Below, piece by piece: positions 1 through 64,000 of a DNA stretch of 64,000 nt. Origin of the DNA: Cohnella laeviribosi DSM 21336. GTDB taxonomy: Bacteria; Bacillota; Bacilli; Paenibacillales; Paenibacillaceae. The notes under the pieces were generated by a model. That model saw nothing but the letters and a program-made list of their open reading frames with translations. It did not search any database and had not been told where the DNA came from. The stretch spans positions 62,001 to 126,000 of the forward strand of contig NZ_KB899813.1 in the NCBI RefSeq assembly GCF_000378425.1, given 5' to 3'. The position numbers were made by a program, and so were the translations under genes. The first letter of the stretch is position 1. Every line of letters begins with the position of its first letter.

Positions 1-2
1 GG

Positions 3-953
3 ACGCTGAACAAGGATGTCAACCTGCTGCTGGAAGGGAAAGAAACCGAACTGGACCGGACCGTCATTGAGGAAATTAGCGATCCGCTGATTCACCTGAT
101 CCGCAACGCCATAGACCACGGGCTGGAAGAAGCGGAGGTTAGAAGGAAACGGGGAAAACCGCTTAAAGGCACGATAAGGATTCGGGCTTCCCATCAAGAA
201 AATCACGTGGTGATGACGGTAGAGGATGACGGGGCGGGCATTGACGCGGAGAAAGTAAAGGAATCCGCCATCCGCAAACAATTGATCGCGGCGAAAGACG
301 CCGAGATGATGTCGGAGCAGGAATGGATTCAGCTTATTTTCCTTCCCGGTTTTTCAACGGCCCAAACGGTAAGCGACATATCGGGGCGCGGCGTCGGGAT
401 GGACATTGTCCGAAACCATATCGAAAAGTTGAACGGATTGATCGATGTCGAAACCCGTCTGGGCGAAGGAACGAAGTTCACGATCAAGTTGCCTTTGACT
501 TTAGCCATTTTGCGGGGACTGCTGATCAAGTTCCAGGAAACCACGTATGCTTTGCCCATGAACAGCGTGATCGAAATCGTCCGGATTTCGAAACAGGACA
601 TCCACACCGTGAAGGGACAAGCCGTTGTCAAAATCCGAGAAAAAATGATTCCGCTCATCGGTCTTCACGAATTGTTCCGAATGCCGAGCGTCAGAAGAAC
701 AACGCAAAATGTATTTATCGTGGTTCTCGGACTGGCGGAAAAGCGGCTCGGTCTGGTGGTCGATGAATTGATCGGCAGCCAGGAAATTGTCGTCAAATCC
801 ATCGGTTCCTATATCGGACAGATCGAAGGCGTCTCGGGGGCCACCATTCTGGGTGACGGGAGCGTAGCGCTGATCTTGGACGTCACCGGAATCTTCAAAT
901 TGGCAAACAGCCTGAAATCGTTCGACTCCGAAGTCATGGGCGATGCCGGCTAA
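3..953 (+). CDS. cheA: Chemotaxis histidine kinase CheA, C-terminal part (cut by window edge)
   Basis: This is the 3' part of the chemotaxis kinase that phosphorylates CheY/CheB in the receptor array. The frame is open from the first bases of the window, so the N-terminal HPt, P2 and dimerisation regions lie outside. Visible in order are the HATPase domain with the N-box (HLIRNAIDHGLEE), the G1 box (EDDGAGID), an F-box-like stretch (IFLPGFSTA) and the G2 box (GRGVGMDIV), then the CheW-like P5 domain to the stop (from about IKLPLTLAILRG). It is followed 38 bases later by cheW, so it heads a cheA-cheW-mcp-cheR-cheB operon. No defect is seen in the visible part. Confidence 0.95.
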   Translation, partial: TLNKDVNLLLEGKETELDRTVIEEISDPLIHLIRNAIDHGLEEAEVRRKRGKPLKGTIRIRASHQENHVVMTVEDDGAGIDAEKVKESAIRKQLIAAKDAEMMSEQEWIQLIFLPGFSTAQTVSDISGRGVGMDIVRNHIEKLNGLIDVETRLGEGTKFTIKLPLTLAILRGLLIKFQETTYALPMNSVIEIVRISKQDIHTVKGQAVVKIREKMIPLIGLHELFRMPSVRRTTQNVFIVVLGLAEKRLGLVVDELIGSQEIVVKSIGSYIGQIEGVSGATILGDGSVALILDVTGIFKLANSLKSFDSEVMGDAG

Positions 954-991
954 CCCGATCCATTTTGCACGGCGTAAGGGGGAATGAATCG

Positions 992-1477
992 TTGACATCG
1001 GACCAGCCGATCAGGCAGTTGGTTACCTTTCGAATCGAAACGGAAGAGCTCGGACTTCCCATTTCGGATGTTTATGAAATTATTTTTGTTCCTCAAGTCA
1101 CATCGATTGCGAAAGCGCCCAAATCCATCGTCGGCGTGATCAATCTTCGCGGGGAAATCATACCGGTCGTCGATCTGCGGATTCAATTTTGGAAAGAACC
1201 GATCAAGTCCAAAAAACAGCGCATCGTGATCACCCGCTCCCAAGGCCGAGTGATCGGGCTGTTGGTCGACGAAGTGAAAGAAGTGCTGCGAATCGAGGAA
1301 AACAGCCTGGAGCCGGTTCCCGACACGATCGCGACGGCGCAAACGGCTTATATGAGAGCCATCTGTAAAATGGACCACCGTCTCATTATCTTGCTTGATC
1401 TGGACCGCTTGTTAAGCAAGCTGGAAATGGATTTCATCATCAATGAAGTGCAAACGAGGGAGGCAAACATACGATGA
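992..1477 (+). CDS. cheW: Chemotaxis coupling protein CheW
   Basis: This single CheW domain of about 161 residues bridges the kinase CheA and receptor tips. It shows the typical pattern [22 protein letters not shown] near the start, then [16 protein letters not shown] and [14 protein letters not shown] chose the TTG at 992 because an AAGGGGG ribosome site lies about 9 bases upstream; an in-frame TTG at 965 would add nine residues without a better site. The stop overlaps the ATG of the receptor gene by four bases (ATGA), so the two are translationally coupled. Confidence 0.93.
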
Positions 1478-3552
1478 GCGCTTTGAAAAAAAACATGCTT
1501 CGAAATGCGATGAAGTTTGCAGGAGTTTCCCAATCCATTGAAGCGGCCATCACCGATTCCAAAAGCATGGAACAAAACTTGAAGGATCTTGCCGTCATTA
1601 CGGAACAGATTTCTCACGGGACCAGAGAGCAGTCGTCGGCCCTTGAATCCGCATCCGGCATTGTTGTGGAGATATCGAAATCCATTGAAGGGGTAAGCCA
1701 AAACTCGGATCGTCTGACGGCTTCCGCAAGTGAGATCGCGGAAGCCGTCCAGGAGATGGCCGCTTCCGTTCAGCAGGTTGCCGGCAACAGCCAAAACACG
1801 GCAGGCTCCGTGGAGCAGATTTCCGCTTTCATTGAAGAAATGGGACAATCGATCAAAGGCGTAGCCGACAATGCGGCGAGCATGACCGCCTCGGCGGAAG
1901 AAGCGTCGAGCGCCATCCAGGAGATGGTGGTTTCCATTCAGCAGGTTGCCGGCAACAGCGAAAGTACGGCAAGTTCCGTGGAGCAAATTTCCGCTTCCAT
2001 CGAAGAAATGGGGCATTCGATCAAGGGCGTAGCCGACAATGCGGAGAGTCTGACCGCCTCGGCGGAAGAAGCGTCGAGCGCCATCCAAGAGATGGTGGTT
2101 TCCATTCAGCAAGTGGCCGGAAATGCCGAAAGCACGGCCAGTTCCGTCGAACAGATCTCCGTGTCCATCGAGCAGATGGGCAAATCGATTCGCGGCATTG
2201 CCGTCAATGCGGACCAATTGCAGCAGATCGCCAGCGATACCTCGGCCTCGATTCAGCAAATCGCGGCTTCGATCGAACAGGTGGCCAAAAATACGCAAAA
2301 TGTGAACTCGCTTACGGACCAGGTTCTGGCGGACGCCAAGGACGGCCAAAAGGCGGTCGGCCAGTCCCTGGCGGGAATGAAAGAAATTGCGGATGTCGTC
2401 AAACAGGCATCCGACGTCATGACCAATCTGGGAAAAAGCTCGGAAGAAATCGGAAGCATTATTGAAGTCATCGACGACATTGCCGAGCAAACCAACCTTT
2501 TGGCGCTGAACGCCGCGATTGAAGCCGCAAGGGCGGGCGAACACGGCAAAGGGTTCGCCGTCGTGGCCGACGAAGTGAGAAAGCTCGCCGAAAGAAGCGC
2601 CAAAGCGACCAAAGAAATCGCCCAATTAATCAAAGGCATTCAAAGCGAAACCACCGATGCGATCAAAGCGATCGAGACCGGAATGGAAAAAGTCGAGCAA
2701 GGAAACAAACTGGCCGATGAAACCGGGGTTGCCATCGAGAAAATCGTCACCGGAGTCGAAAACATTACGAGTGAAATCAGGCAGATCACTTCCGCGACCG
2801 TTGAACAGGCGAAGGGAAGCGAACAGATCGTCAAAGCCGTCGGCACCTTGTCCAATCAAGCCGAGATGGTGACGCAGGCGACGAAGGAACAGGCGCTTGC
2901 CGTCGAGGAAGTCGTGAGGGGCGTCGTGAATGCCCGCGAACAGGTGCGCCAGATTACCGTTGCAACGGTCGAACAAGCGACACAAGGCGAAAATATCGTA
3001 AGAGCGGTCGAGAATGTAACGAAGCAAGCCGCTATGGTGACGCAGGCGACTAAGGAACAGGCGCTTGCCGTCGAGGAAGTCGTAAAGGGCGTCGTAAATG
3101 CCCGCGAACAGGTGCTTCAGATTACCCTTGCAACCGGTGAACAAGCGAAGCAAGGCGAAAATATCGTAAGAGCGGTCGAAAATGTAACGAAGCAGACCGC
3201 CATGGTGGCCCAGGCGACGAAGGAGCAGGCCGCCGGCGTCGAAGAAGTCGTCAAGGGAGTAGCCAATACCCGCGAGCAGGTGCGTCAGATTTCGGCAGCT
3301 ACGGAGGAGCAGGCCAAACACGGAAAAAATATTGCCAAAGCCATCGAAAATGTGGCCCAACAAGCAGCCGAAGTCACGGAAGCGGCCAAATGGCAAGTGA
3401 ATGAAGTGGACAAACTCGAAAAGGCGATATTCGATACGGAACGGGTTGTTCGGCAGAACATGCAAGACGTGGAAAGGATGGTTGTGGTTGCACGAGCGTT
3501 GGCAGACCGATCCGCGACAATTCAAAGTTCGATTCGAGTATTGCAAGTCTAA
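1474..3552 (+). CDS. Soluble methyl-accepting chemotaxis protein with long repeated coiled coil
   Basis: This 692-residue chemoreceptor has no membrane segment and no recognisable sensor domain, so it should be cytoplasmic. The conserved MCP hairpin is at about residues 325-385 ([40 protein letters not shown]). Both arms are made partly of near-identical repeats with an exact 168-bp (56-residue, eight-heptad) period. N-arm copies are phased at residues 100, 156 and 212 (QQVAGN). C-arm copies are at 470, 526 and 582 (TKEQA). The arms are about equal, roughly 320-335 residues on each side of the tip, much longer than in ordinary receptors. It is translationally coupled to cheW. The signal sensed is unknown; it could be internal or delivered by a partner. 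Confidence 0.93.
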
Positions 3553-3598
3553 CATCCTGCCGCCGGCAAGCGCCGGTTCCGATCCGGGCTTAAAAGAA

Positions 3599-4375
3599 TT
3601 GGGCCAAATGATTTACGATTACTGCGGACTCCATTACTTGGACAATCTTTCCTCGCTTGCGTCCAAAGTGCTGAAGCGGCTATCCGTGCTGGATATGACA
3701 TACCGGGAGTACAACGAATTTTTAAAACGCAATCCGCAGGAATGGGATCATCTTGTCGAACTTGTAACCAACAACGAGACCTATTTTTTTCGGGAAGAGA
3801 ATCAGCTTAACGAATTATGCCATGCGGTTCTTCCCCAGTTTCGGAACCAGCCGTGCATCCGGATCTGGAGCGCCGCTTGCTCCACGGGCGAAGAACCGTA
3901 CAGCCTGGCGATGACCATTGCGGAATCAGGGGTTGTGCCGTTGGAATCCGTACATATCCTGGCCACCGACATCAATAAAAAAGTTCTGCAAATCGCAAGC
4001 CGCGGGTGGTACCACGAACATTCCTTATGCTTCCGCAGGACGCCGAAGGAGATGCTGGACAAGTACTTTTTCCGGCAAGATGAAGGCTTTCAAATCAAGC
4101 GTTTCATCAAAGACAGGATCGAATTCCGGAATTTGAATCTGTTGAATAATGAGGATGTGGCGGAGGTCGGAAAAGTCGATATCATTTTTTGCCGAAATGT
4201 GCTGATTTATTTCGACGCCGCTGCAACCCGCCGGGTTATCGCGAAATTTTACAATCGTCTGAACGCCGGCGGATTTTTATTTCTGGGACATGCCGAAACG
4301 CTAACGGGAATGAACACGCATTTCGAAACCATAAACGCCCGCACGACATTTTATTACCGCAAAGGAGGACGTTGA
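3599..4375 (+). CDS. cheR: Chemotaxis protein methyltransferase CheR
   Basis: CheR uses S-adenosylmethionine to methylate glutamates of chemoreceptors. The N-terminal helical part (YCGLHYLDNLSSLASKVLKRL) is followed by the NNETYFFRE motif, then the SAM-binding fold with IWSAACSTGEEPYSLAM, ILATDINKKVL and the DIIFCRNVLIYFD motif, and a C-terminal FLGHAET. At about 258 residues it is near the size of Bacillus CheR. The start is uncertain: the frame stays open upstream into the mcp gene as far as 3401, no strong ribosome site is visible, and TTG 3599 or ATG 3608 give the natural family length. Confidence 0.9.
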   Translation: MGQMIYDYCGLHYLDNLSSLASKVLKRLSVLDMTYREYNEFLKRNPQEWDHLVELVTNNETYFFREENQLNELCHAVLPQFRNQPCIRIWSAACSTGEEPYSLAMTIAESGVVPLESVHILATDINKKVLQIASRGWYHEHSLCFRRTPKEMLDKYFFRQDEGFQIKRFIKDRIEFRNLNLLNNEDVAEVGKVDIIFCRNVLIYFDAAATRRVIAKFYNRLNAGGFLFLGHAETLTGMNTHFETINARTTFYYRKGGR

Positions 4376-4433
4376 GCGTTCGCCATTAGACGAAGACGGC
4401 TTTCTGAACGTTGCAAGAAGGAGGCAAAGCCAA

Positions 4434-5471
4434 TTGAGCCGGTACGGTGTACTGATCGTCGATGATTCTGCATTCATGAGAAGGGCTGTCAGCCTCTTGT
4501 TTGAGAAGGACCCGGATTTTTTTATCGTGGGGATGGCCCGCACCGGCGCGGAGGCCATTGAAAAGATCAAGCGTTTCAAGCCGGATGTCGTGACGATGGA
4601 TGTAGAAATGCCGGAGATGGACGGAATTGCCGCCTTGGAACACATCATGAAGGATCATCCGGTACCCGTCGTCATGCTGAGCACGGTAACAAGCGAAGGA
4701 GCGGAAGCTACCCTAACGGCCTTGCAATTGGGGGCCGTCGATTTCTTTCCCAAAAGCTCCTTGATCAAGGATCCTGCGGAACCGAAAACCATCGGCGATT
4801 TCCTAATGAGGGTGAAGTCCGCCGCCCAAGCAAGATTACCCTTAAGGAACAAGGCTGCGTCTGCGAGCGAAACGGCGGAAGCCAAAACGAAATCAAGCCC
4901 GGCTTCCGTCGATCTGCTCATTATCGGATGCTCCACAGGCGGCCCTTCCGCCATACAATCCATTCTTCCCCGATTTACGCCGGACTTTCCGGCCGGCATT
5001 GTCGTTGTGCAGCATATGCCGCCCGGCTTTACCAAGCCTTTGGCCGACCGTTTCGATACCCTTTGCCAACTGAAAGTGAAAGAAGCGGAAGAGGGCGATA
5101 TCGTGATGCCGGGGATCATTTATATTGCGCCGGCGGGGTATCAAACGTTATTCCGGAAAACAAGCGACGGAAAGACCAGACTAAACATCGTGGCGGACGA
5201 AAGCAAATGGTACAAGCCATCCGTTGATGTGACGATTCATTCCGCATCTTCGATTTACCGCGACCGATTATTGGCCGTTATTCTGACGGGAATGGGGACG
5301 GACGGGGTCTTGGGCTGCCAAGAAGTCAAGCGGCATCGCGGACATGTGATCGTCGAAGCCGAAGAATCGTGCATCGTATACGGCATGCCTAAAGCGGTCT
5401 ATGAGGCGGGATATGCCGATCGGCAAGTCGCTTTGCCCCATATCTATCGGGAGATCCTATCCTACGTATGA
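4434..5471 (+). CDS. cheB: Protein-glutamate methylesterase/deamidase CheB
   Basis: CheB removes methyl groups from receptors when its receiver domain is phosphorylated by CheA. Residues about 1-125 form the receiver (LIVDDSAFMRR; phospho-acceptor in DVVTMDVEMPEMDG). After a variable linker, residues about 160-345 form the esterase with the catalytic serine in IIGCSTGGPSA, histidine in VVQHMPPGFT and aspartate in ILTGMGTDG. The start is TTG 4434, set by AAGGAGG ten bases upstream. It ends the chemosensory operon and is followed at once by a strong terminator. CheR and CheB in the same operon suggest adaptation dedicated to the local receptor. Confidence 0.95.
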   Translation: MSRYGVLIVDDSAFMRRAVSLLFEKDPDFFIVGMARTGAEAIEKIKRFKPDVVTMDVEMPEMDGIAALEHIMKDHPVPVVMLSTVTSEGAEATLTALQLGAVDFFPKSSLIKDPAEPKTIGDFLMRVKSAAQARLPLRNKAASASETAEAKTKSSPASVDLLIIGCSTGGPSAIQSILPRFTPDFPAGIVVVQHMPPGFTKPLADRFDTLCQLKVKEAEEGDIVMPGIIYIAPAGYQTLFRKTSDGKTRLNIVADESKWYKPSVDVTIHSASSIYRDRLLAVILTGMGTDGVLGCQEVKRHRGHVIVEAEESCIVYGMPKAVYEAGYADRQVALPHIYREILSYV

Positions 5472-5473
5472 AG

Positions 5474-5505
5474 ATCAGCCGGGAACATCCGGCTGATTTT
5501 TTTTG
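5474..5505 (+). terminator. Intrinsic terminator after cheB
   Basis: A perfect 9-bp stem (ATCAGCCGG / CCGGCTGAT) with a six-base loop is followed by eight T. It closes the chemosensory operon. Confidence 0.93.
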
Positions 5506-5616
5506 TTTTCGCTGCGTCGGCTTCCAGGATTCCCGTTCAAATTCAGTTCATATTTCCCCGTTATTTTAGGTTCCGTGGCTCGAACATACCAAGATAACGG
5601 GACGGAGGGCAAACGT

Positions 5617-6567
5617 ATGGATTCGATCATTCGGGTCAATGATTTGGTCAAACGGTACAAAAAATCGGAACGGCCGGCCGTTGACGGCATCAGCTTCGAT
5701 GTAAAGGAAGGGGAGTTCTTCGCTTTCCTCGGACCCAACGGAGCGGGGAAAACGACAACGATCTCCATCTTGACGACAACGCTGGCGATGACGGGCGGAT
5801 CGGTCGAGATCGCCGGTTACGATTTGGAGAAGGAGGCCAAGCAGGTCCGCCGCCAGGTGGGCATCATTTTCCAAAACCCGAGCCTGGACCTGGAACTTAC
5901 GGCCGAAGAGAATATCCGGCTTCATGTCAGCATTTACGGGCTGTACGGCTATCGCCCGTTCTACCGGATGATGCCGGCGGCTTACAAACGAAGAATCGAA
6001 GAACTGGCGGAGATCGTCGGCATTCACGACAATCTGTTCAAGCGGGTCAAGACCTTCTCCGGCGGCATGAAGCGCAAGCTCGAAATTATCCGCAGCCTGA
6101 TGCACAAGCCCAAGATTCTGTTTCTGGACGAACCGACGCAAGGGCTGGACGCTTCGGCGCGGCGCTCACTGTGGGATTATCTGCAAAAGGTTCGAAAGGA
6201 AGAGAACATTACCATTTTCCTTACGACGCACTATCTGGACGAAGCGGAGGGCGCGGATCGGGTATGCATGATTCATCGCGGCAAAGTCGCCCTGCTCGGC
6301 ACGCCGGAAGAGATTAAAACCCGCCTGCTCGGCGAGAAATTCATGCTGCTCGACGCCGAAGACCGTCAAGGGCTGAAAGCGGAACTTTCCGCGCTTCAGG
6401 TCCCGTATACGGAAACCGACGAACATCTGAAAGTCATCTACCGGGAACGGACGCCGCAGAGACTGCTGTCCGGGCTGACGGTTCCGCTGAAGAAGCTGGA
6501 CGTCCATCAGCCGACGCTGGAAGAAGCGTATTTGAACCTGGTGGAAAAAGGGGAGGACGCAAGATGA
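5617..6567 (+). CDS. ABC-2 type exporter, ATP-binding protein (DrrA-like)
   Basis: This 316-residue ATPase drives an ABC-2 exporter with the next gene. Visible are Walker A (GPNGAGKTT), the Q-loop (GIIFQNPSLD), the signature (FSGGMKRKLE), Walker B (ILFLDEPTQGLD) and the switch histidine (TTHYLDEAE). The C-terminal extension after about residue 230 is typical of drug or lipid exporters of the DrrA/NatA type. ATG 5617 was chosen for the GGAGGG site eight bases upstream; the longer frame lacks one and would run back into the cheB terminator. The stop overlaps the permease ATG. The linked two-component system suggests an inducible detoxification or antibiotic-resistance exporter; the substrate cannot be told. 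Confidence 0.92.
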   Translation: MDSIIRVNDLVKRYKKSERPAVDGISFDVKEGEFFAFLGPNGAGKTTTISILTTTLAMTGGSVEIAGYDLEKEAKQVRRQVGIIFQNPSLDLELTAEENIRLHVSIYGLYGYRPFYRMMPAAYKRRIEELAEIVGIHDNLFKRVKTFSGGMKRKLEIIRSLMHKPKILFLDEPTQGLDASARRSLWDYLQKVRKEENITIFLTTHYLDEAEGADRVCMIHRGKVALLGTPEEIKTRLLGEKFMLLDAEDRQGLKAELSALQVPYTETDEHLKVIYRERTPQRLLSGLTVPLKKLDVHQPTLEEAYLNLVEKGEDAR

Positions 6568-7358
6568 ATTCGGTTGCGGCAAAAGAAATCAATGCGGTAT
6601 TGGCCATTACGGCCAGAGAAATTACGAAAGCGGTCAAAAGTCCGGTTCTTCTCATCGTGAGCATTATTTTTCCGGTGATCTTTATCGGGCTCATGGGCGG
6701 TAGCCTGTCGCAAAACATGGCGGGCAATCTTGGCTTCAACTATTTGCAGTTCGTCATGATCGGCATGATCGTCAACAACATGTTTACGGGCACGGTTGCG
6801 GGAATGAGCGCGTTAATCGAAGAGAGGGACAAAAATCTGACGCAGGAGCTGTACGTGTCCCCGATTTCGCGATATTCGATTATACTGGGCAAAATGATCG
6901 GCTCCAGCTTTACCAGCCTCGTCGGTCTTCTGGGCATCTTGCTCGTGTCGCTTGCGATGCGGATTCCGCTCGGAGGCATGCATATCGTCTGGCTGTTTCT
7001 GACGACCCCGCTCTACTGTCTGGTTGGCGCCTCGCTCGGCATTTTCTTTATCGGCTTCGTTCAGGACAGCAAAGCGGCGGATGTGGGCTCCATGCTGATC
7101 GTCATGCCCCAAATGTTTCTGTCGGGCGCGATCATTCCGATCTTCCACTCGACCGGCATTCTCGGGTTTCTGGCCCATCTCATGCCGATGACCTACGCCA
7201 TCGATCTGGCCCGGGCGGTTTTCTATAAGGGCACTCCGGTCTACAATCAGGTCGTCTTATACAATCCTTGGCTGGATCTGCTGGTCATGGCGGGATTTTT
7301 CCTTGTATTCTCTATTATAGGGACCATCATGTTTACGCGGTCGGAACGGAACAGGTAA
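6564..7358 (+). CDS. ABC-2 type exporter, permease
   Basis: A 264-residue integral membrane protein with about six hydrophobic segments, starting with VLLIVSIIFPVIFIGLMGG and ending with LVMAGFFLVFSIIGTIMF. The ABC-2 hallmark is near the centre (MFTGTVAGMSALIEERDKNL, then LYVSPISR). It would form a dimer in the cytoplasmic membrane with the ATPase encoded just upstream, to which it is coupled by an ATGA overlap. The response regulator follows nine bases after its stop. Family membership is clear and the cargo is unknown. Confidence 0.92.
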   Translation: MNSVAAKEINAVLAITAREITKAVKSPVLLIVSIIFPVIFIGLMGGSLSQNMAGNLGFNYLQFVMIGMIVNNMFTGTVAGMSALIEERDKNLTQELYVSPISRYSIILGKMIGSSFTSLVGLLGILLVSLAMRIPLGGMHIVWLFLTTPLYCLVGASLGIFFIGFVQDSKAADVGSMLIVMPQMFLSGAIIPIFHSTGILGFLAHLMPMTYAIDLARAVFYKGTPVYNQVVLYNPWLDLLVMAGFFLVFSIIGTIMFTRSERNR

Positions 7359-7367
7359 AGAGGGTGC

Positions 7368-8048
7368 GTGGGATTGACGCAAATCTTGATCGTCGACGAC
7401 GATCCGCATATTCGCGAGCTGATGGAGCATCTGCTGAAGCAGGAAGGCTACCAGGTTTGCGCCGCGGAGAACGGCCTGCAGGCGCTCGAAGCGCTGCGCA
7501 GCGTCAAAGCGGATCTTGTGATTCTGGATATTATGATGCCGGGCATGGACGGCTGGGAGCTGTGCAAGGAACTTCGCGAGCAATACGATATCCCGCTGCT
7601 CATGCTGACGGCCAAAGGCGAGACTGCCCAGAAGGTCAAGGGATTCGAGCTCGGCACGGACGATTATATGGTCAAGCCGTTCGATCCGCCGGAGCTGCTC
7701 GCCCGGGTCAAGGCGCTGCTCAAGCGATACCGGATCGCCGCTTCGCAGCAGGTGCACGTGGGGGAGCTTTTTCTGGACCGCAAAACCTATGAATGCCGGG
7801 TTGGCCGGGAATCGCTGACGCTGCCGCTCAAAGAGTTCGAACTGCTGTTCATGCTGGCCAGCTATCCGGGCAGGACGCTTCTGCGCGATCAGATCATCGA
7901 ACAAATCTGGGGCTACGATTACGAGGGGGACGAGCGGACGGTGGACGTGCATATCAAAAGACTGAGGGAACGGTTCCCGGAAGATCGGCATGCCTTCCGC
8001 ATCCGCACCATTCGCGGATTGGGCTACCGGCTTGAGGTGACGGAATGA
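7368..8048 (+). CDS. OmpR/PhoB-family response regulator
   Basis: A 226-residue DNA-binding regulator. Residues about 1-115 are a receiver domain with the acidic pocket (LIVDDDPHIREL), phospho-acceptor aspartate (LVILDIMMPGMDG) and conserved lysine (DDYMVKPFDPPELLARV). Residues about 130-226 are a winged helix ending in DERTVDVHIKRLRERFPED and TIRGLGYRLE. It starts at GTG 7368, with a TTG two codons later as alternative. It lies between the exporter and its partner kinase, overlapping the latter by four bases, and probably controls the exporter in response to its cargo. Confidence 0.95.
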   Translation: MGLTQILIVDDDPHIRELMEHLLKQEGYQVCAAENGLQALEALRSVKADLVILDIMMPGMDGWELCKELREQYDIPLLMLTAKGETAQKVKGFELGTDDYMVKPFDPPELLARVKALLKRYRIAASQQVHVGELFLDRKTYECRVGRESLTLPLKEFELLFMLASYPGRTLLRDQIIEQIWGYDYEGDERTVDVHIKRLRERFPEDRHAFRIRTIRGLGYRLEVTE

Positions 8049-9175
8049 GCGAGGAGAGCAAGCGGTCTTTCGGCCGGAACCGAAAGCCGGGCAATCCCAA
8101 GCCTGCCGGCGGCAGGCTCCCGGCGGACAGGTTCGCGGCGCTCAGAGTCGTTCTGTCCATACTGCTGGTCCTCATCGTGCTCTTTCTTTGCTGGTGCGTC
8201 GCCTTCTGGGCGGCGGAAGCCGTCTATCGCCGATTCGGCTGGCAGCCCGGCCTGCTGGCCCGGCAGCTCATCGTTTCCGTGGCGGGGTTTCTGCTGTTCG
8301 GCACCGGGATGTCCATCGTATCGAGATTGGTGCAAAGAAAGCAGATGGATTATTTTCAAATTCTGATCGACGCCTTCAGGCGCATTTCCAGCGGGGATTT
8401 TCACATTCGGCTCAATCCGCCCGGAAGAATCGGGCATCCCTTCAACCAGCTTGTCCGGAGCATCAACGAAATGGCCGAAAATTTGAAGAACATGGAAGAA
8501 ATGCGCCAGGAGTTCATCTCGAACGTATCCCACGAGATTCAGTCGCCGCTGACTTCGATCGGCGGATTCGCCAAAGTGCTGAAAAATGACGCGATCAGCC
8601 GGGAGCAGGCGCTCCATTATCTGGACATTATCGAACGGGAGAGCGAGCGGCTGTCCAAACTGAGCGACAACATGCTGCGGCTGGCTTCGCTCGATTCGGA
8701 CCGCCACCCTTTCCGCCCCGAAGCCTTCCGCCTCGACAAGCAGATCCGATTGCTCATTCTGGCTTGCGAGCCGCAATGGACGGAGAAGGAGCTCGAGTTG
8801 AACGCGGACCTTGAGCCGGTCGTCATCGAAGCCGATCAGGATCTGCTCAGCCAGGTTTGGGTCAACCTGCTCCATAACGCGATCAAGTTTACGCCGGCCG
8901 GAGGATCGATCGATGTCGGCATTCGCAGGGAGGGCGACGCCGTCGAGGTCACTGTGTCCGATACCGGCATCGGGATTACGGAGGAAGACAAGCTTCATAT
9001 GTTCGAACGCTTCTACAAAGCGGACAAATCGCGGACGGCGGCCGCCGGCGGCAGCGGGCTGGGGCTTACGATCGCCAGCAAAATCGTCGGCATGCACCGG
9101 GGAAGCATCGAGGCGTCGGGCAAGCCGGGAGAAGGCACGGTCATGCGCGTGAAATTGCCGCTTAAGCAAGCGTAG
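8045..9175 (+). CDS. Membrane sensor histidine kinase
   Basis: A 376-residue kinase partnered with the preceding regulator. Two membrane segments (about residues 36-62 and 72-98) are separated by only about ten residues, so there is almost no extracytoplasmic sensor. A HAMP-like linker follows, then the H-box (SNVSHEIQSPLTS; phospho-histidine about residue 163), N-box (LLHNAIKFTP), G1 (VSDTGIGI) and G2 (GGSGLGLTIASK). This intramembrane-sensing layout, next to an ABC-2 exporter, resembles the BceS-like and LiaS-like cell-envelope stress sensors, which is an inference. It overlaps the regulator by ATGA and is the last gene of the set. Confidence 0.93.
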   Translation: MSEESKRSFGRNRKPGNPKPAGGRLPADRFAALRVVLSILLVLIVLFLCWCVAFWAAEAVYRRFGWQPGLLARQLIVSVAGFLLFGTGMSIVSRLVQRKQMDYFQILIDAFRRISSGDFHIRLNPPGRIGHPFNQLVRSINEMAENLKNMEEMRQEFISNVSHEIQSPLTSIGGFAKVLKNDAISREQALHYLDIIERESERLSKLSDNMLRLASLDSDRHPFRPEAFRLDKQIRLLILACEPQWTEKELELNADLEPVVIEADQDLLSQVWVNLLHNAIKFTPAGGSIDVGIRREGDAVEVTVSDTGIGITEEDKLHMFERFYKADKSRTAAAGGSGLGLTIASKIVGMHRGSIEASGKPGEGTVMRVKLPLKQA

Positions 9176-9233
9176 AAGCGGGAACGCGCCGCTTGACGCC
9201 GTCACCGCTTTTGGCGAAGGCGCCCGGTTCGGC

Positions 9234-9271
9234 CCTATGGGAATCAGCCTGTCAGAAGGCTGTCCCATAGG
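9234..9271. terminator. Hairpin between convergent genes
   Basis: CCTATGGGA-at-CAGCCT pairs with AGGCTG-TCCCATAGG around a six-base loop, between the kinase gene ending at 9175 and the minus-strand gene ending at 9298. No T-run follows on either strand, so it may be a weak bidirectional terminator or only an mRNA 3' structure. Confidence 0.45.
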
Positions 9272-9297
9272 CATTGCGGTCGCAACGGACGGCCGGT

Positions 9298-10866
9298 TCA
9301 GAGAACGGCGGGACGCTGCAATTGCAGGTGATCCGCCAGCGCCTGCTGGAGCGTTCTTTTCGTGATGGCCTTGTTTTCGAAGGACAGGCCCGACCGGATC
9401 ATCCATTTGACGATCTCCGGCCTCAGCCCCGTAATCACGGTTTGGCATCCCATCATTTTGATCCCGTCGATAATGTTGAACAGCTGGACGATGACCTCGG
9501 ATTCCATCTCCACCACGCCGGAAAGGTCGATGATCAGCATTTCGATGCGGTTGTTGCCGATTTGCGAGACGACTTTGTCTACGATGGTGTTCGAGCGAAA
9601 CAGATCGACGTTGCCGATCAAGGGCAGGATGGACGCTGTCGCCGTTAGCGGAATGATCGGGACGGAGAGATTTTCCACCATCTCCCGCTGCGCGCGGATC
9701 AGATCGTCCTTGAACTGGGAGTAGCTCGTAAAGAGATGGCTGATAAACAGGTCCATCAGTTCGTTAATGCGTTTTTCCAGGATGTAAAATTGCTCCTTGC
9801 TGGTGAGATAGTCGTTCATCTGGTCGTAGTTGTACAGAAAATCCCACAGCACGCGCCGAACGGCCTGAACCCATTCCAGCTTGACGGCCAAAGTCAGGGA
9901 GTGCCTTGCCCAGTTGACCCCTTCCGTCCTGGCGAAGGAAATGACTTCATGCTCCCGGCCTTCGACGACATAAAGCACCAGCCTGTGAGCGTTTTCCAAC
10001 AAATTGATATTGCAAACCTCCAAAATCTCGTCGATCTTCTCCTGCACGTTCACCGCTTCCGTCAGCAGACGTTCTTCGAACGCATTCCGGTTGTGGAGAA
10101 AGAAATCGATCAGGTTGTCCGTTGCGGACTTTTCGAGATTCAACCGGTTCACCTCTGTTCTCTTGCTGTTGCTTAAATCTTTCGGAAACGTGATCGTGAA
10201 GGTCGTTCCAACCCGTTCTTCGCTCTCCACCTTGATGACCCCGTTGTGCTGGTAAATGACCGAAAAGACGAAGGCCAGTCCCATGCCGGTTCCGTTTTCT
10301 TTGGTCGTGAAAAAAGGAGTGCCCAGCATATTCAGCTTCTCCTTCGGAATGCCGCAACCGCTGTCCTGTATGTATATGGTCACTTCGTTCTCCGTAGCCG
10401 ATTGCCCGATGATAATCGTGCCTTCTTCCGGAATGGCTTCGAAGGCGTTTTTGAGCAGGTTGAACAGCGCTTTCTTTAACTGGTTTCGTTTGCCGACGAT
10501 GAAGCTGCCCGGGTCCCGGTAGTTTTTGATGACCGCCACCCGGTAGAACTGATCCTGAAACAACTGCATCAGCGATTCCAATTCCACCGTCAGATCGATG
10601 GACACAAGCGGCTCGTTTTCCAGATCCGGCTTGGACATCTGAAGCAGATTTTGCAAAACGGCGATCGCATTTTCCAATTCCGACTGGGCGATTTCGATAT
10701 ATTTTTTTTCGTTTCGTTCCTTCAACAATTGCAAAAAGCCTTTGACGGCCGTCAGCGGATTTTTGACCTCATGGGCAATTCCCGCCGCGATCTGGCCGAC
10801 CGAAGCCAACTGGCTCAGGTGGACATCGCTTTTGATTTCTTGTTGCGCAATTTCGCTTTTGACCAT
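9298..10866 (-). CDS. Soluble histidine kinase fused to an RsbR-type STAS domain
   Basis: A 522-residue cytoplasmic protein with no membrane segment. The N-terminal half is a complete histidine kinase: H-box (GIAHEVKNPLTAVKGFL), N-box (LFNLLKNAFEAIPEEG), G1 (DSGCGIPKEK) and G2 (ENGTGMGLAF). Residues about 260-400 form an all-helical region like the sensor part of RsbR/stressosome proteins. Residues about 410-515 are a STAS domain (MLIIDLSGVVEMESEV, then GCQTVITGLRPEIVKWMIRSG). The start at 10866 (minus-strand ATG) follows GGAGGAG by six bases; the ATG just before it is the alternative. The gene stands alone, convergent with the exporter cluster. Each half is clear; the physiological role is not known. 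Confidence 0.85.
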   Translation of the reverse strand: MVKSEIAQQEIKSDVHLSQLASVGQIAAGIAHEVKNPLTAVKGFLQLLKERNEKKYIEIAQSELENAIAVLQNLLQMSKPDLENEPLVSIDLTVELESLMQLFQDQFYRVAVIKNYRDPGSFIVGKRNQLKKALFNLLKNAFEAIPEEGTIIIGQSATENEVTIYIQDSGCGIPKEKLNMLGTPFFTTKENGTGMGLAFVFSVIYQHNGVIKVESEERVGTTFTITFPKDLSNSKRTEVNRLNLEKSATDNLIDFFLHNRNAFEERLLTEAVNVQEKIDEILEVCNINLLENAHRLVLYVVEGREHEVISFARTEGVNWARHSLTLAVKLEWVQAVRRVLWDFLYNYDQMNDYLTSKEQFYILEKRINELMDLFISHLFTSYSQFKDDLIRAQREMVENLSVPIIPLTATASILPLIGNVDLFRSNTIVDKVVSQIGNNRIEMLIIDLSGVVEMESEVIVQLFNIIDGIKMMGCQTVITGLRPEIVKWMIRSGLSFENKAITKRTLQQALADHLQLQRPAVL

Positions 10867-11094
10867 CATACGCTCCTCCGATCCGTTCCGAATTTCCAAT
10901 CAAACGGCGTAATGACAACGAAACAGCTTGTTTAAAAAATTCAAAACAATTCTAATTATACATGAACTCAAAAAGAAATTTGTGCCAATTATTGTCTATA
11001 ATATGGATATTTTACCGCTCTAACGGACCTGATTTCCGCCCCGCTATTCGGTTTTGTCGGGAACGCCTTGCGCCAAAATTGTCTTATGTTTAAA

Positions 11095-11123
11095 TAGCGA
11101 TCCCGATGGAGGCCGACTATAAT
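11095..11123 (+). promoter_or_regulatory. Candidate sigma-A promoter of the polyol operon
   Basis: A perfect TATAAT at 11118-11123 has a poor -35 (TAGCGA at 11095, 17-bp spacing), so it may need activation. The 345-base gap from 10867 to 11211 also holds an AT-rich stretch with TATAAT on the plus strand at 10997 and on the minus strand at 10955-10960, which may serve the divergent kinase/STAS gene. No gene is seen in the gap. Confidence 0.45.
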
Positions 11124-11170
11124 GGAAACTGCAAATGAAAGAATCTCCGGCCGGAATCCTTCTTTCATTT

Positions 11171-11186
11171 TTACAAGCGTTTTCAT
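11171..11186 (+). promoter_or_regulatory. Candidate catabolite-responsive element (cre)
   Basis: TTACAAGCGTTTTCAT matches the CcpA box WTGNAARCGNWWWCAW at all positions but one. It lies about 48 bases downstream of the putative -10 element and 25 bases before the GTG of the first operon gene, the position expected for repression by roadblock in the presence of preferred sugars. Confidence 0.6.
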
Positions 11187-11211
11187 CGATTGCCGAAGAG
11201 GGGGATCTGGA

Positions 11212-12786
11212 GTGAAAAGGAAGTTTTCGCCGTTATCGGCCGTATCGATCGTCATGGTCTGCGTCATGCTCGCGCTCAGCGCTTGCTCCTCGTCTTCGAA
11301 TTCGCCGGGTCAAGCTTCAGCGCCGTCTGCAAGCGCTGCCACGACACCCGCGGGCGGAACCGCCTCGGGGGCGACGTCCGAAGCGCCGTTCGAAGGATGG
11401 GTCGAAGGGCTGCCGAAGATCGAAGCGCCCGCAGGATTTAACTGGCGGCAGTTCGAAGGAACGAAGCTGAACTTCATCTCCGAGAATACGCCGCCATCCT
11501 CCGCCCTTGCCGCCAACATTCGTATTTTTGAAGACGCGACGGGCATCGAGGTGAACATCGAGCAGAGCAACCTCGATCTGGTAGCCGAGAAGGTCGGGCT
11601 CGACTTCAATGCGAAAAACGCCAACTATCAGATCATCTACGCCGACCCGTACCAGATTTTGACCAAGCATTCCCGCAACCTGGTGGACCTGAACACGTTC
11701 AACAACGATCCGTCGCTGCCCCATATTCCCGGCGGAACGGAGGACTTCATCGAAAGCCAGCTTCAGGCCGACGGCTACATGGGCGACACCGAGCATCTCT
11801 ATACGCTGCCCTACGACAGCCCGACGATGGTTCTGGCCTACCGCAAGGACGTATTCGACAAGTACAAAGATCAATTCATGAAGGAAAAAGGCTACGACTG
11901 GACGCCTTCCGCCAACCTGACCTGGGAGCAGTATTATGAAATCGCTTCGTGGATCAACGAAAAAGTCAAAGCCGGCGTCATCACCGAAGTGAAGTACGGT
12001 TCCGGCCACGAAGCGAAGCAGCACGACGCGCTGCAATGCGATTTCAGCAACGTGCTGGGGGCATACGGCGCCGATTATTTCGAAGGGGAGAATCTCGGCA
12101 GCGTAGGCGCGGCCAAACCGGGCAAATCGCTGCTCACGTCCCCCGAAGCGATCGAAGCGGCCAAAATGTATAAGAAACTGCTGGAAGTCGCGGCTCCGGG
12201 CAGCACGACGTGGGACTGGACGGGCGTCGCGGAAGCGTTCGCGGCGGGCGAGCTGGCGATGGCGCCGATCTTCCACGAGAACAACGCCATGTTCGAAGAC
12301 GAGACGAAATCGAAAGTCGCGGGCAAGGTGGCATGGTCCGTTTTGCCGAAGGGACCGAAGCGCAGCGCCAACCTGTTCGGCGGAACGGGAATCGGCATCA
12401 GCAAATACGCGAGCGAAAAGGAACAAAAAGCGGCTTGGCTGTTCCTCGTCTGGGCGACTTCTCCGCAAGCGCAATATATGATTTTGAAATCGAAAGAAGC
12501 CGGTTCGACGCCGACCCGCCATTCGGTCTACAACCTGCCCGACGTGCAAAAAGGGATGGAGCCGGGAACGGAAGAGTCGAAAGCGATGCCGAACCTGCTG
12601 CCGATGAAGGCGGTTCTGGAAGCGTGGAAGCTGGAGAACGTGTACATGCGTCCGAAAGTTCCGCAATGGCCGCAAGTGGACACGATCATCTACACCGAGC
12701 TGTCCAAGATGCTGTTTAACAAGCAATCGCCGGAAGACACGATGAAGACGATCGCCAAGAAGAGCGACGAAATTACGGGAGCTTAA
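11212..12786 (+). CDS. ABC sugar/polyol-binding lipoprotein
   Basis: A 524-residue extracellular solute-binding protein (family 1) anchored to the membrane by lipid. GTG 11212 starts a classic lipoprotein signal: VKRKF, hydrophobic core, lipobox LSAC with the acylated cysteine at about residue 27, then a Ser/Pro/Ala linker. The frame is open to ATG 11122, but the GTG has the GAGGGGGA site and puts the signal peptide at the N terminus. The body (KLNFISENTPPSSALAANI, MAPIFHENNAMF, GGTGIGISKYA) fits polyol- and sugar-binding proteins. It heads the operon with two permeases and dehydrogenases, so a sugar alcohol is the likely ligand. Confidence 0.9.
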   Translation: MKRKFSPLSAVSIVMVCVMLALSACSSSSNSPGQASAPSASAATTPAGGTASGATSEAPFEGWVEGLPKIEAPAGFNWRQFEGTKLNFISENTPPSSALAANIRIFEDATGIEVNIEQSNLDLVAEKVGLDFNAKNANYQIIYADPYQILTKHSRNLVDLNTFNNDPSLPHIPGGTEDFIESQLQADGYMGDTEHLYTLPYDSPTMVLAYRKDVFDKYKDQFMKEKGYDWTPSANLTWEQYYEIASWINEKVKAGVITEVKYGSGHEAKQHDALQCDFSNVLGAYGADYFEGENLGSVGAAKPGKSLLTSPEAIEAAKMYKKLLEVAAPGSTTWDWTGVAEAFAAGELAMAPIFHENNAMFEDETKSKVAGKVAWSVLPKGPKRSANLFGGTGIGISKYASEKEQKAAWLFLVWATSPQAQYMILKSKEAGSTPTRHSVYNLPDVQKGMEPGTEESKAMPNLLPMKAVLEAWKLENVYMRPKVPQWPQVDTIIYTELSKMLFNKQSPEDTMKTIAKKSDEITGA

Positions 12787-12888
12787 ACCGAGAGGTTGAC
12801 AGGCTTCGGGCACAGGGCTTGCTGCAACAGGATGAAGAAACGGGGAGCGCTGTGCCCGAACGCCCGATGGGGAAAGGAGGCTGCCGAT

Positions 12889-13815
12889 ATGCCGCAATGG
12901 ACGCGAACGATCGACCGGGCAAGCGCTGCGGCTGCGGCTGTTCGTCCGCACAAGCGGGCGAAATGGAACCGTACGGAGTTTTGGATGTTGCTGCCTTCCA
13001 TGATCGTGCTGGCGCTCATCAGCATTTTTCCGTTTTTCTTTATGATTTACGCCAGCCTGATGGATTACAGTCTGTCCCTGGATGAGCCGGTGTTTGCCGG
13101 TTTGGACAATTGGCGCCGGATCTTGACGTCGGAAACCTTTTGGCATTCGTGGGGAAGAACGGCCGTCTTCGGCGTGTCCGGACTTGTGCTTCAACTTGCC
13201 GTCGGCGTGCTGGTGGCTTTGCTGATGTACTATATTCCGAAGGGACGCAACCTGATTTTGACGCTGTGGATGCTGCCGCTGTTCGTCGCGCCGGTGGTGG
13301 CGGGACTGCTGTGGAAGTATTTGCTGGACCCGACGTACGGACTGTACGACTGGGTGCTCAAGCAATTCGGCTTGAATACGCAAATTCTCGGGGATGTGTC
13401 TACGGCCATGCCCGCGATCATCCTCATGGATATATGGGAATGGACGCCGCTGATTACGCTGATCGTGTTGGCCGGACTGCAATCCGTGCCGACGGAGCCG
13501 CTGGAAGCCGCCGAAGTCGACGGGGCCAGCGGGTTGCAAAAAATCCGCTATATTTTGCTGCCGATGGTGCGGCGCATGATCGTGGTCAGCCTGCTGATCC
13601 GTTCCATGGACATTTTGCGCTATGTCGATACCATTACGATTACGACCGAGGGCGGCCCGGCCGATTCGACGAAGACGATCGGCTACTATCTGATGCAGGT
13701 GGCGTTCCGCTTCCAGGACATGGGAACCGCTGCCGCGCTCGGACTGACGATGCTGGTCGTCACCATCATCATGGGCAATTTCTTCGTGAAAATCATGAAG
13801 AAAGGAGAGGACTAA
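12889..13815 (+). CDS. ABC sugar permease (MalF/UgpA type)
   Basis: A 308-residue inner-membrane permease with about six segments and the cytoplasmic EAA loop (EPLEAAEVDGASGLQKIRYI) that contacts the ATPase. ATG 12889 is set by AAAGGAGG upstream; an earlier in-frame start would overlap the intergenic leader. It pairs with the permease starting two bases after its stop. The operon has no ATPase, so a shared MsmX/UgpC-type ATPase encoded elsewhere is presumably used. Confidence 0.92.
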   Translation: MPQWTRTIDRASAAAAAVRPHKRAKWNRTEFWMLLPSMIVLALISIFPFFFMIYASLMDYSLSLDEPVFAGLDNWRRILTSETFWHSWGRTAVFGVSGLVLQLAVGVLVALLMYYIPKGRNLILTLWMLPLFVAPVVAGLLWKYLLDPTYGLYDWVLKQFGLNTQILGDVSTAMPAIILMDIWEWTPLITLIVLAGLQSVPTEPLEAAEVDGASGLQKIRYILLPMVRRMIVVSLLIRSMDILRYVDTITITTEGGPADSTKTIGYYLMQVAFRFQDMGTAAALGLTMLVVTIIMGNFFVKIMKKGED

Positions 13816-13816
13816 C

Positions 13817-14644
13817 GTGGCGCTCAAGCGAAAAACACTGTATACCGCTCTCTACATTCTCATGCTTGCGGCCATGGTTTGGGCCCTCATGCCGATCGTG
13901 TGGATGGTGCTGTCATCGGTCAAAACGCAGGTCAACATGTTCTCGATGCCGCCCAAATTTTTCTTTACGCCGACCTTTATTACGTACCGGGAGATGTTCG
14001 GGGAAGGCGGCAACTTCGGGGAGTTTCTCAGCAACAGCGTCATCGTGTCGCTGGCGACGACTGTATTGTCCGTCGTGCTGGGGCTGATGGGAGGCTTTGC
14101 GCTGGCCCGCGGCAATTTCAAACGCGAGAACAACATCTCGTCGTGGATTATCAGCACCCGGATGGCGCCGATTCCGGCCGTTATTTTGCCGCTGTATCTG
14201 ATGTTTGCCAAGGCGGGGCTGATCGGCACGACGGTCGGGTTGATTTTCGCCTATACGACGTTCAACTTGCCGTTTGCGCTCTGGATGATGGCGACCTTCT
14301 TCAAGGATGTGCCGGTCGATCTGGAGGAAGCCGCCATGATCGACGGCTGCAGCAAATTCGAAGCGTTCCGCCGCATTGCCGTTCCCACCGCGGCGCCCGG
14401 CATTGTCGCGACGGCGATTCTGTGCCTGATGTTCTCGTGGAACGACTTCGCGTTTGCGTCGGTGTTCTCCGGACGGGGCACGCAAACGGTTCCCGTGGCG
14501 GCCTCGCTGCTCATTTCGCAGCACGGCATCCAATGGGGCCAGGCCATGGCGACGGGGACGATCATCATTATGCCGATGGTCATCTGCGGCTTGGCGGTGC
14601 GGAAGTATCTGGTCCGCGGTTTGTCGATGGGAGCGGTCAAATAA
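13817..14644 (+). CDS. ABC sugar permease (MalG/UgpE type)
   Basis: A 275-residue permease and second half of the transmembrane pore. About six hydrophobic segments are seen, and the EAA loop reads DLEEAAMIDGCSKFEAFRRI near residue 175. It starts at GTG 13817, preceded by AGGAGAGG overlapping the end of the partner gene. It is followed 19 bases later by the dehydrogenase gene. Confidence 0.92.
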   Translation: MALKRKTLYTALYILMLAAMVWALMPIVWMVLSSVKTQVNMFSMPPKFFFTPTFITYREMFGEGGNFGEFLSNSVIVSLATTVLSVVLGLMGGFALARGNFKRENNISSWIISTRMAPIPAVILPLYLMFAKAGLIGTTVGLIFAYTTFNLPFALWMMATFFKDVPVDLEEAAMIDGCSKFEAFRRIAVPTAAPGIVATAILCLMFSWNDFAFASVFSGRGTQTVPVAASLLISQHGIQWGQAMATGTIIIMPMVICGLAVRKYLVRGLSMGAVK

Positions 14645-14663
14645 TTCGCAAGGAGGAATTGGC

Positions 14664-15755
14664 ATGTCCAGCAATACTTATGCGCAAGCGTTGCCCGATT
14701 TGCCGGACGTCATCCGGGCGGCCGTGCTGACGCGGCCGATGCAGGTGGAGATTCGGGAGGTTCCGATGCCCAAGCTGCGTCCCGACGAAGTGCTGGTCAA
14801 GGTGATGGCGGTCGGCGTTTGCGGCTCCGATGTGCATTATTACGAGCACGGCCGGATCGGGCCTTACGTGGTGAAGAAGCCGCTCATCCTCGGACACGAA
14901 TGCTCGGGCATCGTCGCCGCCGTCGGTTCGGAAGCGACGCGGTTCAAGCTCGGCGACCGCGTGGCGATCGAACCGGGCGTCACGTGCGGCAAGTGCGACG
15001 CCTGCAAGGCGGGACGCTACAACCTGTGCCCGCACGTGCAGTTTTTGGCGACGCCGCCGGTGGACGGCGCATTCGTCCAATATATCGCGATGCGGGAGGA
15101 CTTCCTGTTCCCGATTCCGGATTCGCTTTCCTTCGAGGAAGCGGCGATGAACGAGCCGTTCTCGGTCGGCATTCACGCGGCGAAGCGGGCCGGTCTGCAG
15201 CCCGGTTCCACCGTGGCGATCATGGGCATGGGCCCGGTCGGCCTGATGGCGGTCGTGGCGGCCAAAGCGTTCGGCGCCGCCAACATCATCGTCACCGACC
15301 TGGAGCCGATCCGGCTGGAAGCGGCGCTTCGCCTGGGCGCGGCGCATGCGATCAACATCCGAGAGGAAGATCCGCTGGAAGCGATCAAGCGGCTGACCGG
15401 CGGCGTCGGCGTGGATTACGCGTTTGAAACGGCGGGCAATCCGAAGGCGCTGCAGACCGCGCTCTTGTCGCTCCGGCGCGGCGGCAAGCTGACCATCGTC
15501 GGACTGCCGCAGCAGGACGGCATCGAGCTGAACGTGCCGTTTATCGCGGACAACGAGGTGGATATTTACGGCGTGTTCCGTTACGCCAACACGTATCCGC
15601 AGGGCATCGCCTTTCTGTCTTCGGGCATTGCCGACGTGCCCTCGCTGATTACCGACCGCTACCCGCTGGAGCAGGCGGGCGAAGCGCTGGAGAGGGCCAG
15701 AACGAACAAGAGCGGCAGCCTGAAAGTGATGGTGTACCCGAACGGGCAGCCCTGA
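14664..15755 (+). CDS. Zinc-dependent polyol dehydrogenase (sorbitol/xylitol dehydrogenase type)
   Basis: A 363-residue medium-chain dehydrogenase that would oxidise an imported sugar alcohol to a ketose with NAD+. Catalytic zinc ligands are visible in VGVCGSDVHYYEHG and ILGHECSG. The structural-zinc cysteines lie in CGKCDACKAGRYNLCP. The Rossmann motif is MGMGPVGLM, followed by the coenzyme-specificity aspartate in IIVTDLEPIR. AAGGAGG precedes ATG 14664. The close match to GutB-type enzymes and the operon context support a polyol, but sorbitol, xylitol and arabitol cannot be told apart. Confidence 0.92.
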   Translation: MSSNTYAQALPDLPDVIRAAVLTRPMQVEIREVPMPKLRPDEVLVKVMAVGVCGSDVHYYEHGRIGPYVVKKPLILGHECSGIVAAVGSEATRFKLGDRVAIEPGVTCGKCDACKAGRYNLCPHVQFLATPPVDGAFVQYIAMREDFLFPIPDSLSFEEAAMNEPFSVGIHAAKRAGLQPGSTVAIMGMGPVGLMAVVAAKAFGAANIIVTDLEPIRLEAALRLGAAHAINIREEDPLEAIKRLTGGVGVDYAFETAGNPKALQTALLSLRRGGKLTIVGLPQQDGIELNVPFIADNEVDIYGVFRYANTYPQGIAFLSSGIADVPSLITDRYPLEQAGEALERARTNKSGSLKVMVYPNGQP

Positions 15756-15814
15756 TATCGTAAGCGATCCGGCTTTTTCCCGGTCGATCCCTACTGGTGA
15801 AGGAGGAATGCAAG

Positions 15815-16591
15815 ATGAACGTAATGGAGCAGTTTCGGCTGGACGGCCGCGTGACCATCGTGACCGGCGCCGGCATGGGGCTTGGCCGGGCGATGGCGCT
15901 TGCGCTGGCGCAGGCGGGATCGCATATCGTCATCGCCGACATTCGGGCGGATGAGGCGCAGGAAGCGGCGAACGAAATCCGCTCCTGCGGCGTCGAAGCG
16001 ATCGTCGTGCAGACGGACGTGACGGACGAAGCGCAGGTCGAGGCGCTGATCCGGCAAGTCGAGGAACAATACGGCCGCCTGGACGTGCTGGTCAACAATG
16101 CGGGGATCGTGCACAAGGATCGTGCGGAGGAATTGCCGTACGAAACGTGGAACCGCGTGATGAACGTCAATCTGAACAGCGTGTTTCTGATGTCGAAGGC
16201 GGCGGGGAAGGTCATGATCCGGCAAGGCAAAGGCTCGATCATCAACATCTCGTCCATGTCGGGCCTGATCGTCAATACGCCGCAGCCGCAGGCGGCCTAC
16301 AATGTCTCCAAGGCGGGGGTCATTATGCTGACCAAGAGCCTGGCATCCGAATGGGCGCCGCACGGCGTGCGCGTCAACACGATTGCGCCCGGCTACATGA
16401 AGACGAAGCTGACGGAACCGTATTTCGCCGCCGGAGGCGAGATGATCGACAAGTGGCTGGCTATGACCCCGATGGGCCGGCCGGGCGTTCCGCACGAGCT
16501 GGGCGGCATTGCGGTCTACCTTGCTTCGGACGCTTCCTCCTTCGCCACGGGCGGCGTGTTCACGATTGACGGGGGCTATACGATTTGGTAG
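15815..16591 (+). CDS. Short-chain dehydrogenase/reductase (SDR)
   Basis: A 258-residue classical SDR: cofactor motif TGAGMGLGRA near residue 18, NNAG near 93, catalytic serine in ISSMSG and the YNVSK tyrosine-lysine pair near residue 160. The acidic residue after beta-2 (IADIR) suggests NAD(H). ATG 15815 follows AAGGAGG by eight bases. As second oxidoreductase of the polyol operon it may act on a different hydroxyl or on a related alditol. The substrate is not determinable. Confidence 0.92.
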   Translation: MNVMEQFRLDGRVTIVTGAGMGLGRAMALALAQAGSHIVIADIRADEAQEAANEIRSCGVEAIVVQTDVTDEAQVEALIRQVEEQYGRLDVLVNNAGIVHKDRAEELPYETWNRVMNVNLNSVFLMSKAAGKVMIRQGKGSIINISSMSGLIVNTPQPQAAYNVSKAGVIMLTKSLASEWAPHGVRVNTIAPGYMKTKLTEPYFAAGGEMIDKWLAMTPMGRPGVPHELGGIAVYLASDASSFATGGVFTIDGGYTIW

Positions 16592-16657
16592 CGCAATGCC
16601 TGGCGGGAACGCCAGCAATCCGCAATTTTGCCAACTATTTTGAAGTCGGGTGACACC

Positions 16658-18679
16658 ATGTACAAGCTCGGCCGATTGCTTAGTGCGATTGTCTCCCAGA
16701 ATATTTCCGTATTGATCGTCGTGGGCATCTTCCGCGCCTTGTTTGGCGTGTACGGATGGTTCCCCGACGATCGTCTTCATCTTCTGGTCTGGCCGCTGCT
16801 CAATTGGTTTGTGCCGGTTTTGTTCGCGTATACCGGCGGACAGCTGATCGGCGGCAAACGGGGCGGCGTGGTGGCCGCGACGGTCATCTTCGGCATGTCG
16901 CTGGCCAGTTCGGTGACGATGATTTTCGTCGCGCTCGTGCTGGGACCGGCCATCGGCTGGCTGGTGAACCGGATCGACCGGGCGATGGAAAACCGGCTGC
17001 CGGCGGGGTTTGAGCTGTTGATGTCCAATTTCGTTCATGCCGCGATCGCCACGGCATTGGCGGCCGTTTCGTTTATTTATGTCGGCCAGAGCCTGTCGAG
17101 CCTGATCCGGGACCTCAACGAATGGCTCATTCATGCGGCCAACTCCGGCTGGCTTCCGGTGTCCGCGTTCGTGATCGAAACGGCCAAGGTGATGTTTCTG
17201 AACAATGTGGTCAATTACGGCATTATGGGACCGCTCGGCATTTCGCAAATCCACGATTTGAGCAAGTCGATTTTTTTCTTGCTGGAAGCCAATCCCGGAC
17301 CGGCGATCGGCATGCTGCTGGCGTACTGGCTGAAATCGACCGGCGAGCGGCAAAAAAGCGCCCGGACCGCTTTGACCATCCATGCGTTGGGCGGCATTCA
17401 GGAGGTTTATTTCCCGTATGTGCTGATGAGGCCCGTTCTGATTGTTCCGCTCATTGTCGGAAGCATGGCCGGCATCGCCGTCTTTCAATATATGGATGCG
17501 GGGCTTGCCGCTATCGCTTCGCCGTCCAGCCTGTTTTTGATTGCCGCGCTTTCGCCGCGGGACGATCTGATTCCGATTATGGTCGGCATTGCGGTTTCGG
17601 CGGCGGCTTCGTTTGCGGCGGCGTACATGCTGGTGAATGCGAAATCGGAAATGCCCCACGAGGTGATGGACAACCGTGAAGCCAACGTCATTCAGCGTCT
17701 GCAGCACGTTCGGCAGTGGGACGATCTCAAGGCCGCGCCCCGTCCCGTATGGCGTCTCCGGTTAAGGCCGGGCCGGGACCGGCCAAGCCCGATCTCCGGC
17801 GGCGATGCGGCGAAAGCGGCGGCTAAAAGCGAGGATCGGCCGCCATCCGGTGAGACCGATGCCGGGAAGCCGCAATCGCCGGCCGTCGTCCAAGCCTCCC
17901 GCCCGATCCGCATGATTTGCTTTGCCTGCGATGGGGGGCTGGGCTCGAGCGCGATGGGGGCGGCGATGCTGCGCAAGAAGCTGAAGGCCGAAGGCATGGA
18001 CGAGACGGTCAAGGTCGTTCACGCCTCGCTGGACCATATCCCGAAGGCGGCCGATCTGGTGATCACGCATCGCTACTTGCTCGGCCGTGCCGTTGCCGCG
18101 GCGCCCGGCCGCGAGTATTTGGCGATGGATTCGTTTACGGATTCGTCGTTCCACGAGTCCATTCTCGACCGTCTGCATCAGCAGCAGACGTACGCCGTCC
18201 CGGAGGAGCGCGTCTATCTGGTCTGCGAAGCCGTTTCGTTGGCCGATGCGGCAAGACAAGCCGTCGCGCGGCTGGTCCGGCAAGGTCTCGCGTCCGAGGC
18301 CGCGCTGGACCGTTCGTCCGCCGGACGAATCCGGACGGAGCGGCTTCAGCAGGGAATCGCGCTGGCGATTGTAAGCGATTGCGGAACGGGAGCCGGAGCG
18401 AAGGGAGAAGCCGTTGTGCTGCAATTTCCGGAAGGCGTATCCGGCCCCGAAGGCAGGCTGTATGTGATGGTCGGCATCGCCGGCTCCGATCTGCCTTTCC
18501 GCAAATGGTTGGCTTCGAGAACCGAGACGGCGGGGCTGCGCGGCTTGGGCGCCATCCAGGCGCTGCGGACGGCCCGCAGCCCGAAGGAGCTGCTGGATGC
18601 GGTCCGAAGCGCCGGCGCCGCTGCCGCCGCCGGTCAGGGCGGACATTTTGCAATTCCCAATATAGGAGGCCCGGAATGA
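16658..18679 (+). CDS. MtlA-like PTS protein EIICB with a degenerate EIIA domain
   Basis: A 673-residue relative of the mannitol permease EIICBA. Residues about 1-335 are the membrane EIIC domain (YTGGQLIGGKRGGVV, SIFFLLEANPGP, EVYFPYVLM). A Pro/Ala-rich linker follows, then EIIB with its phospho-cysteine near residue 424 (FACDGGLGSSAMGA) and DLVITHR. The last about 150 residues align with EIIA (LQFPEGV, KELLDAV), but the phospho-histidine motif IA(V/L)PHGT is replaced by GIALAIVSDCGTG and the second histidine (NNEH in E. coli) by DLPF. EIIC also has NVVNYG for NAINHG and GGIQE for GGIHE. Phosphate must come from another EIIA, or the protein is no longer a normal PTS permease. TTG 16628 is an alternative start. 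Confidence 0.85.
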   Translation: MYKLGRLLSAIVSQNISVLIVVGIFRALFGVYGWFPDDRLHLLVWPLLNWFVPVLFAYTGGQLIGGKRGGVVAATVIFGMSLASSVTMIFVALVLGPAIGWLVNRIDRAMENRLPAGFELLMSNFVHAAIATALAAVSFIYVGQSLSSLIRDLNEWLIHAANSGWLPVSAFVIETAKVMFLNNVVNYGIMGPLGISQIHDLSKSIFFLLEANPGPAIGMLLAYWLKSTGERQKSARTALTIHALGGIQEVYFPYVLMRPVLIVPLIVGSMAGIAVFQYMDAGLAAIASPSSLFLIAALSPRDDLIPIMVGIAVSAAASFAAAYMLVNAKSEMPHEVMDNREANVIQRLQHVRQWDDLKAAPRPVWRLRLRPGRDRPSPISGGDAAKAAAKSEDRPPSGETDAGKPQSPAVVQASRPIRMICFACDGGLGSSAMGAAMLRKKLKAEGMDETVKVVHASLDHIPKAADLVITHRYLLGRAVAAAPGREYLAMDSFTDSSFHESILDRLHQQQTYAVPEERVYLVCEAVSLADAARQAVARLVRQGLASEAALDRSSAGRIRTERLQQGIALAIVSDCGTGAGAKGEAVVLQFPEGVSGPEGRLYVMVGIAGSDLPFRKWLASRTETAGLRGLGAIQALRTARSPKELLDAVRSAGAAAAAGQGGHFAIPNIGGPE

Positions 18680-19617
18680 ACATTCGACTCGGCATCAGCA
18701 CCAACTTTGCCATCAAGCGATGGGCCGATCCCGAAGATTGGGTTCGGATGGTCGCGAAAGACCTGGGTCTTGAACAGATACAATTTTCGTTCGACCAGTT
18801 CGATCCCCGGAGCCGGCAGGACATTATGGCCGCCTATGCTTACCGGGTGCGCAACGCTTGCGAAAAGTACGGCGCCCGAATTCACTCCACCTTTACGGGA
18901 CTGTCGATTTATCCGCACAATCTGCTGTATCATCCGTTAGCCGAAGGGCGGGAGGATGCCGTAGACTGGTTCGTCAAGGCGTTCGCCATGACCCGGGAGC
19001 TGGGCGCGGACGCGATCGGCGGACCGTACGGCGGAATGGACCTGGCGACGTTTCGGGACCCGGAACGGAGAGAGGAGATTGAGGCGTTGGCCGAGGAAGT
19101 GCTGGTGCGCTTGCTTTGGCTGGCGGAGGACTACGGCATCAAGACGTTTTATTGGGAGCAGACGCCGATTTTGCGGGAAGGTCCTGTCGGAATCGATTCG
19201 ACACGCCGTCATCTGGAGCGCATCAACCGGTTGAGAGGCGGGAAGGGAGCGGAGTTTGCGCTTTGCCTGGACGTCGGTCACGCCATTAGCCCGGACGCCG
19301 GAGCGGAAGACCGCGATCCTTACCGCTGGCTGGAGTCGCTTGCTCCACAAGCGCCGATCATTCATTTGCAGCAAACCGACGGGCGGTACGACCGGCATTG
19401 GCCCTTCACGGCCGGGAGCAAAAGCCGCGGCATCATCGATGCGGACAAGGTGCTGCGCGCGATCCGAACATCCGGAGCGGCGGACACGCTGCTGCTGATC
19501 GAGGTCGGCCATCCGTTCGAGGAGCAGGACGATCGCGTATGGCAGGACGTAGCGGAGAGCGTCGAATACTGGCGCGAGGCGCTGAAGAACATCACATCGA
19601 ACGAAGGAGCGCGATAA
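18676..19617 (+). CDS. Sugar-phosphate isomerase/epimerase family TIM-barrel protein
   Basis: A 313-residue xylose-isomerase-like TIM barrel. Metal-ligand-type residues can be seen in FYWEQTP (Glu), LCLDVGHAI (Asp, His), IIHLQQTDG (His) and LIEVGHPF (Glu). Relatives include tetrulose-phosphate epimerases and isomerases of erythritol/threitol pathways, so an epimerisation of the ketose (phosphate) made by the operon's dehydrogenases is plausible but unproven. The ATG overlaps the stop of the PTS gene (ATGA), with AGGAGG upstream. Confidence 0.85.
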   Translation: MNIRLGISTNFAIKRWADPEDWVRMVAKDLGLEQIQFSFDQFDPRSRQDIMAAYAYRVRNACEKYGARIHSTFTGLSIYPHNLLYHPLAEGREDAVDWFVKAFAMTRELGADAIGGPYGGMDLATFRDPERREEIEALAEEVLVRLLWLAEDYGIKTFYWEQTPILREGPVGIDSTRRHLERINRLRGGKGAEFALCLDVGHAISPDAGAEDRDPYRWLESLAPQAPIIHLQQTDGRYDRHWPFTAGSKSRGIIDADKVLRAIRTSGAADTLLLIEVGHPFEEQDDRVWQDVAESVEYWREALKNITSNEGAR

Positions 19618-19619
19618 GG

Positions 19620-20189
19620 TTGGACCGAAAGTTCGATTGGCACGGTACAAGCCGAATCATGCTGGAGGAATTGTCCCGAAGCCTGACGGCGGTCAGGGAG
19701 CATGAGCTGGATGCGCTGACAAGCGAAATCGTCGGGGCGAAGCGGATATTTGTCTACGGCCTGGGACGGGAGCGGGCGATGCTGCTTGCTTTTGCCATGC
19801 GGCTGATGCATCTTGGGCTGCAGGTTCATATCGTGGGAGACGTCACCACCCCGGCGATCGGACCGGGAGACTTGTGGATCACCAGCTCCGGAACGGGCAG
19901 GCTCGCCACGGTGGAAGCGCTGATGGGCATCGTCAAGCCGGCCGGCGCGCGCGTCGTCTTTTTCACCGCTTTTCCCGAAGCGCCATTGCCCCGCCAGGCG
20001 GACGTCGTCGTCCGCATTCCGGCGCAGACGATGCGGGAAGGAGCGGAGCACGTCCGTTCCGTGCAGCCGATGGGATCGCTTTTCGAACAGACGCAGCTTC
20101 TGCTTTTCGATTTGTGCGTGATCCGCCTTATCGACCTGCTTCAACCGGCGGCCGATGAAATGGAGAAGCGGCATACCAACCTGGAATAA
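19620..20189 (+). CDS. SIS-domain protein, 6-phospho-3-hexuloisomerase-like
   Basis: A 189-residue single-SIS protein. The phosphosugar-binding fold shows IFVYGLGRERAMLLAFAMRLMH, ITSSGTGRLATVEAL and the PHI signature SVQPMGSLFEQ, and the length equals HxlB-type hexuloisomerases. PHI interconverts a 3-ketohexose 6-phosphate and fructose 6-phosphate, a natural last step from an oxidised hexitol phosphate into glycolysis. No HPS partner (HxlA) is present, so it does not belong to a formaldehyde pathway here. TTG 19620 is chosen because GGAGC lies about 12 bases upstream and it gives the family length. Confidence 0.82.
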   Translation: MDRKFDWHGTSRIMLEELSRSLTAVREHELDALTSEIVGAKRIFVYGLGRERAMLLAFAMRLMHLGLQVHIVGDVTTPAIGPGDLWITSSGTGRLATVEALMGIVKPAGARVVFFTAFPEAPLPRQADVVVRIPAQTMREGAEHVRSVQPMGSLFEQTQLLLFDLCVIRLIDLLQPAADEMEKRHTNLE

Positions 20190-20239
20190 GGTCCGAACTT
20201 CTTGATTCCAAGCCAACTTTGGGGACGTGATGCATAAGC

Positions 20240-22351
20240 GTGGAAAAGAAAACGGGAATCAAACTGAATTCCAGGCAACGGGATATTCTTCGCTTTTTTC
20301 TTGAAAGCGACGAGTACAGAACATTGGCTGAGCTGGCAAGGCATCTGAACGTCAGCGTGCGGACGCTGCAGCGCGAATTGAACGAACTGGAGCCGGTGGC
20401 GGAGCAATGGGGGGTGCGTTTTCTCAAAAAATCCGGCGTCGGACTGATGCTGGAGGGCGAACCGGAGCGGAAGGACGAGCTTGCGGCGGAGCTGGCCCGG
20501 TACCCGGCATACAAAATCTACAGTCCCGAAGAGCGCCAATTGATCATGAAGCAAATGATTTTGTCGTGCAAAGAGCCGACCAAGCTGTATGCGTTCAGCC
20601 GCAGGCTGAACGTAACCGAATCGACGGTCAGCTGCGACCTGAACCGGATCGAGCCCTGGCTCGGCAAGTACGGCATTCGCCTTGAGCGCAAGCCCGGCTT
20701 GGGCATCTATATCGAAGGGAACGAGAAGCAGATACGCGCGGCGATGGCGGATTTGCTTTACGAAACGGTCACGCACGAGCAGCTGATGGAACTGCTGCAC
20801 CTGCAGTCCGGCAACAGGAGGGAGAATCTGGAGCTTTCGATCCGCAATCGGCTGCTGAACTTCATCGATCCGCAATGGCTGTTTCAAATCGAGCAGGTGA
20901 TCCAGGTTTCCCAACGGAAATGGGAATACAACATGGCCGGCAGCGCGTATGTCGGCTTTGTCGTTCATCTGGCGCTGGCGCTGCAGCGGATTCAGAAAAA
21001 CGAGGAAATCGTCATCGAGCGCGACATTTTGCAGCGGCTGCGCGGGACGCCCGAATTCGAGCTGGCCGCGGAGCTGGCTGCCGACCTTTCCGATAAGCTG
21101 AACGTGACCATTCCGGAAAGCGAAATCGGCTATATTACGATGCATCTGCTTGGCGCCCGCTCGATCCATATGTTCCCGGAGAAAAGATCCCACTCCAACG
21201 TCGCGGCGTACGTCAGCCGCATGATTGCGATCGTGGAGCGGGAACTGAAGCTGAATCTGGAAAGCGATCTGTCGCTCATTGAAAACTTGACCGCCCATCT
21301 CGCTTCCGCCGTTCAGCGGATCGAACTGGGAATGGCGATCCGCAATCCGCTGCTCGAGCACGTCAAACAGGAGTATCCCGACATTTTCGAAGCGACGCGC
21401 GCCGCGTCGCGTTATCTTGAACAGCAGCTGGGCGTTCCCGTGCCGGAAGAGGAAATCGGGTACTTGGCCATGCATTTTGGCACCGCGGTATTGCGCAAGC
21501 GCGAGAAAGGGATCGAACGCCGGAGAGTGCTTTTGGTCTGCGCAAGCGGAATCGGCGCTTCTCGTCTGCTGTCGACGCAATTGGAGCGGAAATTGCCGCA
21601 AATCCACATTATGGACACGATCTCGCTGTTCCATCTGGAAGAATGGCTGCGCACCCATCCGCCGGTCGATTTGATTATCTCCACGCTGTCCGTTCAGGTG
21701 GACGATGTCCGCGTCGCCGTCGTCAATCCGTTCCTGTCGGACGAGGACATCGAGCTGATCAAGCGGCAGCTCGATTTGATTCCTTCGCAGGACCATTTGC
21801 TCGCGGAGGAGCAGATCGACATCGACGGGACGGTTTCCAAAGTCGAGAACTTCGGCAAAGCGCTCCGCTGCCTGCTGCATGCCGTTTCGGTCACGGAAGA
21901 GCCGGCTCCCCGAAACAAGCGCGAGCTGATCGCCCGCGTGATCGAATACGTCAGCGAGCATTACGCGGTGGGCGATGCCGACAAGCTGCTGCGGGATTTG
22001 AACCAGCGCGAGGAATACGGGCCGGTCATGGTGGAAAAGGACAAAGTGGCCCTGCTGCATTGCCGCAGCGAAGGCATCGAAGAAATGTGCGTTTGCGTGG
22101 TCAGGCTCGGCGCGGACGTGAACTGGGCGACGGGCGGACAGCAGGTGCCGATTCGCACGGTCGTGACCGTGATGGGGCCGCTGCGCGTACCCGAAGAATA
22201 CTACGAACTGGTCAGCGAAATTACGTTTGCCCTGATCGAAGAGGAATTTATCGCGCTACTGAACGAAGGAACGCCTGAACAGATTAAGGAGGGCATCCGG
22301 CTGATTTTCAAAAAAGGCTATTTGAAGCTGGCCGGCGACATTTTGCGGTGA
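20240..22351 (+). CDS. MtlR/LicR-type PRD transcription activator
   Basis: A 703-residue PTS-controlled regulator. Order: HTH (LAELARHLNVSVRTLQRELN) at about 10-50, second HTH (LNVTESTVSCDLNRI), PRD1 at about 185-290, PRD2 at about 300-400 (conserved YITMHLLGAR and YLAMHFG), an EIIB-Gat-like domain with its cysteine in VLLVCASGIGASRL, and a C-terminal EIIA-like domain. Its EIIA keeps the phospho-histidine (VALLHCRSEG, about residue 607), unlike the EIIA of the operon's own transporter. The start is GTG 20240. It is last in the polyol operon and should activate it when the PTS reports the inducer. It converges on the idi gene. Confidence 0.9.
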   Translation: MEKKTGIKLNSRQRDILRFFLESDEYRTLAELARHLNVSVRTLQRELNELEPVAEQWGVRFLKKSGVGLMLEGEPERKDELAAELARYPAYKIYSPEERQLIMKQMILSCKEPTKLYAFSRRLNVTESTVSCDLNRIEPWLGKYGIRLERKPGLGIYIEGNEKQIRAAMADLLYETVTHEQLMELLHLQSGNRRENLELSIRNRLLNFIDPQWLFQIEQVIQVSQRKWEYNMAGSAYVGFVVHLALALQRIQKNEEIVIERDILQRLRGTPEFELAAELAADLSDKLNVTIPESEIGYITMHLLGARSIHMFPEKRSHSNVAAYVSRMIAIVERELKLNLESDLSLIENLTAHLASAVQRIELGMAIRNPLLEHVKQEYPDIFEATRAASRYLEQQLGVPVPEEEIGYLAMHFGTAVLRKREKGIERRRVLLVCASGIGASRLLSTQLERKLPQIHIMDTISLFHLEEWLRTHPPVDLIISTLSVQVDDVRVAVVNPFLSDEDIELIKRQLDLIPSQDHLLAEEQIDIDGTVSKVENFGKALRCLLHAVSVTEEPAPRNKRELIARVIEYVSEHYAVGDADKLLRDLNQREEYGPVMVEKDKVALLHCRSEGIEEMCVCVVRLGADVNWATGGQQVPIRTVVTVMGPLRVPEEYYELVSEITFALIEEEFIALLNEGTPEQIKEGIRLIFKKGYLKLAGDILR

Positions 22352-22388
22352 CGCGGTTGCAACGAGGTCAACGGGGGAGGGTCCGCCA

Positions 22389-23468
22389 TTACGCTTGAAT
22401 CCGGATCAAGCGGTCCGTTCCGCGCAGCTCGCCGAGCGAGGCGGAGCCGATGCCGAACATGGCGGCGCGCAGCTCGCGCTCAAGGCGCTCGGCCAGAGCG
22501 AGCAGCGCTTCCTCTGAAATGACGGCGGATCGGAGCAGCGACCGGCCGAACCCGGCGAGATGGGCGCCCAATGCCAGGCATTTCGCGGCATCGACGCCGC
22601 CCGTCAGGCCGCCGCTGGCGATCAGAACGGCGTCGGGACGGCGTTCCTTGACTTCCCGCAGGCAATCGGCCGTCGGAATGCCCCAATCGGCGAAAGCTTC
22701 CGCGGCGGCGCGCCCGACCGGGTCGGAAGACCGGAGCTTCTCCACCTGGCTCCAGGAGGTGCCGCCGGCGCCCGCGACATCGACGAAGGCGACCCCGGCT
22801 TCCAGAAGGCGGTCGGCGGTGTCGGCCCCGATTCCCCAGCCGACTTCCTTGACGCCGACCGGGACGGGCATGCGCGCGCAAAGTTCGCGAATCCGTTTCA
22901 GCAGCCCCCGGAAGTTCGTATTTCCCTCCGGCTGAAACACCTCCTGCAGGCTGTTCAGATGAAGCACCAGCGCATCCGCCCCGATCCGTTCGACCGCCCG
23001 CATGCACGCTTCGGCGCCGAAGCCGTAATTCAATTGAACCGCGCCCAGATTCGCCAGAATGGGAATATCCGGCGCGTATGCGCGGACCTGAAAGCTCCCG
23101 ATCAGCTCGGGATGTTCGATCGCGGCGCGCATGGAGCCTACCCCCAACGCCCAGCCGCGCTGCTGCGCCATCACCGCCAGATTGCGGTTGATGTCAAGCG
23201 CCGCTCCCGAGCCGCCGGTCATCGAGCTGACGAGAAAAGGGACCTTGAGCTTGCGCCCCAGAAAGACCGTGTCCGTGCGGATCTCGGCATAATCGATCTC
23301 CGGCAGCGCCTGGTGGCGGAAGCGGTAACGTTCCAGTCCGGTCGTAAGCCGGCTTTCGACCCGCTCGTTCAGGCAAATGTCGAGATGCTGGCTTTTCCTG
23401 CGTTCGGTCAGGCGCTTGGCGTCCGCTTCGCTATGGTCTTTGCGCGGCAATTCCTGCATATCGCTCAT
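22389..23468 (-). CDS. fni: Isopentenyl-diphosphate delta-isomerase, type 2 (FMN)
   Basis: A 359-residue FMN- and NADPH-dependent isomerase interconverting IPP and DMAPP for isoprenoid synthesis. Hallmarks: RKDHSEADAKRL-type start (H, K), FLVSSMTGGSG, HLNSLQEVFQPEG with the conserved His/Asn/Gln, VGVKEVGWGI, AGAGGTSW and IASGGLTGG. Length matches the family. It is a single minus-strand gene with no isoprenoid neighbours, convergent with the MtlR gene 37 bases away. Its upstream side holds a 33-bp tandem repeat. Confidence 0.96.
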   Translation of the reverse strand: MSDMQELPRKDHSEADAKRLTERRKSQHLDICLNERVESRLTTGLERYRFRHQALPEIDYAEIRTDTVFLGRKLKVPFLVSSMTGGSGAALDINRNLAVMAQQRGWALGVGSMRAAIEHPELIGSFQVRAYAPDIPILANLGAVQLNYGFGAEACMRAVERIGADALVLHLNSLQEVFQPEGNTNFRGLLKRIRELCARMPVPVGVKEVGWGIGADTADRLLEAGVAFVDVAGAGGTSWSQVEKLRSSDPVGRAAAEAFADWGIPTADCLREVKERRPDAVLIASGGLTGGVDAAKCLALGAHLAGFGRSLLRSAVISEEALLALAERLERELRAAMFGIGSASLGELRGTDRLIRIQA

Positions 23469-23574
23469 GGCTGGGCACCTCGCTGTTGCCGGAATGGAAG
23501 AAGTCGTGTATCATTTTCGCAGCTTTGTATACCAGCATTTCAACCTGGTTCCCATTCTAAACGTATGCGGATAT

Positions 23575-23738
23575 CGTTCCGCCCGCCGAGCTTGCGGGAG
23601 AGCGCGGGGGTCCCGTCCGTCAGTTTTGCCGGAGATCGGGCGTTACGTCCGCCGAGTTTGCCGGAGAGCGAAGTAGCGTCCGCCGCGCTTGTGGAGGTGC
23701 GAGCGTTTCGTTCGCCAAGCTTGGCTAAAGTGCGCGCG
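23575..23738. repeat. Degenerate 33-bp tandem repeat, five units
   Basis: Five units start near 23575, 23608, 23641, 23674 (32 bp) and 23706. They share the pattern CGTCCGCCGAGTTTGCCGGA followed by GAGCG. The 355-base gap between the idi start and the next gene holds little else. The minus-strand translation shows 11-residue echoes (KLGGRNARS), but there is no ribosome site, so it is treated as non-coding. Confidence 0.7.
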
Positions 23739-23823
23739 TTCCACATGCAAAGTAAGACGCAGACCGGGCGGGCGGATAAGCCGTACGCGGACCGGGTTGC
23801 GCTATTGCCGAGGGGATGGACTC

Positions 23824-24534
23824 ATGCCGGCCGATGTGATAACCATAAGCGATCTGTGTCGCAACGTTTTGAAATTGAAGGATGCGCGGCTGCCGCCGGA
23901 GTATTATTACCGCAGCTTGCCCCTCTGCGCGATCGACGCCGTGTTTTCGATCGGGGTGAAGTACGAAGGCGTGCGCAATGCCGTCAGGCGGTATGCGGAA
24001 GCATTCGGACTGGACATTTATAGACCAACCGAGGCTTACCCCGAACGCGGCGACCAGCAGTCCGTCGAAGATTTTCTGCGGAAGGCGGACGCGCTCGGCA
24101 CCGGGTATTTGGCGGAATCCGTATTCAGGAACAGGCAGCGCACTTCCACGAGGAACGGCATTTTGAAGGCGGAAGCGGTGTATCGTTTTTGCCAGGTTCT
24201 CCGGCGGCACGGCGTGAATGTCTTCCAGGACCTGCCGCCGGCGCTGTCGAATTCCGCGTTGGAGGAAGCCATCCGGGAAATTCCCGGCCAACGCAGCGGC
24301 ATTTCCTTTATTTACTTCTGCATGCTGGCCGGCGAGGAACAAGGGATCAAGCCCGATCGCATGGTGATCCGGTTTCTCGAACAGGCGCTCGGCCGCACCG
24401 TCAAAACCGGCGAAGCCCAACAACTGTTGACCGCCGTTTCCGAAACGCTGCGGGCCGGATATCCGCATTTGACGCCGAGACTGTTGGATTATGAGATCTG
24501 GAGCTATACGCGAAGCCAAGGGAAGAAAAGGTAA
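23824..24534 (+). CDS. Conserved hypothetical protein, possibly HhH-GPD-like
   Basis: A 236-residue soluble protein not assigned to a named family with confidence. From about residue 155 on it has an IPGQRSGISFIYFCMLAG segment followed by KPDRMVIRFLEQ. This resembles the helix-hairpin-helix plus catalytic-aspartate region of the Nth/AlkA glycosylases (where the motif is LPGVG...VDxHVxR). The N-terminal half is helical (LPLCAIDAVFSIGVKYEGVRN). The glycine hairpin is degenerate and no iron-sulphur cysteines are seen. ATG 23824 follows GAGGGG. It is a single gene with its own terminator. A DNA-binding or base-excision role is only an inference. Confidence 0.7.
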   Translation: MPADVITISDLCRNVLKLKDARLPPEYYYRSLPLCAIDAVFSIGVKYEGVRNAVRRYAEAFGLDIYRPTEAYPERGDQQSVEDFLRKADALGTGYLAESVFRNRQRTSTRNGILKAEAVYRFCQVLRRHGVNVFQDLPPALSNSALEEAIREIPGQRSGISFIYFCMLAGEEQGIKPDRMVIRFLEQALGRTVKTGEAQQLLTAVSETLRAGYPHLTPRLLDYEIWSYTRSQGKKR

Positions 24535-24647
24535 TCCGGGCATTGGCATACGAACATTGGCGGTTATCGGAACGCCTCCTGTACTCGCCGCAGACCAGGG
24601 AGATGGCGGAGCCGGCAAATCTTTTATTTGCGTGCGCGGGAAAACGA

Positions 24648-24680
24648 AGAGGGCTCTTCTCACGAAAGCCCTCTTTTTTG
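24648..24680 (+). terminator. Intrinsic terminator
   Basis: AGAGGGCT pairs with AGCCCTCT around an 11-base loop, followed by a T-run. It ends the hypothetical gene at 24534. Confidence 0.9.
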
Positions 24681-24764
24681 TATGGCTGACCCATTCGCAT
24701 CCCTTATCTGTGTTCCGTTAGTTTGATGGGTTATGCCCGGGATGGCTTCTGAACCGTCTTCGTT

Positions 24765-24840
24765 GGGCCCCTTCCGGAAACAGACGGGAACTCCGCACGT
24801 TGAAGCCGGTTTGCAACGGGAGTTCTGTTCGGAGGGGGCC
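24765..24840. repeat. Long imperfect inverted repeat (foldback)
   Basis: The left arm (GGGCCCCTTCCGG...GGAACTCC) and right arm (GGGAGTTCTGTTCGGAGG...GGCC) pair with a few bulges and continue into an inner CGTTG/CAACG stem around an 11-base loop, so nearly all 76 bases fold back. It lies 45 bases upstream of the 52-bp array and has no T-run or coding potential. Confidence 0.65.
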
Positions 24841-24885
24841 GCCCCAGGCGCTTGGGTTACGTGCGGCGGTGTACACCTGCCAAAA

Positions 24886-25163
24886 AGTCCGTCCAGTACG
24901 CTACATTGCCACCGTCCGCGGCGCTCAGTCGCCATGTAGTCCGTCCAGTACGCTACATTGCCACCGTCCGCGGCGCTCCGCCGCCATGTAGTCCGTCCAG
25001 TACGCTACATTGCCTCCGTCTGCGGCGCTCCTCCGCCATGTAGTCCGTCCAGTACGCTACATCGCCCCCAGCCGCGGTGCTCCTCCGCCATGTAGTCCGT
25101 CCAGTACGCTACATTGCCTCCGTCTGCGGTGCTCCTCCGCCATGTAGTCCGTCCAGTACCTCT
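24886..25163 (+). repeat. 52-bp tandem repeat array A (five full copies plus an 18-bp partial)
   Basis: Units start at exactly 24886, 24938, 24990, 25042, 25094 and 25146. The first 21 bases of each full unit (AGTCCGTCCAGTACG then CTACAT) are invariant. The remaining 31 vary at a few positions and end CGCCATGT. The last unit stops after 18 bases as AGTCCGTCCAGTACCTCT. Each unit junction has the partial palindrome ATGTAG...CTACAT around a 13-base loop. The array is preceded by GGGTTACGTGCGGCGGTGT. A second array of the same unit lies at 61515. Short frames inside it are by-products. Confidence 0.95.
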
Positions 25164-25182
25164 AATGGCCTGAGCGGCTACA

Positions 25183-25372
25183 TTGGATTTTGTGCAGGAT
25201 ACGAGCTCCTTTTGCCCCTTTCCGGAACGTATGTTGGATTTTCTACAATGAAACGGCCCGAGAGCCTTGCGGATTCGGCTTCTGCGGGCCAAAAGACTGG
25301 ATCTATCCAACATAGACCGGCTTCCGGCGCGTGAATGGTGAATTGGGTTGGATTTTTCCAATATAGACGCAT
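25183..25372. repeat. Four dispersed copies of a TTGGATTTT motif
   Basis: TTGGATTTT or a close variant occurs near 25183, 25234, 25297 and 25348 (steps 51, 63 and 51), each followed by a degenerate CCAA/CAAT-type and ATAGACG/GAAACG-type tail. This lies directly downstream of the 52-bp array. No gene is seen between 24535 and 25780. Confidence 0.55.
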
Positions 25373-25400
25373 AGCCGCGGTTGCTCATAGACTGCTGCAA

Positions 25401-25600
25401 CTCATCGGCTATGGTTACTCTTCAGCTACGAATGCTCATCAGCTACGGATGCTCATCAGCTACGGATGCTCATCGGCTACGGTGGCTGTATGGTTACGGT
25501 TGCGATAAATGGCCGAAGTTGCGGTATGGCCACAGTTGAGATTATAGCCGGAGTTTCGTTTATAGCCACGGTGACTATAGCAGCCGCGGTTGCGATTCAC
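25401..25600 (+). repeat. 17-bp degenerate tandem repeat
   Basis: Units start at 25401, 25418, 25435, 25452, 25469 and 25486 with consensus CTCATCAGCTACGGATG, then decay through looser copies (CGGTATGGCCACAGTTG, TTTATAGCCACGGTGAC, TATAGCAGCCGCGGTTG) to about 25600. Because 17 is not a multiple of three the array is not a coding repeat. Confidence 0.85.
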
Positions 25601-25780
25601 GAACGAACAGCCGCTGCGTCATCCTGGGCAACTTCGGTCACTGCCGGCTTGCCGTTTTCGATTTTCTTTTCGGGTACAACGCGATGCTTGGGCAAGTGCA
25701 TCATTAGGGCTCATCACAAGCGCGAAAGAGCGTTTGGAAATCCTTGTTCGTTAATGGTCAGTCGTCATATTATTTCGTAT

Positions 25781-26332
25781 TCAAAACAACCAAAAAACTC
25801 TCCGCTTGGGCGCTCGGGCCGGACGCTTCTCATGGGCGCGGGGAGCGGGAGGCGCTTGCCGGGGGACCGGTTCCGCATCCAGGCCGGCAGCGGTCTGCCG
25901 CATCGATTCGACCGCAGCGGCGACCTGTCGGATCATCTGGCGCAACTCTTCAAGCTCCAGCCGGTGCTGATAGATTTGGGCGGTCACGACTTCGTCGGCC
26001 TTCTGGTCCACTTTCCGTTCCAATTGCTGCAGGCGCAGCAGAAGCGATTCCGGCGAGCCATCGGAGTCGCGGTTCTCGCCGGACCAGAGGCTCTCGCCGG
26101 GCGGAACCGGCGCGGGCTCAACGTGCCGGCCGGGCAGTTTGACGCTCTCGATCGGCAAGCCGCTCCGGACATCTTCTTTGATTTTTTCAAGCCACTCCAT
26201 CTCTTTCTCGGTAAACATATAGTGTCCCAGCCGATCCTTCGGAAACGCATCCGGAAAATGCGAGACCCAGCGCTTGAGCGTCGTTTGGCTTACGCCCAGC
26301 CTTTCGGCAGCTTCTCTGGTTCCCAAACTCAC
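25781..26332 (-). CDS. RacA-like MerR-type DNA-binding coiled-coil protein
   Basis: A protein of about 183 residues. The N-terminal MerR-like helix-turn-helix (TREAAERLGVSQTTLKRWVSHF) is followed by GHYMFTEKEMEWLEKIKEDVRSG and a PIESVKLPG stretch, close to Bacillus RacA, which anchors the origin region to the cell pole at sporulation. A variable linker, a coiled coil at about residues 95-145 (LLLRLQQLERKVDQKADEV) and a basic Pro/Ala/Arg-rich tail (RAPKRRVFWLF) follow. GTG 26332 is eight bases after GAGGAG on the minus strand; ATG 26338 and GTG 26341 are alternatives. RacA is favoured over a plain MerR activator because there is no effector domain. Confidence 0.75.
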   Translation of the reverse strand: MSLGTREAAERLGVSQTTLKRWVSHFPDAFPKDRLGHYMFTEKEMEWLEKIKEDVRSGLPIESVKLPGRHVEPAPVPPGESLWSGENRDSDGSPESLLLRLQQLERKVDQKADEVVTAQIYQHRLELEELRQMIRQVAAAVESMRQTAAGLDAEPVPRQAPPAPRAHEKRPARAPKRRVFWLF

Positions 26333-26585
26333 GATCATCACTCCTCGACCGGATTTTTTTATACGTATTCGCTATCCATTTTGCTATCCCTGTAAGGGCG
26401 ACAAAGGTACTTAGCGTTCGGCAAAAGAAGTGTTCCTTCGTTGCGGAGCGGCCAGACTGGCGAACGGCCCCGAAATCCGCCCGAAGCTCCGGGGGTGCGA
26501 TCGGCTTTAGGGAAAAGTTGATCGGGCGGTTGCTTTTGCACTATCATACGTTATATGAACGATGTCTGGGGAGTTAAGGGAATCT

Positions 26586-27560
26586 ATGGCAACCATAAAC
26601 GATGTAGCCGAGCGGGCGGGCGTTTCGGTCACGACAGTATCGAGGGTTTTGAACAATCGAGGCTATATTAGCGAGAAAATGAGACAACGGGTTTACCGGG
26701 CGATGGAAGAGCTGAACTATCAGCCGAACGAAATCGCCCGGTCTTTGCTGCGCAAGCAGTCCAATCTCATCGGTCTGATCATCCCGAACGTCGCGCATCC
26801 GTTTTTCGGCGAATTTGCCAGTTCGGTCGAGTATTACGCTTACCAGAACGGCTGCAAGCTCCTCCTTTGCAATTCGCAGCTCGATCCGGTCAAGGAACGG
26901 GATTATATCGAAATGATGCGGCGACACCGGGTGGACGGCATCATTATGGGCAGCCACACGCTGGAAGTCGAAGAATACCGCAACCTGAACTATCCGATAG
27001 TGACCTTGGACCGGAAAATCGACGATTTGCCGTATGTTGCCTCAGACAACGAGCGCGGAGGCGAACTGGCCGCGCAGCTTCTGATTAGCAAGGGCTGTCG
27101 CAAGATCGCGCATATTTGCGGCAATCTGAAGCTGGAGATGCTGTCCAATCGGCGAACGATCGGATTCGAGCGCGTTGCGCGCCAGCATAACGTTGAGTTT
27201 ATGACCATACAGACCAACATGGATGTGTTCGATCAACAGGAGTATGACCGCATCATATCCCGACTGATGGCCGAGTTTCCCGATATAGACGGCGTATTTG
27301 CCACAAGCGACATTATCGCCGCCTTCGTGATCAAATGGTGCCGCAAGTTCGGAAAACAAGTGCCGGGGCAAATCCGAATCGTCGGTTACGACGATGTAAA
27401 CGCCGCTACGTGGATCAACCCGGGCATTACAACGATCCGTCAGCCGATTCGGGAGATGGGACGGCTGGCCGTGGAACTGATTCGCAGGCAAATGGACGGA
27501 GAAACGATTGAAAAAGAACATCTTCTTCCGGTTGAGCTGGTTGAGCGGGAGACGACATAA
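26586..27560 (+). CDS. LacI-family repressor of the sucrose/fructan operon
   Basis: A 324-residue repressor. The DNA-binding head reads MATINDVAERAGVSVTTVSRVLNNRGYISEKMRQRV, followed by the hinge helix (NEIARSLLRKQSNLIGLIIP) and a periplasmic-binding-protein-like effector domain (VDGIIMGSHT, PYVASDNERGGELAAQLL, FATSDIIAAFVIKW, GYDDVNAATWINPGITTIRQP). ATG 26586 has AAGGGA at a good distance; the ATG eight codons earlier has none. A terminator separates it from the transporter operon, whose promoter carries two LacI-type palindromes, so it most likely represses that operon and is relieved by sucrose or a fructose derivative. Confidence 0.9.
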   Translation: MATINDVAERAGVSVTTVSRVLNNRGYISEKMRQRVYRAMEELNYQPNEIARSLLRKQSNLIGLIIPNVAHPFFGEFASSVEYYAYQNGCKLLLCNSQLDPVKERDYIEMMRRHRVDGIIMGSHTLEVEEYRNLNYPIVTLDRKIDDLPYVASDNERGGELAAQLLISKGCRKIAHICGNLKLEMLSNRRTIGFERVARQHNVEFMTIQTNMDVFDQQEYDRIISRLMAEFPDIDGVFATSDIIAAFVIKWCRKFGKQVPGQIRIVGYDDVNAATWINPGITTIRQPIREMGRLAVELIRRQMDGETIEKEHLLPVELVERETT

Positions 27561-27585
27561 CGAAAGTGAACGATAAAAGCAAAAT

Positions 27586-27632
27586 GGGGCTCTTTTAAGG
27601 TCAAGCCAATGACCGAAGAGCCCCTGTTTCAT
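27586..27632 (+). terminator. Intrinsic terminator after the LacI gene
   Basis: GGGGCTCTT pairs with AAGAGCCCC, with a second inner stem GGTCA/TGACC, followed by a short T-rich tail. Confidence 0.8.
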
Positions 27633-27667
27633 TTGCGACGCAATTCTTTAACGCCTCCTTTTCGATA

Positions 27668-27707
27668 TGTCAAACCATTGACATGTCAAACGTTTGACAT
27701 ATATAAT
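27668..27707 (+). promoter_or_regulatory. Consensus sigma-A promoter overlapped by two adjacent LacI-type operators
   Basis: Operator 1 is TGTCAAACCATTGACA (27668-27683). Operator 2 is the perfect palindrome TGTCAAACGTTTGACA (27684-27699), directly abutting it. The -35 TTGACA (27678-27683) is the right half of operator 1, the spacer is 18 bp, and the -10 TATAAT is at 27702-27707, so operator 2 fills the spacer. This predicts tight repression by the LacI-family protein encoded just upstream. Confidence 0.9.
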
Positions 27708-27760
27708 AAAAGTCGCTGAAAGCGATTTCTTATATTTTCACAAATGGGGGATTGTCATCC

Positions 27761-29068
27761 ATGCAGAAGAAAGCAAGTTTGTTGTGTCTCCTGATGGCCT
27801 TTAGTTTGCTTATCGCCGCTTGCGGCAGCGGAAATCGGACCGAATCGACCGATGCATCGTCTTCCGGAAGCGAGCAGACGGTGAAAATAACGCTGCTCAA
27901 TTCGAAATCCGAAGTGCAGGAGCAGTTGGAGGAAGCGGTCAACGTTTTCCACCATGATCACCCGAATATCGAGATCGAAATTTTGACGACGGGCAACGGC
28001 CAGTCGCCTTTCGAGAAGGCTTCCCAGCTTTACGCGGCAGGCAATCCGGCTACCATCTCAATGCTGGACCCGGCCGACGTCGAGCAGTTCAAGGACCGCA
28101 TTCTCGATCTTTCCGGCGAGAAATGGGTAGCCGATGCGATCGACAACAGCACGACCGTCGTTGACGGCAAGGTGCTCGATTTCCCGTTTGCGGTGGAAGG
28201 ATTCGGATTCATTTATAACAAGCGAGTGCTAGACGAAGCCGTAGGCGGCAGCTTCGACCCCGCTTCGATCCAAACAAGAGACGGCCTGAAAAATCTGTTT
28301 ATGCAAATTGAAGCCGCAGGCAAACAAGCATTGCATATATCGCCGCTTGATTGGTCGCTCGGCGCGCATTTTCTGAACTTCCTGTACGCGGACCAGTCGC
28401 AAGATTATGCCCAGGTCGAAACCTTTATCGAGAAGTTAAGAACAGGGAACGCGGATGTTGCGGGCAATGCGGTGTTTAACGGACTTATGGATACGTTCGA
28501 TCTGATGAAAGAGCATAACAGCGACAAAAAGTCGCCGCTGACCGCGACATACGACAAAGGGCCGGAGCTGATCGGCAACGGCGAGGTCGGATTGTGGTTT
28601 ATGGGCAACTGGGCTTGGCCGAATATTCAGGCGTTCGATCCGGAAGGCGAATACGGCTTCCTCCCGGTACCGATCAGCAACAATGCAAGCGATTACGGCA
28701 ATACCCAAATCGCAACGGCCGTCACCAAGCGTCTTGTCGTCGACAAAGAGCGAAGCACGCCGGATCAACAGGCAGCCGCGAAGCAATTTCTCGAATGGCT
28801 CGTTTATGAGAGCAACGGCCAGGATTTTCTCGTAAACAAGGCAAGCATCATCCCTGCGTTCAAAAACATTGCGCTGGAGCCGCGGGATCCGCTGTCGAAG
28901 TCGATTAAGGATTACATGAACCGGGGCAAAACGGTGGTCGGCATGACGTCGCTGCCTTCCGATCACTGGAGCGTGCTGGGGGCCAGCATGCAGAAGTACT
29001 TGGCCAATGTGATCGACCGCGCGGGTCTGGCCAAAGAAATCGAAGATTACTGGAAAAACGTGAAGTAA
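27761..29068 (+). CDS. ABC sugar-binding lipoprotein (sucrose/fructooligosaccharide)
   Basis: A 435-residue family 1 solute-binding protein. The signal peptide has the lipobox IAAC with the acylated cysteine near residue 22 (SLLIAACGSGN). The body is MsmE-like (VNVFHHDHPNIEIEI, GNPATISMLDPADVE, LWFMGNWAWPNIQAF). GGGGG lies ten bases before ATG 27761; a TTG three codons earlier is possible. It is the first gene after the operator-promoter. The GH32 enzyme at the end of the operon points to sucrose or short fructans as ligand. Confidence 0.92.
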   Translation: MQKKASLLCLLMAFSLLIAACGSGNRTESTDASSSGSEQTVKITLLNSKSEVQEQLEEAVNVFHHDHPNIEIEILTTGNGQSPFEKASQLYAAGNPATISMLDPADVEQFKDRILDLSGEKWVADAIDNSTTVVDGKVLDFPFAVEGFGFIYNKRVLDEAVGGSFDPASIQTRDGLKNLFMQIEAAGKQALHISPLDWSLGAHFLNFLYADQSQDYAQVETFIEKLRTGNADVAGNAVFNGLMDTFDLMKEHNSDKKSPLTATYDKGPELIGNGEVGLWFMGNWAWPNIQAFDPEGEYGFLPVPISNNASDYGNTQIATAVTKRLVVDKERSTPDQQAAAKQFLEWLVYESNGQDFLVNKASIIPAFKNIALEPRDPLSKSIKDYMNRGKTVVGMTSLPSDHWSVLGASMQKYLANVIDRAGLAKEIEDYWKNVK

Positions 29069-29184
29069 AACGCCATCCAAGCGCCGGCAAAGACAAATCC
29101 GAAAGAGCAGTGCGGATCAGCCGCGAAGCGGGTGTTGTCCGTTGCTGCTCTCGTTATATTTAAGAGGAGGAGAGAAATTTTCCA

Positions 29185-30066
29185 ATGATAGCGGAAAAAG
29201 GAAAGCTGGCGAGGCTTCGTTCCCGTCTGATTTTTACCGGGCCTACGCTGTTTATTTTTTTCACCGTCATGATCGTCCCGTTTTTTTACGGCATTTACTT
29301 GACGTTTACAGACTGGGACGGGATTTCGACCCGCTATTCGTTCGTCCGGTTCGACAACTACGCGACCGTCATGCGGGACGGCGTCTTCTGGAAATCGTTT
29401 ATTCTCACGTTGAAATACGTTGCCGTTTCGGTTGTTCTGATCAATGTCGTCGCTTTTTTTCTGGCTTACGCGCTGACAAGGAGAAAAAGAAGCAATCTGT
29501 ACCGGACGGGTTTTTTTCTTCCTAACCTGGTCGGAGGCATTATTCTCGGGCTTATTTGGCAATTCGTTTTCAATTATGTCGTCGTGAACATCGGTCGTGA
29601 GCTGGGAATTCCGCTTCTTGCGCATTCGTGGCTCGCCGATCCGGCCCAGGCGATGTGGGCCCTCGTTGCCGTGACGGTCTGGCAATATGCCGGTTACATG
29701 ATGGTCATCTATATTGCGGGGCTGATGAATGTGCCAAGCGATGTGCTGGAAGCCGCATCAATCGACGGAGCGACCGGGTGGAGACAACTGCGCAGCATTG
29801 TGCTGCCGCTGATGATCCCGTCGTTTAGCGTCTGCGTTTTTTTGTCCCTGCAACGAGGATTTTTGGCCTACGATCTGAACCTCTCGTTGACACAAGGCGG
29901 ACCGTTCAAAAGCACCGAACTCGTTTCGATGGTCATTTACAATAAAGCCTTTTTGTCCCGCGAATACGGCGTCGGACAGGCGGAAGCCTTCGTGCTGTTC
30001 CTGATCGTCGCCGCGATTACGCTGCTTCAGGTTTATTTTAGTAAAAAAATGGAGGTGGAAGCGTAA
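29185..30066 (+). CDS. ABC sugar permease (MalF type)
   Basis: A 293-residue permease with about six membrane segments and the EAA loop VLEAASIDGATGWRQLRSIV near residue 190. GGAGGAGAG lies about ten bases before ATG 29185. The 116-base gap from the binding protein shows no clear terminator, so the genes are probably cotranscribed with some processing. It is the partner of the next gene, whose ATG overlaps its stop by one base (TAATG). Confidence 0.92.
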   Translation: MIAEKGKLARLRSRLIFTGPTLFIFFTVMIVPFFYGIYLTFTDWDGISTRYSFVRFDNYATVMRDGVFWKSFILTLKYVAVSVVLINVVAFFLAYALTRRKRSNLYRTGFFLPNLVGGIILGLIWQFVFNYVVVNIGRELGIPLLAHSWLADPAQAMWALVAVTVWQYAGYMMVIYIAGLMNVPSDVLEAASIDGATGWRQLRSIVLPLMIPSFSVCVFLSLQRGFLAYDLNLSLTQGGPFKSTELVSMVIYNKAFLSREYGVGQAEAFVLFLIVAAITLLQVYFSKKMEVEA

Positions 30067-30893
30067 TGGCAATGGCCAAAACCGCACTGCAACGGCTTAA
30101 AACGGCGGCGCTCATCGTCTTGTTGCTGTTTTTCGTCGCCCCGTTTTTTGTCGTTTTGCTCAACGCCTTCAAGGAGAACAAAGCGATCACCTCCGCGCCT
30201 TTTTCGCTGCCTACGGTTTGGAGCCTGACGAACTTTGAAACAGCCTTTACCAAAATGAACTATTTCCACGCTTTTTCGAATTCGCTGACCGTGACCGCAG
30301 GAAGCGTGCTGCTCATTGCGCTGCTTGCTTCCATGACCGCCCATTATTTTGTCCGCAACAATTCGCGCATGAACCGAATCCTGTTTTATACGATGGTCGC
30401 CGCGATGATCATTCCGTTTCAGGCGATCATGATTCCATTGGTCAAAATCTACGGTTCCCTCGGTATGATGAACAGCAAGGCGGCGCTGATTTATCTTTAT
30501 ATCGGCTTTGGCAGCCCGCTGGCGGTATTCATCTATCACGGATTCGTCAAAAGCATTCCAGCCGAGCTGGAGGAAGCCGCGCTGATCGACGGCTGCACGC
30601 GGATACAGACGTTCTTCAGAATCGTTTTTCCGGTTCTGGCGCCGACTACGGTAACGATCGGGATTCTGAACGTATTGTGGATTTGGAACGACTTTCTGCT
30701 GCCTTCCCTCGTGCTGATTGAAAGCGTGGAGAGAACGCTGCCGCTTTCGACCTTCTATTTCTACGGCACATATTCGGCCGATTACGGACCGCTGATGGCA
30801 GCCTTGCTGCTGACCATCACGCCGGTGATCATCGTGTATCTGTTTGCGCAGAAATTTATCATTCAAGGCGTCATGCAAGGTTCAATAAAATAA
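30066..30893 (+). CDS. ABC sugar permease (MalG type)
   Basis: A 275-residue permease with an N-terminal membrane segment (TAALIVLLLFFVAPFFVVLL), five further ones and the EAA loop ELEEAALIDGCTRIQTFFRI. The start overlaps the previous stop; an ATG two codons later is also possible. No ATPase gene lies in this operon, so it probably uses a shared MsmX-type ATPase. Confidence 0.92.
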   Translation: MAMAKTALQRLKTAALIVLLLFFVAPFFVVLLNAFKENKAITSAPFSLPTVWSLTNFETAFTKMNYFHAFSNSLTVTAGSVLLIALLASMTAHYFVRNNSRMNRILFYTMVAAMIIPFQAIMIPLVKIYGSLGMMNSKAALIYLYIGFGSPLAVFIYHGFVKSIPAELEEAALIDGCTRIQTFFRIVFPVLAPTTVTIGILNVLWIWNDFLLPSLVLIESVERTLPLSTFYFYGTYSADYGPLMAALLLTITPVIIVYLFAQKFIIQGVMQGSIK

Positions 30894-30910
30894 CGGACAA
30901 GGTGGAGACG

Positions 30911-32371
30911 ATGACTTATACGCCAGCCAAAGCGGATCAATTTATTCGGGAAAACAAGCATCTTCTTCGGTCGGAATACCGGCTGAACTATCACCTTATG
31001 AGCGAGTTCGGCTGGATGAACGATCCGAACGGATTCATCCAATATAAAGGCGAGTATCATTTGTTTTACCAGCACTACCCTTATCGACCGGAGTGGGGCC
31101 CGATGCACTGGGGACACGCGGTCAGCCGGGATTTGATCAAGTGGAATTATCTTCCGGTCGCCCTGGCTCCCGATAAGCCGTTCGATCGCGACGGATGCTT
31201 CTCGGGCAGCGCAATCGAGAAGGACGGCACGCTATATCTGATGTACACCGGACATATCGTGACCGGGCCGGACCCCAAAAACGACTACTACCAAATTCAG
31301 AATCTCGCGGTGTCCGAGGATGGCGTTCGTTTCCGTAAAGTGGACGACAATCCCGTAATCGGCTTGTCGCATATTCCGCCGGGAGCAAGCCGGAAAGATT
31401 TTCGCGATCCGAAAGTGTTTCGGCGGGACGGCCGGTATTATGCCGTTCTCGGATCGAACGACGGTCAGGGCAACGGCCAAATTCTGCTGTACCGCTCCGA
31501 GGATCTGATCCGATGGGCATTCGTGTGCGTCATGGCCAAAAGCGATGGAAACATGGGCGACAATTGGGAATGTCCTGATTTCTTCGAACTGGACGGTCTT
31601 GATGTGCTGATGTTTTCTCCGCAGCGGATGCCTCCGCAGGGACGCGATTATCGGAATTTGCATTCCACGGTCTACATGTGGGGACGATGGAATGCGGTTG
31701 ACGAGACGTTCCAGGCCGAAGGGTACGCACCTATGGATCAGGGCTTTGATTTCTATGCGCCGCAGACCACGCTGGACGATCAGGGGCGCCGCATCGTCGT
31801 TGCCTGGATGGACACCTGGGAAACGGAGATCCCGACCCAGAACGGCCATTACTGGGCTGGGGCGTTAACTCTGCCTCGCGAGATGGTGCGGAAAGAGGGC
31901 AAAGTGCTGTTCAAACCGGTGCAGGAAATCGAGCGCTACCGCGGGGAGCTCTTTCAAATTCGCGACTTAATCCTCGACGGGGAGACGGAGCTTGCCGCCG
32001 GAGGAGACAGCTACGAGCTGGAGGCGGTGTTCGAGGCGAGGGATGCCGAACGCTTCGGACTCAAGCTGCGGGTCGGCGAAAACGAACAGACCGTGCTGTC
32101 CTATTCGACCGGCGACGGGGTGTTCTGCCTTGACCGGAATCTCTCGGGAATCGGGCCGAAGGGCGTCCGGGAAACGGAAGTTCCGCTATGCGACGGGAAG
32201 CTGCTTCTGCGGGCCTTCGTCGATCGGTCTTCGGTGGAAGTGTTCCTGCAGGACGGTGAAAAAGTGATGACCGCGCGCATTTATCCGGGGGAACGGTCGC
32301 TCGGAATAAGAGCGTTCGCCGAAGGCCGTTGCTCGTTGGCGAGTTTGAAAAAATGGGATCTTCGAATCTAG
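30911..32371 (+). CDS. GH32 sucrose-6-phosphate hydrolase/fructanase, cytosolic
   Basis: A 486-residue glycoside hydrolase family 32 enzyme that cleaves fructosyl bonds. The nucleophile aspartate is in WMNDPNG (about residue 38), the transition-state stabiliser in FRDPKVF and the acid/base glutamate in WECPDFF (about residue 220). A C-terminal beta-sandwich starts near residue 350 (FVDRSSVEVFLQDG). No signal peptide is present, so it acts in the cytoplasm on material brought in by the ABC importer. As that importer does not phosphorylate, sucrose or short fructooligosaccharides are more likely substrates than sucrose 6-phosphate. ATG 30911 follows AAGGTGGAG. Confidence 0.94.
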   Translation: MTYTPAKADQFIRENKHLLRSEYRLNYHLMSEFGWMNDPNGFIQYKGEYHLFYQHYPYRPEWGPMHWGHAVSRDLIKWNYLPVALAPDKPFDRDGCFSGSAIEKDGTLYLMYTGHIVTGPDPKNDYYQIQNLAVSEDGVRFRKVDDNPVIGLSHIPPGASRKDFRDPKVFRRDGRYYAVLGSNDGQGNGQILLYRSEDLIRWAFVCVMAKSDGNMGDNWECPDFFELDGLDVLMFSPQRMPPQGRDYRNLHSTVYMWGRWNAVDETFQAEGYAPMDQGFDFYAPQTTLDDQGRRIVVAWMDTWETEIPTQNGHYWAGALTLPREMVRKEGKVLFKPVQEIERYRGELFQIRDLILDGETELAAGGDSYELEAVFEARDAERFGLKLRVGENEQTVLSYSTGDGVFCLDRNLSGIGPKGVRETEVPLCDGKLLLRAFVDRSSVEVFLQDGEKVMTARIYPGERSLGIRAFAEGRCSLASLKKWDLRI

Positions 32372-32423
32372 TCGGTCTCCGGTTTTCGTCTATCGCTCTG
32401 TATAGTACGGTTTAACCTGCATA

Positions 32424-32458
32424 AGATGGCTTTCGCTTCATGAAAGTCATCTTTTTTA
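32424..32458 (+). terminator. Intrinsic terminator of the sucrose operon
   Basis: AGATGGCTTTC pairs with GAAAGTCATCT (one G-U) around a seven-base loop, followed by a T-run. Confidence 0.93.
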
Positions 32459-32549
32459 ACATTTATTTTACAAAAACCTATCACTTCGTTGGTTAATCAA
32501 TGATAGAATAGGGATGAAATGGAAAATCTATCAAAGGATGAGGAGGAAG

Positions 32550-35500
32550 ATGATGAACACGTTTGGGAGATGGATAGACCGCTGGTTAAAAGTCGCGATC
32601 GCGCTGACCATCTTGTTGCCGGCATACGTTGGATTTACCGGCGATCTTCAATCGGCGCAGGCGGAAGGCCCCGAAGATCCGGCTCCTTACATCGAGGCGC
32701 GGGTCGTCAACGAAAATGCGGGCAAAAAGGTGCTGTTCGACAATACGCACGCGCAGACGGCCGGAGCGGCCGACTGGGTGATCGACGGCGGGTTTTCGGA
32801 TTTTGCGAATGCGCTGGCGGACAACGGCTATTATGTGAAGGAACTGCGTAAATCTACTTCTCTGACATATGACGATTTGAAAGATTACGACGTGTTTGTC
32901 GTGGCGGAACCGAACATTCCGTTCAAGCAAAGCGAGCAGGCTGCGATGCTGCAGTACGTCGAGGCGGGCGGCAGCATCTTCTTCATCGGCGACCATTACA
33001 ACGCGGACCGCAACAAGAACCGGTGGGACGGTTCGGAAGCGATCAACGGCTACCGGCGCGGAGCCTGGAACGATCCGGCGAAGGGCATGAGTGCGGAAGA
33101 GGCGGCATCGGGAGCGATGCAGGGCGTCGTCAGCTCCGACTGGCTTGCGGACCACTTCGGCGTACGCTTCCGGTACAACGCGCTGGGCGATATAACGGCG
33201 AACGGCATCGTCGAGCCGAGCCAGGCGTTCGGCATTACCGAGGGCGTATCCGCGGTGGCGATGCATGCCGGTTCGACCCTGGCGATCATCGATCCGGCCA
33301 AAGCCAAAGGCATCGTCTATTTGCCCGAGACCGACGAAGCCTGGCCGAACGCCGTCGACCAGGGCGTGTACAACGGCGGAGGCGAGGACGAGGGACCGTA
33401 TGTGGCGATATCCAAAGTCGGCGCCGGCAAGGCGGCGTTTATCGGCGATTCGTCGCCGGTCGAAGATGCCACGCCGAAGTATTTGCGCGAAGAGACGGGC
33501 GCGACCAAGACGACATACGACGGATTCAAAGAGCAGGACGACGGGAAGCTGCTCGTCAATTTGATCGATTGGCTGGCCGAACAGGAAAACTATACCCGTC
33601 TCGATCAGGTGCCGGGGCTTGCGCTTGACGAACCGACGGGGCTGCTTGCGTTCGAGGAGCCGGAGCTGTCGACCGAGCCGCAGCCCGAACCGTGGTCGGC
33701 GCCGGCGGCCGGCTACAAATGGTGGGACCGGACGACGTTCAAGCCGGGGTCCTATGGCGGCCCTGCGGTCGGTGCCCAGCCGACGTACGGCTTTGTGCAC
33801 CAGGCGCAGCTGCCGAACGCGGAGGAGTTCCAAATCCGCGTTGTATTCGGTAACCTGCCGCCGAATACGACGGTTTCCGGCTTCAGCACGGGCATTTACC
33901 TGACGGGCGGAACCCAGGTGGCGCAGTTCCGGAATGCGGACGGAAGCTGGCCGGCCGCCTACGGCTACAGTGCGGCGTACAGCGTGACGTCCGACAGCAG
34001 CGGTTTTGCATACAAGGATTTGACCGTCCGCATCAAACCGGGCACAAGCGGCTCGGCCAACCTCCGCTTAAGACAGAACGGCACCAACCTGCTGACGCAA
34101 ACCGTTCAAATCGCGAACGTCCCCGCCGAGCCGCTGCCGGAACCGGAGAGCCCGGAGCCCGAGCTCGTTTCCATTGCAGAGGCCCGGGTCAAGCCGGAAG
34201 GAACGGAAGTGACGGTCGAAGGCGTCATTACGACGGAACCCGGGGCGTTCGGCGGACAAGCCTTTTACCTCCAGGACGGTACGGCCGGCATTTACGTGTT
34301 TCAAAGCCAACCCGGTTTTCATCCGGGCGACAAGGTGAAAATTACGGCCTCGCTTGCTCTTTACAACACGGAGCTTGAACTGGCCAACCCGTCCGCCATC
34401 GAGAAAACGGGCACCGCGCCGCTGCCGGACGCCGTGCCGGTCGAGGCCGTCAGCGACGCGAATCAGGGGCGACTGGTCGAATTGCCAAACGCGACGATTC
34501 AAAACATCGTCAGCGCAAGCCCGTCCGGCTCCTTCGAATTCGATGCGGTCGCAGGTTCCGTGGCGAATCATGTCCGCGTGGACGTGCGGACGGGGCTAAG
34601 CCTGAGCGCGTTTCCTTATAAAGAAGGCGACGTTGTGACGGTGAAGGGCGTGTCCGCCATTTACCGGGGGATCTATCAGCTCAAGCCGAGAGGGCTGAGC
34701 GATTTCACTTTGATTCCGCCCGGCCCTTCGCTCGATCAAGTCTCGCTGACCGCCGACTCTACCTTGCTCCGGGTCGGTGAAACGACTTCCTCCGTAATCG
34801 AGGGAGTGCTTAGCGACGGTTCGCCGGCCGATTTGAGACATTCGGCGGTTGCCTATGAGAGCGATGGCGGCGCGGTGACGGTCGATGCGCAAGGACGGAT
34901 TACGGCTATGCAGGAGGGGGACGCCCGGGTCACCGCCGTCGTCACGCTGAACGGCCGTTCGGTCGCCTCCAATGCCGTTGCGATTACGGTAGCCGCTCCG
35001 CTCGCGAGCGGTACGCCCGGCAAACCGGCGCTGTCCGACGACAACGGAGACGACACGGGCCTGAAGGACGGCGATTACACGATTGCGATGAACATGTGGT
35101 GGGGCAACAACGCCACCGTCTACCAATTGTACGAGAACGGCGCGTTGGTCGACGAACAAAGGCTGACGGACGCCTCTCCCGCCGCACAAACCGTCAGGAC
35201 GCGGATATCCGGCAAGCCGAACGGCACGTACACGTACACTTGCGAGCTGATCAACGCGTTCGGAAAAACGCCCTGCGGACCGCATGTCGTGACCGTAACG
35301 GACGCCGCGCCCGGCAAGCCCGTTTTGTCGCAGGACAACTGGGACGGCGACGGCGCTTATAACGTGCAGATGAATCTGTGGTGGGGAACGAACGGCTCCG
35401 AGTACCGGCTGTACGAGAACGGGCGGCTGGTGGATGTCAAGCCGCTGAGCGCGGCGACGCCAGGCGCGCAAAGCGCCGTAACCCCGCTGGCGGGCCGCGC

Positions 35501-35591
35501 GCCCGGGTCGTACGAATACCGGGGGGAACTGATCAACGCCGCCGGCGCAACGTCGAGCGAGACCATTACCGTTACGGTAACGAAGCTTTGA
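32550..35591 (+). CDS. Large secreted multidomain protein (GATase-like, OB-fold, Big2, two ChiA_N-like domains)
   Basis: A protein of about 1013 residues with an export signal ([20 protein letters not shown], then AQA). Apparent order: residues about 35-350, an ThuA/GATase-like fold ([44 protein letters not shown]); about 390-530, a beta domain beginning [15 protein letters not shown]; about 540-720, an OB-fold of the YhcR nuclease type ([37 protein letters not shown]); about 725-810, a Big2 domain ([26 protein letters not shown]); about 820-1010, two related modules with [18 protein letters not shown], like chitinase A N-terminal domains. No sortase motif or nuclease catalytic domain is seen. 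Likely surface or extracellular, function unknown. GAGGAGGAAG precedes ATG 32550/32553. Confidence 0.85.
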
Positions 35592-35607
35592 ACCAACGCT
35601 CGCGGCA

Positions 35608-35639
35608 GTCCTGACCGCCCCCGCATGGGCGGCCAGGAC
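35608..35639 (+). terminator. Strong hairpin after the secreted-protein gene
   Basis: GTCCTG-a-CCGCCC pairs with GGGCGG-c-CAGGAC around a six-base loop. There is no T-run, so termination is likely but not certain. Confidence 0.5.
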
Positions 35640-35659
35640 GCCCGAGTGATCTGTACGTC

Positions 35660-35850
35660 TGACGGTTCTGGACACCGACTGCTCCGAACACCCGATTGTT
35701 CCGGATGCCCGACGGTTCCGCCGACTGGTCTCGGTAGGTTTATTGGCCTCATCACTCGATTGGCCTTATCACTCGATTGGCCTTATCACTCGACTGGTCT
35801 CCGTCTATTGGTTTCAGACGTCCCGATTGGTCTCGAATGCCCGATCTGCT
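35660..35850 (+). repeat. 17-bp degenerate tandem repeat
   Basis: Three near-identical 17-bp units (ATTGGCCTTATCACTCG) start at 35742, 35759 and 35776. Looser 17-bp copies of the type GATTGTTCCGGATGCCC lie on both sides. The period equals that of the array at 25401 but the sequence is largely different. The whole stretch 35592-36596 holds repeats and no convincing gene. Confidence 0.75.
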
Positions 35851-36102
35851 TCTACCGGCCGGTTTTCCCCGGCCAACCGCAAGCGCTGCTTCGCGCCTTT
35901 TTTTGCGCTTGATGGCCCTTGAATGAGAGCGAGAAGTGCATCCGGTGCGTTTCGGTGCGTCCGAAGGAATTGTAAGCGATGCCGGACAACCGGCAAACGC
36001 GATGCATGCGGAGCCTTGTGCGGGCCTGACGGCTAAGGGAGAACCTGCTTTGGACCGTAGTTCCTTTATTATTCGAAAAAACGGCCAAAATCCGGACGAC
36101 GC

Positions 36103-36228
36103 GGACACAGGAGCCGCTATTCCGTCTCAAAGGGCGTCATTTGGCATGTTTTGACCGAATTAACGGATCTGCTGTCCTAAAGGAAGGCGAGATCAAGCGA
36201 CAAAGGGCAAATAGCGGATATCCTGTCC
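36103..36228. repeat. Three copies of a 19-bp dispersed repeat
   Basis: GGACACAGGAGCCGCTATT at 36103 (plus), and minus-strand copies at 36160-36177 and 36210-36228 (as written, AATAGCGGATATCCTGTCC). Four more copies lie at 46098-46274. Spacing is about 50-57 bases. Confidence 0.7.
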
Positions 36229-36231
36229 GAT

Positions 36232-36279
36232 CCCGTTGCAAGTCCCGTTGCAAGTCCCGTTGCAAGTCCCGTTGGAAGC
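36232..36279 (+). repeat. 12-bp tandem repeat, four units
   Basis: CCCGTTGCAAGT repeats at 36232, 36244 and 36256, with a variant at 36268. It is non-coding. Confidence 0.9.
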
Positions 36280-36360
36280 TCAGTCGTAAGTCATGGTAAG
36301 GTCCCGCCTGGTGATTTTGTCAAAGGTTTTGGCGATCAAAATGGTTTCCAAAACAAACTC

Positions 36361-36450
36361 GCCAAGTCGAGAATCGCCAAAAGTTCTCACCAAGGACGAG
36401 AATCGCCAAAGGTGCACCGCCAAGTGCGAGAATTGCCAAAGGCGCCGCCG
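36361..36450 (+). repeat. 29-30-bp degenerate repeat, three units
   Basis: GAGAATCGCCAAA (third copy GAGAATTGCCAAA) recurs at 36369, 36398 and 36428 with partly conserved flanks (CCAAG). Confidence 0.6.
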
Positions 36451-36596
36451 ACAGCAAAGTCTCGAAATAAGAAAATTAAACATAATATAGCATTTAATGC
36501 AATCCCAATTTTTCAATTAACTGCGCTTACATAGAATTCCTCAAAAAATAATTCGATAAAATACAAAAAAACTTTGTGAAATCGTCCAAATTTATA

Positions 36597-36623
36597 TCAA
36601 AATTCTGGGCAATTATCCGATAT
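36597..36623 (+). promoter_or_regulatory. Sigma-D-like (flagellar) promoter of the c-di-GMP operon
   Basis: TCAA at 36597-36600, a 15-base spacer, and TCCGATAT at 36616-36623 match the Bacillus sigma-D consensus TAAA-N15-GCCGATAT at 10 of 12 positions. A TATAAT overlaps at 36621-36626 but has no sigma-A -35. The start of transcription would lie about 35-40 bases before the riboswitch. Confidence 0.7.
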
Positions 36624-36667
36624 AATGAGTGAACAGGAAGTTAAAGAAATCATAAATTCAATAAGAT

Positions 36668-36746
36668 GAAAAGGCAAACCTGTCGAAAGACAGGGACGCA
36701 AAGCCACGGGTCTAAGGTATATCTACTATGATCGCCGGGCTGCCAA
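36668..36746 (+). ncRNA. Cyclic-di-GMP class I (GEMM) riboswitch
   Basis: The aptamer shows the GEMM-I core in order: GGCAAACC, a short hairpin with a CGAAAG loop (CCTGTCGAAAGACAGG), GACGCAAAGCCACGGG, TCTAA, a second hairpin, and CCGGGCTGCC closing the P1 stem. It binds the second messenger c-di-GMP, which signals the switch between motile and sessile life. An intrinsic terminator lies 35 bases downstream, so control is probably by transcription attenuation. The regulated gene is an MCP. Confidence 0.95.
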
Positions 36747-36780
36747 ACTTATGATTTTTGTGTCTTCATCCATGGCAGCA

Positions 36781-36812
36781 GGGGCTTTCTTAGGTAGAAA
36801 GTCCCTTTTTTG
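36781..36812 (+). terminator. Riboswitch expression-platform terminator
   Basis: GGGGCTTTC pairs with GAAAGTCCC around a seven-base loop, followed by six T. It stands between the aptamer and the first coding gene. Confidence 0.9.
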
Positions 36813-36867
36813 TTTGTCCTTGTGAAGACGATTCCTGCAACCTGGGCAAAGCCGCGGAAAGAAGGTG

Positions 36868-36939
36868 ATGGATGTTCGCGTGAGTGCGGCCGGATCGAGC
36901 GAACGCGTTACGCGTGCCCGGGCGGAAAGTCGTTGGTGA
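36868..36939 (+). CDS. Possible 23-residue leader ORF
   Basis: ATG 36868 follows AAGAAGG and encodes a short Arg/Ser/Ala-rich peptide ending at TGA 36937. It lies between the riboswitch terminator and the MCP. It could be a leader peptide but has no recognisable homology and may be chance. Confidence 0.2.
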
Positions 36940-36970
36940 GCTGAATACGTATTGCTGGAGGAGAAAGGCT

Positions 36971-38242
36971 TTGAATTTGCGGCAATTGAAGAACAGCGTA
37001 GTCGGAAAATGGACACTGGCGATGACGGGAATCCTAGCGGTTTTTTTCGTCGCGTTTGGCATCGTGCTGTATTTTACGGCCTCGTCGGTCATCAAGGTCG
37101 ATATGGACGCATCGTACATAAAAGATCTTAAGGCCAGAGTGGCCTGGCTGAGCGCAGGATTCACCGTATTGTTCTTGCTGCTGGGGGCGGCCGGCTCTTA
37201 CGTTGCCGTACGCCGGGCGCTGGGCTCGTCCGGAAGGCTTGCTGCACTGCAGCCGGAGGCCGGCGGCGACGGGGCTTCGAGTTCTTCGCTCGAGGCGAAT
37301 GGACAGCTGCGCGAGGTGCTGGGCCGGATTGGGGAGCTGTCGGACAACGTGGCGTCCACCTCGCAATCCCTGGCCGGCAATACGGAGTTTTGCACGGACA
37401 TGGTCGTCGGCATCTCGGAATCGATTCAGCAGATCGCCGCGGGCAACGAGTCGATCGCCGACAGCGCGCGGTCGAACATGTTCATGCTGGAAGAGGTCAG
37501 CAAAGGGATGGAGCATATCGCGGAATCGTCCCAGGCGCTGGCGAACGAGACCGCGGAAGTGGCCCAGAAGGCGAATGACGGCTTTGGGCTGATCGAGCAG
37601 GCTGTCGCGCAGATGAAAAACATCACCGACGCGGCGCATGCCTCGTCGGCCGCAGTCGAACAGACGGACCAACGCACCGAGGAGATCGACCGGGTCACGG
37701 TCATCATGGGGGAAATCGCAAGCCAGATCAATCTCCTGTCGCTCAACGCGGCGATCGAAGCGGCTCGCGCCGGCGAATACGGACGGGGGTTCGCCGTCGT
37801 GGCGGACGAAATCCGCAAGCTGGCCGACCAGTCTTCGAACTCGGCCAAGGAAATCGCGCGGATGGTCGAGCATATTCGCGCCGGTTCGCGGGAATCGCGC
37901 AAAGCCATGAGCCAGGTTCTGGTCGAGGTGCAATCGGGCGCCGAAATCGTCGCCGTCGCCGGACAATCGTTCCGCGAAATCGTGCAATTGACGGAAAACG
38001 TGTCTTACAAAGTGCAGGAAGTATCCGGCGTGACGCAGGAGGTCAGCGCCAGCGCCGAGCAAATTCTCGGCTCCATGCGGGAGACGGTGAGCATTACGGA
38101 AATGGCGCTCGCCGGAGCGAAGGAGATCGCGGCTTGCTCGGAGGAGCAGCTGACGGCGATGGAAGAATCGCTCCAGTCCGCGCGGCAGTTGCAGGAGCAG
38201 GCGAAGCAGTTGAAGCGCGAAATCGATTCGTGCGCCGATTGA
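36971..38242 (+). CDS. Membrane methyl-accepting chemotaxis protein with minimal outer loop
   Basis: A chemoreceptor of about 423 residues. Two membrane segments (about 17-40 and 60-85) are separated by only about 20 residues, so there is no extracytoplasmic sensor domain. Signals must come from the membrane, the cytoplasm or a partner. The cytoplasmic part has the MCP hairpin ([39 protein letters not shown]) and flanking adaptation helices; no HAMP is obvious. TTG 36971 is preceded by GGAGGAGAAAGG. The frame is open back to GTG 36884. It is the first gene under the c-di-GMP riboswitch, linking its synthesis to c-di-GMP level. The GAF-protein gene begins 16 bases later. Confidence 0.9.
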
Positions 38243-38258
38243 CGAAGGAGGGACCGCG

Positions 38259-38696
38259 ATGGATTTGGAACAGCTTCGCGAACTGTTCGGGCGGCTTGAG
38301 AAGTTGACCGGCGTGCGGGATATTGCCTACCACCGGATCGAGGGGGGCCGTCTGAATCCCGTGCTCAAGACCCACACCGACATCCTGGGCGTCGAAAAGT
38401 GGAAAAGCGTCCATGCGCAAAATCCGGTCTATATCGAGCGCGACCGGTTGCTTCGCGAGCTCGTCCGCGACCCGCGGCCGATCACCGTGCAGGATGTGAA
38501 AAACGATCCCCGGTCGGCGGAGGAGTTTTTTCTGTTCGGCATTGACAGCATCCTGATCCTGCCGGTGACGGAGAACGCGGCGGTTAAGGGAATTGTGGTT
38601 GTGGCTTCCATTGGGCAGCTTCATGAATTTACCGATGAGGAAGTGCGCGAAGCGCAGCGGCTGGTTGAAGGATACAGAGAAATATTCCGGGCTTAA
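38259..38696 (+). CDS. Single GAF-domain protein
   Basis: A 145-residue soluble protein made of one GAF domain: an N-terminal helix (LEQLRELFGRLEKLTG), central strands (PITVQDVKNDPRSAEEFF, FGIDSILILPVTENAAVKGIVVVAS) and a C-terminal helix (TDEEVREAQRLVEGYREIF). GAF domains bind small ligands or cyclic nucleotides; the ligand is unknown. It sits between an MCP and a ThDP enzyme in one operon (gaps of 16 and 18 bases), so it may present a ligand to the receptor. ATG 38259 follows AAGGAGGG. Confidence 0.85.
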   Translation: MDLEQLRELFGRLEKLTGVRDIAYHRIEGGRLNPVLKTHTDILGVEKWKSVHAQNPVYIERDRLLRELVRDPRPITVQDVKNDPRSAEEFFLFGIDSILILPVTENAAVKGIVVVASIGQLHEFTDEEVREAQRLVEGYREIFRA

Positions 38697-38714
38697 CGGA
38701 GAGGAGAGAGAGCT

Positions 38715-40340
38715 GTGAACATAGCGGAAGCCATACTGCGTTATCTGAAGGCCAATCAAGTCGAGTATCTGTTCGGCATTCCGGCGGGAATTATCGGTCC
38801 GGTATACGATTCCCTGATCGACGTCGGCATCAAGCCGATCATTACCAAGAACGAAGCCGGGGCCGCTTATATGGCTGCCCGTTATGCGAGCACCTCCGGC
38901 AAGCTCGCGGTGTGCGCCGGCGCGGGAGCGGTCGGCGTGAGCAACATGATGAACGGAATTGCCGACGCGATGCGGGCGAAGGCCCCGATGCTCGTCATCG
39001 CCGGCTATATCAATCGCTGGCAAATGGGCAAGGGCGCCATTCAGGAACTGGACGGCGAGCAAATGGTCAAGCCGGTCACCAAGTACAGCGCGACGGTTCT
39101 GAACGAGGCCGATGTCTTGGCCGAGCTCGACAAGGCGGTGCGCATTGCGCTGACTCCGCCGTGCGGGCCGGTCTATATTTCCGTGCCGATCGATGTGCAG
39201 CGCGCGGAGTTCGAAGGGCCGCTGCCGGAGCCGGCGGACCTCTCCGAACTGCAGTCGGTCCGGCCGGACCGGGCCGCGCTGGAGCAGGCCGCCGAGCTGA
39301 TCAATCGCGCCGGCCAAGGCCTCATTATGGTGGGACGCGGGGGCCGCGGCTTCGGCGAGCAGATCATGCGGCTCAGCGAGCGCCTGCAGTGGCCGATCGT
39401 TACGACGCCCGCGGGCAAAGGCGTCATTCCCGGCGATTTTGCCCTGAACCTCGGCAACTACGGGTTCTCCAGCACGGACGCCGCGTTCGAGTACGTGAAT
39501 TCGGACAAGCCTTCCTGCGTGCTGATTTTGGGAACGAGCCTGGGAGAAGCCTCTACCTGCAATTTCAACGAGGCGCTCGTTGCGGGAAGAACCGTCATTC
39601 ACGTCGATCGCGATCCGAAAGAGCTCGGCAAGGTGTTCAAGACCGATCTCGCGATTCACGGCGATTTAAAGGAGGTGCTGCCCTACTTCATCGACAACAG
39701 CCGCAGCGCTCCGGCACGCTTCCGCAAGCCGGACCCGATCAACGAACCGTATGTGAACAACCATACCGGGTTGTCGCTCCGGTTGTTTCTCGAAGCGCTG
39801 CGCGGCTCAATGCCGGCCGATACGCGTTACGTTTGCGATATCGGAGAGTTCACCAACTTTGTGCTGAAATACCTTGAAATTCCTCGGGGCGGAGATTTCG
39901 AAATCAACCTGGACTACGGCGCCATGGGTTCGGCCATCGCCGGCGCAGCCGGTCTGGTGGCCGCCGATCCGACCCGTCCCGTAGCCGTGCTGGCGGGCGA
40001 CGGCTGCTTCTTCATGAACGGCATGGAGATTCTCACCGCCAAGGAATACCGGCTGCCGGTCATCTATTTCATTATCAACAACGCCATGCTGTCCTATGTC
40101 GAGAGAGGCCAGAAGTTCCTGTACAACCGGTCGATTCCCGACTACAAGCAGGAGCGGATTTCGATCGCCGACATGATGCGCACGGCGGGCGTCCGTTCGA
40201 TGACGGTCGAGAAGCTGGAAGACGTCCGGAACATTCGGCCGTTTGTCGAAGCGCTCGACGGGCCTTGCGTCATTGAAGTGGTGACCGACGGCAGCGAACC
40301 GGCCCCGATTCTGGACAGGCTGAAGGCGCTCGTGAAATAG
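38715..40340 (+). CDS. ThDP-dependent enzyme of the acetolactate synthase family
   Basis: A 541-residue enzyme with the three ThDP-family domains: N-terminal PYR domain with the cofactor-activating glutamate near residue 47 (TKNEAGAAYMAAR), central domain (LIMVGRGGRG, TPAGKGVIPGDFALNLG), and PP domain with the GDG...N ThDP/Mg motif at about 428 (AGDGCFFMNGMEILTAKEY). It would join 2-oxo acids or aldehydes into acetolactate or acyloin-type products. No ilvN, ilvC or leu genes are nearby, and the operon also holds a receptor and a KAS III-like enzyme. A role in a signal or secondary metabolite is therefore more likely than branched-chain amino acid synthesis. GTG 38715 follows GGAGAGAG. Confidence 0.9.
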   Translation: MNIAEAILRYLKANQVEYLFGIPAGIIGPVYDSLIDVGIKPIITKNEAGAAYMAARYASTSGKLAVCAGAGAVGVSNMMNGIADAMRAKAPMLVIAGYINRWQMGKGAIQELDGEQMVKPVTKYSATVLNEADVLAELDKAVRIALTPPCGPVYISVPIDVQRAEFEGPLPEPADLSELQSVRPDRAALEQAAELINRAGQGLIMVGRGGRGFGEQIMRLSERLQWPIVTTPAGKGVIPGDFALNLGNYGFSSTDAAFEYVNSDKPSCVLILGTSLGEASTCNFNEALVAGRTVIHVDRDPKELGKVFKTDLAIHGDLKEVLPYFIDNSRSAPARFRKPDPINEPYVNNHTGLSLRLFLEALRGSMPADTRYVCDIGEFTNFVLKYLEIPRGGDFEINLDYGAMGSAIAGAAGLVAADPTRPVAVLAGDGCFFMNGMEILTAKEYRLPVIYFIINNAMLSYVERGQKFLYNRSIPDYKQERISIADMMRTAGVRSMTVEKLEDVRNIRPFVEALDGPCVIEVVTDGSEPAPILDRLKALVK

Positions 40341-40394
40341 CGGCGGCCATCTTTTGTACCCAAAGAACAAACATTCATTCGGAGGTATTGCGAA

Positions 40395-40736
40395 ATGGGA
40401 AGCTTTAATATCGAACTGGACCAAACGAACAAAGTGTTGAAGGCGCAGGTGGAAGGGACCTTTTCGCCCGAGGACGGCATGAGATCCGTGGAGGCTTATC
40501 AAAAAAGCATCGCCTCGATCTCCGTACCGGAATACGAAATCGATATCGACTGCACGAAGCTCAACGTGTCCGCGCCCGATACGCTGCCGATTCTGGAAGG
40601 CTGCTTCCAAATGTACAAAAAAGACGGCTTCAAGAAGGTTACGCTTCGTCTGGCCAAAAACCCGATTTTGAAAATGCAGCTTTCCCGGATCGCCCGCTCG
40701 GTCCAATTGAACAATCTCGAAATCGTTGAGGTTTGA
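40395..40736 (+). CDS. Small STAS-like protein
   Basis: A 113-residue soluble protein. The alternating pattern (LKAQVEGTFSPEDGMRSVEAY, YEIDIDCTKLNVSAPDTLPIL, FKKVTLRLAKNPILKMQLSRI) resembles a SpoIIAA/STAS fold, with a strand, an acidic Asp-Cys-Thr/Ser turn and a following helix. I do not recognise it as a named family. GGAGG precedes ATG 40395. It lies between two metabolic genes of the riboswitch operon with 54-base gaps on both sides. A regulatory or scaffold role is only a guess. Confidence 0.7.
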   Translation: MGSFNIELDQTNKVLKAQVEGTFSPEDGMRSVEAYQKSIASISVPEYEIDIDCTKLNVSAPDTLPILEGCFQMYKKDGFKKVTLRLAKNPILKMQLSRIARSVQLNNLEIVEV

Positions 40737-40790
40737 GGCAAGTTTCGGTTTTGCAAGCTCCATAATTCGTAGAGACAGGGGAGTGGAACG

Positions 40791-41780
40791 ATGGGAGCCG
40801 TCCGCATTCGCGATATACAAGTCTATCATCCGTCCAATGAAGTCGACAACGAGTACTTTATCGAGCGGTTCAGACAAAAAGGGACCGAGGTTTCGGGACT
40901 GCTTCGGGCATTGGGCCGGAACAAGCGCTTCATGATCGACAATCCGGCTGAAAACACGCTGACGATGGCCATCGAAGCGTCCAAAAGCGCGCTGCAAAGC
41001 GCGGGACTTTCGGCCCGCGATTTGGATCTCATTATTTTCACTTCCCAGACGCCCGAATATTTGCTGCCCAGCAACGCTTTGAAGCTGCACAACGCGCTGG
41101 GCGGAGACCTAAATACGATTTGCTACGACCTCAACGCGAACTGCGCGGGCATGCTGGTCGCCGTGGACCAGGCGAGCCGCTACATGATGGGCAATCCCCG
41201 CATCGAACGCGCGCTTGTCGTCGGCGCCGACTACTTGACCGTGCACAGCCCGGACCAGCCGGTCTACTATTCCAATTTCGCGGATTCGGCCTGCGCGGTC
41301 ATTTTGGAAGCCGCTTCGGATACGCGCGGTTTGATCGACTCCATCTACCAGACGGACACTTCCGTCATCGACAATTCGCTGTTCCCCGCGCACGGGCTTT
41401 CCAACCTGTACCGCGAGGAATTTACGGCGAAGGACGCGCAGGTCCAGTTCACTCCGTTCGACGATTCCGTATGCGTCGATTCCGCGGTCGATTCGCTGCG
41501 GATTCTGCTGGAGCGCAACGGCATCGCCAAAGAGGACGTGGGAGGCTATCTGTTCTCGCAGTTCTCGCTCGGCAATGTGAAGCTGGTGGCGGAACGATTG
41601 GGCATCGACGAGCAAAAAGTGACCTACATTGGCGACAAATACGGCTATACGGCGACCAACAGCCCGTTCGTTGCGCTGTACGAAGCGCTCAAGGCAGGCA
41701 AGATCAGCCGGGGCGACTACCTCGTCTTCTGGACGGTCGGCGCGGGCTGGCAGAACGTGTCGCTGTTGATGCAGTATTGA
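40791..41780 (+). CDS. KAS III (FabH)-like thiolase-fold protein with altered catalytic triad
   Basis: A 329-residue thiolase-fold protein of the ketoacyl-ACP synthase III group. The active-site cysteine is kept (about residue 118, DLNANCAGML). The FabH histidine position (HQAN) reads SQFS (Gln about 257). The asparagine of GNTS reads GYTA (Tyr about 286). The fold motifs (VRIRDIQVYHP, LIIFTSQTPEY, ALVVGADYLT, GAGWQNVSLL) are intact. Loss of His and Asn argues against normal decarboxylative condensation and for acyl transfer or another thioester reaction. It is last in the c-di-GMP operon and probably acts on the product of the ThDP enzyme. ATG 40791 follows AGGGGAG. Confidence 0.85.
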   Translation: MGAVRIRDIQVYHPSNEVDNEYFIERFRQKGTEVSGLLRALGRNKRFMIDNPAENTLTMAIEASKSALQSAGLSARDLDLIIFTSQTPEYLLPSNALKLHNALGGDLNTICYDLNANCAGMLVAVDQASRYMMGNPRIERALVVGADYLTVHSPDQPVYYSNFADSACAVILEAASDTRGLIDSIYQTDTSVIDNSLFPAHGLSNLYREEFTAKDAQVQFTPFDDSVCVDSAVDSLRILLERNGIAKEDVGGYLFSQFSLGNVKLVAERLGIDEQKVTYIGDKYGYTATNSPFVALYEALKAGKISRGDYLVFWTVGAGWQNVSLLMQY

Positions 41781-41792
41781 TCCATGTGCCGC

Positions 41793-41832
41793 AGGCAGTC
41801 CGGGGGCGCGTCCCTTGGACTGCCTGTTTCGT
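41793..41832 (+). terminator. Intrinsic terminator of the riboswitch operon
   Basis: A perfect 9-bp stem, AGGCAGTCC / GGACTGCCT, with a G-rich/C-rich inner loop that can extend pairing, followed by TGTTTCGTTT. It marks the end of the unit that begins at 36597. Confidence 0.85.
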
Positions 41833-41968
41833 TTGGCATCCGGAATGTCCCGGCGCGCCCGCCTTCGGCCTAAGCTTTCGCTTTTCTCCGCTCCCGCGTG
41901 AAACTATAATAGAAAGAGCCGGCGAATCATGCGCCGTTGGATTCTGTTTTTTAAGGAGACATGGAAAA

Positions 41969-42466
41969 ATGCCGCTGGAGATCGAGCGGAAGTTTCTGCT
42001 GGCGGAATCGCCGGAAAGGCTGGCGGAGCAGGGAATATTGCGGATCCGTTCCGAGCGGCGGATCGAGCAAACCTATCTGGCGCTGGACGAAGCGCAGGAA
42101 ATCAGAGTGCGCCGGATCACCGATCCGGCGGCGGGCTCGGTGGAATACACGCATACGTTCAAACGGGGCAACGGCCTTTCCCGGGAAGAAGTGGAGGTTT
42201 CGATCTCCGAAGCGATCTATACGCAGTTGGTAAACGCCTTCGGCCGGGTGCCGCTGACCAAGACGAGACTGACGGCCGACTGGGACGGACGTACCATCGA
42301 GATCGACATTTACGACCAACTGGAGCTGACCGTGCTGGAAATCGAGTTCGCTTCCGAAGAAGAAGCGATCGGGTTCTCCCCGCCGGATTGGTTCGGCCGG
42401 GACATCAGCTCGGATAGGCGATACAGCAACAAAACGGTGTGGAAGAAGCTCCAGGAGCGGGCCTAG
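41969..42466 (+). CDS. CYTH-domain phosphohydrolase (triphosphate tunnel family)
   Basis: A 165-residue CYTH protein with the N-terminal ExExK signature (PLEIERKFLL). Alternating charged strands follow (QEIRVRRIT, EYTHTFKRGNG, TIEIDIYDQLELTVLEIEFAS), and near the C terminus GRDISSDRRYSNKTVW. The family hydrolyses triphosphate or thiamine triphosphate, or makes cAMP; small bacterial members are mostly inorganic triphosphatases. AAGGAG is ten bases before ATG 41969. An out-of-frame ATG at 41961 is too close to it. A single gene between two other units. Confidence 0.9.
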   Translation: MPLEIERKFLLAESPERLAEQGILRIRSERRIEQTYLALDEAQEIRVRRITDPAAGSVEYTHTFKRGNGLSREEVEVSISEAIYTQLVNAFGRVPLTKTRLTADWDGRTIEIDIYDQLELTVLEIEFASEEEAIGFSPPDWFGRDISSDRRYSNKTVWKKLQERA

Positions 42467-42631
42467 CCGGACAGGCGCGAACGCGGGCGCGGGGGCAGGC
42501 GGCCCTAGCTTGGCGAGATTTTTGGCGAGTGCCGAGCCGGAAGCGGGCCGCTTTACGCGCCGGACCGGCGCAAGCCGGCAATCCATCCGCCTTTCCGCAG
42601 CGGGAAAGCGGGAGCGAACGGGGGACGGGAC

Positions 42632-43618
42632 ATGGATAAAACTGGGGCCGCACGATGGGGCGGCGATCCGGATTCGATCGCCGCAATCGCCATCGATTCG
42701 GCCGTTGCGGAGCCGGTGCCCATCGGCGCCGTCGCGCTGGGGCTGGCCGTACTGGCGGTTCTGCTTGCGCTCGCCGCGTTGCTGTTCAAACGGCGGTTAA
42801 CCCGGCGCATACTTACCAAGGCCGCGTTAAGGCAAGAGGAGGCCTTCGCCAAGCTGAACGCGATGATTTTGTCGGAACCGTTCAAGGAGCTGAACGACGG
42901 GTTCGTTCAAGGGGACACCCGGCAGTCGCTCGAGCGGCTGGAGCGGGCGATTCTGGCTTCCCGGTCGCAGGCGGAGCTGCTGCAGCAGAAGATCGCGGCG
43001 CAGAGGGCGCCTCTCCTGTCGCTGATCGAACCGCTTGATCGGGCGGGCAAGCTGCTTTACGAGGCGAACGCTCTCGCCGGGGAGGCGGATCGGTACGAAC
43101 GGGAACTGGCGGAAGCGGACCGATTGGCGAAAGACGTAAGGCAGTCCGTGCGGCAGGTGCGGAAGAAGACGGAGGAGCTCGCCGCGCTTCTGGAGACAAC
43201 GGCGCTCCAGACAGGCTACCCGCTGGACGAATTAAAGGCGGGCCTGGGGCAGGCGCAGGCTAGCGTCCGACAAGCGGAGCTGGCCGGAACCTTCGACGCG
43301 CTGAAGGCGCAGGCGGAACTTCAGTCGGCGGCCCGCGCTGCCGATGCCTTGGAGCGAAGGATCGCCGAGTTTCAGAAAAGCGCGGCCTTCTTCCGGGAGA
43401 TGAAATCCCGTTTCGAGCAGCGGATCGAACGGATCAAAAGAGAGAGCGGGCAGGAGGAAGAGCGGCAGGCGCTGGAGGCGATCGCGGAGCAGGCGGCCGA
43501 AGCGCTTCGGACGCTGGAGGAAGCGATGCGCGCGGGCAAAGCCGTCAATCTCCGGGCCGCCGCGGTCGGGATCGAGAAGCTGCTCGGGCAGGCTTCGGGC
43601 GCCGGGCGGTTCGAATAG
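42632..43618 (+). CDS. Membrane-anchored coiled-coil protein, unknown function
   Basis: A 328-residue protein with one membrane segment at about residues 32-53 (GAVALGLAVLAVLLALAALLF). A basic stop-transfer (KRRLTRRIL) and a long cytoplasmic region follow, almost wholly helical and rich in Ala, Glu, Arg, Gln and Leu. Heptads can be followed from about residue 90 to 310 (RLERAILASRSQAELLQQKI, ARAADALERRIAEFQKSA). The layout is like EzrA or other septum/envelope scaffolds, but I see no sequence match to a named family. GGGGGACGGG precedes ATG 42632. The 165-base gap before it holds nothing obvious. Confidence 0.7.
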   Translation: MDKTGAARWGGDPDSIAAIAIDSAVAEPVPIGAVALGLAVLAVLLALAALLFKRRLTRRILTKAALRQEEAFAKLNAMILSEPFKELNDGFVQGDTRQSLERLERAILASRSQAELLQQKIAAQRAPLLSLIEPLDRAGKLLYEANALAGEADRYERELAEADRLAKDVRQSVRQVRKKTEELAALLETTALQTGYPLDELKAGLGQAQASVRQAELAGTFDALKAQAELQSAARAADALERRIAEFQKSAAFFREMKSRFEQRIERIKRESGQEEERQALEAIAEQAAEALRTLEEAMRAGKAVNLRAAAVGIEKLLGQASGAGRFE

Positions 43619-43667
43619 CCAAGCAGCAAGCGGCCTGACGGGCGTTCGAGATGGAAGTTTATAGAAG

Positions 43668-43697
43668 TTGACAGACTTTTTTAAATAGTTGTAAGAT
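43668..43697 (+). promoter_or_regulatory. Candidate sigma-A promoter before a structured leader
   Basis: A perfect TTGACA (43668-43673) and TAAGAT (43692-43697), 18-bp spacing, in a locally AT-rich stretch. It would transcribe the small ORFs and hairpin up to 44194 and, by read-through, the YkuK gene. Confidence 0.6.
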
Positions 43698-43754
43698 AAC
43701 AACATGAATTTCCGGTCCGGAATCGGGCCTGCGGCAAGGAAGGAGGCATTGGCC

Positions 43755-43856
43755 ATGAGAAAGCTATGGAACGGCTTGGCGCAAACCGGCGCGAATCGCC
43801 GGCGGTCCATACGCAGCATGCATCGGCCGAAGCGATGTCTCCGGGCGGAGAATTAA
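43755..43856 (+). CDS. Small basic protein, 33 residues
   Basis: ATG 43755 lies nine bases after a consensus AAGGAGG and about 58 bases after a good promoter. The product is very basic (MRKLWNGL..., clusters of Arg, ending RAEN), without membrane segment. No family is recognised. The ribosome site is stronger than that of most genes here, which favours translation. It may be a leader peptide or a small regulator. Confidence 0.45.
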   Translation: MRKLWNGLAQTGANRRRSIRSMHRPKRCLRAEN

Positions 43857-43969
43857 TCGTGCAAGCTCGCGACATGCTGCGTTCTGCGCTGCCTGACTGT
43901 TTACGCCTGCCGGCGTAACGGGCGCGCGTGCGCGGCATTTATTTTTCGATTCGGAAAGGAGGCGCGAAT

Positions 43970-44167
43970 ATGCAGACTCGTTTGTTTCGTCATAATCTAT
44001 CCCATAAACGGTCATCCGCAACGCGCCGCCCCTCGTCGTGTGCGTTCCCCGATGCATGCCTTCCGTTTTCGGCAGGGCGGAAGTCGGCCGTCCCTTGTCG
44101 GCCGGAAGGATTTCAATCAGGGCTGCTTGTTGCGGACGCTTCATTTCGTACCGTTCAGGACGAATGA
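43970..44167 (+). CDS. Possible 65-residue small protein
   Basis: ATG 43970 follows AAAGGAGG at ideal distance and the frame runs to TGA 44167. The composition is not typical of a folded protein (many Arg, Ser, Cys, Pro), and its last 16 codons coincide with the terminator-like hairpin at 44120-44193. This DNA may therefore act as RNA rather than as a gene. Confidence 0.3.
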   Translation: MQTRLFRHNLSHKRSSATRRPSSCAFPDACLPFSAGRKSAVPCRPEGFQSGLLVADASFRTVQDE

Positions 44168-44194
44168 ACACCGCGGCCAAGCAGCCCTTTTTTG
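44120..44194 (+). terminator. Long structured terminator/attenuator before YkuK
   Basis: The outer stem GGGCTGCTTG (44120-44129) pairs with CAAGCAGCCC (44178-44187), then TTTTTT. Inside, TTCATTTCGT pairs with ACGAATGAA (one bulge). It lies 48 bases before the YkuK ATG, so it could terminate the upstream small transcript or attenuate YkuK. A separate 7-bp hairpin (TTACGCC/GGCGTAA) lies near 43901-43919. Confidence 0.7.
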
Positions 44195-44241
44195 ATTAGA
44201 AGAAGGCACGCCAAGCGTCATTTCTAGAGAGGTGATCAGCC

Positions 44242-44829
44242 ATGAGCAAGAGCAAGAACAAGATCTTCGCAGAAACCTCGTCCGACGAGATGGTTTTTCA
44301 GAATTTGTCGGAAAGCCGTCTTTCCGTGGACGATGTCATGGTCCGGATTACCCGTTTTATCGCCCAAGATCCCAAGAGCGCGTACCATTTCGTGATCGGA
44401 ACGGACAGCCAGGTGCACCGCGGCTATACGAAGTTCGTGACCGGCATTGTCATTCATCGGTTGGGCAAAGGCGCCTGGGCCTGTTACCGCCAGCTGGCGT
44501 TGCCGCGGGAGCTGACCTCCGTCAAGGAGAAGCTGTCGCTGGAAACCTCTTTCTCGCAAAGCGTCGCCAGCTGCTTCGACGAGGCCGCGCTCGCCCGGAT
44601 GGAAGAACTGCTGCTGCCTTATGTGTATCAGGGGGCCATGCTCGAGACGTTCATCGACATCGACGCGGGGACAGAGCCGATCGTGAACAAGACGTCGCTG
44701 TACGTTCAGGAGATGGTGGAGCGGGTGGAAGCGATGGGCAGCTACGCTCCGCGGGTCAAGCCGGACGCGTTCGTCGCGTCGGCCTATGCGAACCGTTATA
44801 CCAAAAAACCGATCCGCCAGGTGATGTAG
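44242..44829 (+). CDS. YkuK-family ribonuclease H-like protein
   Basis: A 195-residue protein of the YkuK (DUF458) family, predicted to have an RNase H-like fold. Acidic residues of the presumptive active site are in FVIGTDSQVHRGYTKFVTGI and FIDIDAGTE, and the C-terminal motif is ARVEAMG/YAPRVKPDAFVASAYANRYT-like. In B. subtilis ykuK is a stress-related gene of unknown biochemical role. ATG 44242 follows GAGGTGATC. The upstream structured leader suggests regulated expression. Confidence 0.88.
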   Translation: MSKSKNKIFAETSSDEMVFQNLSESRLSVDDVMVRITRFIAQDPKSAYHFVIGTDSQVHRGYTKFVTGIVIHRLGKGAWACYRQLALPRELTSVKEKLSLETSFSQSVASCFDEAALARMEELLLPYVYQGAMLETFIDIDAGTEPIVNKTSLYVQEMVERVEAMGSYAPRVKPDAFVASAYANRYTKKPIRQVM

Positions 44830-45039
44830 AACCAGGCGGCGCGTTGGCCGCGCGGCCGGTTTCGTCTGCGGACCGAACCGGCCGGGAGCGGCTTTTGGCT
44901 GCGTCCCGAATTGCCCTCGCTCAACACTGTTTGCCCGGACTGATTATTGGGGATTGCGGCAATACTGTTTCTCTAGACCCACACGTATTTTGTCATTTAC
45001 GATAGAAAGGAAGTACGGCATCGAACGGGTGGAGGAGAA

Positions 45040-45918
45040 ATGGACAACACTTACAACGACATCAAACAAGGCGAACGCGGGGCGTGGCTCAGCATTTTGG
45101 CATACATATGCCTGGCCGGGGTGAAGCTTGCGATCGGGTACTTCGCTTTATCCGAAGCGCTGTCGGCGGACGGGCTCAATAACGCCACGGACATCATCGC
45201 TTCGGTTGCCGTGCTGATCGGTTTGCGGATTTCCCGCAAGCCGCCGGATGCGGATCACCGCTACGGGCATTTCCGGGCGGAGACGGTGGCTTCGCTGATC
45301 GCGTCCTTTATCATGGCCGTCGTCGGCCTTCAGGTTTTGTATCAGGCGGTGACGAAATTTCGGGCCGATTCCTATGCCTCTCCCGACATGATCGCGGCAT
45401 GGACCGCTCTGTTGTGCGCGGGCGTCATGTATTTGGTTTATTTGTACAACATTCGTCTGGCGCAAAAAATCGGCAGCAACGCCCTTGCCGCGGCGGCACA
45501 GGACAACCGGTCCGACGCCCTGGTCAGCGTGGGGACGTTCGTCGGCATCATGGGCTCGCAGTTCGGCCTGCCGTGGCTCGACCCGCTTACGGCGTTTCTG
45601 GTCGGCCTGATCATCTGCAAGACGGCATGGGATATTTTCCGCGACAGCACGCACGCGCTTACGGACGGCTTCGACGCGGCCGAACTGCAGGCTATCAAAC
45701 AGACCGTCAGGGAGATCTCGGGCGTCAAAAAAATCGTCGACGTCAAAGCGCGCGTTCACGGCAACAACACCTTCGTCGACATGACGATCGCCGTCGAGCC
45801 GCATTTGAACGTCAGCGAAAGCCACGAGATCACGGAGCGGATCGAGCGGCGAATCCAGGAAGCGCACGGCATCTCGCATGCGCACATTCATATCGAGCCG
45901 TTCGAAGCCGCAAAGTAA
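45040..45918 (+). CDS. Cation diffusion facilitator (probably Mn efflux, MneP-like)
   Basis: A 292-residue CDF antiporter with six membrane segments and a C-terminal cytoplasmic domain (GVKKIVDVKARVHGNNTFVDMTI, SHAHIHIEP). Metal-site residues are Asn/Asp in TM2 (ADGLNNATDII) and Asp/Asp in TM5 (QDNRSDALVS), the N-D/D-D set of manganese exporters such as MntE and MneP rather than the H-D pattern of zinc CDFs. The cytoplasmic motif DADHRYGHFRAE is typical of the MneP/MneS group. GGAGGAG precedes ATG 45040. A single gene with its own terminator. Confidence 0.9.
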   Translation: MDNTYNDIKQGERGAWLSILAYICLAGVKLAIGYFALSEALSADGLNNATDIIASVAVLIGLRISRKPPDADHRYGHFRAETVASLIASFIMAVVGLQVLYQAVTKFRADSYASPDMIAAWTALLCAGVMYLVYLYNIRLAQKIGSNALAAAAQDNRSDALVSVGTFVGIMGSQFGLPWLDPLTAFLVGLIICKTAWDIFRDSTHALTDGFDAAELQAIKQTVREISGVKKIVDVKARVHGNNTFVDMTIAVEPHLNVSESHEITERIERRIQEAHGISHAHIHIEPFEAAK

Positions 45919-45967
45919 GCGCAGCCCCGCTCGGCAAGCCCGGGCAACGGCCGGGACGGATGACGAG

Positions 45968-46014
45968 AAAAGCAGCCTGAAATCTCGCAAAGCACGGTCT
46001 TAGGCTGCTTTTAT
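45968..46014 (+). terminator. Intrinsic terminator after the CDF gene
   Basis: AAAAGCAGCCT pairs with AGGCTGCTTTT around a 23-base loop, followed by a short A/T tail. Confidence 0.75.
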
Positions 46015-46097
46015 ATGAAATAGATCCTGGTGGTACACGAATTAAGTCGCCTTAACCATATGCGTCGCCGGCAGCCTGAAGGCATGAATCGCTCGAC

Positions 46098-46274
46098 GGA
46101 CACAGCATCCGCTATTGGCTCCAAACCTCCCGATTTTCGTCAGCTTGCGGACAGAGGAGCCGTTAAGGGTTGAAATTCCGCAGAATTACGCCCATAAACG
46201 ATGGAATAACGGAACCTCGATCCGTCAGATCTTCCAATGGGCCATCCGGGCCGGAAATAACGGACCGACGGTCC
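46098..46274. repeat. Four copies of the 19-bp dispersed repeat
   Basis: Plus-strand copies at 46098-46116 (GGACACAGCATCCGCTATT) and 46149-46166. Minus-strand copies at 46205-46223 and 46256-46274. Steps are 51, 56 and 51 bases. Same family as 36103-36228. The gap 45919-46436 holds this, the CDF terminator and the GntR operator, and no gene. Confidence 0.7.
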
Positions 46275-46359
46275 GAACATCGGGTCGGACGCGAGTTCAT
46301 CCGGACGGAAGCGCCCCGGAGAAGGACGGAGCAGCCGTTTTGCTCGGCGCATAAACAAC

Positions 46360-46369
46360 ATAACGTTAT
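46360..46369. promoter_or_regulatory. Putative GntR operator (ATAACGTTAT)
   Basis: A perfect 10-bp palindrome 68 bases before the GntR start. The same TAACGTTA core appears upstream of the ABC ATPase gene at 47305, suggesting autoregulation plus control of the transporter. Confidence 0.6.
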
Positions 46370-46436
46370 ATTTACCAAACGGATCTCTTCTGTTATTCTT
46401 AACAAGGAGTTGAGGTGGAAAGGTAGGAGGACGCGA

Positions 46437-47153
46437 ATGCCGATTACGCGCAAAAAAGGACCGTTGTACTTGCAGATCAAAAACATTATCAAGGATCGGA
46501 TTTTGCACGGGGAATATCCGCTCGGCTCGCTCATTCCGTCCGAACCGCAGCTCGAAAAGGAATTTCAGGTCAGCAAAATGACGATTCGCAACGCGATCGG
46601 AGAGCTGGCGCAAGAAGGATATGTGGAAAAACGGAGCGGGGTGGGGACGACCGTTATCCGCAACACCTCGTTCTCCAAGCTGTCCAAGGGCAAGAGATTT
46701 ACGGAGATTCTGGTCGAGGAAGGGCATATCATCCAAAAGAAACTGCTCGGCTCCGGCATCGTGGTCAACGAAGCGGGAACGCTGCTGCACCGGCTGTTCG
46801 GGGAACGCTGTTTCCGGGTCGAACGCCTGTATATGCTGAACGGGCAGCCTTATATCCACTATGAGCATTACTTGCCGTCCGCCATCGCCCCGAATGCGGA
46901 GGCGGAGGGATTTGAAATCCGGTCGCTGTACGATTTTCTGGAGGAGAATCAAATCGATCTGGAGAACTTTCACGACCGGTTTTCGGTAGGGGCCGCGTCC
47001 GCGGACACCGGGCGGCTGCTCGGAGTCGCCGAAGGAACCCCGCTGCTCAGGCGGATTCGCCGTTCCCGCGATGCGGAAGGCCGGGTCGTGGAATACAGCA
47101 TCGGGCATTACAATACCGAATTGCAGGATTATATCGTCAACTACGATGCGTAG
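46437..47153 (+). CDS. GntR/HutC-family transcription regulator
   Basis: A 238-residue repressor-type regulator. The N-terminal winged helix (PLYLQIKNIIKDRILHGEYP, LIPSEPQLEKEFQVSKMTIRNAI, EGYVEKRSGVGTTV) is followed by a UTRA/HutC effector domain (FTEILVEEGHI, RVERLYMLNGQPYIHYEHYL, ADTGRLLGVAEGTPLLRRIR). ATG 46437 lies after AGGTAGGAGG. It has its own terminator and precedes the SsuABC-like locus, which carries the same palindrome upstream. The inducer is presumably the substrate of that importer or a metabolite of it. Confidence 0.92.
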   Translation: MPITRKKGPLYLQIKNIIKDRILHGEYPLGSLIPSEPQLEKEFQVSKMTIRNAIGELAQEGYVEKRSGVGTTVIRNTSFSKLSKGKRFTEILVEEGHIIQKKLLGSGIVVNEAGTLLHRLFGERCFRVERLYMLNGQPYIHYEHYLPSAIAPNAEAEGFEIRSLYDFLEENQIDLENFHDRFSVGAASADTGRLLGVAEGTPLLRRIRRSRDAEGRVVEYSIGHYNTELQDYIVNYDA

Positions 47154-47196
47154 TGTTGGCATTCAACCTCGATGCCTCGCAACCGCAAAAACAAAG

Positions 47197-47259
47197 ATCG
47201 TCCGCTTTGACGACCCGGCAGGTGCCGCCGCGGCCGCAGAAAAGCGGGCGATTTTTTTG
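47197..47259 (+). terminator. Intrinsic terminator after the GntR gene
   Basis: ATCGTCCGCTTT pairs with AAAGCGGGCGAT (one G-U) across a long GC-rich loop, followed by seven T. Confidence 0.8.
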
Positions 47260-47281
47260 TCCGGCCGGTTCGCCTCTCGGG

Positions 47282-47314
47282 TTGACAGTTTTGGGGATCG
47301 GTGGTAACGTTATC
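47282..47314 (+). promoter_or_regulatory. Promoter and GntR-type operator of the ABC locus
   Basis: TTGACA at 47282-47287 and, 17 bases on, TAACGT at 47305 as a weak -10. The palindrome GGTAACGTTATC (47303-47314) covers the -10, so binding there would block transcription. Confidence 0.6.
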
Positions 47315-47358
47315 TAAACTAACCCTATTGATATAGTAAGCTTTAAGGAGGGGGAGAA

Positions 47359-48135
47359 ATGGGGAGCGCGCTGCTGGAGATCACCAACCTGGACAAACGG
47401 TTCGAAACCGCCAAAGATACGGTCCAGGCGCTTCGGGGCATCGATCTTCAAGTCCGGGAAGGCGAATTCGTGACGGTCATCGGCCCCAGCGGCTGCGGCA
47501 AGAGCACGCTTTTGCGCATTATCGCGGGTCTGGACACGGATTATTCCGGAACGGTGCGGCTGGGCGGAGCCGAGATCAAGGGGCCGGGGATCGACAAAGG
47601 ATTCGTTTTTCAGGAGCACCGCCTGTTTCCCTGGCTGACGGTCGAGAAGAATATCGCGTCCGATTTGTCGCTTCGGGATAAGGAAGTCCGGCGCAAAGTG
47701 GATGAGCTCATCGAGCTGGTGAAGCTGAAGGGATTCGAAAAGGCGTATCCCCGCGAGCTGTCCGGCGGGATGGCGCAGCGGGTTTCGATCGCACGGGCGC
47801 TGCTGCGCAATCCGAAAATTCTGTTGCTGGACGAACCCTTCGGCGCTTTGGACGCGTTCACGAGAGCCCATATGCAGGATGCGCTGCTGGAGATTTGGCG
47901 CACGAACAAGACGACGATGATCCTGGTGACGCACGATATCGACGAGGCGGTCTTTCTCGCGAACCGGGTCGTCATTCTGAAACCGCGGCCGGGCGAAATC
48001 CGCGCCGTCGTCAACGTGGACCTGCCTTATCCCCGGAAGAAAGCGACGTCCTCGTTTCAGGAGCTTCGCCTTAACGTATTAAACCAGTTTGAAAAAGTCG
48101 AGGAGCTGGCGCTTACGGACGGCGCGGGAATCTGA
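47359..48135 (+). CDS. ABC ATPase, nitrate/sulfonate/taurine type (SsuB-like)
   Basis: A 258-residue import ATPase. Walker A (GPSGCGKST), Q-loop ([14 protein letters not shown]), signature ([15 protein letters not shown]), Walker B ([12 protein letters not shown]) and switch histidine (LVTHDIDEA) are all intact. The QEHRLFPW Q-loop is typical of the SsuB/TauB group. AAGGAGGGGG precedes ATG 47359. Partner permeases follow at 48399 and 51013 and the lipoprotein at 53924. A separate promoter and attenuator lie between this gene and the first permease. Confidence 0.92.
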
Positions 48136-48187
48136 CCCGGAAGAAACGGCGTCCGGACGGGTTCGGATTTCCGGGACGAACGGAGTA

Positions 48188-48216
48188 TTGACAGCGTTTG
48201 GTAGGTGTGTTATTTT
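48188..48216 (+). promoter_or_regulatory. Sigma-A promoter upstream of the first permease
   Basis: TTGACA (48188-48193), 17-bp spacer, TATTTT (48211-48216). Transcription would pass through about 100 bases of leader and the terminator at 48315 before the permease at 48399. Confidence 0.65.
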
Positions 48217-48314
48217 TAGCATAGTTAGCCGATGGGAATTATATGATCTTTCATTCGGACGTCGTTTTTCCAAGCGTCAGTCCAATTGCATACTAGGGCC
48301 TACCGTTCGGACAG

Positions 48315-48354
48315 AGGCATTCTCTCAAGCAGAGGATGCCTTCTTGTTTTTTTT
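48315..48354 (+). terminator. Terminator in the permease leader (probable attenuator)
   Basis: AGGCATTCTCT pairs with AGAGGATGCCT (one G-U) around a five-base loop, followed by TCTTG and eight T. Since a promoter lies upstream and the gene downstream, it is probably part of an attenuation device. The leader 48217-48314 can form further hairpins (CCGATG/CATTCGG; GGAC/GTCC) but does not match a riboswitch class I know. Confidence 0.7.
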
Positions 48355-48398
48355 GCCGGATTCCTCGGACTACATCCGCACGCAAAGGGGAGATCGTC

Positions 48399-49199
48399 AT
48401 GAGTCAACGGACCGCCGCCGCAGCGGGCAGGCAGCCGGGCAAAGGATCGCTCGCCGCTCTGGCCGCCATTCTGCCTGTTGCGGCGCTGCTGCTATGGGAG
48501 GCGCTGGGCCATTACGGCATGATCTCCGAGCTGCTGTTTCCGACGCCTTCCACGATTGCGCGGGCGTTCGTCTCGCTTGCCCAGTCGGGCGACCTGTGGA
48601 TTCATCTCCGCATCAGCTCGGTTCGCGCGCTGTCGGGATATGCGCTCGGAGGAGGTCTCGGCCTGCTGCTCGGCCTTCTGGTCGGCCTGTTTCCCCGCAC
48701 CGAGAAACTGCTGGACCCTTCCATTCAAATGATCCGCATGATTCCCAGCTTGGCCGTCGTGCCTTTGTTTATCCTGTGGTTCGGCATCGGCGAACAGTCG
48801 AAGGTGCTGATTATCGCCAAAAGCGCGTTTTTTCCGCTTTATATTCAGACTTTTCTGGGTATTCGCAACGTCGACAACAAGCTGTTCGAAGTCGCCAAGG
48901 TGCTCGGTTTCAGCCGGTTTAAGCAGATCTTCCGGCTGGTGCTGCCGGCGGCGCTGCCCCATGTCGTGCTCGGAGCGCGCCTTTCCTTCGGGCTGTCCTG
49001 GCTGGGACTGGTCGTAGCCGAGCTGATCGCATCCTCTTCCGGCATCGGCTATATGATGTCCGACGCCCGGCAGTTTGCGGATACGCCGGTTGTGTTCGTG
49101 GGCATTTTCCTTTTCGCCGCATTGGGGCTGCTGACGGATTCGCTTTTGCGCTTGCTCGAATGGCGGCTGCTTCGATGGAAGGACAGCTATAAGGGATAG
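48399..49199 (+). CDS. ABC permease, SsuC-like (first of two)
   Basis: A 266-residue permease with about six membrane segments and the cytoplasmic loop ELFEVAKVLGFSRFKQIFRL-type EAA motif (after FLGIRNVDNKL). AAGGGGAG precedes ATG 48399. It is clearly paralogous to the permease at 51013 (shared ILWFG.GE.SKV, FFPLY, TFLGIRN.DNKLFEVA), so the importer may use a heterodimeric pore. The IS110 element follows 100 bases after its stop and separates it from the rest of the locus. Confidence 0.92.
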   Translation: MSQRTAAAAGRQPGKGSLAALAAILPVAALLLWEALGHYGMISELLFPTPSTIARAFVSLAQSGDLWIHLRISSVRALSGYALGGGLGLLLGLLVGLFPRTEKLLDPSIQMIRMIPSLAVVPLFILWFGIGEQSKVLIIAKSAFFPLYIQTFLGIRNVDNKLFEVAKVLGFSRFKQIFRLVLPAALPHVVLGARLSFGLSWLGLVVAELIASSSGIGYMMSDARQFADTPVVFVGIFLFAALGLLTDSLLRLLEWRLLRWKDSYKG

Positions 49200-49309
49200 G
49201 AGCCATTCCTGTAATGAATGAATTCGAGGTTTGAATGAAAAAAGTACCTTCTGTATACTGGGGAACGTTCCGACCAAAGAACAAATCCCAGCGCAGGAGG
49301 CACTCTACA

Positions 49310-50605
49310 ATGAAGTATAAACACGCCAGGAAACAGAATCAACGAATTCAACAAATTACCGAATCAACTCTTGTTGTCGGGGCCGACATTGCCAAGAAAA
49401 CACATGTCGCCAGAGCCGTCGATTTCCGCGGAATCGAGCTCGGTAAAGACTGCGTGTTCGGCAATGATCATCAAGGCTTAACGAAACTTGTAACGTGGAT
49501 GAAGGAGCTTCAGCGGCGACATCACAAGACGGAAATCGTCTTGGGGATCGAGCCCACCGGACACTACTGGTTTCCACTGGCTGAATATCTGCAGCGTGAA
49601 GGCGTAAGAGTCGTCGTTGTTAACCCACATCACGTAAACAAGAGCAAAGAGCTTGAGGACAACTCACCGACCAAGAACGATTACAAAGACGCCAAGGTTA
49701 TCGCCGATCTGGTGCGGGGTGGGAAATACAGCGAGCCTAAATTGCCGATGAACGTCTACGCAGATCTTCGGATCCTGATGAATCTTCGGGAGAAGGTCAT
49801 GGTTAACTTCGGCCAAGTCCAGCGCCGCATTCAGAATTGGTTAGACCGCTTCTTTCCGGAGTATGGCCAGGTGTTTAAGGACTGGGAGGGCAAGGCTTCG
49901 CTGATTACGCTGAGTGAATTCCCGACTCCGAGCGAGATTGTGGCGCTAGGTGTGGGCGCAATCGTGCGTCGTTGGAAAGAAGACGTAAAGCGCGCCGTCG
50001 GTCCCAAACGAGCGTCGCAGTTGCTTGAAACGGCGAGAACCTCCATCGGCCTTAAACAAGGACTGGCAGCAGCGAAAATCGAGCTGAAGACTCTTCTGGA
50101 GCAATACGAGATGTTCGCCAAGCAGCTTGAGGACATCATGATGGAAGTGGAGCGTTTGTTAGCTCAAATTCCGGGAACGAAAGAAATGCTGACCATCCCT
50201 GGTGTTGCCATCGTGACGCTCGCCGGCTTCCTGGCTGAAGTCGGGGACCTTAGTGGTTACGACCACGGCCAGCAGATTATTCGGCTCGCTGGCTTAAATC
50301 TAAAAGAAAACAGCTCTGGCAAGAAGAAAGGCAAATCGACGATTACAAAGCGTGGCAGATCCAGGCTTCGGGCTTTGTTGTTCCGAGCGGTGATGCCGAT
50401 GGTGACGAAGAACGCCGAGTTTAAGGCGTTGCACCAGTACTTCACGAAGCGAAGTCACAACCCGCTGAAAAAGAAGCAATCCATTGTGGCGCTCTGTGGT
50501 AAATTAATCCGAGTATTGTACACGCTAGGCACCAAACGCATTCCGTACCAGCCATCCGATGTTCTGGGGCCGGTACGTCAGGCCCAGTTACAGATGGCAG
50601 CTTAA
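49310..50605 (+). CDS. IS110-family DEDD transposase/recombinase
   Basis: A 431-residue transposase. The RuvC-like N-terminal DEDD domain shows VVGADIAKKTHVARAVD (first Asp), LGIEPTGHYWFPLA (Glu) and NDYKDAKVIADLV (final Asp pair). A coiled-coil linker follows, then the C-terminal Tnp_IS116 domain with IPGTKEMLTIPGVAIVTLAGF, the RLAGLNLKENSSG stretch and the catalytic serine region. Full length and intact. GGAGG is eleven bases before ATG 49310; a longer frame from 49235 lacks a site and overlaps the promoter. Such enzymes move DNA under the guidance of an RNA encoded in the element. Confidence 0.95.
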   Translation: MKYKHARKQNQRIQQITESTLVVGADIAKKTHVARAVDFRGIELGKDCVFGNDHQGLTKLVTWMKELQRRHHKTEIVLGIEPTGHYWFPLAEYLQREGVRVVVVNPHHVNKSKELEDNSPTKNDYKDAKVIADLVRGGKYSEPKLPMNVYADLRILMNLREKVMVNFGQVQRRIQNWLDRFFPEYGQVFKDWEGKASLITLSEFPTPSEIVALGVGAIVRRWKEDVKRAVGPKRASQLLETARTSIGLKQGLAAAKIELKTLLEQYEMFAKQLEDIMMEVERLLAQIPGTKEMLTIPGVAIVTLAGFLAEVGDLSGYDHGQQIIRLAGLNLKENSSGKKKGKSTITKRGRSRLRALLFRAVMPMVTKNAEFKALHQYFTKRSHNPLKKKQSIVALCGKLIRVLYTLGTKRIPYQPSDVLGPVRQAQLQMAA

Positions 50606-50639
50606 TTCAAACCATTTTCACGTTTCTCACACAGAACTT

Positions 50640-50900
50640 GAAATAAACCAACGACAATTGAAGCACGGAGCAGCCGTAGGATCTATTTCCATAAGGGCAA
50701 CGACCCAGTAAAGGAGCAAGGAAACGGCGTCCACACCTCGAGAGGCAGAACGAAGGAATGTAAGGGCTAAGACCCAGCGTGACATGGGAGGGTAAGCCGT
50801 CGGGGGAATAGAGTGGATATCCAGAGTGCGGTCATACGACTCATCCATAGATTGGGAACAGCGTCCCAACCTCTATTCCCGCCTCCGGCTCCTCCAGAAA
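50640..50900 (+). ncRNA. Structured non-coding region of the IS, candidate guide (bridge/seek) RNA
   Basis: Downstream of the transposase there is no ORF with a ribosome site but strong pairing potential: GGGAATAGAG (50804-50813) with CTCTATTCCC (50871-50880) enclosing TTGGGA/TCCCAA (50852-50869), plus GGGctaagaCCC near 50764-50775. IS110-family elements encode a two-loop guide RNA upstream of the gene, and IS1111-type relatives encode one downstream. This placement fits the latter. No promoter or exact RNA ends can be assigned. Confidence 0.5.
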
Positions 50901-51012
50901 ATTATGTCATAGCTACATGACTTATCCATCTTTCAGGATGGTCGATGGTTGAAAATCTAAGAACGAGTGAGAAAACGCGAGAAAACATTAAATAATAGTG
51001 GGAGGAAGTAAA

Positions 51013-51894
51013 ATGACAAATTCGGCGGAAGCCGCTCTTCAGCCGAACGGCGGCGTTCGTCAAGAAGCCGCCCCGGCGGCTGCAGGCAGCGGCCCCAAAC
51101 GAACCGCCCGCCGGCGGGTTCGGGGCTTTAAGGCGGCGGCCAAAGATTTCGTCCTGGGCGCCGCCCTCCCGGCGGCCGCGCTGATTGCATGGCAGTCCGC
51201 GTCAAGCGCGGGGCTGATCTCGCCCGTATTTCTGCCGTCGCCGTTTGCGATTCTGCAATCGTTCATAAGGCTTGCGGTATCGGACCAACTGCTGCATCAC
51301 CTGCTGGTCAGCATGGGAAGGGCGGGATTGGGGTTTCTCCTCGGCGCCGCGGCCGGCCTGCTGTTCGGCCTGGCGACCGGCTTGTTCCGCAAGGCGCAGT
51401 ATTTGCTGGATCCCAGCATTCAGGCGCTGCGGCTCGTTCCGCATCTGGCCCTTGCGCCGCTCATCATCCTGTGGTTCGGATTCGGCGAGGCGTCCAAGGT
51501 GGCCATCATTTCGAGCGGCGCGTTTTTTCCGCTTTATGTCAATACCTTTCTCGGCATCCGCAACGCGGACAACAAGCTGTTCGAAGTGGCCCGGGTGCTC
51601 GGGTTCAGCCCCGGCAAAACCGTAACGAGGCTGGTGCTGCCCGCGGCGCTCCCGGATGTGCTGATCGGCATCCGGCTGTCGATGGCGGTGGCCTGGATCG
51701 GCCTGGTTGTGGCCGAGCTGATCGGCTCGCAGTCCGGCATCGGGTTTCTGATCAACGAAGCCAAACAGAATATGGAGACGGAGGTTATCTTTGCGGGCAT
51801 TGCGGTTTTCGCGATGGTCGGCAAGCTGATCGACTCGCTCATGCGGGCGGTCGAGCGCAAATATCTGCACTGGCGCGACGGCTACCAGGGTTGA
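51013..51894 (+). CDS. ABC permease, SsuC-like (second of two)
   Basis: A 293-residue permease. The N-terminal 45 residues are polar, Ala/Arg-rich and absent from the first permease. About six membrane segments and the loop FEVARVLGFSPGKTVTRLVL follow. It is a paralogue of the permease at 48399. GGGAGGAAG precedes ATG 51013. It begins just after the IS110 element, so its native upstream region has been replaced and its expression may depend on the element. The flavoprotein gene starts 40 bases after its stop. Confidence 0.92.
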   Translation: MTNSAEAALQPNGGVRQEAAPAAAGSGPKRTARRRVRGFKAAAKDFVLGAALPAAALIAWQSASSAGLISPVFLPSPFAILQSFIRLAVSDQLLHHLLVSMGRAGLGFLLGAAAGLLFGLATGLFRKAQYLLDPSIQALRLVPHLALAPLIILWFGFGEASKVAIISSGAFFPLYVNTFLGIRNADNKLFEVARVLGFSPGKTVTRLVLPAALPDVLIGIRLSMAVAWIGLVVAELIGSQSGIGFLINEAKQNMETEVIFAGIAVFAMVGKLIDSLMRAVERKYLHWRDGYQG

Positions 51895-51934
51895 ACGCTG
51901 TCCGGCCTGCAGCAACCAATAGGAGGTAGGAACA

Positions 51935-53563
51935 ATGGGACAAAAAGCGGTAAACGGTGCATTGAACCTGACGGCGGACGTGCTGGTCATCGGCGGCGGG
52001 CCCGCGGGAACGTGGGCGGCCGTTTCGGCCGCCGCCAAGGGCGCGAAGGTCGTCCTTGCCGATAAAGGCTACTGCGGTTCGAGCGGAGCGACGGCGCCTT
52101 CCGGCACGGGGGTATGGTACGTCAAGCCGGAGCGCGAGCTGCGGGAAGCGGCCAAAGCGAGCCGCTACACCATAGGAGGGCAGTTGGCCGAACACGGCTG
52201 GATGGACCGGGTGCTCGACCGCACCTACGAGAACATGAACAAGCTCGGCGAATTCGGTTATCCGTTCCCGCTCGACCCCGAAGGCAAGCCGCACCGGAGA
52301 AGCCTGCAGGGACCGGAATACATGCGTCTGATGCGCAGGCTGGTGCAGAAGGCCGGCGTCCAGATTCTCGACCACTCGCCGGCATTGGAATTGCTGGCGG
52401 ACGCATACGGCGTCGGCGGCGCGTCGGGCGTCCGGACCCAGACGGGCGACGTCTGGACCGTAAGGGCGGGCGCGGTCGTCATCGCGACGGGGGGCTGCGC
52501 GTTTCTGAGCAAGGCGCTCGGCTGCAACGTGCTGACGGGCGACGGCTATTTGCTGGCCGCCGAGGCGGGCGCGGATTTGTCCGGCATGGAGTTTTCGAAC
52601 GCCTATGCCATTTGCCCCACCTTCTCTTCCGTCACCAAAACGGCCTATTACACGTATGCGACGTTCTATTACGAGGACGGCACGCCGATCGAGGGAGCCG
52701 GCTCCAAGCGGGGGCGCTCGGTCATCGCGCGCAAGCTGCTGGAGGGCCACCGGGTGTACGTCTCGCTCGATCAGGCGCCGGAAGAACTGAAGCCGCTGCT
52801 GCGCGTCGGGCAAACGAACTTCTTTCTGCCGTTTGACCGCAGGGGCATCGATCCGTTTAAGGACCGGTTCCCGGTTACGCTCCGTCTGGAAGGCACCGTG
52901 CGGGGAACCGGCGGCATCCGGATCACGGACGAAAGCTGCGCGACGGTCGTTCCCGGCTTGTATGCAGCGGGCGACGCCGCCACCCGCGAGCTGATTTGCG
53001 GCGGATTTACCGGCGGAGGCAGCCATAACGCGGCCTGGGCCATGTCGTCGGGCTCGTTCGCCGGCGAAGGGGCGGCCGCGTACGCCAAGCGGCTCGGCGA
53101 ACGAGCCGCCAGCCGCGACCTGAGGAGCGCGTCTTCCTCCTCGTTCGCAAGCGGCAAGGAGGCGGGCTTCGGAAACGCGAGCCGCCGCACGGAGGAAATC
53201 GTGCGCGCCGTGCAGGAGGAGGTCATGCCGTACGACCGCAATCTGTTCCGCACCGGGCCGAAGCTCGAAAGCTCGCTGAAGCGCTTGGACCAGATTTGGA
53301 ACGAGCAGCGCGAGCGGGCGATCGAACGTTCGGCCGAAGGGGTCAAAGCCCGCGAAGCCGCCGCCATGACGGCGACCGCACGCTGGATGTACCATTCCGC
53401 CCTTGCGCGTAAGGAAACGCGCGGCATGCACAAGCGGGAGGATTACCCGGAGATCGACCCGCGGCAGCATTACCGCCTGGCCAGCGGCGGCCTGGATCGC
53501 GTGTGGGTAAGGCCGGAGCCGGTGAAGCAAGAAGCCGCGGAGAAGGAGGGCGTTCCGCTTTGA
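51935..53563 (+). CDS. FAD-dependent oxidoreductase (fumarate reductase/AprA-like flavoprotein)
   Basis: A 542-residue flavoprotein. The N-terminal FAD-binding Rossmann motif is VLVIGGGPAGTWAA, followed by the flavin-contact stretch GYCGSSGATAPSG. A C-terminal FAD motif (VPGLYAAGDAATRE, then GGFTGGGSHNAAWAMSSG) precedes a helical domain. It is in the succinate dehydrogenase/fumarate reductase/APS reductase alpha superfamily. The 4Fe-4S protein follows with overlapping codons, giving an AprAB-like pair inside an SsuABC-type import locus. A redox step on the imported (organosulfur?) compound is the natural inference. AGGAGG precedes ATG 51935. Confidence 0.9.
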   Translation: MGQKAVNGALNLTADVLVIGGGPAGTWAAVSAAAKGAKVVLADKGYCGSSGATAPSGTGVWYVKPERELREAAKASRYTIGGQLAEHGWMDRVLDRTYENMNKLGEFGYPFPLDPEGKPHRRSLQGPEYMRLMRRLVQKAGVQILDHSPALELLADAYGVGGASGVRTQTGDVWTVRAGAVVIATGGCAFLSKALGCNVLTGDGYLLAAEAGADLSGMEFSNAYAICPTFSSVTKTAYYTYATFYYEDGTPIEGAGSKRGRSVIARKLLEGHRVYVSLDQAPEELKPLLRVGQTNFFLPFDRRGIDPFKDRFPVTLRLEGTVRGTGGIRITDESCATVVPGLYAAGDAATRELICGGFTGGGSHNAAWAMSSGSFAGEGAAAYAKRLGERAASRDLRSASSSSFASGKEAGFGNASRRTEEIVRAVQEEVMPYDRNLFRTGPKLESSLKRLDQIWNEQRERAIERSAEGVKAREAAAMTATARWMYHSALARKETRGMHKREDYPEIDPRQHYRLASGGLDRVWVRPEPVKQEAAEKEGVPL

Positions 53564-53892
53564 TCGAGGTCATCAGCGAGTCCCGGTGCGTGGCGTGCGA
53601 TCGGTGCGTATCCGTCTGCCCGACCAACGTGTTCGACCGTGCCGAAGGCGGCATTCCCGTCATCGCCAGGCAAAGCGACTGCCAGACCTGCTTTATGTGC
53701 GAGCTTTATTGTCCGGCGGACGCGCTTTACGTCGACCCCGATTCGGAGAAGGCCGTCGGCGTGACCGAAGCGCTTCTCGAGGAACGGGGCCTTTGGGGCG
53801 GATACCGGGAAAAGGTGGGTTGGGGCAAGGGCCGCAAGCCGGTCGCCGCTCATGAATACATGTATCAGTTATCGGTCAAAACCGGATTTTAA
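53560..53892 (+). CDS. 2x[4Fe-4S] ferredoxin-like protein (AprB-like partner)
   Basis: A 110-residue protein with two cysteine clusters, CVACDRCVSVCP and CQTCFMCELYCP, each with the CxxCxxC...CP spacing for a [4Fe-4S] centre, and a C-terminal tail of about 45 residues. It starts at TTG 53560, which overlaps the flavoprotein stop and follows AAGGAGGG by nine bases. It most likely passes electrons to or from the flavoprotein. A frame extending upstream to 53503 exists but would overlap the flavoprotein gene. Confidence 0.88.
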   Translation: MIEVISESRCVACDRCVSVCPTNVFDRAEGGIPVIARQSDCQTCFMCELYCPADALYVDPDSEKAVGVTEALLEERGLWGGYREKVGWGKGRKPVAAHEYMYQLSVKTGF

Positions 53893-53923
53893 ACCAAACG
53901 TCGACCGGAAGGAGCAGCAGAGA

Positions 53924-55009
53924 ATGAACAGAGGAAACAGAGAAAAAAGGGGGGCCGCGAGCCCGTTCAAACAAGCGCTGATCGCGGCCTTTGCGGCATC
54001 GATCCTCTTGATCCAGGCTTGCGGAGCTTCAGGGGGCAATGCGAGCCCGAGCGGCTCGGAAACGGGAGGAACGGGAGGAACCGCGGGAACGTCCCAAACG
54101 GCGGAAGCTTCGGCTCCCGCCGGCAACGTGCCGCCGGTTTTGAACTACGGCTATATCGGCAGCAACGACAAGAATTTGCCCGGCGGAGCGGAAGGCTGGG
54201 GATTCTACAAAGGCATTATTCAGGAAGAGCTCAAAAAATACGGCATTCGGGAAGTGAAGCTGACCGGCTTTCCGAACGGTCCCGACCAGACGGAGTCGCT
54301 CATCAGCGGACGGCTGGATTTCGGCACCCTCGGGGATACGCCGGCGATCATCGCCTACGCTTCCGGAGCCAAGACACGCCTGATCAATCAGCCGAGCATT
54401 ACCACCGTCGGCTATTTGATTTCCCGCAGCGACGGACCGAAGACGCTTGAGGAGCTGAAGGGCAAAACGATCGCCATCCAGAAAGGCTCGTACATGCACC
54501 GCTATGTGGTCGGCTTGCTCAAGGACGCCGGGATTACGGACTATAAGCTGGTCCACATGCTGATTCCCGACGCCCAGGCGGCTTTGGCCGGCAACGATGT
54601 GGACGCCATGACGAATACGGGGTACACGGCTCAGAAATTGCTGGCCGACGGCTATACGCTGATCGACGATTCGACCCGGCATCCCGAGCTGCACGGCACG
54701 AGCGTGACGGTCGTATCGGAGCGCTATCTCGCCAAATTCCCCGATTTTCCGAAAGTGTGGAGGGAAGCCCGCCTGAAGGCGCTGGAGGATCTGAAGCAGC
54801 ACGAGGAGGAGTATTACCAATTCATTGCCGACCTGAACAAGTCGACGGTCGAAACGGCCAAAAAGGTCAACCCGATCAGCGAACTCGAGGAAGAGCCGTT
54901 TACGCAAGAAGGGCTTGAGCGCCTTGCCGGCACCAAAAACTTCCTGGTCGAAGAAGGGCTGGCCAAAAAAGATTTCAACATCGACGATTGGATACTGAAG
55001 ACGGAATAA
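53924..55009 (+). CDS. ABC substrate-binding lipoprotein (SsuA/NMT1 type)
   Basis: A 361-residue lipoprotein. Basic N terminus, hydrophobic core and lipobox IQAC (acylated Cys near residue 29), then a Gly/Ser/Thr-rich linker. The mature part has the aliphatic-sulfonate-binding pattern (PNGPDQTESLISGRLDFGTLGDTPAI, GKTIAIQKGSYMHRYVVGLL, ERYLAKFPDFPKVWREARLKAL). GGAGC is upstream of ATG 53924. It is last of the importer genes, followed by a hydrolase. Confidence 0.9.
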   Translation: MNRGNREKRGAASPFKQALIAAFAASILLIQACGASGGNASPSGSETGGTGGTAGTSQTAEASAPAGNVPPVLNYGYIGSNDKNLPGGAEGWGFYKGIIQEELKKYGIREVKLTGFPNGPDQTESLISGRLDFGTLGDTPAIIAYASGAKTRLINQPSITTVGYLISRSDGPKTLEELKGKTIAIQKGSYMHRYVVGLLKDAGITDYKLVHMLIPDAQAALAGNDVDAMTNTGYTAQKLLADGYTLIDDSTRHPELHGTSVTVVSERYLAKFPDFPKVWREARLKALEDLKQHEEEYYQFIADLNKSTVETAKKVNPISELEEEPFTQEGLERLAGTKNFLVEEGLAKKDFNIDDWILKTE

Positions 55010-55030
55010 GCGGAAGGAGGCTGGGCAAAG

Positions 55031-55822
55031 ATGGGGAAACTCGCCATTGCGGTTGAAACGTTTGCGTTTCCGCTGGACAACGGCCTCACGATCAGGGGCG
55101 AAGTGAAAGCCGTTCCGGACGGGAGACCGAAAGCGGCGGTTGTGGCCGGTCACGGGTTCAGAGGGCACAAGGATTGGGCGTTCTGGCCGGATGTGACGCG
55201 ACAGTTGGCGGAGAGCGGGTTTTACGCGGTCGGCTTTGATTTCTCCCGCATCTCGGCCCGAAGCGAAGGCGCGGACGAGAAGCGCGTAGCCGAAGCCAGT
55301 ACGTTAACCCAAGAGCTGGCCGATCTGGAGGCGGTCGTCACCCGTCTGCGGCACGGCGAGCTTCCGCTGGCCGAACAGGCGGATGCGGAGCGGATTACGC
55401 TGCTGGGGCACAGCCGCGCCGGAGGAAGCGGCATTTTGCTCGCTTCGGAGCGCCCGGAGCTGCTTAAGGCGCTGGTCGTTTGGAACGGTGGGGTGCTTCC
55501 GGCTCCTAGCGACGGTCCCGGGCTTACCCTTCAGGAGCGCGTGATCGGCGAGGACTTGCGGGCGAACGCGAACCGTTTTCGGATCGCCGAAGCGTTTGTC
55601 GGCCTAACCGTCCCCGCGCTCGTTGTGCAGGGAGACCGGGATCGGGAGGAACTGATCGCGCAGATCAAGGCGTTCCGGGAAAAAGCGCCGCAACAGCAGT
55701 ACCTGTTCATCGAAGGAGCGGACCATGTCTTCAATACGATCCATCCTTACGCAGGGGCGACCGGCCAGCTCCGCAAGGCGCTGGAAGGGACGATCCGCTT
55801 TCTCAAGGAAAAACTGGATTAA
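55031..55822 (+). CDS. Alpha/beta hydrolase
   Basis: A 263-residue alpha/beta hydrolase. Oxyanion-hole region VVAGHGFRGHKD, nucleophile elbow GHSRAGGSG, catalytic acid in VVQGDRDRE and histidine in EGADHVFN. No signal peptide, so cytoplasmic. GAAGGAGG precedes ATG 55031, 21 bases after the lipoprotein stop. The operon position suggests it acts on the imported compound (ester or thioester), but the substrate is unknown. Confidence 0.9.
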   Translation: MGKLAIAVETFAFPLDNGLTIRGEVKAVPDGRPKAAVVAGHGFRGHKDWAFWPDVTRQLAESGFYAVGFDFSRISARSEGADEKRVAEASTLTQELADLEAVVTRLRHGELPLAEQADAERITLLGHSRAGGSGILLASERPELLKALVVWNGGVLPAPSDGPGLTLQERVIGEDLRANANRFRIAEAFVGLTVPALVVQGDRDREELIAQIKAFREKAPQQQYLFIEGADHVFNTIHPYAGATGQLRKALEGTIRFLKEKLD

Positions 55823-55832
55823 AAACGGCTTG

Positions 55833-55870
55833 TGGCACCGGAGGGCGCTTCCCTCCCGGTGCCATTTTTC
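55833..55870 (+). terminator. Intrinsic terminator of the ABC/flavoprotein locus
   Basis: TGGCACCGG-a-GGG pairs with CCC-t-CCCGGTGCCA around a short loop, followed by five T. Confidence 0.92.
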
Positions 55871-55923
55871 TTCGGGACGAGCAGGAGCGTTTTTCCTTTT
55901 TGTGATAAAATGAACGCAGCAGC

Positions 55924-56199
55924 GGCGGGTATCTGATTTGGCTTTGGTTGAGAGAATCGAAGCCGGCAGGGTACGGGATCGCCGGCGGGCTTATTCTGGT
56001 TTTGTACGGGATCATCCCCACGCTTCAGAAATTTCCTTCGTTCGGGCGAGTGTACGCCGCTTACGGAGGCGTTTTTATTGTGGCGGCCGTCCTTTGGGGC
56101 TGGCTGGTCGACAGGCGGACTCCCGACATGTACGACTGGCTGGGCGCGGCCATTTGCCTCGCCGGCGTCGCGGTCATGCTGTGGGCGCCGAGACATTAG
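55924..56199 (+). pseudogene. 5'-truncated UPF0060 (YnfA-like) membrane protein gene
   Basis: From about 55924 the DNA encodes the UPF0060 protein from its [14 protein letters not shown] segment through [20 protein letters not shown] and [19 protein letters not shown] to a stop at 56199. The first about 20 residues, normally the start of the first membrane helix, are missing. In frame there is a stop (TAA) a few codons upstream and no ATG; only a TTG inside the first helix could start it, without a good ribosome site. The upstream DNA does not encode the missing segment in any frame I can see. It appears to be a recent 5' deletion. Confidence 0.75.
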
Positions 56200-56272
56200 C
56201 GAGGCTTCGCCGCTTGAATGTCGCCCCGTTGTCGTGATATTTTGAAGCTGGAGAACAACGGGAGGGGTTGGC

Positions 56273-57325
56273 ATGTTTCGAGTGACGGCGGTCTTATTAT
56301 TGCTCGCCGCTTTTGTAAGCGCTTGCCAAATAGGGGGCCATCCGGCGCGGTACGAGGTCATCTATTCCATGGAAAAGGGAACGGCTTCCGCCCAGCAGAC
56401 CGCGCCGCCGGCGGAAACGCCCCGGAAATATACGATCGGCATCGTGCCGAAGCTTGTCGAAATTCCGTATTTTAATCTTGTCGAGGACGGGGCGGCGGAG
56501 GCGGCCGAGCGGCTGGGCGTCGACATCGTGTACAAAGGGCCGACCGTCGCCGATTCCGCCCAGCAGATCAAGATCGTTCAGGAGCTTCTGGATCAAGGCG
56601 TTGACGCCATCGCCGTCTCGGCCAACGATCCGGAAAAGCTGCTGCCCGCGCTTGTCAAAGCCAGACAGCAGGGCATCAAAGTCATCACCTGGGATTCGGA
56701 TACGTACCGCGAGGGAAGAGATTTTTTCGTCAACATGGTGGATGCGGAGACGCTGGGACGGCATTTGATGGATACGCTTGCATGGAATACGCAGGAAAAG
56801 GGAGAATTTGCGATCTTGACCGGCCAGGAGAAGGCGGCGACGCTGAACGAATGGATCAAATGGATCAAGGTGCAGCAGGAGGAGTTCTATCCGAAAATGA
56901 AGCTGGTCAAAATCGCCGCGACCGACGACGATCCGCAGAAGGCCTATGAGCTCGCCAAGGGGCTTTTGGCGGAATACCCGAATTTGGCCGGCATCATCGG
57001 CAATTCGTCCGTCGGTCCTCCGGCCGCGGCGAAGGCGGTCAAGGAAGCGGGGCTGAGCGGCCGGGTCAAGGTGGTGGGGCTGTCGACGCCGAACATGATG
57101 GCCGATTATTTGCGGGACGGCTCGGCGCAGATCGCCACGCTCTGGAGCCCGAAGAAGCTCGGGTATTTGACGGTCGTCCTCGCGGTCGACGCGCTGGAGG
57201 GCAAGCGGCCGTACGACGGCCAGAATATCCGCAACGTCGGCATTATCCGCGTGAACGGCGATGTCGTCATTATGGGAGAGCCGGTCGATTTTACGAAGGA
57301 AAACGTGAGCCAATATGATTTCTAA
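56273..57325 (+). CDS. Ribose/LsrB-family sugar-binding lipoprotein
   Basis: A 350-residue periplasmic-binding protein of the type 4 (ribose, rhamnose, AI-2) group. The N-terminal signal has a lipobox-like VSAC (Cys about residue 18). The body shows IGIVPKLVEIPYFNLVEDGA, VDAIAVSANDPEKLLPAL and VVGLSTPNMMADYLRDG, like LsrB/RhaS. It is followed by overlapping YesM-type kinase and YesN-type regulator genes, then by ATPase and permease genes at 61999 and 63529. It may feed either the importer or the sensor kinase. A cre-like box (TTGTAAGCGCTTGCCA) lies inside the signal-peptide codons at 56313-56328. Confidence 0.88.
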   Translation: MFRVTAVLLLLAAFVSACQIGGHPARYEVIYSMEKGTASAQQTAPPAETPRKYTIGIVPKLVEIPYFNLVEDGAAEAAERLGVDIVYKGPTVADSAQQIKIVQELLDQGVDAIAVSANDPEKLLPALVKARQQGIKVITWDSDTYREGRDFFVNMVDAETLGRHLMDTLAWNTQEKGEFAILTGQEKAATLNEWIKWIKVQQEEFYPKMKLVKIAATDDDPQKAYELAKGLLAEYPNLAGIIGNSSVGPPAAAKAVKEAGLSGRVKVVGLSTPNMMADYLRDGSAQIATLWSPKKLGYLTVVLAVDALEGKRPYDGQNIRNVGIIRVNGDVVIMGEPVDFTKENVSQYDF

Positions 57326-59207
57326 GCTAAAACATCGAATACGGTTGCGCGGATTCCGTCTGAGCGCCAAGCTCATGATCACCTACGTGTTGCTGACGGT
57401 CATCCCCATGTGGCTGCTCGGCTACGTCTCCTACAGGCAATATACGAAATCGATCGAAGAGCAGATCGGCGAGTACATGCCGCGTTTTCTCGTGCAGGCG
57501 AACGCGAACATCAAAAAGCATATGGACGAACTGTCGTCGCTGCCGGAACTGTTATTCAACTCGGACGATATGATCGCCATCCTCCGCAGGGATTCGTATC
57601 GAAGCCGGGCGGACCTGAACCGCGATCAGTTCGAAATGAACAGCTATCTCGCCCGCACGTATTTGAACGGCAACAATCCCGACGTCATCGGCGTCTTTTT
57701 GCTGTCCAAAAACCGTTTGTTCCAGAGCACCAAACTCAGCTATTCCGGCCTGGACTGGCATCAGGCGTTTACGTCGTACGGCCAGGATCTGAAGCTGAGA
57801 ACCAACGTCAAGGTGATTCTCCCCCGCGAGATCGGGCTGCGCTTTATCGACAACGTTCCGTACGTGCTCATCATGAAGCAGATCGAAGACGTGGACAACC
57901 GCAAAAATCTCGGCACCATGTTTATTGCGGTACGGCTTTCGTTCATCAGCACGGTTCTGCGCGATTTCGAGAAGAGCGACAAAGCCGATCTGTGGCTTAT
58001 GAACCGAAGCGGGGAGATCATCTATCATACGGATCCGAAAAAAATCGGCACGTTCGACGACAAGATCGGCGAATACCCGATTTTAAACGGCAGCTTCCGC
58101 GAACGGGGGGAAGACGGGCCGAGGCTGGTGAGCGTCAACGAGTCCGAAGATCTCGGATGGGTGCTCGTGCACAGCGTCCCGCTCGAGGAGCTGACGGAGC
58201 GCGCCGATTTCGTCCGCCGGGTTACCGTCATGGTGTTCGTGGGCGTGGTCGTCGCCAGCATTCTGATTTTCGCGCTGTTCTCGTTGAGGGTGACCCGGCC
58301 GCTCAAGAGGCTGAGCCGGCTGATGAAGCATGTGGAGATGGGGCAGTTCAACGTCGATCTTCAGGTTCAGAGCAAGGACGAAATCGGCGCGCTGGCGAAC
58401 AGCTTCAATTCGATGGTGGCGACGATCCGCGAGCTGATCCAGCGGAACTATCACATCGAAATCCGGCAGAAGGAAGCCGAGCTGTACGCGCTGCAATCGC
58501 AGATCAATCCCCATTTTATGTACAATACGCTGGAGACGATTTCGATGGCGGTCGAGGAAGGCGAAAAGGAAGCGGTCGTGGAAATGGTGACGCTGCTCGG
58601 CCGGATGCTTCGCTTCTCGGTCGGCAACAAATCGAAATTCGTGACGATCGCCCAGGAAGTGCAGCATGTGCGCGATTATTTGACCATCCAGAAGTTCCGG
58701 TTCGAGGACCGTCTCGCCTTTGACATCGCCTATGCGCTCGAGGCGGACGGCGAGTCGTTGTATACGCCCAAATTCGTGCTGCAGCCGATTGTCGAAAATG
58801 CGATCAAATACGGTCTGGAGGCCCGCAAAGGGCTCGAGCTTCACATTGCCGTCGGCGAGGAATTCGGCGCAAGAAGCGGCAAGCGGGACTTGGTGTTCCG
58901 CGTGCGCGACAACGGCCCGGGCATCCCCGCGGAGCGGCTGGAGGAGCTTGAGCGGACGATTCGCGAGGACGCTCTGGCCGGCAGGGATTCCGGCTTCGGC
59001 CTCAGCAACGTGAACGCGCGGATCGTCATGCTGCACGGGCCGGATTACGGCGTTCAACTGCACAGCATCCACGGCATCGGGACGGAAGTCGCAATCCGCA
59101 TCCCGGTGACGACCGCAAGCGAGATCGAACGAAGCGGGCACGGGGAAGAACGAAATGCGCGGGAGGAAACACGAAATGGAAACGATTCGCACCTTGATAG
59201 TGGATGA
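57315..59207 (+). CDS. YesM-type sensor histidine kinase
   Basis: A 630-residue membrane kinase of the LytS/YesM group. TM1 at about 19-40, an extracytoplasmic sensor of about 260 residues, TM2 at about 303-327, HAMP at about 330-385 (RPLKRLSRLMKHVEMGQF), the His_kinase domain with phospho-histidine near 400 (QSQINPHFMYNTLETI) and a HATPase domain (VLQPIVENAIKYGLE, RDNGPGIP, GFGLSNVNARI). The start overlaps the end of the binding-protein gene by 11 bases, suggesting that the lipoprotein is part of the sensing path. Confidence 0.93.
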   Translation: MISKLKHRIRLRGFRLSAKLMITYVLLTVIPMWLLGYVSYRQYTKSIEEQIGEYMPRFLVQANANIKKHMDELSSLPELLFNSDDMIAILRRDSYRSRADLNRDQFEMNSYLARTYLNGNNPDVIGVFLLSKNRLFQSTKLSYSGLDWHQAFTSYGQDLKLRTNVKVILPREIGLRFIDNVPYVLIMKQIEDVDNRKNLGTMFIAVRLSFISTVLRDFEKSDKADLWLMNRSGEIIYHTDPKKIGTFDDKIGEYPILNGSFRERGEDGPRLVSVNESEDLGWVLVHSVPLEELTERADFVRRVTVMVFVGVVVASILIFALFSLRVTRPLKRLSRLMKHVEMGQFNVDLQVQSKDEIGALANSFNSMVATIRELIQRNYHIEIRQKEAELYALQSQINPHFMYNTLETISMAVEEGEKEAVVEMVTLLGRMLRFSVGNKSKFVTIAQEVQHVRDYLTIQKFRFEDRLAFDIAYALEADGESLYTPKFVLQPIVENAIKYGLEARKGLELHIAVGEEFGARSGKRDLVFRVRDNGPGIPAERLEELERTIREDALAGRDSGFGLSNVNARIVMLHGPDYGVQLHSIHGIGTEVAIRIPVTTASEIERSGHGEERNAREETRNGNDSHLDSG

Positions 59208-60828
59208 CGAGCCGCGGATTCGCAGGGGCATTGAACGGCTGGTCCAGTCCTGCGGGGAAGGCTGGGAGATCGCGGGCGTTCTCTCCGACGGCAGGGAAGC
59301 GCTGGAGTTTCTGCACGAGACCGGAGGGGCGGTCGATCTGGTCATCAGCGACGTGAAAATGCCGGAAATGGACGGCCTGACGTTCGTCAAGGAAGCCAGA
59401 AAGCATTATTCGTTTTTTCCGCTGTTTATTAGCGGCTACGACGATTTCGAATATCTCCGGACCGCGCTGCGCGAAGGGGCGGTGGATTATCTGCTGAAGC
59501 CGGTGGATCGGGAGCAGTTTCATCAGCGGATGGCGGAGATCCGGGACAAAATCGTCAGCGACCGTTCCCGCAGCCGCAAATTCGGCGAGCTGGAGCAGCG
59601 GGCCGAGAAGCTGCAGCGCACCCGGCAGACGCAGACGCTCAGCTATACGACATCTCCCGGCGTCGATCTGTCGCGGCTTGGATACTGGGCCCAGGATTTT
59701 CCCAAAGGGCGTTATCGGCTGATGTACGTCAGCCTGGACGCCCTGCCGGTCAAAAGCCGCAGCTACACGGTCAAGGATTGGGAAGCCTATTTCTACGCGT
59801 TGGAAAATATTTTGGAGGAACTGATCGATTCGCACCATGCGGGGACGGGAGGCCAAGGCTGGTGCTGGCGGGGCGGCCAATCCGACTTCTGGGCGCTGCT
59901 GCTGCCGGAGGAAGGCGGCGATGCGGAGGCATCCGTCCGGGAGCTGGCGGACCGGATCCGTTCGGCGATCCGGATGTATACGCCGTTCTCCGCCTCGATC
60001 GCCTGCAGCGACGCGATCGAGGATCTGTACCTGCTGCCGAGCGCAAAGCGCCAGTGCCTGTCTCTCATCCAATACCGGCTCGTAAGCGGCGGCAACCGGC
60101 TGTTCATGCCGGAGGAAGCGGGACGATCCCGGCAGTCGGAGGAGCCGGCCGAAGAGGAGCTGCCGGCCTCCGCGGAACGGCTGCGGCAAGCGGTGGAGCA
60201 GGGACGCCTTTCGGATGCGCTTCAGTGTTCCAGACAATTTTTCGAAGAGCTGAAGAAAAAGGAATCCCCCGCATCCATTCAGCGGGCGGTGCAGAATCTG
60301 CTGATTCTGATTCATTCGGCCGCTCTCGCAAGCTGCGGCCATTCCGGCTTTTCCGTTCCGCTGGAGGATGCGCTCGGGAAGCTGCAGAAGGCGGCCCATC
60401 TGCAGGAACTGCGGCGGGAAATCGACGGTTTGATTGAGGAAGCGGTCCGGGAGATCGAACGGACAAGGCGAAGCAGCAACAGCAGCACGCCGGTGGAGCA
60501 GGCCAAAGCCTGGATTCGCGAGCATTTGGCCGGCGACCTGACGATCAAGCGGATTGCCGATCACGTCCATATGAATCCGACGTATTTCTGCGAATGCTTC
60601 AAAATGCAAACCGGGGAAACGGTGCTGGACTACGTCACCCGCCAGCGAATGGAGCGGGCGAAGGAGCTGCTGCGCGAGCCGGGGCTGAAGCTGCAGGAGG
60701 TTTGCGAGCGGATCGGGTACGCGGACGTCAAGTATTTCAGCCGGCTGTTCAAAGGGTGGACGGGGCTGACGCCGTCGCAGTACCGCGAGCAGGCGGCCCC
60801 TGCGCGGCCGGGCGCGGGCGCGGATTGA
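59176..60828 (+). CDS. YesN-type AraC response regulator
   Basis: A 550-residue regulator. The N-terminal receiver (LIVDDEPRIRRGIERL; phospho-acceptor in LVISDVKMPEMDG; conserved lysine in DYLLKPVDREQF) is followed by a long middle region (about 130-440), and a C-terminal AraC double helix-turn-helix (AGDLTIKRIADHVHMNPTYF, LKLQEVCERIGYADVKYFSRLFKGWTGLTPSQYR). ATG 59176 follows GGGAGGAAA; the gene overlaps the kinase by 32 bases. It probably activates the downstream ATPase/permease genes on carbohydrate sensing. The following 270 bases show no gene. Confidence 0.93.
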   Translation: METIRTLIVDDEPRIRRGIERLVQSCGEGWEIAGVLSDGREALEFLHETGGAVDLVISDVKMPEMDGLTFVKEARKHYSFFPLFISGYDDFEYLRTALREGAVDYLLKPVDREQFHQRMAEIRDKIVSDRSRSRKFGELEQRAEKLQRTRQTQTLSYTTSPGVDLSRLGYWAQDFPKGRYRLMYVSLDALPVKSRSYTVKDWEAYFYALENILEELIDSHHAGTGGQGWCWRGGQSDFWALLLPEEGGDAEASVRELADRIRSAIRMYTPFSASIACSDAIEDLYLLPSAKRQCLSLIQYRLVSGGNRLFMPEEAGRSRQSEEPAEEELPASAERLRQAVEQGRLSDALQCSRQFFEELKKKESPASIQRAVQNLLILIHSAALASCGHSGFSVPLEDALGKLQKAAHLQELRREIDGLIEEAVREIERTRRSSNSSTPVEQAKAWIREHLAGDLTIKRIADHVHMNPTYFCECFKMQTGETVLDYVTRQRMERAKELLREPGLKLQEVCERIGYADVKYFSRLFKGWTGLTPSQYREQAAPARPGAGAD

Positions 60829-61059
60829 ATGGCGTTGCACCGGGCATGGGCTTGCGGCGTCCTGCGGGCATAATTGGCGGCTTTTTGCCGGGCTTTTATT
60901 GGGTATCCCTTCCGCTCAGGGGGCGGGAATTGAAGAACTGTCTTTCTTAACGGAGATTGGCGCGTGGGCGTAAGGGACGAGATTCGGGCACGGTCCGTCC
61001 AAATCACGGTCGAAAGGAGTGCAGGCCTGTTTTTCAAACAAAACAAAATTCGCGCGATC

Positions 61060-61096
61060 AAGCCCCGAAAAGCAGATGAGCCGCTCGCCGGGGCTT
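61060..61096 (-). terminator. Hairpin at the end of the dehalogenase relic
   Basis: AAGCCCCG (61060-61067) pairs with CGGGGCTT (61089-61096). On the minus strand a T-rich stretch follows some 15 bases later, so it may be a decayed terminator. Confidence 0.4.
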
Positions 61097-61425
61097 CATC
61101 CAATCCCGTCCAGCAGCAAGCGCGGATTCGTTAATTCTTTTATCGTATAGTTCGGTGAGACATGGAGTTCCTCTTGAACATCGGAAAATGGAGCAAGCCG
61201 GAAATAGCCCTCCAAAATGCCGGTCAACTCATCCTCTTCAAGATGCATACGATAATACTTGGCAGCATAACGAAGCGCATCGCGGGCGATATCCCAAAAG
61301 TCGATATACCGTCCCGTCAGGGCGCGGATCATATTGTATTCGTGATACTTGGTCCGCCATAAGGCTCTCACTTGATCGCTTTTCCCGGGAAGGCGGCATC
61401 GAATCGCGTTTTCATGGAAATGCCC
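61096..61425 (-). pseudogene. Remnant of a type II haloacid dehalogenase (HAD) gene
   Basis: The minus strand from 61371 down encodes the cap-domain part of (S)-2-haloacid dehalogenases (RALWRTKYHEYNMIRALTGRY, DFWDIARDALRYAAKYY, GYFRLAPFSDV). Immediately upstream, in another frame, MKTRFDAAFPGKAIK continues the homology, so a frameshift lies near 61372. The N-terminal nucleophile motif (DxYGT) and the whole C-terminal catalytic part (motifs II-III) are missing; after DVQEELH the frame runs into unrelated sequence and stops. It is a relic next to the second 52-bp array. Confidence 0.7.
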
Positions 61426-61514
61426 AGCATCGGACTGTAATTGAGGTTATGGAACGGGAAGCGGCAAGCGCGAACCCGCGATGGGTTACGTGCCGCAGTG
61501 TGCATCCGCGAAGT

Positions 61515-61740
61515 AGTCCGTCCAGTACGCTACATCGCCTCCGTTCGTGGTGCTGAGCCGCCAAGTAGTCCGTCCAGTACGCTACATGGCCTCCGTCCGT
61601 GATGCTCAGCCGCCAGGTAGTCCGTCCAGTACGCTACATGGCCTCCGTCCGTGATGCTCAGCCGCCAAGTAGTCCGTCCAGTACGCTACATCGCCTCCGT
61701 TCGTGGTGCTGAGCCGCCAAGTAGTCCGTCCAATACCTCT
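61515..61740 (+). repeat. 52-bp tandem repeat array B (four full copies plus an 18-bp partial)
   Basis: Units start at 61515, 61567, 61619, 61671 and 61723, exactly 52 bases apart, with the same invariant 21-base start as array A. The last unit ends after 18 bases as AGTCCGTCCAATACCTCT, the same truncation as array A. The variable halves (CCTCCGTTCGTGGTGCTGAG or CCTCCGTCCGTGATGCTCAG) alternate. It is preceded by GGGTTACGTGCCGCAGTGT, matching the upstream flank of array A. No gene is seen between 61426 and 61998. Confidence 0.95.
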
Positions 61741-61894
61741 CCGGCCTCCATCCATTCAGTAGAGAGGCCTGCTTGCTGCACGCACGGAAAAAAAGTCCCC
61801 TAAGACGGCACCGCCCGTTTGCTTGCGGCGTCCCCGAAGCAAAAAACCGAAAACGTTCCCCCCTACCCGAAAAATGTCTCCTCCGTGAAACCGA

Positions 61895-61910
61895 AAGAAA
61901 GCGTTATCTT
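61895..61910 (+). promoter_or_regulatory. Candidate cre box before the sugar ATPase gene
   Basis: AAGAAAGCGTTATCTT matches the CcpA consensus at 14 of 16 positions, 89 bases upstream of the ATPase start. Confidence 0.35.
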
Positions 61911-61998
61911 AAACATACGGAATTTCGATTCGAGCGTTGCGTGCCGTTGGGGCCGTAGCGGCCAATCGAAATGCGCGGGTACGGAGGGAGAGAAAGAA

Positions 61999-63513
61999 AT
62001 GGCCGAATACGTGCTGGAGCTGAAGGGCATCACCAAGACGTTCCCCGGCGTCAAAGCGTTGGACAATGTCTACTTCAAGCTGAGGCCGGGCGAAATCCAT
62101 GCGCTGATGGGCGAGAACGGCGCGGGCAAATCGACTTTTATCAAGGTGATTACCGGGGTTCATGCGCCCGACGAAGGCGAAATCTACCTGAACGGCGAGA
62201 AGGTGGAGTTCAAAAGTCCGAACGACGCGAAAAAAGCCGGCATCGCCGCGATCTATCAGCACGTTACGTGCTATCCGGATTTGAGCGTTACCGAGAATAT
62301 TTTCATGGGCCACGAAAAGGTGTCGAAGCTGACCAAGCGCATCTTGTGGAACGACATGCATGCGGAGGCCGAACGGCTGCTGAGAGAGCTGGGCGCGACG
62401 TTCAGCCCGAAGACGCAGATGGGCGCGCTGAGCGTTGCCGAACAGCAGATCGTCGAAATCGCGAAAGCGCTGTCCATGGACGCCAAGATCATCATTATGG
62501 ACGAGCCGACCGCCGCGCTGTCGCGGAACGAAAGCGAGGAGCTGTACCGCATCGCCGAACGGCTTAGAGATAGAGGCGCGTCGATCATTTTCATATCGCA
62601 CCGGTTCGAGGACATGTACCGGCTGGCCAGCATGGTCACGGTGTTTCGGGATTCGAAGTACATCGGCACATGGCGGGTGGACGAAATCTCGAACCCCGAC
62701 CTGATCGTGGCGATGGTCGGACGCGAGATCACCCAACTGTTCCCGAAGAAGGAGGCGAAGATCGGCGAGGAGCTGCTGCGGGTCGAAGGGTTGGGACGGA
62801 CGGGGTATTTCGCGGATGTGTCGTTCAGCCTGCGGCGCGGCGAAATTCTCGGCTTGACCGGACTTGTCGGCGCGGGGCGGACCGAAGTGTGCCAGGCGTT
62901 GTTCGGCGTGACGGGCTACGACAAGGGCAAGATTTACTTCAAAGGCCGGGAATGGAAGGTAAAAAGCCCGCTTGAGGCGATGAAGCGCGGCATCGGATAT
63001 TTGCCCGAGGACCGGCAGAAGCAGGGGCTTGTGCTGCAGTGGAGCATCGGGCGCAACATTACGCTGCCTTCTCTTGAGAAATACGCAAGGCGCGGCCTGC
63101 TCCGCACGGCCAGCGAGGCGCAAACCGCCAAACATCTGGCGGAGAAGGTCAGCGTGAAGGCGGGAAGCATTTTCGACCTGGTCAGCTCCCTGTCCGGGGG
63201 CAACCAGCAGAAGGTGGTCTTCGCCAAGCTGCTGACCGCCGATCTGGACGTTCTCATTCTCGACGAGCCGACCAAGGGCGTCGATGTCGGGGCGAAGTCG
63301 GCGATTTACGAAATCATCAGCGAGCTGGCGTGCAGCGGTTACGGCATCATCATGGTTTCGTCCGAAATGCCCGAAATTATCGGAATGTGCGACCGGGTCG
63401 CCGTCATGAGAGAAGGGCGGATCACGGCCATGCTGGACCGCAAGGACATTACGCAGGAAGCGATTTTGCAGGCGTCGATGGCGGGCGAGCCGGCGCCGGC
63501 CGAAATCCGATAA
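61999..63513 (+). CDS. Sugar ABC ATPase with duplicated nucleotide-binding domains (RbsA type)
   Basis: A 504-residue tandem ATPase of the ribose/galactose (CUT2) group. The first domain has Walker A GENGAGKST, signature LSVAEQQIVEIAKAL, Walker B IIIMDEPTAALS and ISHRFEDMYRL. The second, as usual in this family, has a variant Walker A (GLVGAGRTEV) but a good signature (LSGGNQQKVVFAKLL) and Walker B (VLILDEPTKGVD). GGAGGGAG precedes ATG 61999. The permease follows 15 bases after the stop. With the lipoprotein at 56273 and the YesM/YesN pair it forms a sensed sugar uptake system. Confidence 0.95.
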   Translation: MAEYVLELKGITKTFPGVKALDNVYFKLRPGEIHALMGENGAGKSTFIKVITGVHAPDEGEIYLNGEKVEFKSPNDAKKAGIAAIYQHVTCYPDLSVTENIFMGHEKVSKLTKRILWNDMHAEAERLLRELGATFSPKTQMGALSVAEQQIVEIAKALSMDAKIIIMDEPTAALSRNESEELYRIAERLRDRGASIIFISHRFEDMYRLASMVTVFRDSKYIGTWRVDEISNPDLIVAMVGREITQLFPKKEAKIGEELLRVEGLGRTGYFADVSFSLRRGEILGLTGLVGAGRTEVCQALFGVTGYDKGKIYFKGREWKVKSPLEAMKRGIGYLPEDRQKQGLVLQWSIGRNITLPSLEKYARRGLLRTASEAQTAKHLAEKVSVKAGSIFDLVSSLSGGNQQKVVFAKLLTADLDVLILDEPTKGVDVGAKSAIYEIISELACSGYGIIMVSSEMPEIIGMCDRVAVMREGRITAMLDRKDITQEAILQASMAGEPAPAEIR

Positions 63514-63528
63514 GAGGTGAACACCGGG

Positions 63529-64000
63529 ATGAAACAAAAAATGTTTGCGGACGCGGCGCTGGCGGTCGGGACCGGCCAGGGGGCGGCGACGAAAACTACA
63601 ATCAGCGCGAAATTCGCGAAGTTCAGGGAGCTGGGCCTGCTCGCCGTCATCGTTTTGATCTGCATCGGCGTGCAGATTCGCAACCCGAGCTTTCTGACCT
63701 GGGAAAATATCAACGACATCGCCGCGAACACGGCGATTCTTTCGATTTTGTCCGTCGGCATGATGCTGGTCATTATTACCCGGGGAATAGACCTGTCGAT
63801 CGGCGCGACGCTGGCGCTTTCCGGCATGATCGCCGCGTTGACGGTGAAGGCGCATCCGGGTCTGCATCCGCTGGCCGCGCTGCTGCTCGGCTTTGCCGTC
63901 GGGCTCGCGTGCGGGATAGTGATCGGCTTTCTGGTGGCCAAAGTCGGGATATTGCCGATCATCGCCACGCTCGGCATGATGAACGTCTTCCGCGGGCTCA
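63529..64000 (+). CDS. Sugar ABC permease (RbsC type), cut by window end
   Basis: The first 157 residues of a CUT2 permease: a polar N terminus, then membrane segments LGLLAVIVLICIGVQI, TAILSILSVGMMLVII, the conserved TRGIDLSIGATLALSGMIAA motif, LAALLLGFAVGLACGIVIGF and the GILPIIATLGMMNVFRG motif at the window edge. AAGAGGTG precedes ATG 63529. The frame is intact to the end of the window. Confidence 0.93.
   Translation, partial: MKQKMFADAALAVGTGQGAATKTTISAKFAKFRELGLLAVIVLICIGVQIRNPSFLTWENINDIAANTAILSILSVGMMLVIITRGIDLSIGATLALSGMIAALTVKAHPGLHPLAALLLGFAVGLACGIVIGFLVAKVGILPIIATLGMMNVFRGL

Follow-up and report, generated by a model that had tools for sequence, protein, structure and literature searches.

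The five-gene operon described here may both make and react to a small acylated acyloin, a signal that would be wired to c-di-GMP, and we put the probability of this reading at roughly two in five. The operon lies within a 64-kb window, by which we mean the whole stretch of Cohnella DNA analysed. It runs on the + strand in the order MCP-GAF-ThDP enzyme-STAS-fold-KAS III-like, with intergenic gaps of 16, 18, 54 and 54 bp (Table 1). Its two enzymes may make a small ester molecule, and the arrangement hints at a chemical signal linked to the swim-or-settle decision. If the reading is true, a small-molecule synthase would be tied directly to c-di-GMP and chemotaxis on one transcript, a function would be suggested for a clade of KAS III-like enzymes, and the crystallised enzyme CsmA would gain a physiological setting beside c-di-GMP proteins.

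Table 1 Features of the operon and its leader, numbered from the first base of the window
Feature	Position	Strand	Basis or remark
Promoter of the sigma-D (flagellar sigma) type, TCAA-N15-TCCGATAT	36597..36623	+	Motif match
c-di-GMP-I (GEMM-I) riboswitch aptamer	36663..36747	+	Rfam RF01051, 89.4 bits, E 2e-16
Possible switching region, approximate bounds	36733..36784	+	Fold with terminator 3' arm blocked, by eye
Leader terminator hairpin, then T-run	36780..36806	+	Terminator scan
MCP	36971..38242	+	PF00015 (MCPsignal), 140.7 bits
Stand-alone GAF domain protein	38259..38696	+	PF01590, 24.7 bits
Putative ThDP-dependent carboligase, CsmA/CybE type	38715..40340	+	GTG start; three TPP domains (Pfam)
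STAS (SpoIIAA-like) fold protein	40395..40736	+	AlphaFold2 and Foldseek
KAS III-fold enzyme	40791..41780	+	Pfam ACP_syn_III and III_C
Closing intrinsic terminator	41791..41827	+	16-pair stem, T-rich tail

The earlier note had taken the locus for a single regulated unit with a promoter, a c-di-GMP-I aptamer plus terminator, five genes and a closing terminator, and this description holds. The MCP gene starts with TTG and has GGAGGAGAAAGG ahead of it; a longer alternative frame begins with GTG at 36884. Since the terminator scan gave 11 sites overall where 7.4 were expected, its weak sites carry no meaning.

Promoter and c-di-GMP-I leader

The operon is apparently read from a swimming-type promoter. 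The pattern TMAA-N16-CCGATAW, built on the sigma-D promoter consensus, has a single match in the 64-kb window, with 0.09 expected. Its first base, 36597, is where the earlier note had the unit begin; the sigma-D type of the promoter was absent from that note. In 19 of the 21 testable orthologous operons, the core motif CCGATAW lies in the 560 bases upstream, against 0/21 on the antisense strand and 3/21 in an equal stretch within the first gene. Genome-wide, the full pattern has 18 matches versus 7 for the reversed control. One lies upstream of an FlgM-like gene (identified by eye), and most of the 18 have no recognisable motility gene downstream. The scan gave no support for a main promoter of the sigma-70 type, with 4 matches versus 2.3 expected.

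Because the promoter is of the sigma-D type, transcription, the first step of the proposed mechanism, would take place in cells whose motility programme is active. The transcript would then run through the aptamer and terminator; the support for both steps is computational. The aptamer score of 89.4 compares with a gathering score of 35 for RF01051, and it is the sole Rfam match at gathering score within the 64 kb. The genome holds six such aptamers in 4.5 Mb. In all 14 leaders printed, a hairpin and T-run come after the aptamer, as counted without a shuffle control. In folds judged by eye, the 3' aptamer strand is able to pair with GGCAGC and the terminator foot. At low c-di-GMP this pairing would form and allow read-through, while at high c-di-GMP the aptamer would keep its 3' strand and transcription would stop. 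OFF at high c-di-GMP is therefore a prediction modelled on the leader folds, and the metabolite is predicted mainly in motile cells with low c-di-GMP. The antiterminator is not the best alternative fold in two of eight leaders, and in two more, those of loci L049 and L052, it can form beside a terminator that is slightly shorter.

At least 22 of the 394 genomes analysed from the bacterial family have the ThDP type of the operon (the best three candidates per genome were scored, which makes this and the ThDP counts of our phylum sample lower bounds). At all 22 loci with this type, window included, the ThDP, STAS and KAS genes stand together; the gene order is conserved in relatives. The aptamer is present in 12, the MCP in 16 and the GAF gene in 18 of the 21 testable operons, and they are absent from nine, five and three; one of the five operons without an MCP, L186, is 717 bases away from the end of its contig. 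Neither the MCP nor the aptamer is therefore indispensable. Aptamers in the 48 loci of the contig scan, which covered loci carrying one of two peptide patterns, were sought with Rfam in 29 and with our own aptamer model, R1, in all 48.

The two enzymes and the STAS-fold protein

Among PDB entries, the ThDP enzyme matches CsmA (8x3z) with 395 bits and BbmA with 265 bits. Both are named as CybE homologues in the cited part of PMC12395478, and through them the operon enzyme is, by sequence, probably of the CsmA/CybE type. It stays under the cut-off of every one of the 25 NCBIfam models listed among the 59 that matched. On TIGR00118 (cut-off 538) it reaches 259 bits and the IlvB encoded elsewhere, at G000:C8, 840 bits. 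We thus rejected it as the acetolactate synthase of the strain, and the premise that it is not the only one is borne out. In the mechanism, it would couple two 2-oxo acids to an alpha-hydroxy-beta-keto acid or an acyloin.

The acetolactate-synthase-like sequence of this enzyme, together with the sigma-D-type promoter, would also suit a metabolic module in which swimming cells dispose of pyruvate or branched 2-oxo acid overflow as acyloin esters and the receptor tracks a food compound. We consider this very doubtful. The unit has no dehydrogenase or decarboxylase gene, the enzyme falls below the NCBIfam cut-offs given above, and the GAF and c-di-GMP neighbours of the ThDP paralogues (see below) would be left unexplained.

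The KAS III-like enzyme retains Cys118 and lacks the Cys-His-Asn triad of FabH, with Ser256 in the His position and Tyr286 in the Asn position. Both replacements are invariant in 28/28 alignment rows. The Cys motif is retained in 73/73 full-length KAS frames, a count that excludes L083, L088 and L089. From these residues, the enzyme might act as an O-acyltransferase: it would be acyl-loaded at Cys118 and pass the acyl group to the acyloin hydroxyl without extension. Our KAS tree took 44 of the 49 KAS from the window and the contig scan. L083, L088 and L089 were excluded because their frames are split or broken, L043 and L077 because the script had not chosen their frame; L036 and L042 were also excluded. 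The tree places the operon KAS and a Xenorhabdus KAS in one clade with a support of 99*, which is SH-aLRT support, the only kind calculated for our two quick trees.

The STAS-like protein has no Pfam match and receives no family name from its sequence. Its AlphaFold2 model (pLDDT 89.2) gave Foldseek matches to SpoIIAA, DUF3478 (2q3l) and RsbS, with SpoIIAA at a best E of 1.5e-5 and a TM of 0.66. No anti-sigma gene is found among the five genes. We propose that this protein could be a constant companion of the KAS and serve it as a carrier or for docking.

The KAS III-like clade is present in at least 176 of the 394 family genomes (best five candidates per genome scored, marginal matches excluded). 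As it is far commoner than the operon, the KAS is not everywhere dependent on any acyloin made by this ThDP enzyme. STAS and KAS genes without a ThDP gene within 1.5 kb were found at 21 of the 28 family loci fetched. Nine STAS-KAS loci with wider flanks showed no known riboswitch and no recognisable sigma-D promoter, which rules out such control as a trait of the whole KAS family. In clostridial-type loci, a chemoreceptor adjoins a KAS of the same clade in 14 of 15 cases; these pairs were absent from the earlier note. A phage origin was unsupported: a scan of viral contigs with the KAS gave five pattern matches and no relative.

The many loci with a KAS beside an MCP or STAS gene and no ThDP gene nearby fit another explanation, that the enzymes are themselves sensors. 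KAS and ThDP homologues would bind acyl-CoA or ACP and 2-oxo acids and, by docking, inform the GAF, STAS and MCP proteins of the state of metabolism, giving metabolism-dependent taxis with no diffusible product. The loss of the condensation His and Asn from the KAS agrees with this, as does the lack of an extracellular domain, by hydropathy, in the clostridial-type MCPs examined. However, the Cys motif is kept throughout the KAS frames, and the representatives taken from each of the three ThDP subfamilies have all three TPP domains intact. CsmA, the closest relative with a solved structure, is treated as a synthetic enzyme in the cited part of PMC12395478, and XclB and XclC are cited as ester-forming enzymes in that of PMC4425429. 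On balance we judge the sensor explanation unlikely.

MCP, GAF protein and ThDP paralogues

Under our preferred reading, in which an acylated acyloin is made and perceived, the GAF protein would sense the product or a precursor, and the MCP would do so via the GAF protein or directly, with the signal passing to CheA; three CheA-type matches were recorded. By hydropathy, the MCP has two hydrophobic segments about 24 residues apart and no extracellular sensor domain. In the operon MCPs of L044, L053 and L054, the chosen frame has no hydrophobic segment. The Pfam match of the GAF protein is weak (24.7 bits, cut-off 22.4), while its AlphaFold2 model has a pLDDT of 90.9 and a GAF domain as the best PDB match (E 1e-8). 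A profile of the operon GAF, run on five whole genomes, found beyond the operon GAFs only GAF domains beside ThDP genes (G476, G495 and G704). It found none at E 0.001 in G002, and in G000 only the GAF of that genome's own operon.

At least 43 paralogous ThDP genes (E 1e-90 or better) are present in the 394 genomes, and all 43 stand behind GAF proteins tied to c-di-GMP enzymes. The protein ahead is of the GAF-GAF-PAS-GGDEF-EAL kind at 31 loci (Pfam-checked in three). All 12 remaining loci carry HD, REC-GGDEF, GAF-GAF-histidine kinase and ThDP genes in this order, with the kinase gene 15-30 bases ahead of the ThDP gene; kinase and REC domains were checked individually in the 12 loci and with Pfam in one. 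Outside the family, the phylum sample gave one ThDP match, behind a GGDEF-EAL frame (domains by eye). No known riboswitch was found in the twelve paralogue loci searched, and no KAS of the operon clade in the four listed gene by gene. The association of ThDP paralogues with GAF and c-di-GMP proteins is new in this analysis. This context was absent from the earlier note.

Another explanation is a conventional secondary-metabolite cluster of the xenocyloin or furanolide type, in which an acyloin would be O-acylated and perhaps closed to a ring. It would be timed by motility and c-di-GMP, with the MCP as a passenger and a product that hits competitors, which would account for the five of 21 operons without an MCP. 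Pairs of a ThDP and a KAS III-type enzyme do produce xenocyloins and furanolides, according to the parts of the literature cited here. Yet no tailoring, transport or resistance gene is among the five genes, a GAF gene belongs to most of the operons, GAF and c-di-GMP proteins lie beside every paralogue, and the same-clade KAS adjoins chemoreceptors in the clostridial-type loci. We hold this explanation to be improbable.

We suggest instead that the paralogues could pass on a signal of this kind, either to GGDEF-EAL proteins or to a histidine kinase that has GAF domains and a REC-GGDEF response regulator. More tentatively than for the operon itself, this would make up a ThDP-based signalling family of Paenibacillaceae, with acyloins of CsmA/CybE-type enzymes, cognate GAF readers and three outputs that touch c-di-GMP, independent of CqsA/LqsA. 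One output would be a GGDEF-EAL protein, and a second would be a histidine kinase together with its REC-GGDEF regulator and an HD-domain protein. The third, that of the operon, would be chemotaxis, controlled by sigma-D and, in 12 of 21 cases, also by a c-di-GMP riboswitch, with the KAS-STAS pair adding an acyl tail.

Comparison with known systems

Cd1 of Clostridioides difficile controls a flagellar operon. It is described as an OFF switch in the cited part of PMC9262584, where the aptamer and the terminator may be present together, in competition with an antiterminator. The Cohnella leader allows a similar alternative pairing, whereas the genes downstream here form a receptor and enzyme operon and the switch sign is predicted.

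Xenocyloin is made by the xclABC genes of Xenorhabdus bovienii. The Xenorhabdus locus L058, whose genes we take by their order to be xclA, xclB and xclC, also has a ThDP gene near a KAS gene. The KAS encoded by the third gene is 54% identical to the operon KAS and has in common with it the retained Cys as well as the SQF and YGYT replacements. The parallel with xenocyloin synthesis drawn in the earlier note thus stands for the KAS and its clade but not for the ThDP enzyme. The Xenorhabdus ThDP enzyme is ScyA-related (467 bits on TPP_ScyA_rel versus 188) and only 22% identical, so that the operon enzyme is not XclA-like. That locus also has a second KAS, with Thr at the Cys position and 18% identity to the window KAS, whereas the operon has one. 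MCP, GAF, STAS and known riboswitch were not found at L058. Xenocyloin is listed among pathways with acylating ketosynthases in the cited part of PMC4578411.

In furanolide biosynthesis, a ThDP enzyme of what is probably the same type, CsmA/CybE, is likewise found with a KAS III-fold enzyme, and CybF carries out O-acylation (PMC12395478, in the part cited). The operon differs in that its five genes include no coumaroyl-CoA supply gene, and the GGDEF-EAL proteins ahead of 31 of the 43 ThDP paralogues set the wider group apart. Our literature search, covering titles, abstract starts and few subscription journals, returned nothing that we recognised as dealing with this operon or with ThDP enzymes next to GAF and c-di-GMP proteins.

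The proposed signal would be of the same chemical class as those of CqsA/CqsS and LqsA/LqsS. The 12 kinase loci resemble these systems further, as the synthase gene adjoins genes for a sensor kinase and a response regulator. CqsA and LqsA are PLP-dependent alpha-hydroxyketone synthases, and no PLP family is among the Pfam matches of the five operon proteins. While the synthase is PLP-dependent in those systems, the putative synthase here would depend on ThDP.

Layout and conservation of the operon

The earlier note had claimed a single unit at 36597-41832 of the window, and its promoter, aptamer with terminator, five genes and closing terminator were all found. Between the two terminators lie five + strand genes, separated by gaps of 16, 18, 54 and 54 bp; in order, their products are an MCP, a GAF protein, a ThDP enzyme, a protein of 113 residues and one with the KAS III fold. 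The 113-residue protein gave no Pfam match, and its AlphaFold2 model (pLDDT 89) resembles SpoIIAA/RsbS-type STAS domains; that of the GAF protein (pLDDT 91) resembles GAF domains. The c-di-GMP-I aptamer is the sole RNA at gathering score (Rfam) in the 64 kb window, and the whole genome holds six. The genome also gave 14 matches to MCPsignal, some within a single gene, and three of CheA type. A CheA-type and an MCP match occur at G000:C6:61736-64850 (the window's own genome), around the window's left end and ~35 kb from the operon.

Regulatory features of the operon, in window coordinates
Feature	Position	Strand	Evidence
c-di-GMP-I aptamer	36663-36747	+	Rfam, 89.4 bits
Leader terminator hairpin and T-run	36780-36806		terminator scan
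Closing terminator	41791-41827		terminator scan

An operon-type ThDP enzyme, defined by at least 970 bits, is present in at least 22 of 394 Paenibacillaceae genomes, and a KAS gene adjoins it in 22/22. The gene order recurs in relatives, a check that the earlier note had proposed: ThDP-STAS-KAS in 22/22 and all five genes in 13/21, where locus L037, truncated by a contig end, is left out of the MCP, GAF and five-gene counts. The MCP is present in 16 of these 21 operons and the GAF gene in 18 (tblastn did not find it in L180, L181 or L193). In L186, scored as lacking the MCP, the contig stops 717 bases upstream of GAF, and those bases contain the sigma-D core motif. The evidence for the promoter motif, the aptamer, the gene content and their conservation is computational.

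A sigma-D-type promoter and a c-di-GMP-I leader

In the earlier note the operon starts at 36597, exactly where TCAA-N15-TCCGATAT begins. For comparison, TAAA-N15-GCCGATAA is the consensus of sigma-D, the flagellar sigma factor. As a local check, TMAA-N16-CCGATAW was found upstream of an flgM-like gene (identified by eye; L137) in the same genome. This pattern has one match in the window against 0.09 expected. Genome-wide it has 18 matches versus 7 for a reversed control, and most of the 18 are not upstream of recognisable motility genes, so one match alone proves nothing. In 19 of the 21 orthologous operons (window counted), the core CCGATAW lies in the 560 bases ahead of the first gene, compared with 0/21 on the antisense strand and 3/21 in an equal stretch within the first gene, counts that are not independent because the operons share kinship. 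It was not found in the 560 bases searched in L039 and L040. Imperfect short repeats of a GAGAATCGCCAAA-like unit were seen by eye upstream of the promoter (36330-36450).

The aptamer precedes 12/21 orthologous operons (the window, L036, L038, L039, L040, L179, L183, L185, L187, L188, L190 and L191), with a weak match of 45 bits in L179. L190 and L191 have no MCP, and the aptamer stands ahead of GAF. Aptamers also occur at KAS-STAS pairs L069-L072 and L100-L102 (partly the same organisms) and at the Herbinix locus L086. A hairpin and T-run follow the aptamer in 14/14 leaders inspected, a count made without a shuffle control. When the 3' arm of the terminator was blocked in eight leaders, in six of them (by eye) a GGCAGC-like stretch and the terminator's first bases were paired, in the best fold, with the aptamer's 3' strand; in two of these, L049 and L052, the unconstrained fold contains both this alternative pairing and a terminator that is slightly shortened. 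It was not seen in L044 and L045. Cd1 is an OFF switch; according to PMC9262584, its aptamer and terminator are able to coexist and compete with an antiterminator. By analogy with Cd1, the operon is predicted to be switched OFF at high c-di-GMP, a mode in keeping with the sigma-D promoter.

Two enzymes and their relatives

With the KAS profile, at least 190/394 family genomes gave a match at an E value of 1e-40 or lower (14 marginal, at ~1e-41 to 1e-42), and relatives of the KAS clade are far more widespread than the operon. A separate scan of genome contigs with two peptide patterns gave 48 KAS loci, including those of Xenorhabdus bovienii and X. vietnamensis. In the latter (L083 and L088, 10001-10980), the xcl-type KAS is broken into two frames with identical layout on two contigs. 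Relative to solved FabH sequences, the window KAS retains the catalytic Cys, while His is replaced by Ser256 and Asn by Tyr286. Both replacements are invariant in 28/28 diverse KAS rows; among 73 full-length frames, 73 carry the Cys motif, 71 SQF and 70 GYT, and L068 carries GNT, as does FabH.

The earlier note had proposed a parallel with xenocyloin synthesis, which held for the KAS but not for the ThDP enzyme. The Xenorhabdus KAS is 54% identical to the window KAS with identical replacements, and it forms a clade with the five-gene-operon KAS and two Paenibacillus rows (SH-aLRT 99; FabH outgroup separate, 100). The xcl locus has its own ThDP enzyme, which is ScyA-related and just 22% identical to that of the window, so the KAS clade seems to have joined with ThDP enzymes on two occasions. 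A second Xenorhabdus KAS (L058:8853-9884, in the xcl-type locus) has Thr in the catalytic Cys position, likened to a PqsB-type partner subunit. XclB/XclC are counted among condensation-like enzymes making ester bonds (PMC4425429), and xenocyloin is one of the pathways with acylating ketosynthases (PMC4578411). Because the Cys is kept, the Xenorhabdus KAS is a relative with the same replacements and XclB/XclC are reported as ester-forming, O-acylation is the most probable reaction for the window KAS.

Among solved proteins, the operon ThDP enzyme is closest to CsmA, at 395 bits, followed by BbmA at 265 bits. Both (the latter printed BpmA) are called CybE homologues in PMC12395478, where CybE forms an alpha-hydroxy-beta-keto acid and CybF carries out its O-acylation; the CybE/CybF pair is likewise described in PMC8777810, which calls CybF a 3-oxoacyl-ACP synthase, and in PMC13288894. 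The enzyme is not the strain's only acetolactate synthase, a possibility raised earlier, as IlvB is encoded at a separate genome position.

Sensory partners and proposed role

In our reading, the operon is a motility-phase unit for making and sensing an acylated acyloin under c-di-GMP control. The ThDP enzyme and KAS would produce the compound in the motility phase, it or a precursor would be sensed through GAF and MCP, and the operon's output would be placed under c-di-GMP control. Reaction, ligand, switch sign and information flow are what we infer here. The two main rival readings are that the enzymes serve as sensors and that the operon is an ordinary natural-product locus.

A STAS-fold gene lies near KAS in the 30 Bacilli loci of the contig scan and in 28/28 loci of the family search, by a profile built partly from many of the proteins it then detected; it is on the opposite strand in L084 and L089. 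A ThDP gene lies within 1.5 kb in seven of the 28 and not in 21. In 14 of 15 clostridial-type loci, one of them on a contig labelled Muribaculaceae, a chemoreceptor adjoins KAS (downstream in 11, divergent in 2, upstream with an intervening STAS gene in 1); the fifteenth, L079, has STAS. The order KAS then chemoreceptor is seen in L067, L073, L074, L076-L078, L081, L085-L087 and L090. By hydropathy only, the clostridial-type receptors examined lack an extracellular domain and have 4-6 hydrophobic segments (L075 has no such segment), and the five-gene-operon MCP frames have mostly two (none in the frames picked for L044, L053 and L054). What argues most strongly against the MCP as a passenger is that chemoreceptors accompany this KAS clade in two settings distant from each other. 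Two-gene STAS-KAS pairs are common (L060-L066, L068, L103-L114, L117, L120, L122, L123, L125, L126), and our own aptamer model R1 found no c-di-GMP aptamer in the stretches searched there. Paenibacillus caui has an extra STAS copy 3' of KAS (L050:11233-11571).

Scores of 396-463 bits mark at least 43 more ThDP genes in the 394 genomes, and all 43 neighbourhoods were examined (L195-L237). In 31, the upstream gene encodes GAF, GAF, GGDEF and EAL, with 21-248 bases from the EAL to the ThDP match; Pfam confirmed the order GAF-GAF-PAS-GGDEF-EAL, adding PAS, in L195, L196 and L197. The other 12/12 have, in this order, an HD domain, REC-GGDEF, a GAF-GAF-histidine kinase and ThDP (Pfam run on L219), with 15-30 bases from kinase to ThDP match. 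The three contexts (operon, GGDEF-EAL and histidine kinase) form three clades in the ThDP tree (100 each; two outgroup rows with very long branches). Among the matches listed for a phylum sample of 398 genomes, only the window's genome and G228 reach that ThDP level, the latter's gene (L238) lying behind a GGDEF-EAL frame (by eye). At 824 bits, the match between CsmA and the enzyme of L195 places CsmA, by sequence, in the GGDEF-EAL-linked group. Over five whole genomes, the operon-GAF profile matched, apart from the GAF proteins of the operons themselves, only domains in ThDP-adjacent proteins (G476, G495, G704), with none at E 0.001 in G002 and nothing but its own GAF in the window's genome. 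Twelve of the paralogue loci were searched for known RNA families and gave none. These ThDP/GAF/c-di-GMP loci (L195-L238) are perhaps a signalling family of their own.

In the open-access literature we found no description of the gene combination with a sigma-D-type promoter, nor of a standing link between the CsmA/CybE-type ThDP family and GAF/c-di-GMP proteins. Each piece has a known relative: the c-di-GMP riboswitch, acylating KAS, CybE-type ThDP enzyme, MCP, GAF and STAS. The nearest concept is alpha-hydroxyketone signalling by CqsA or LqsA, which are PLP-dependent, whereas the operon encodes a ThDP enzyme.
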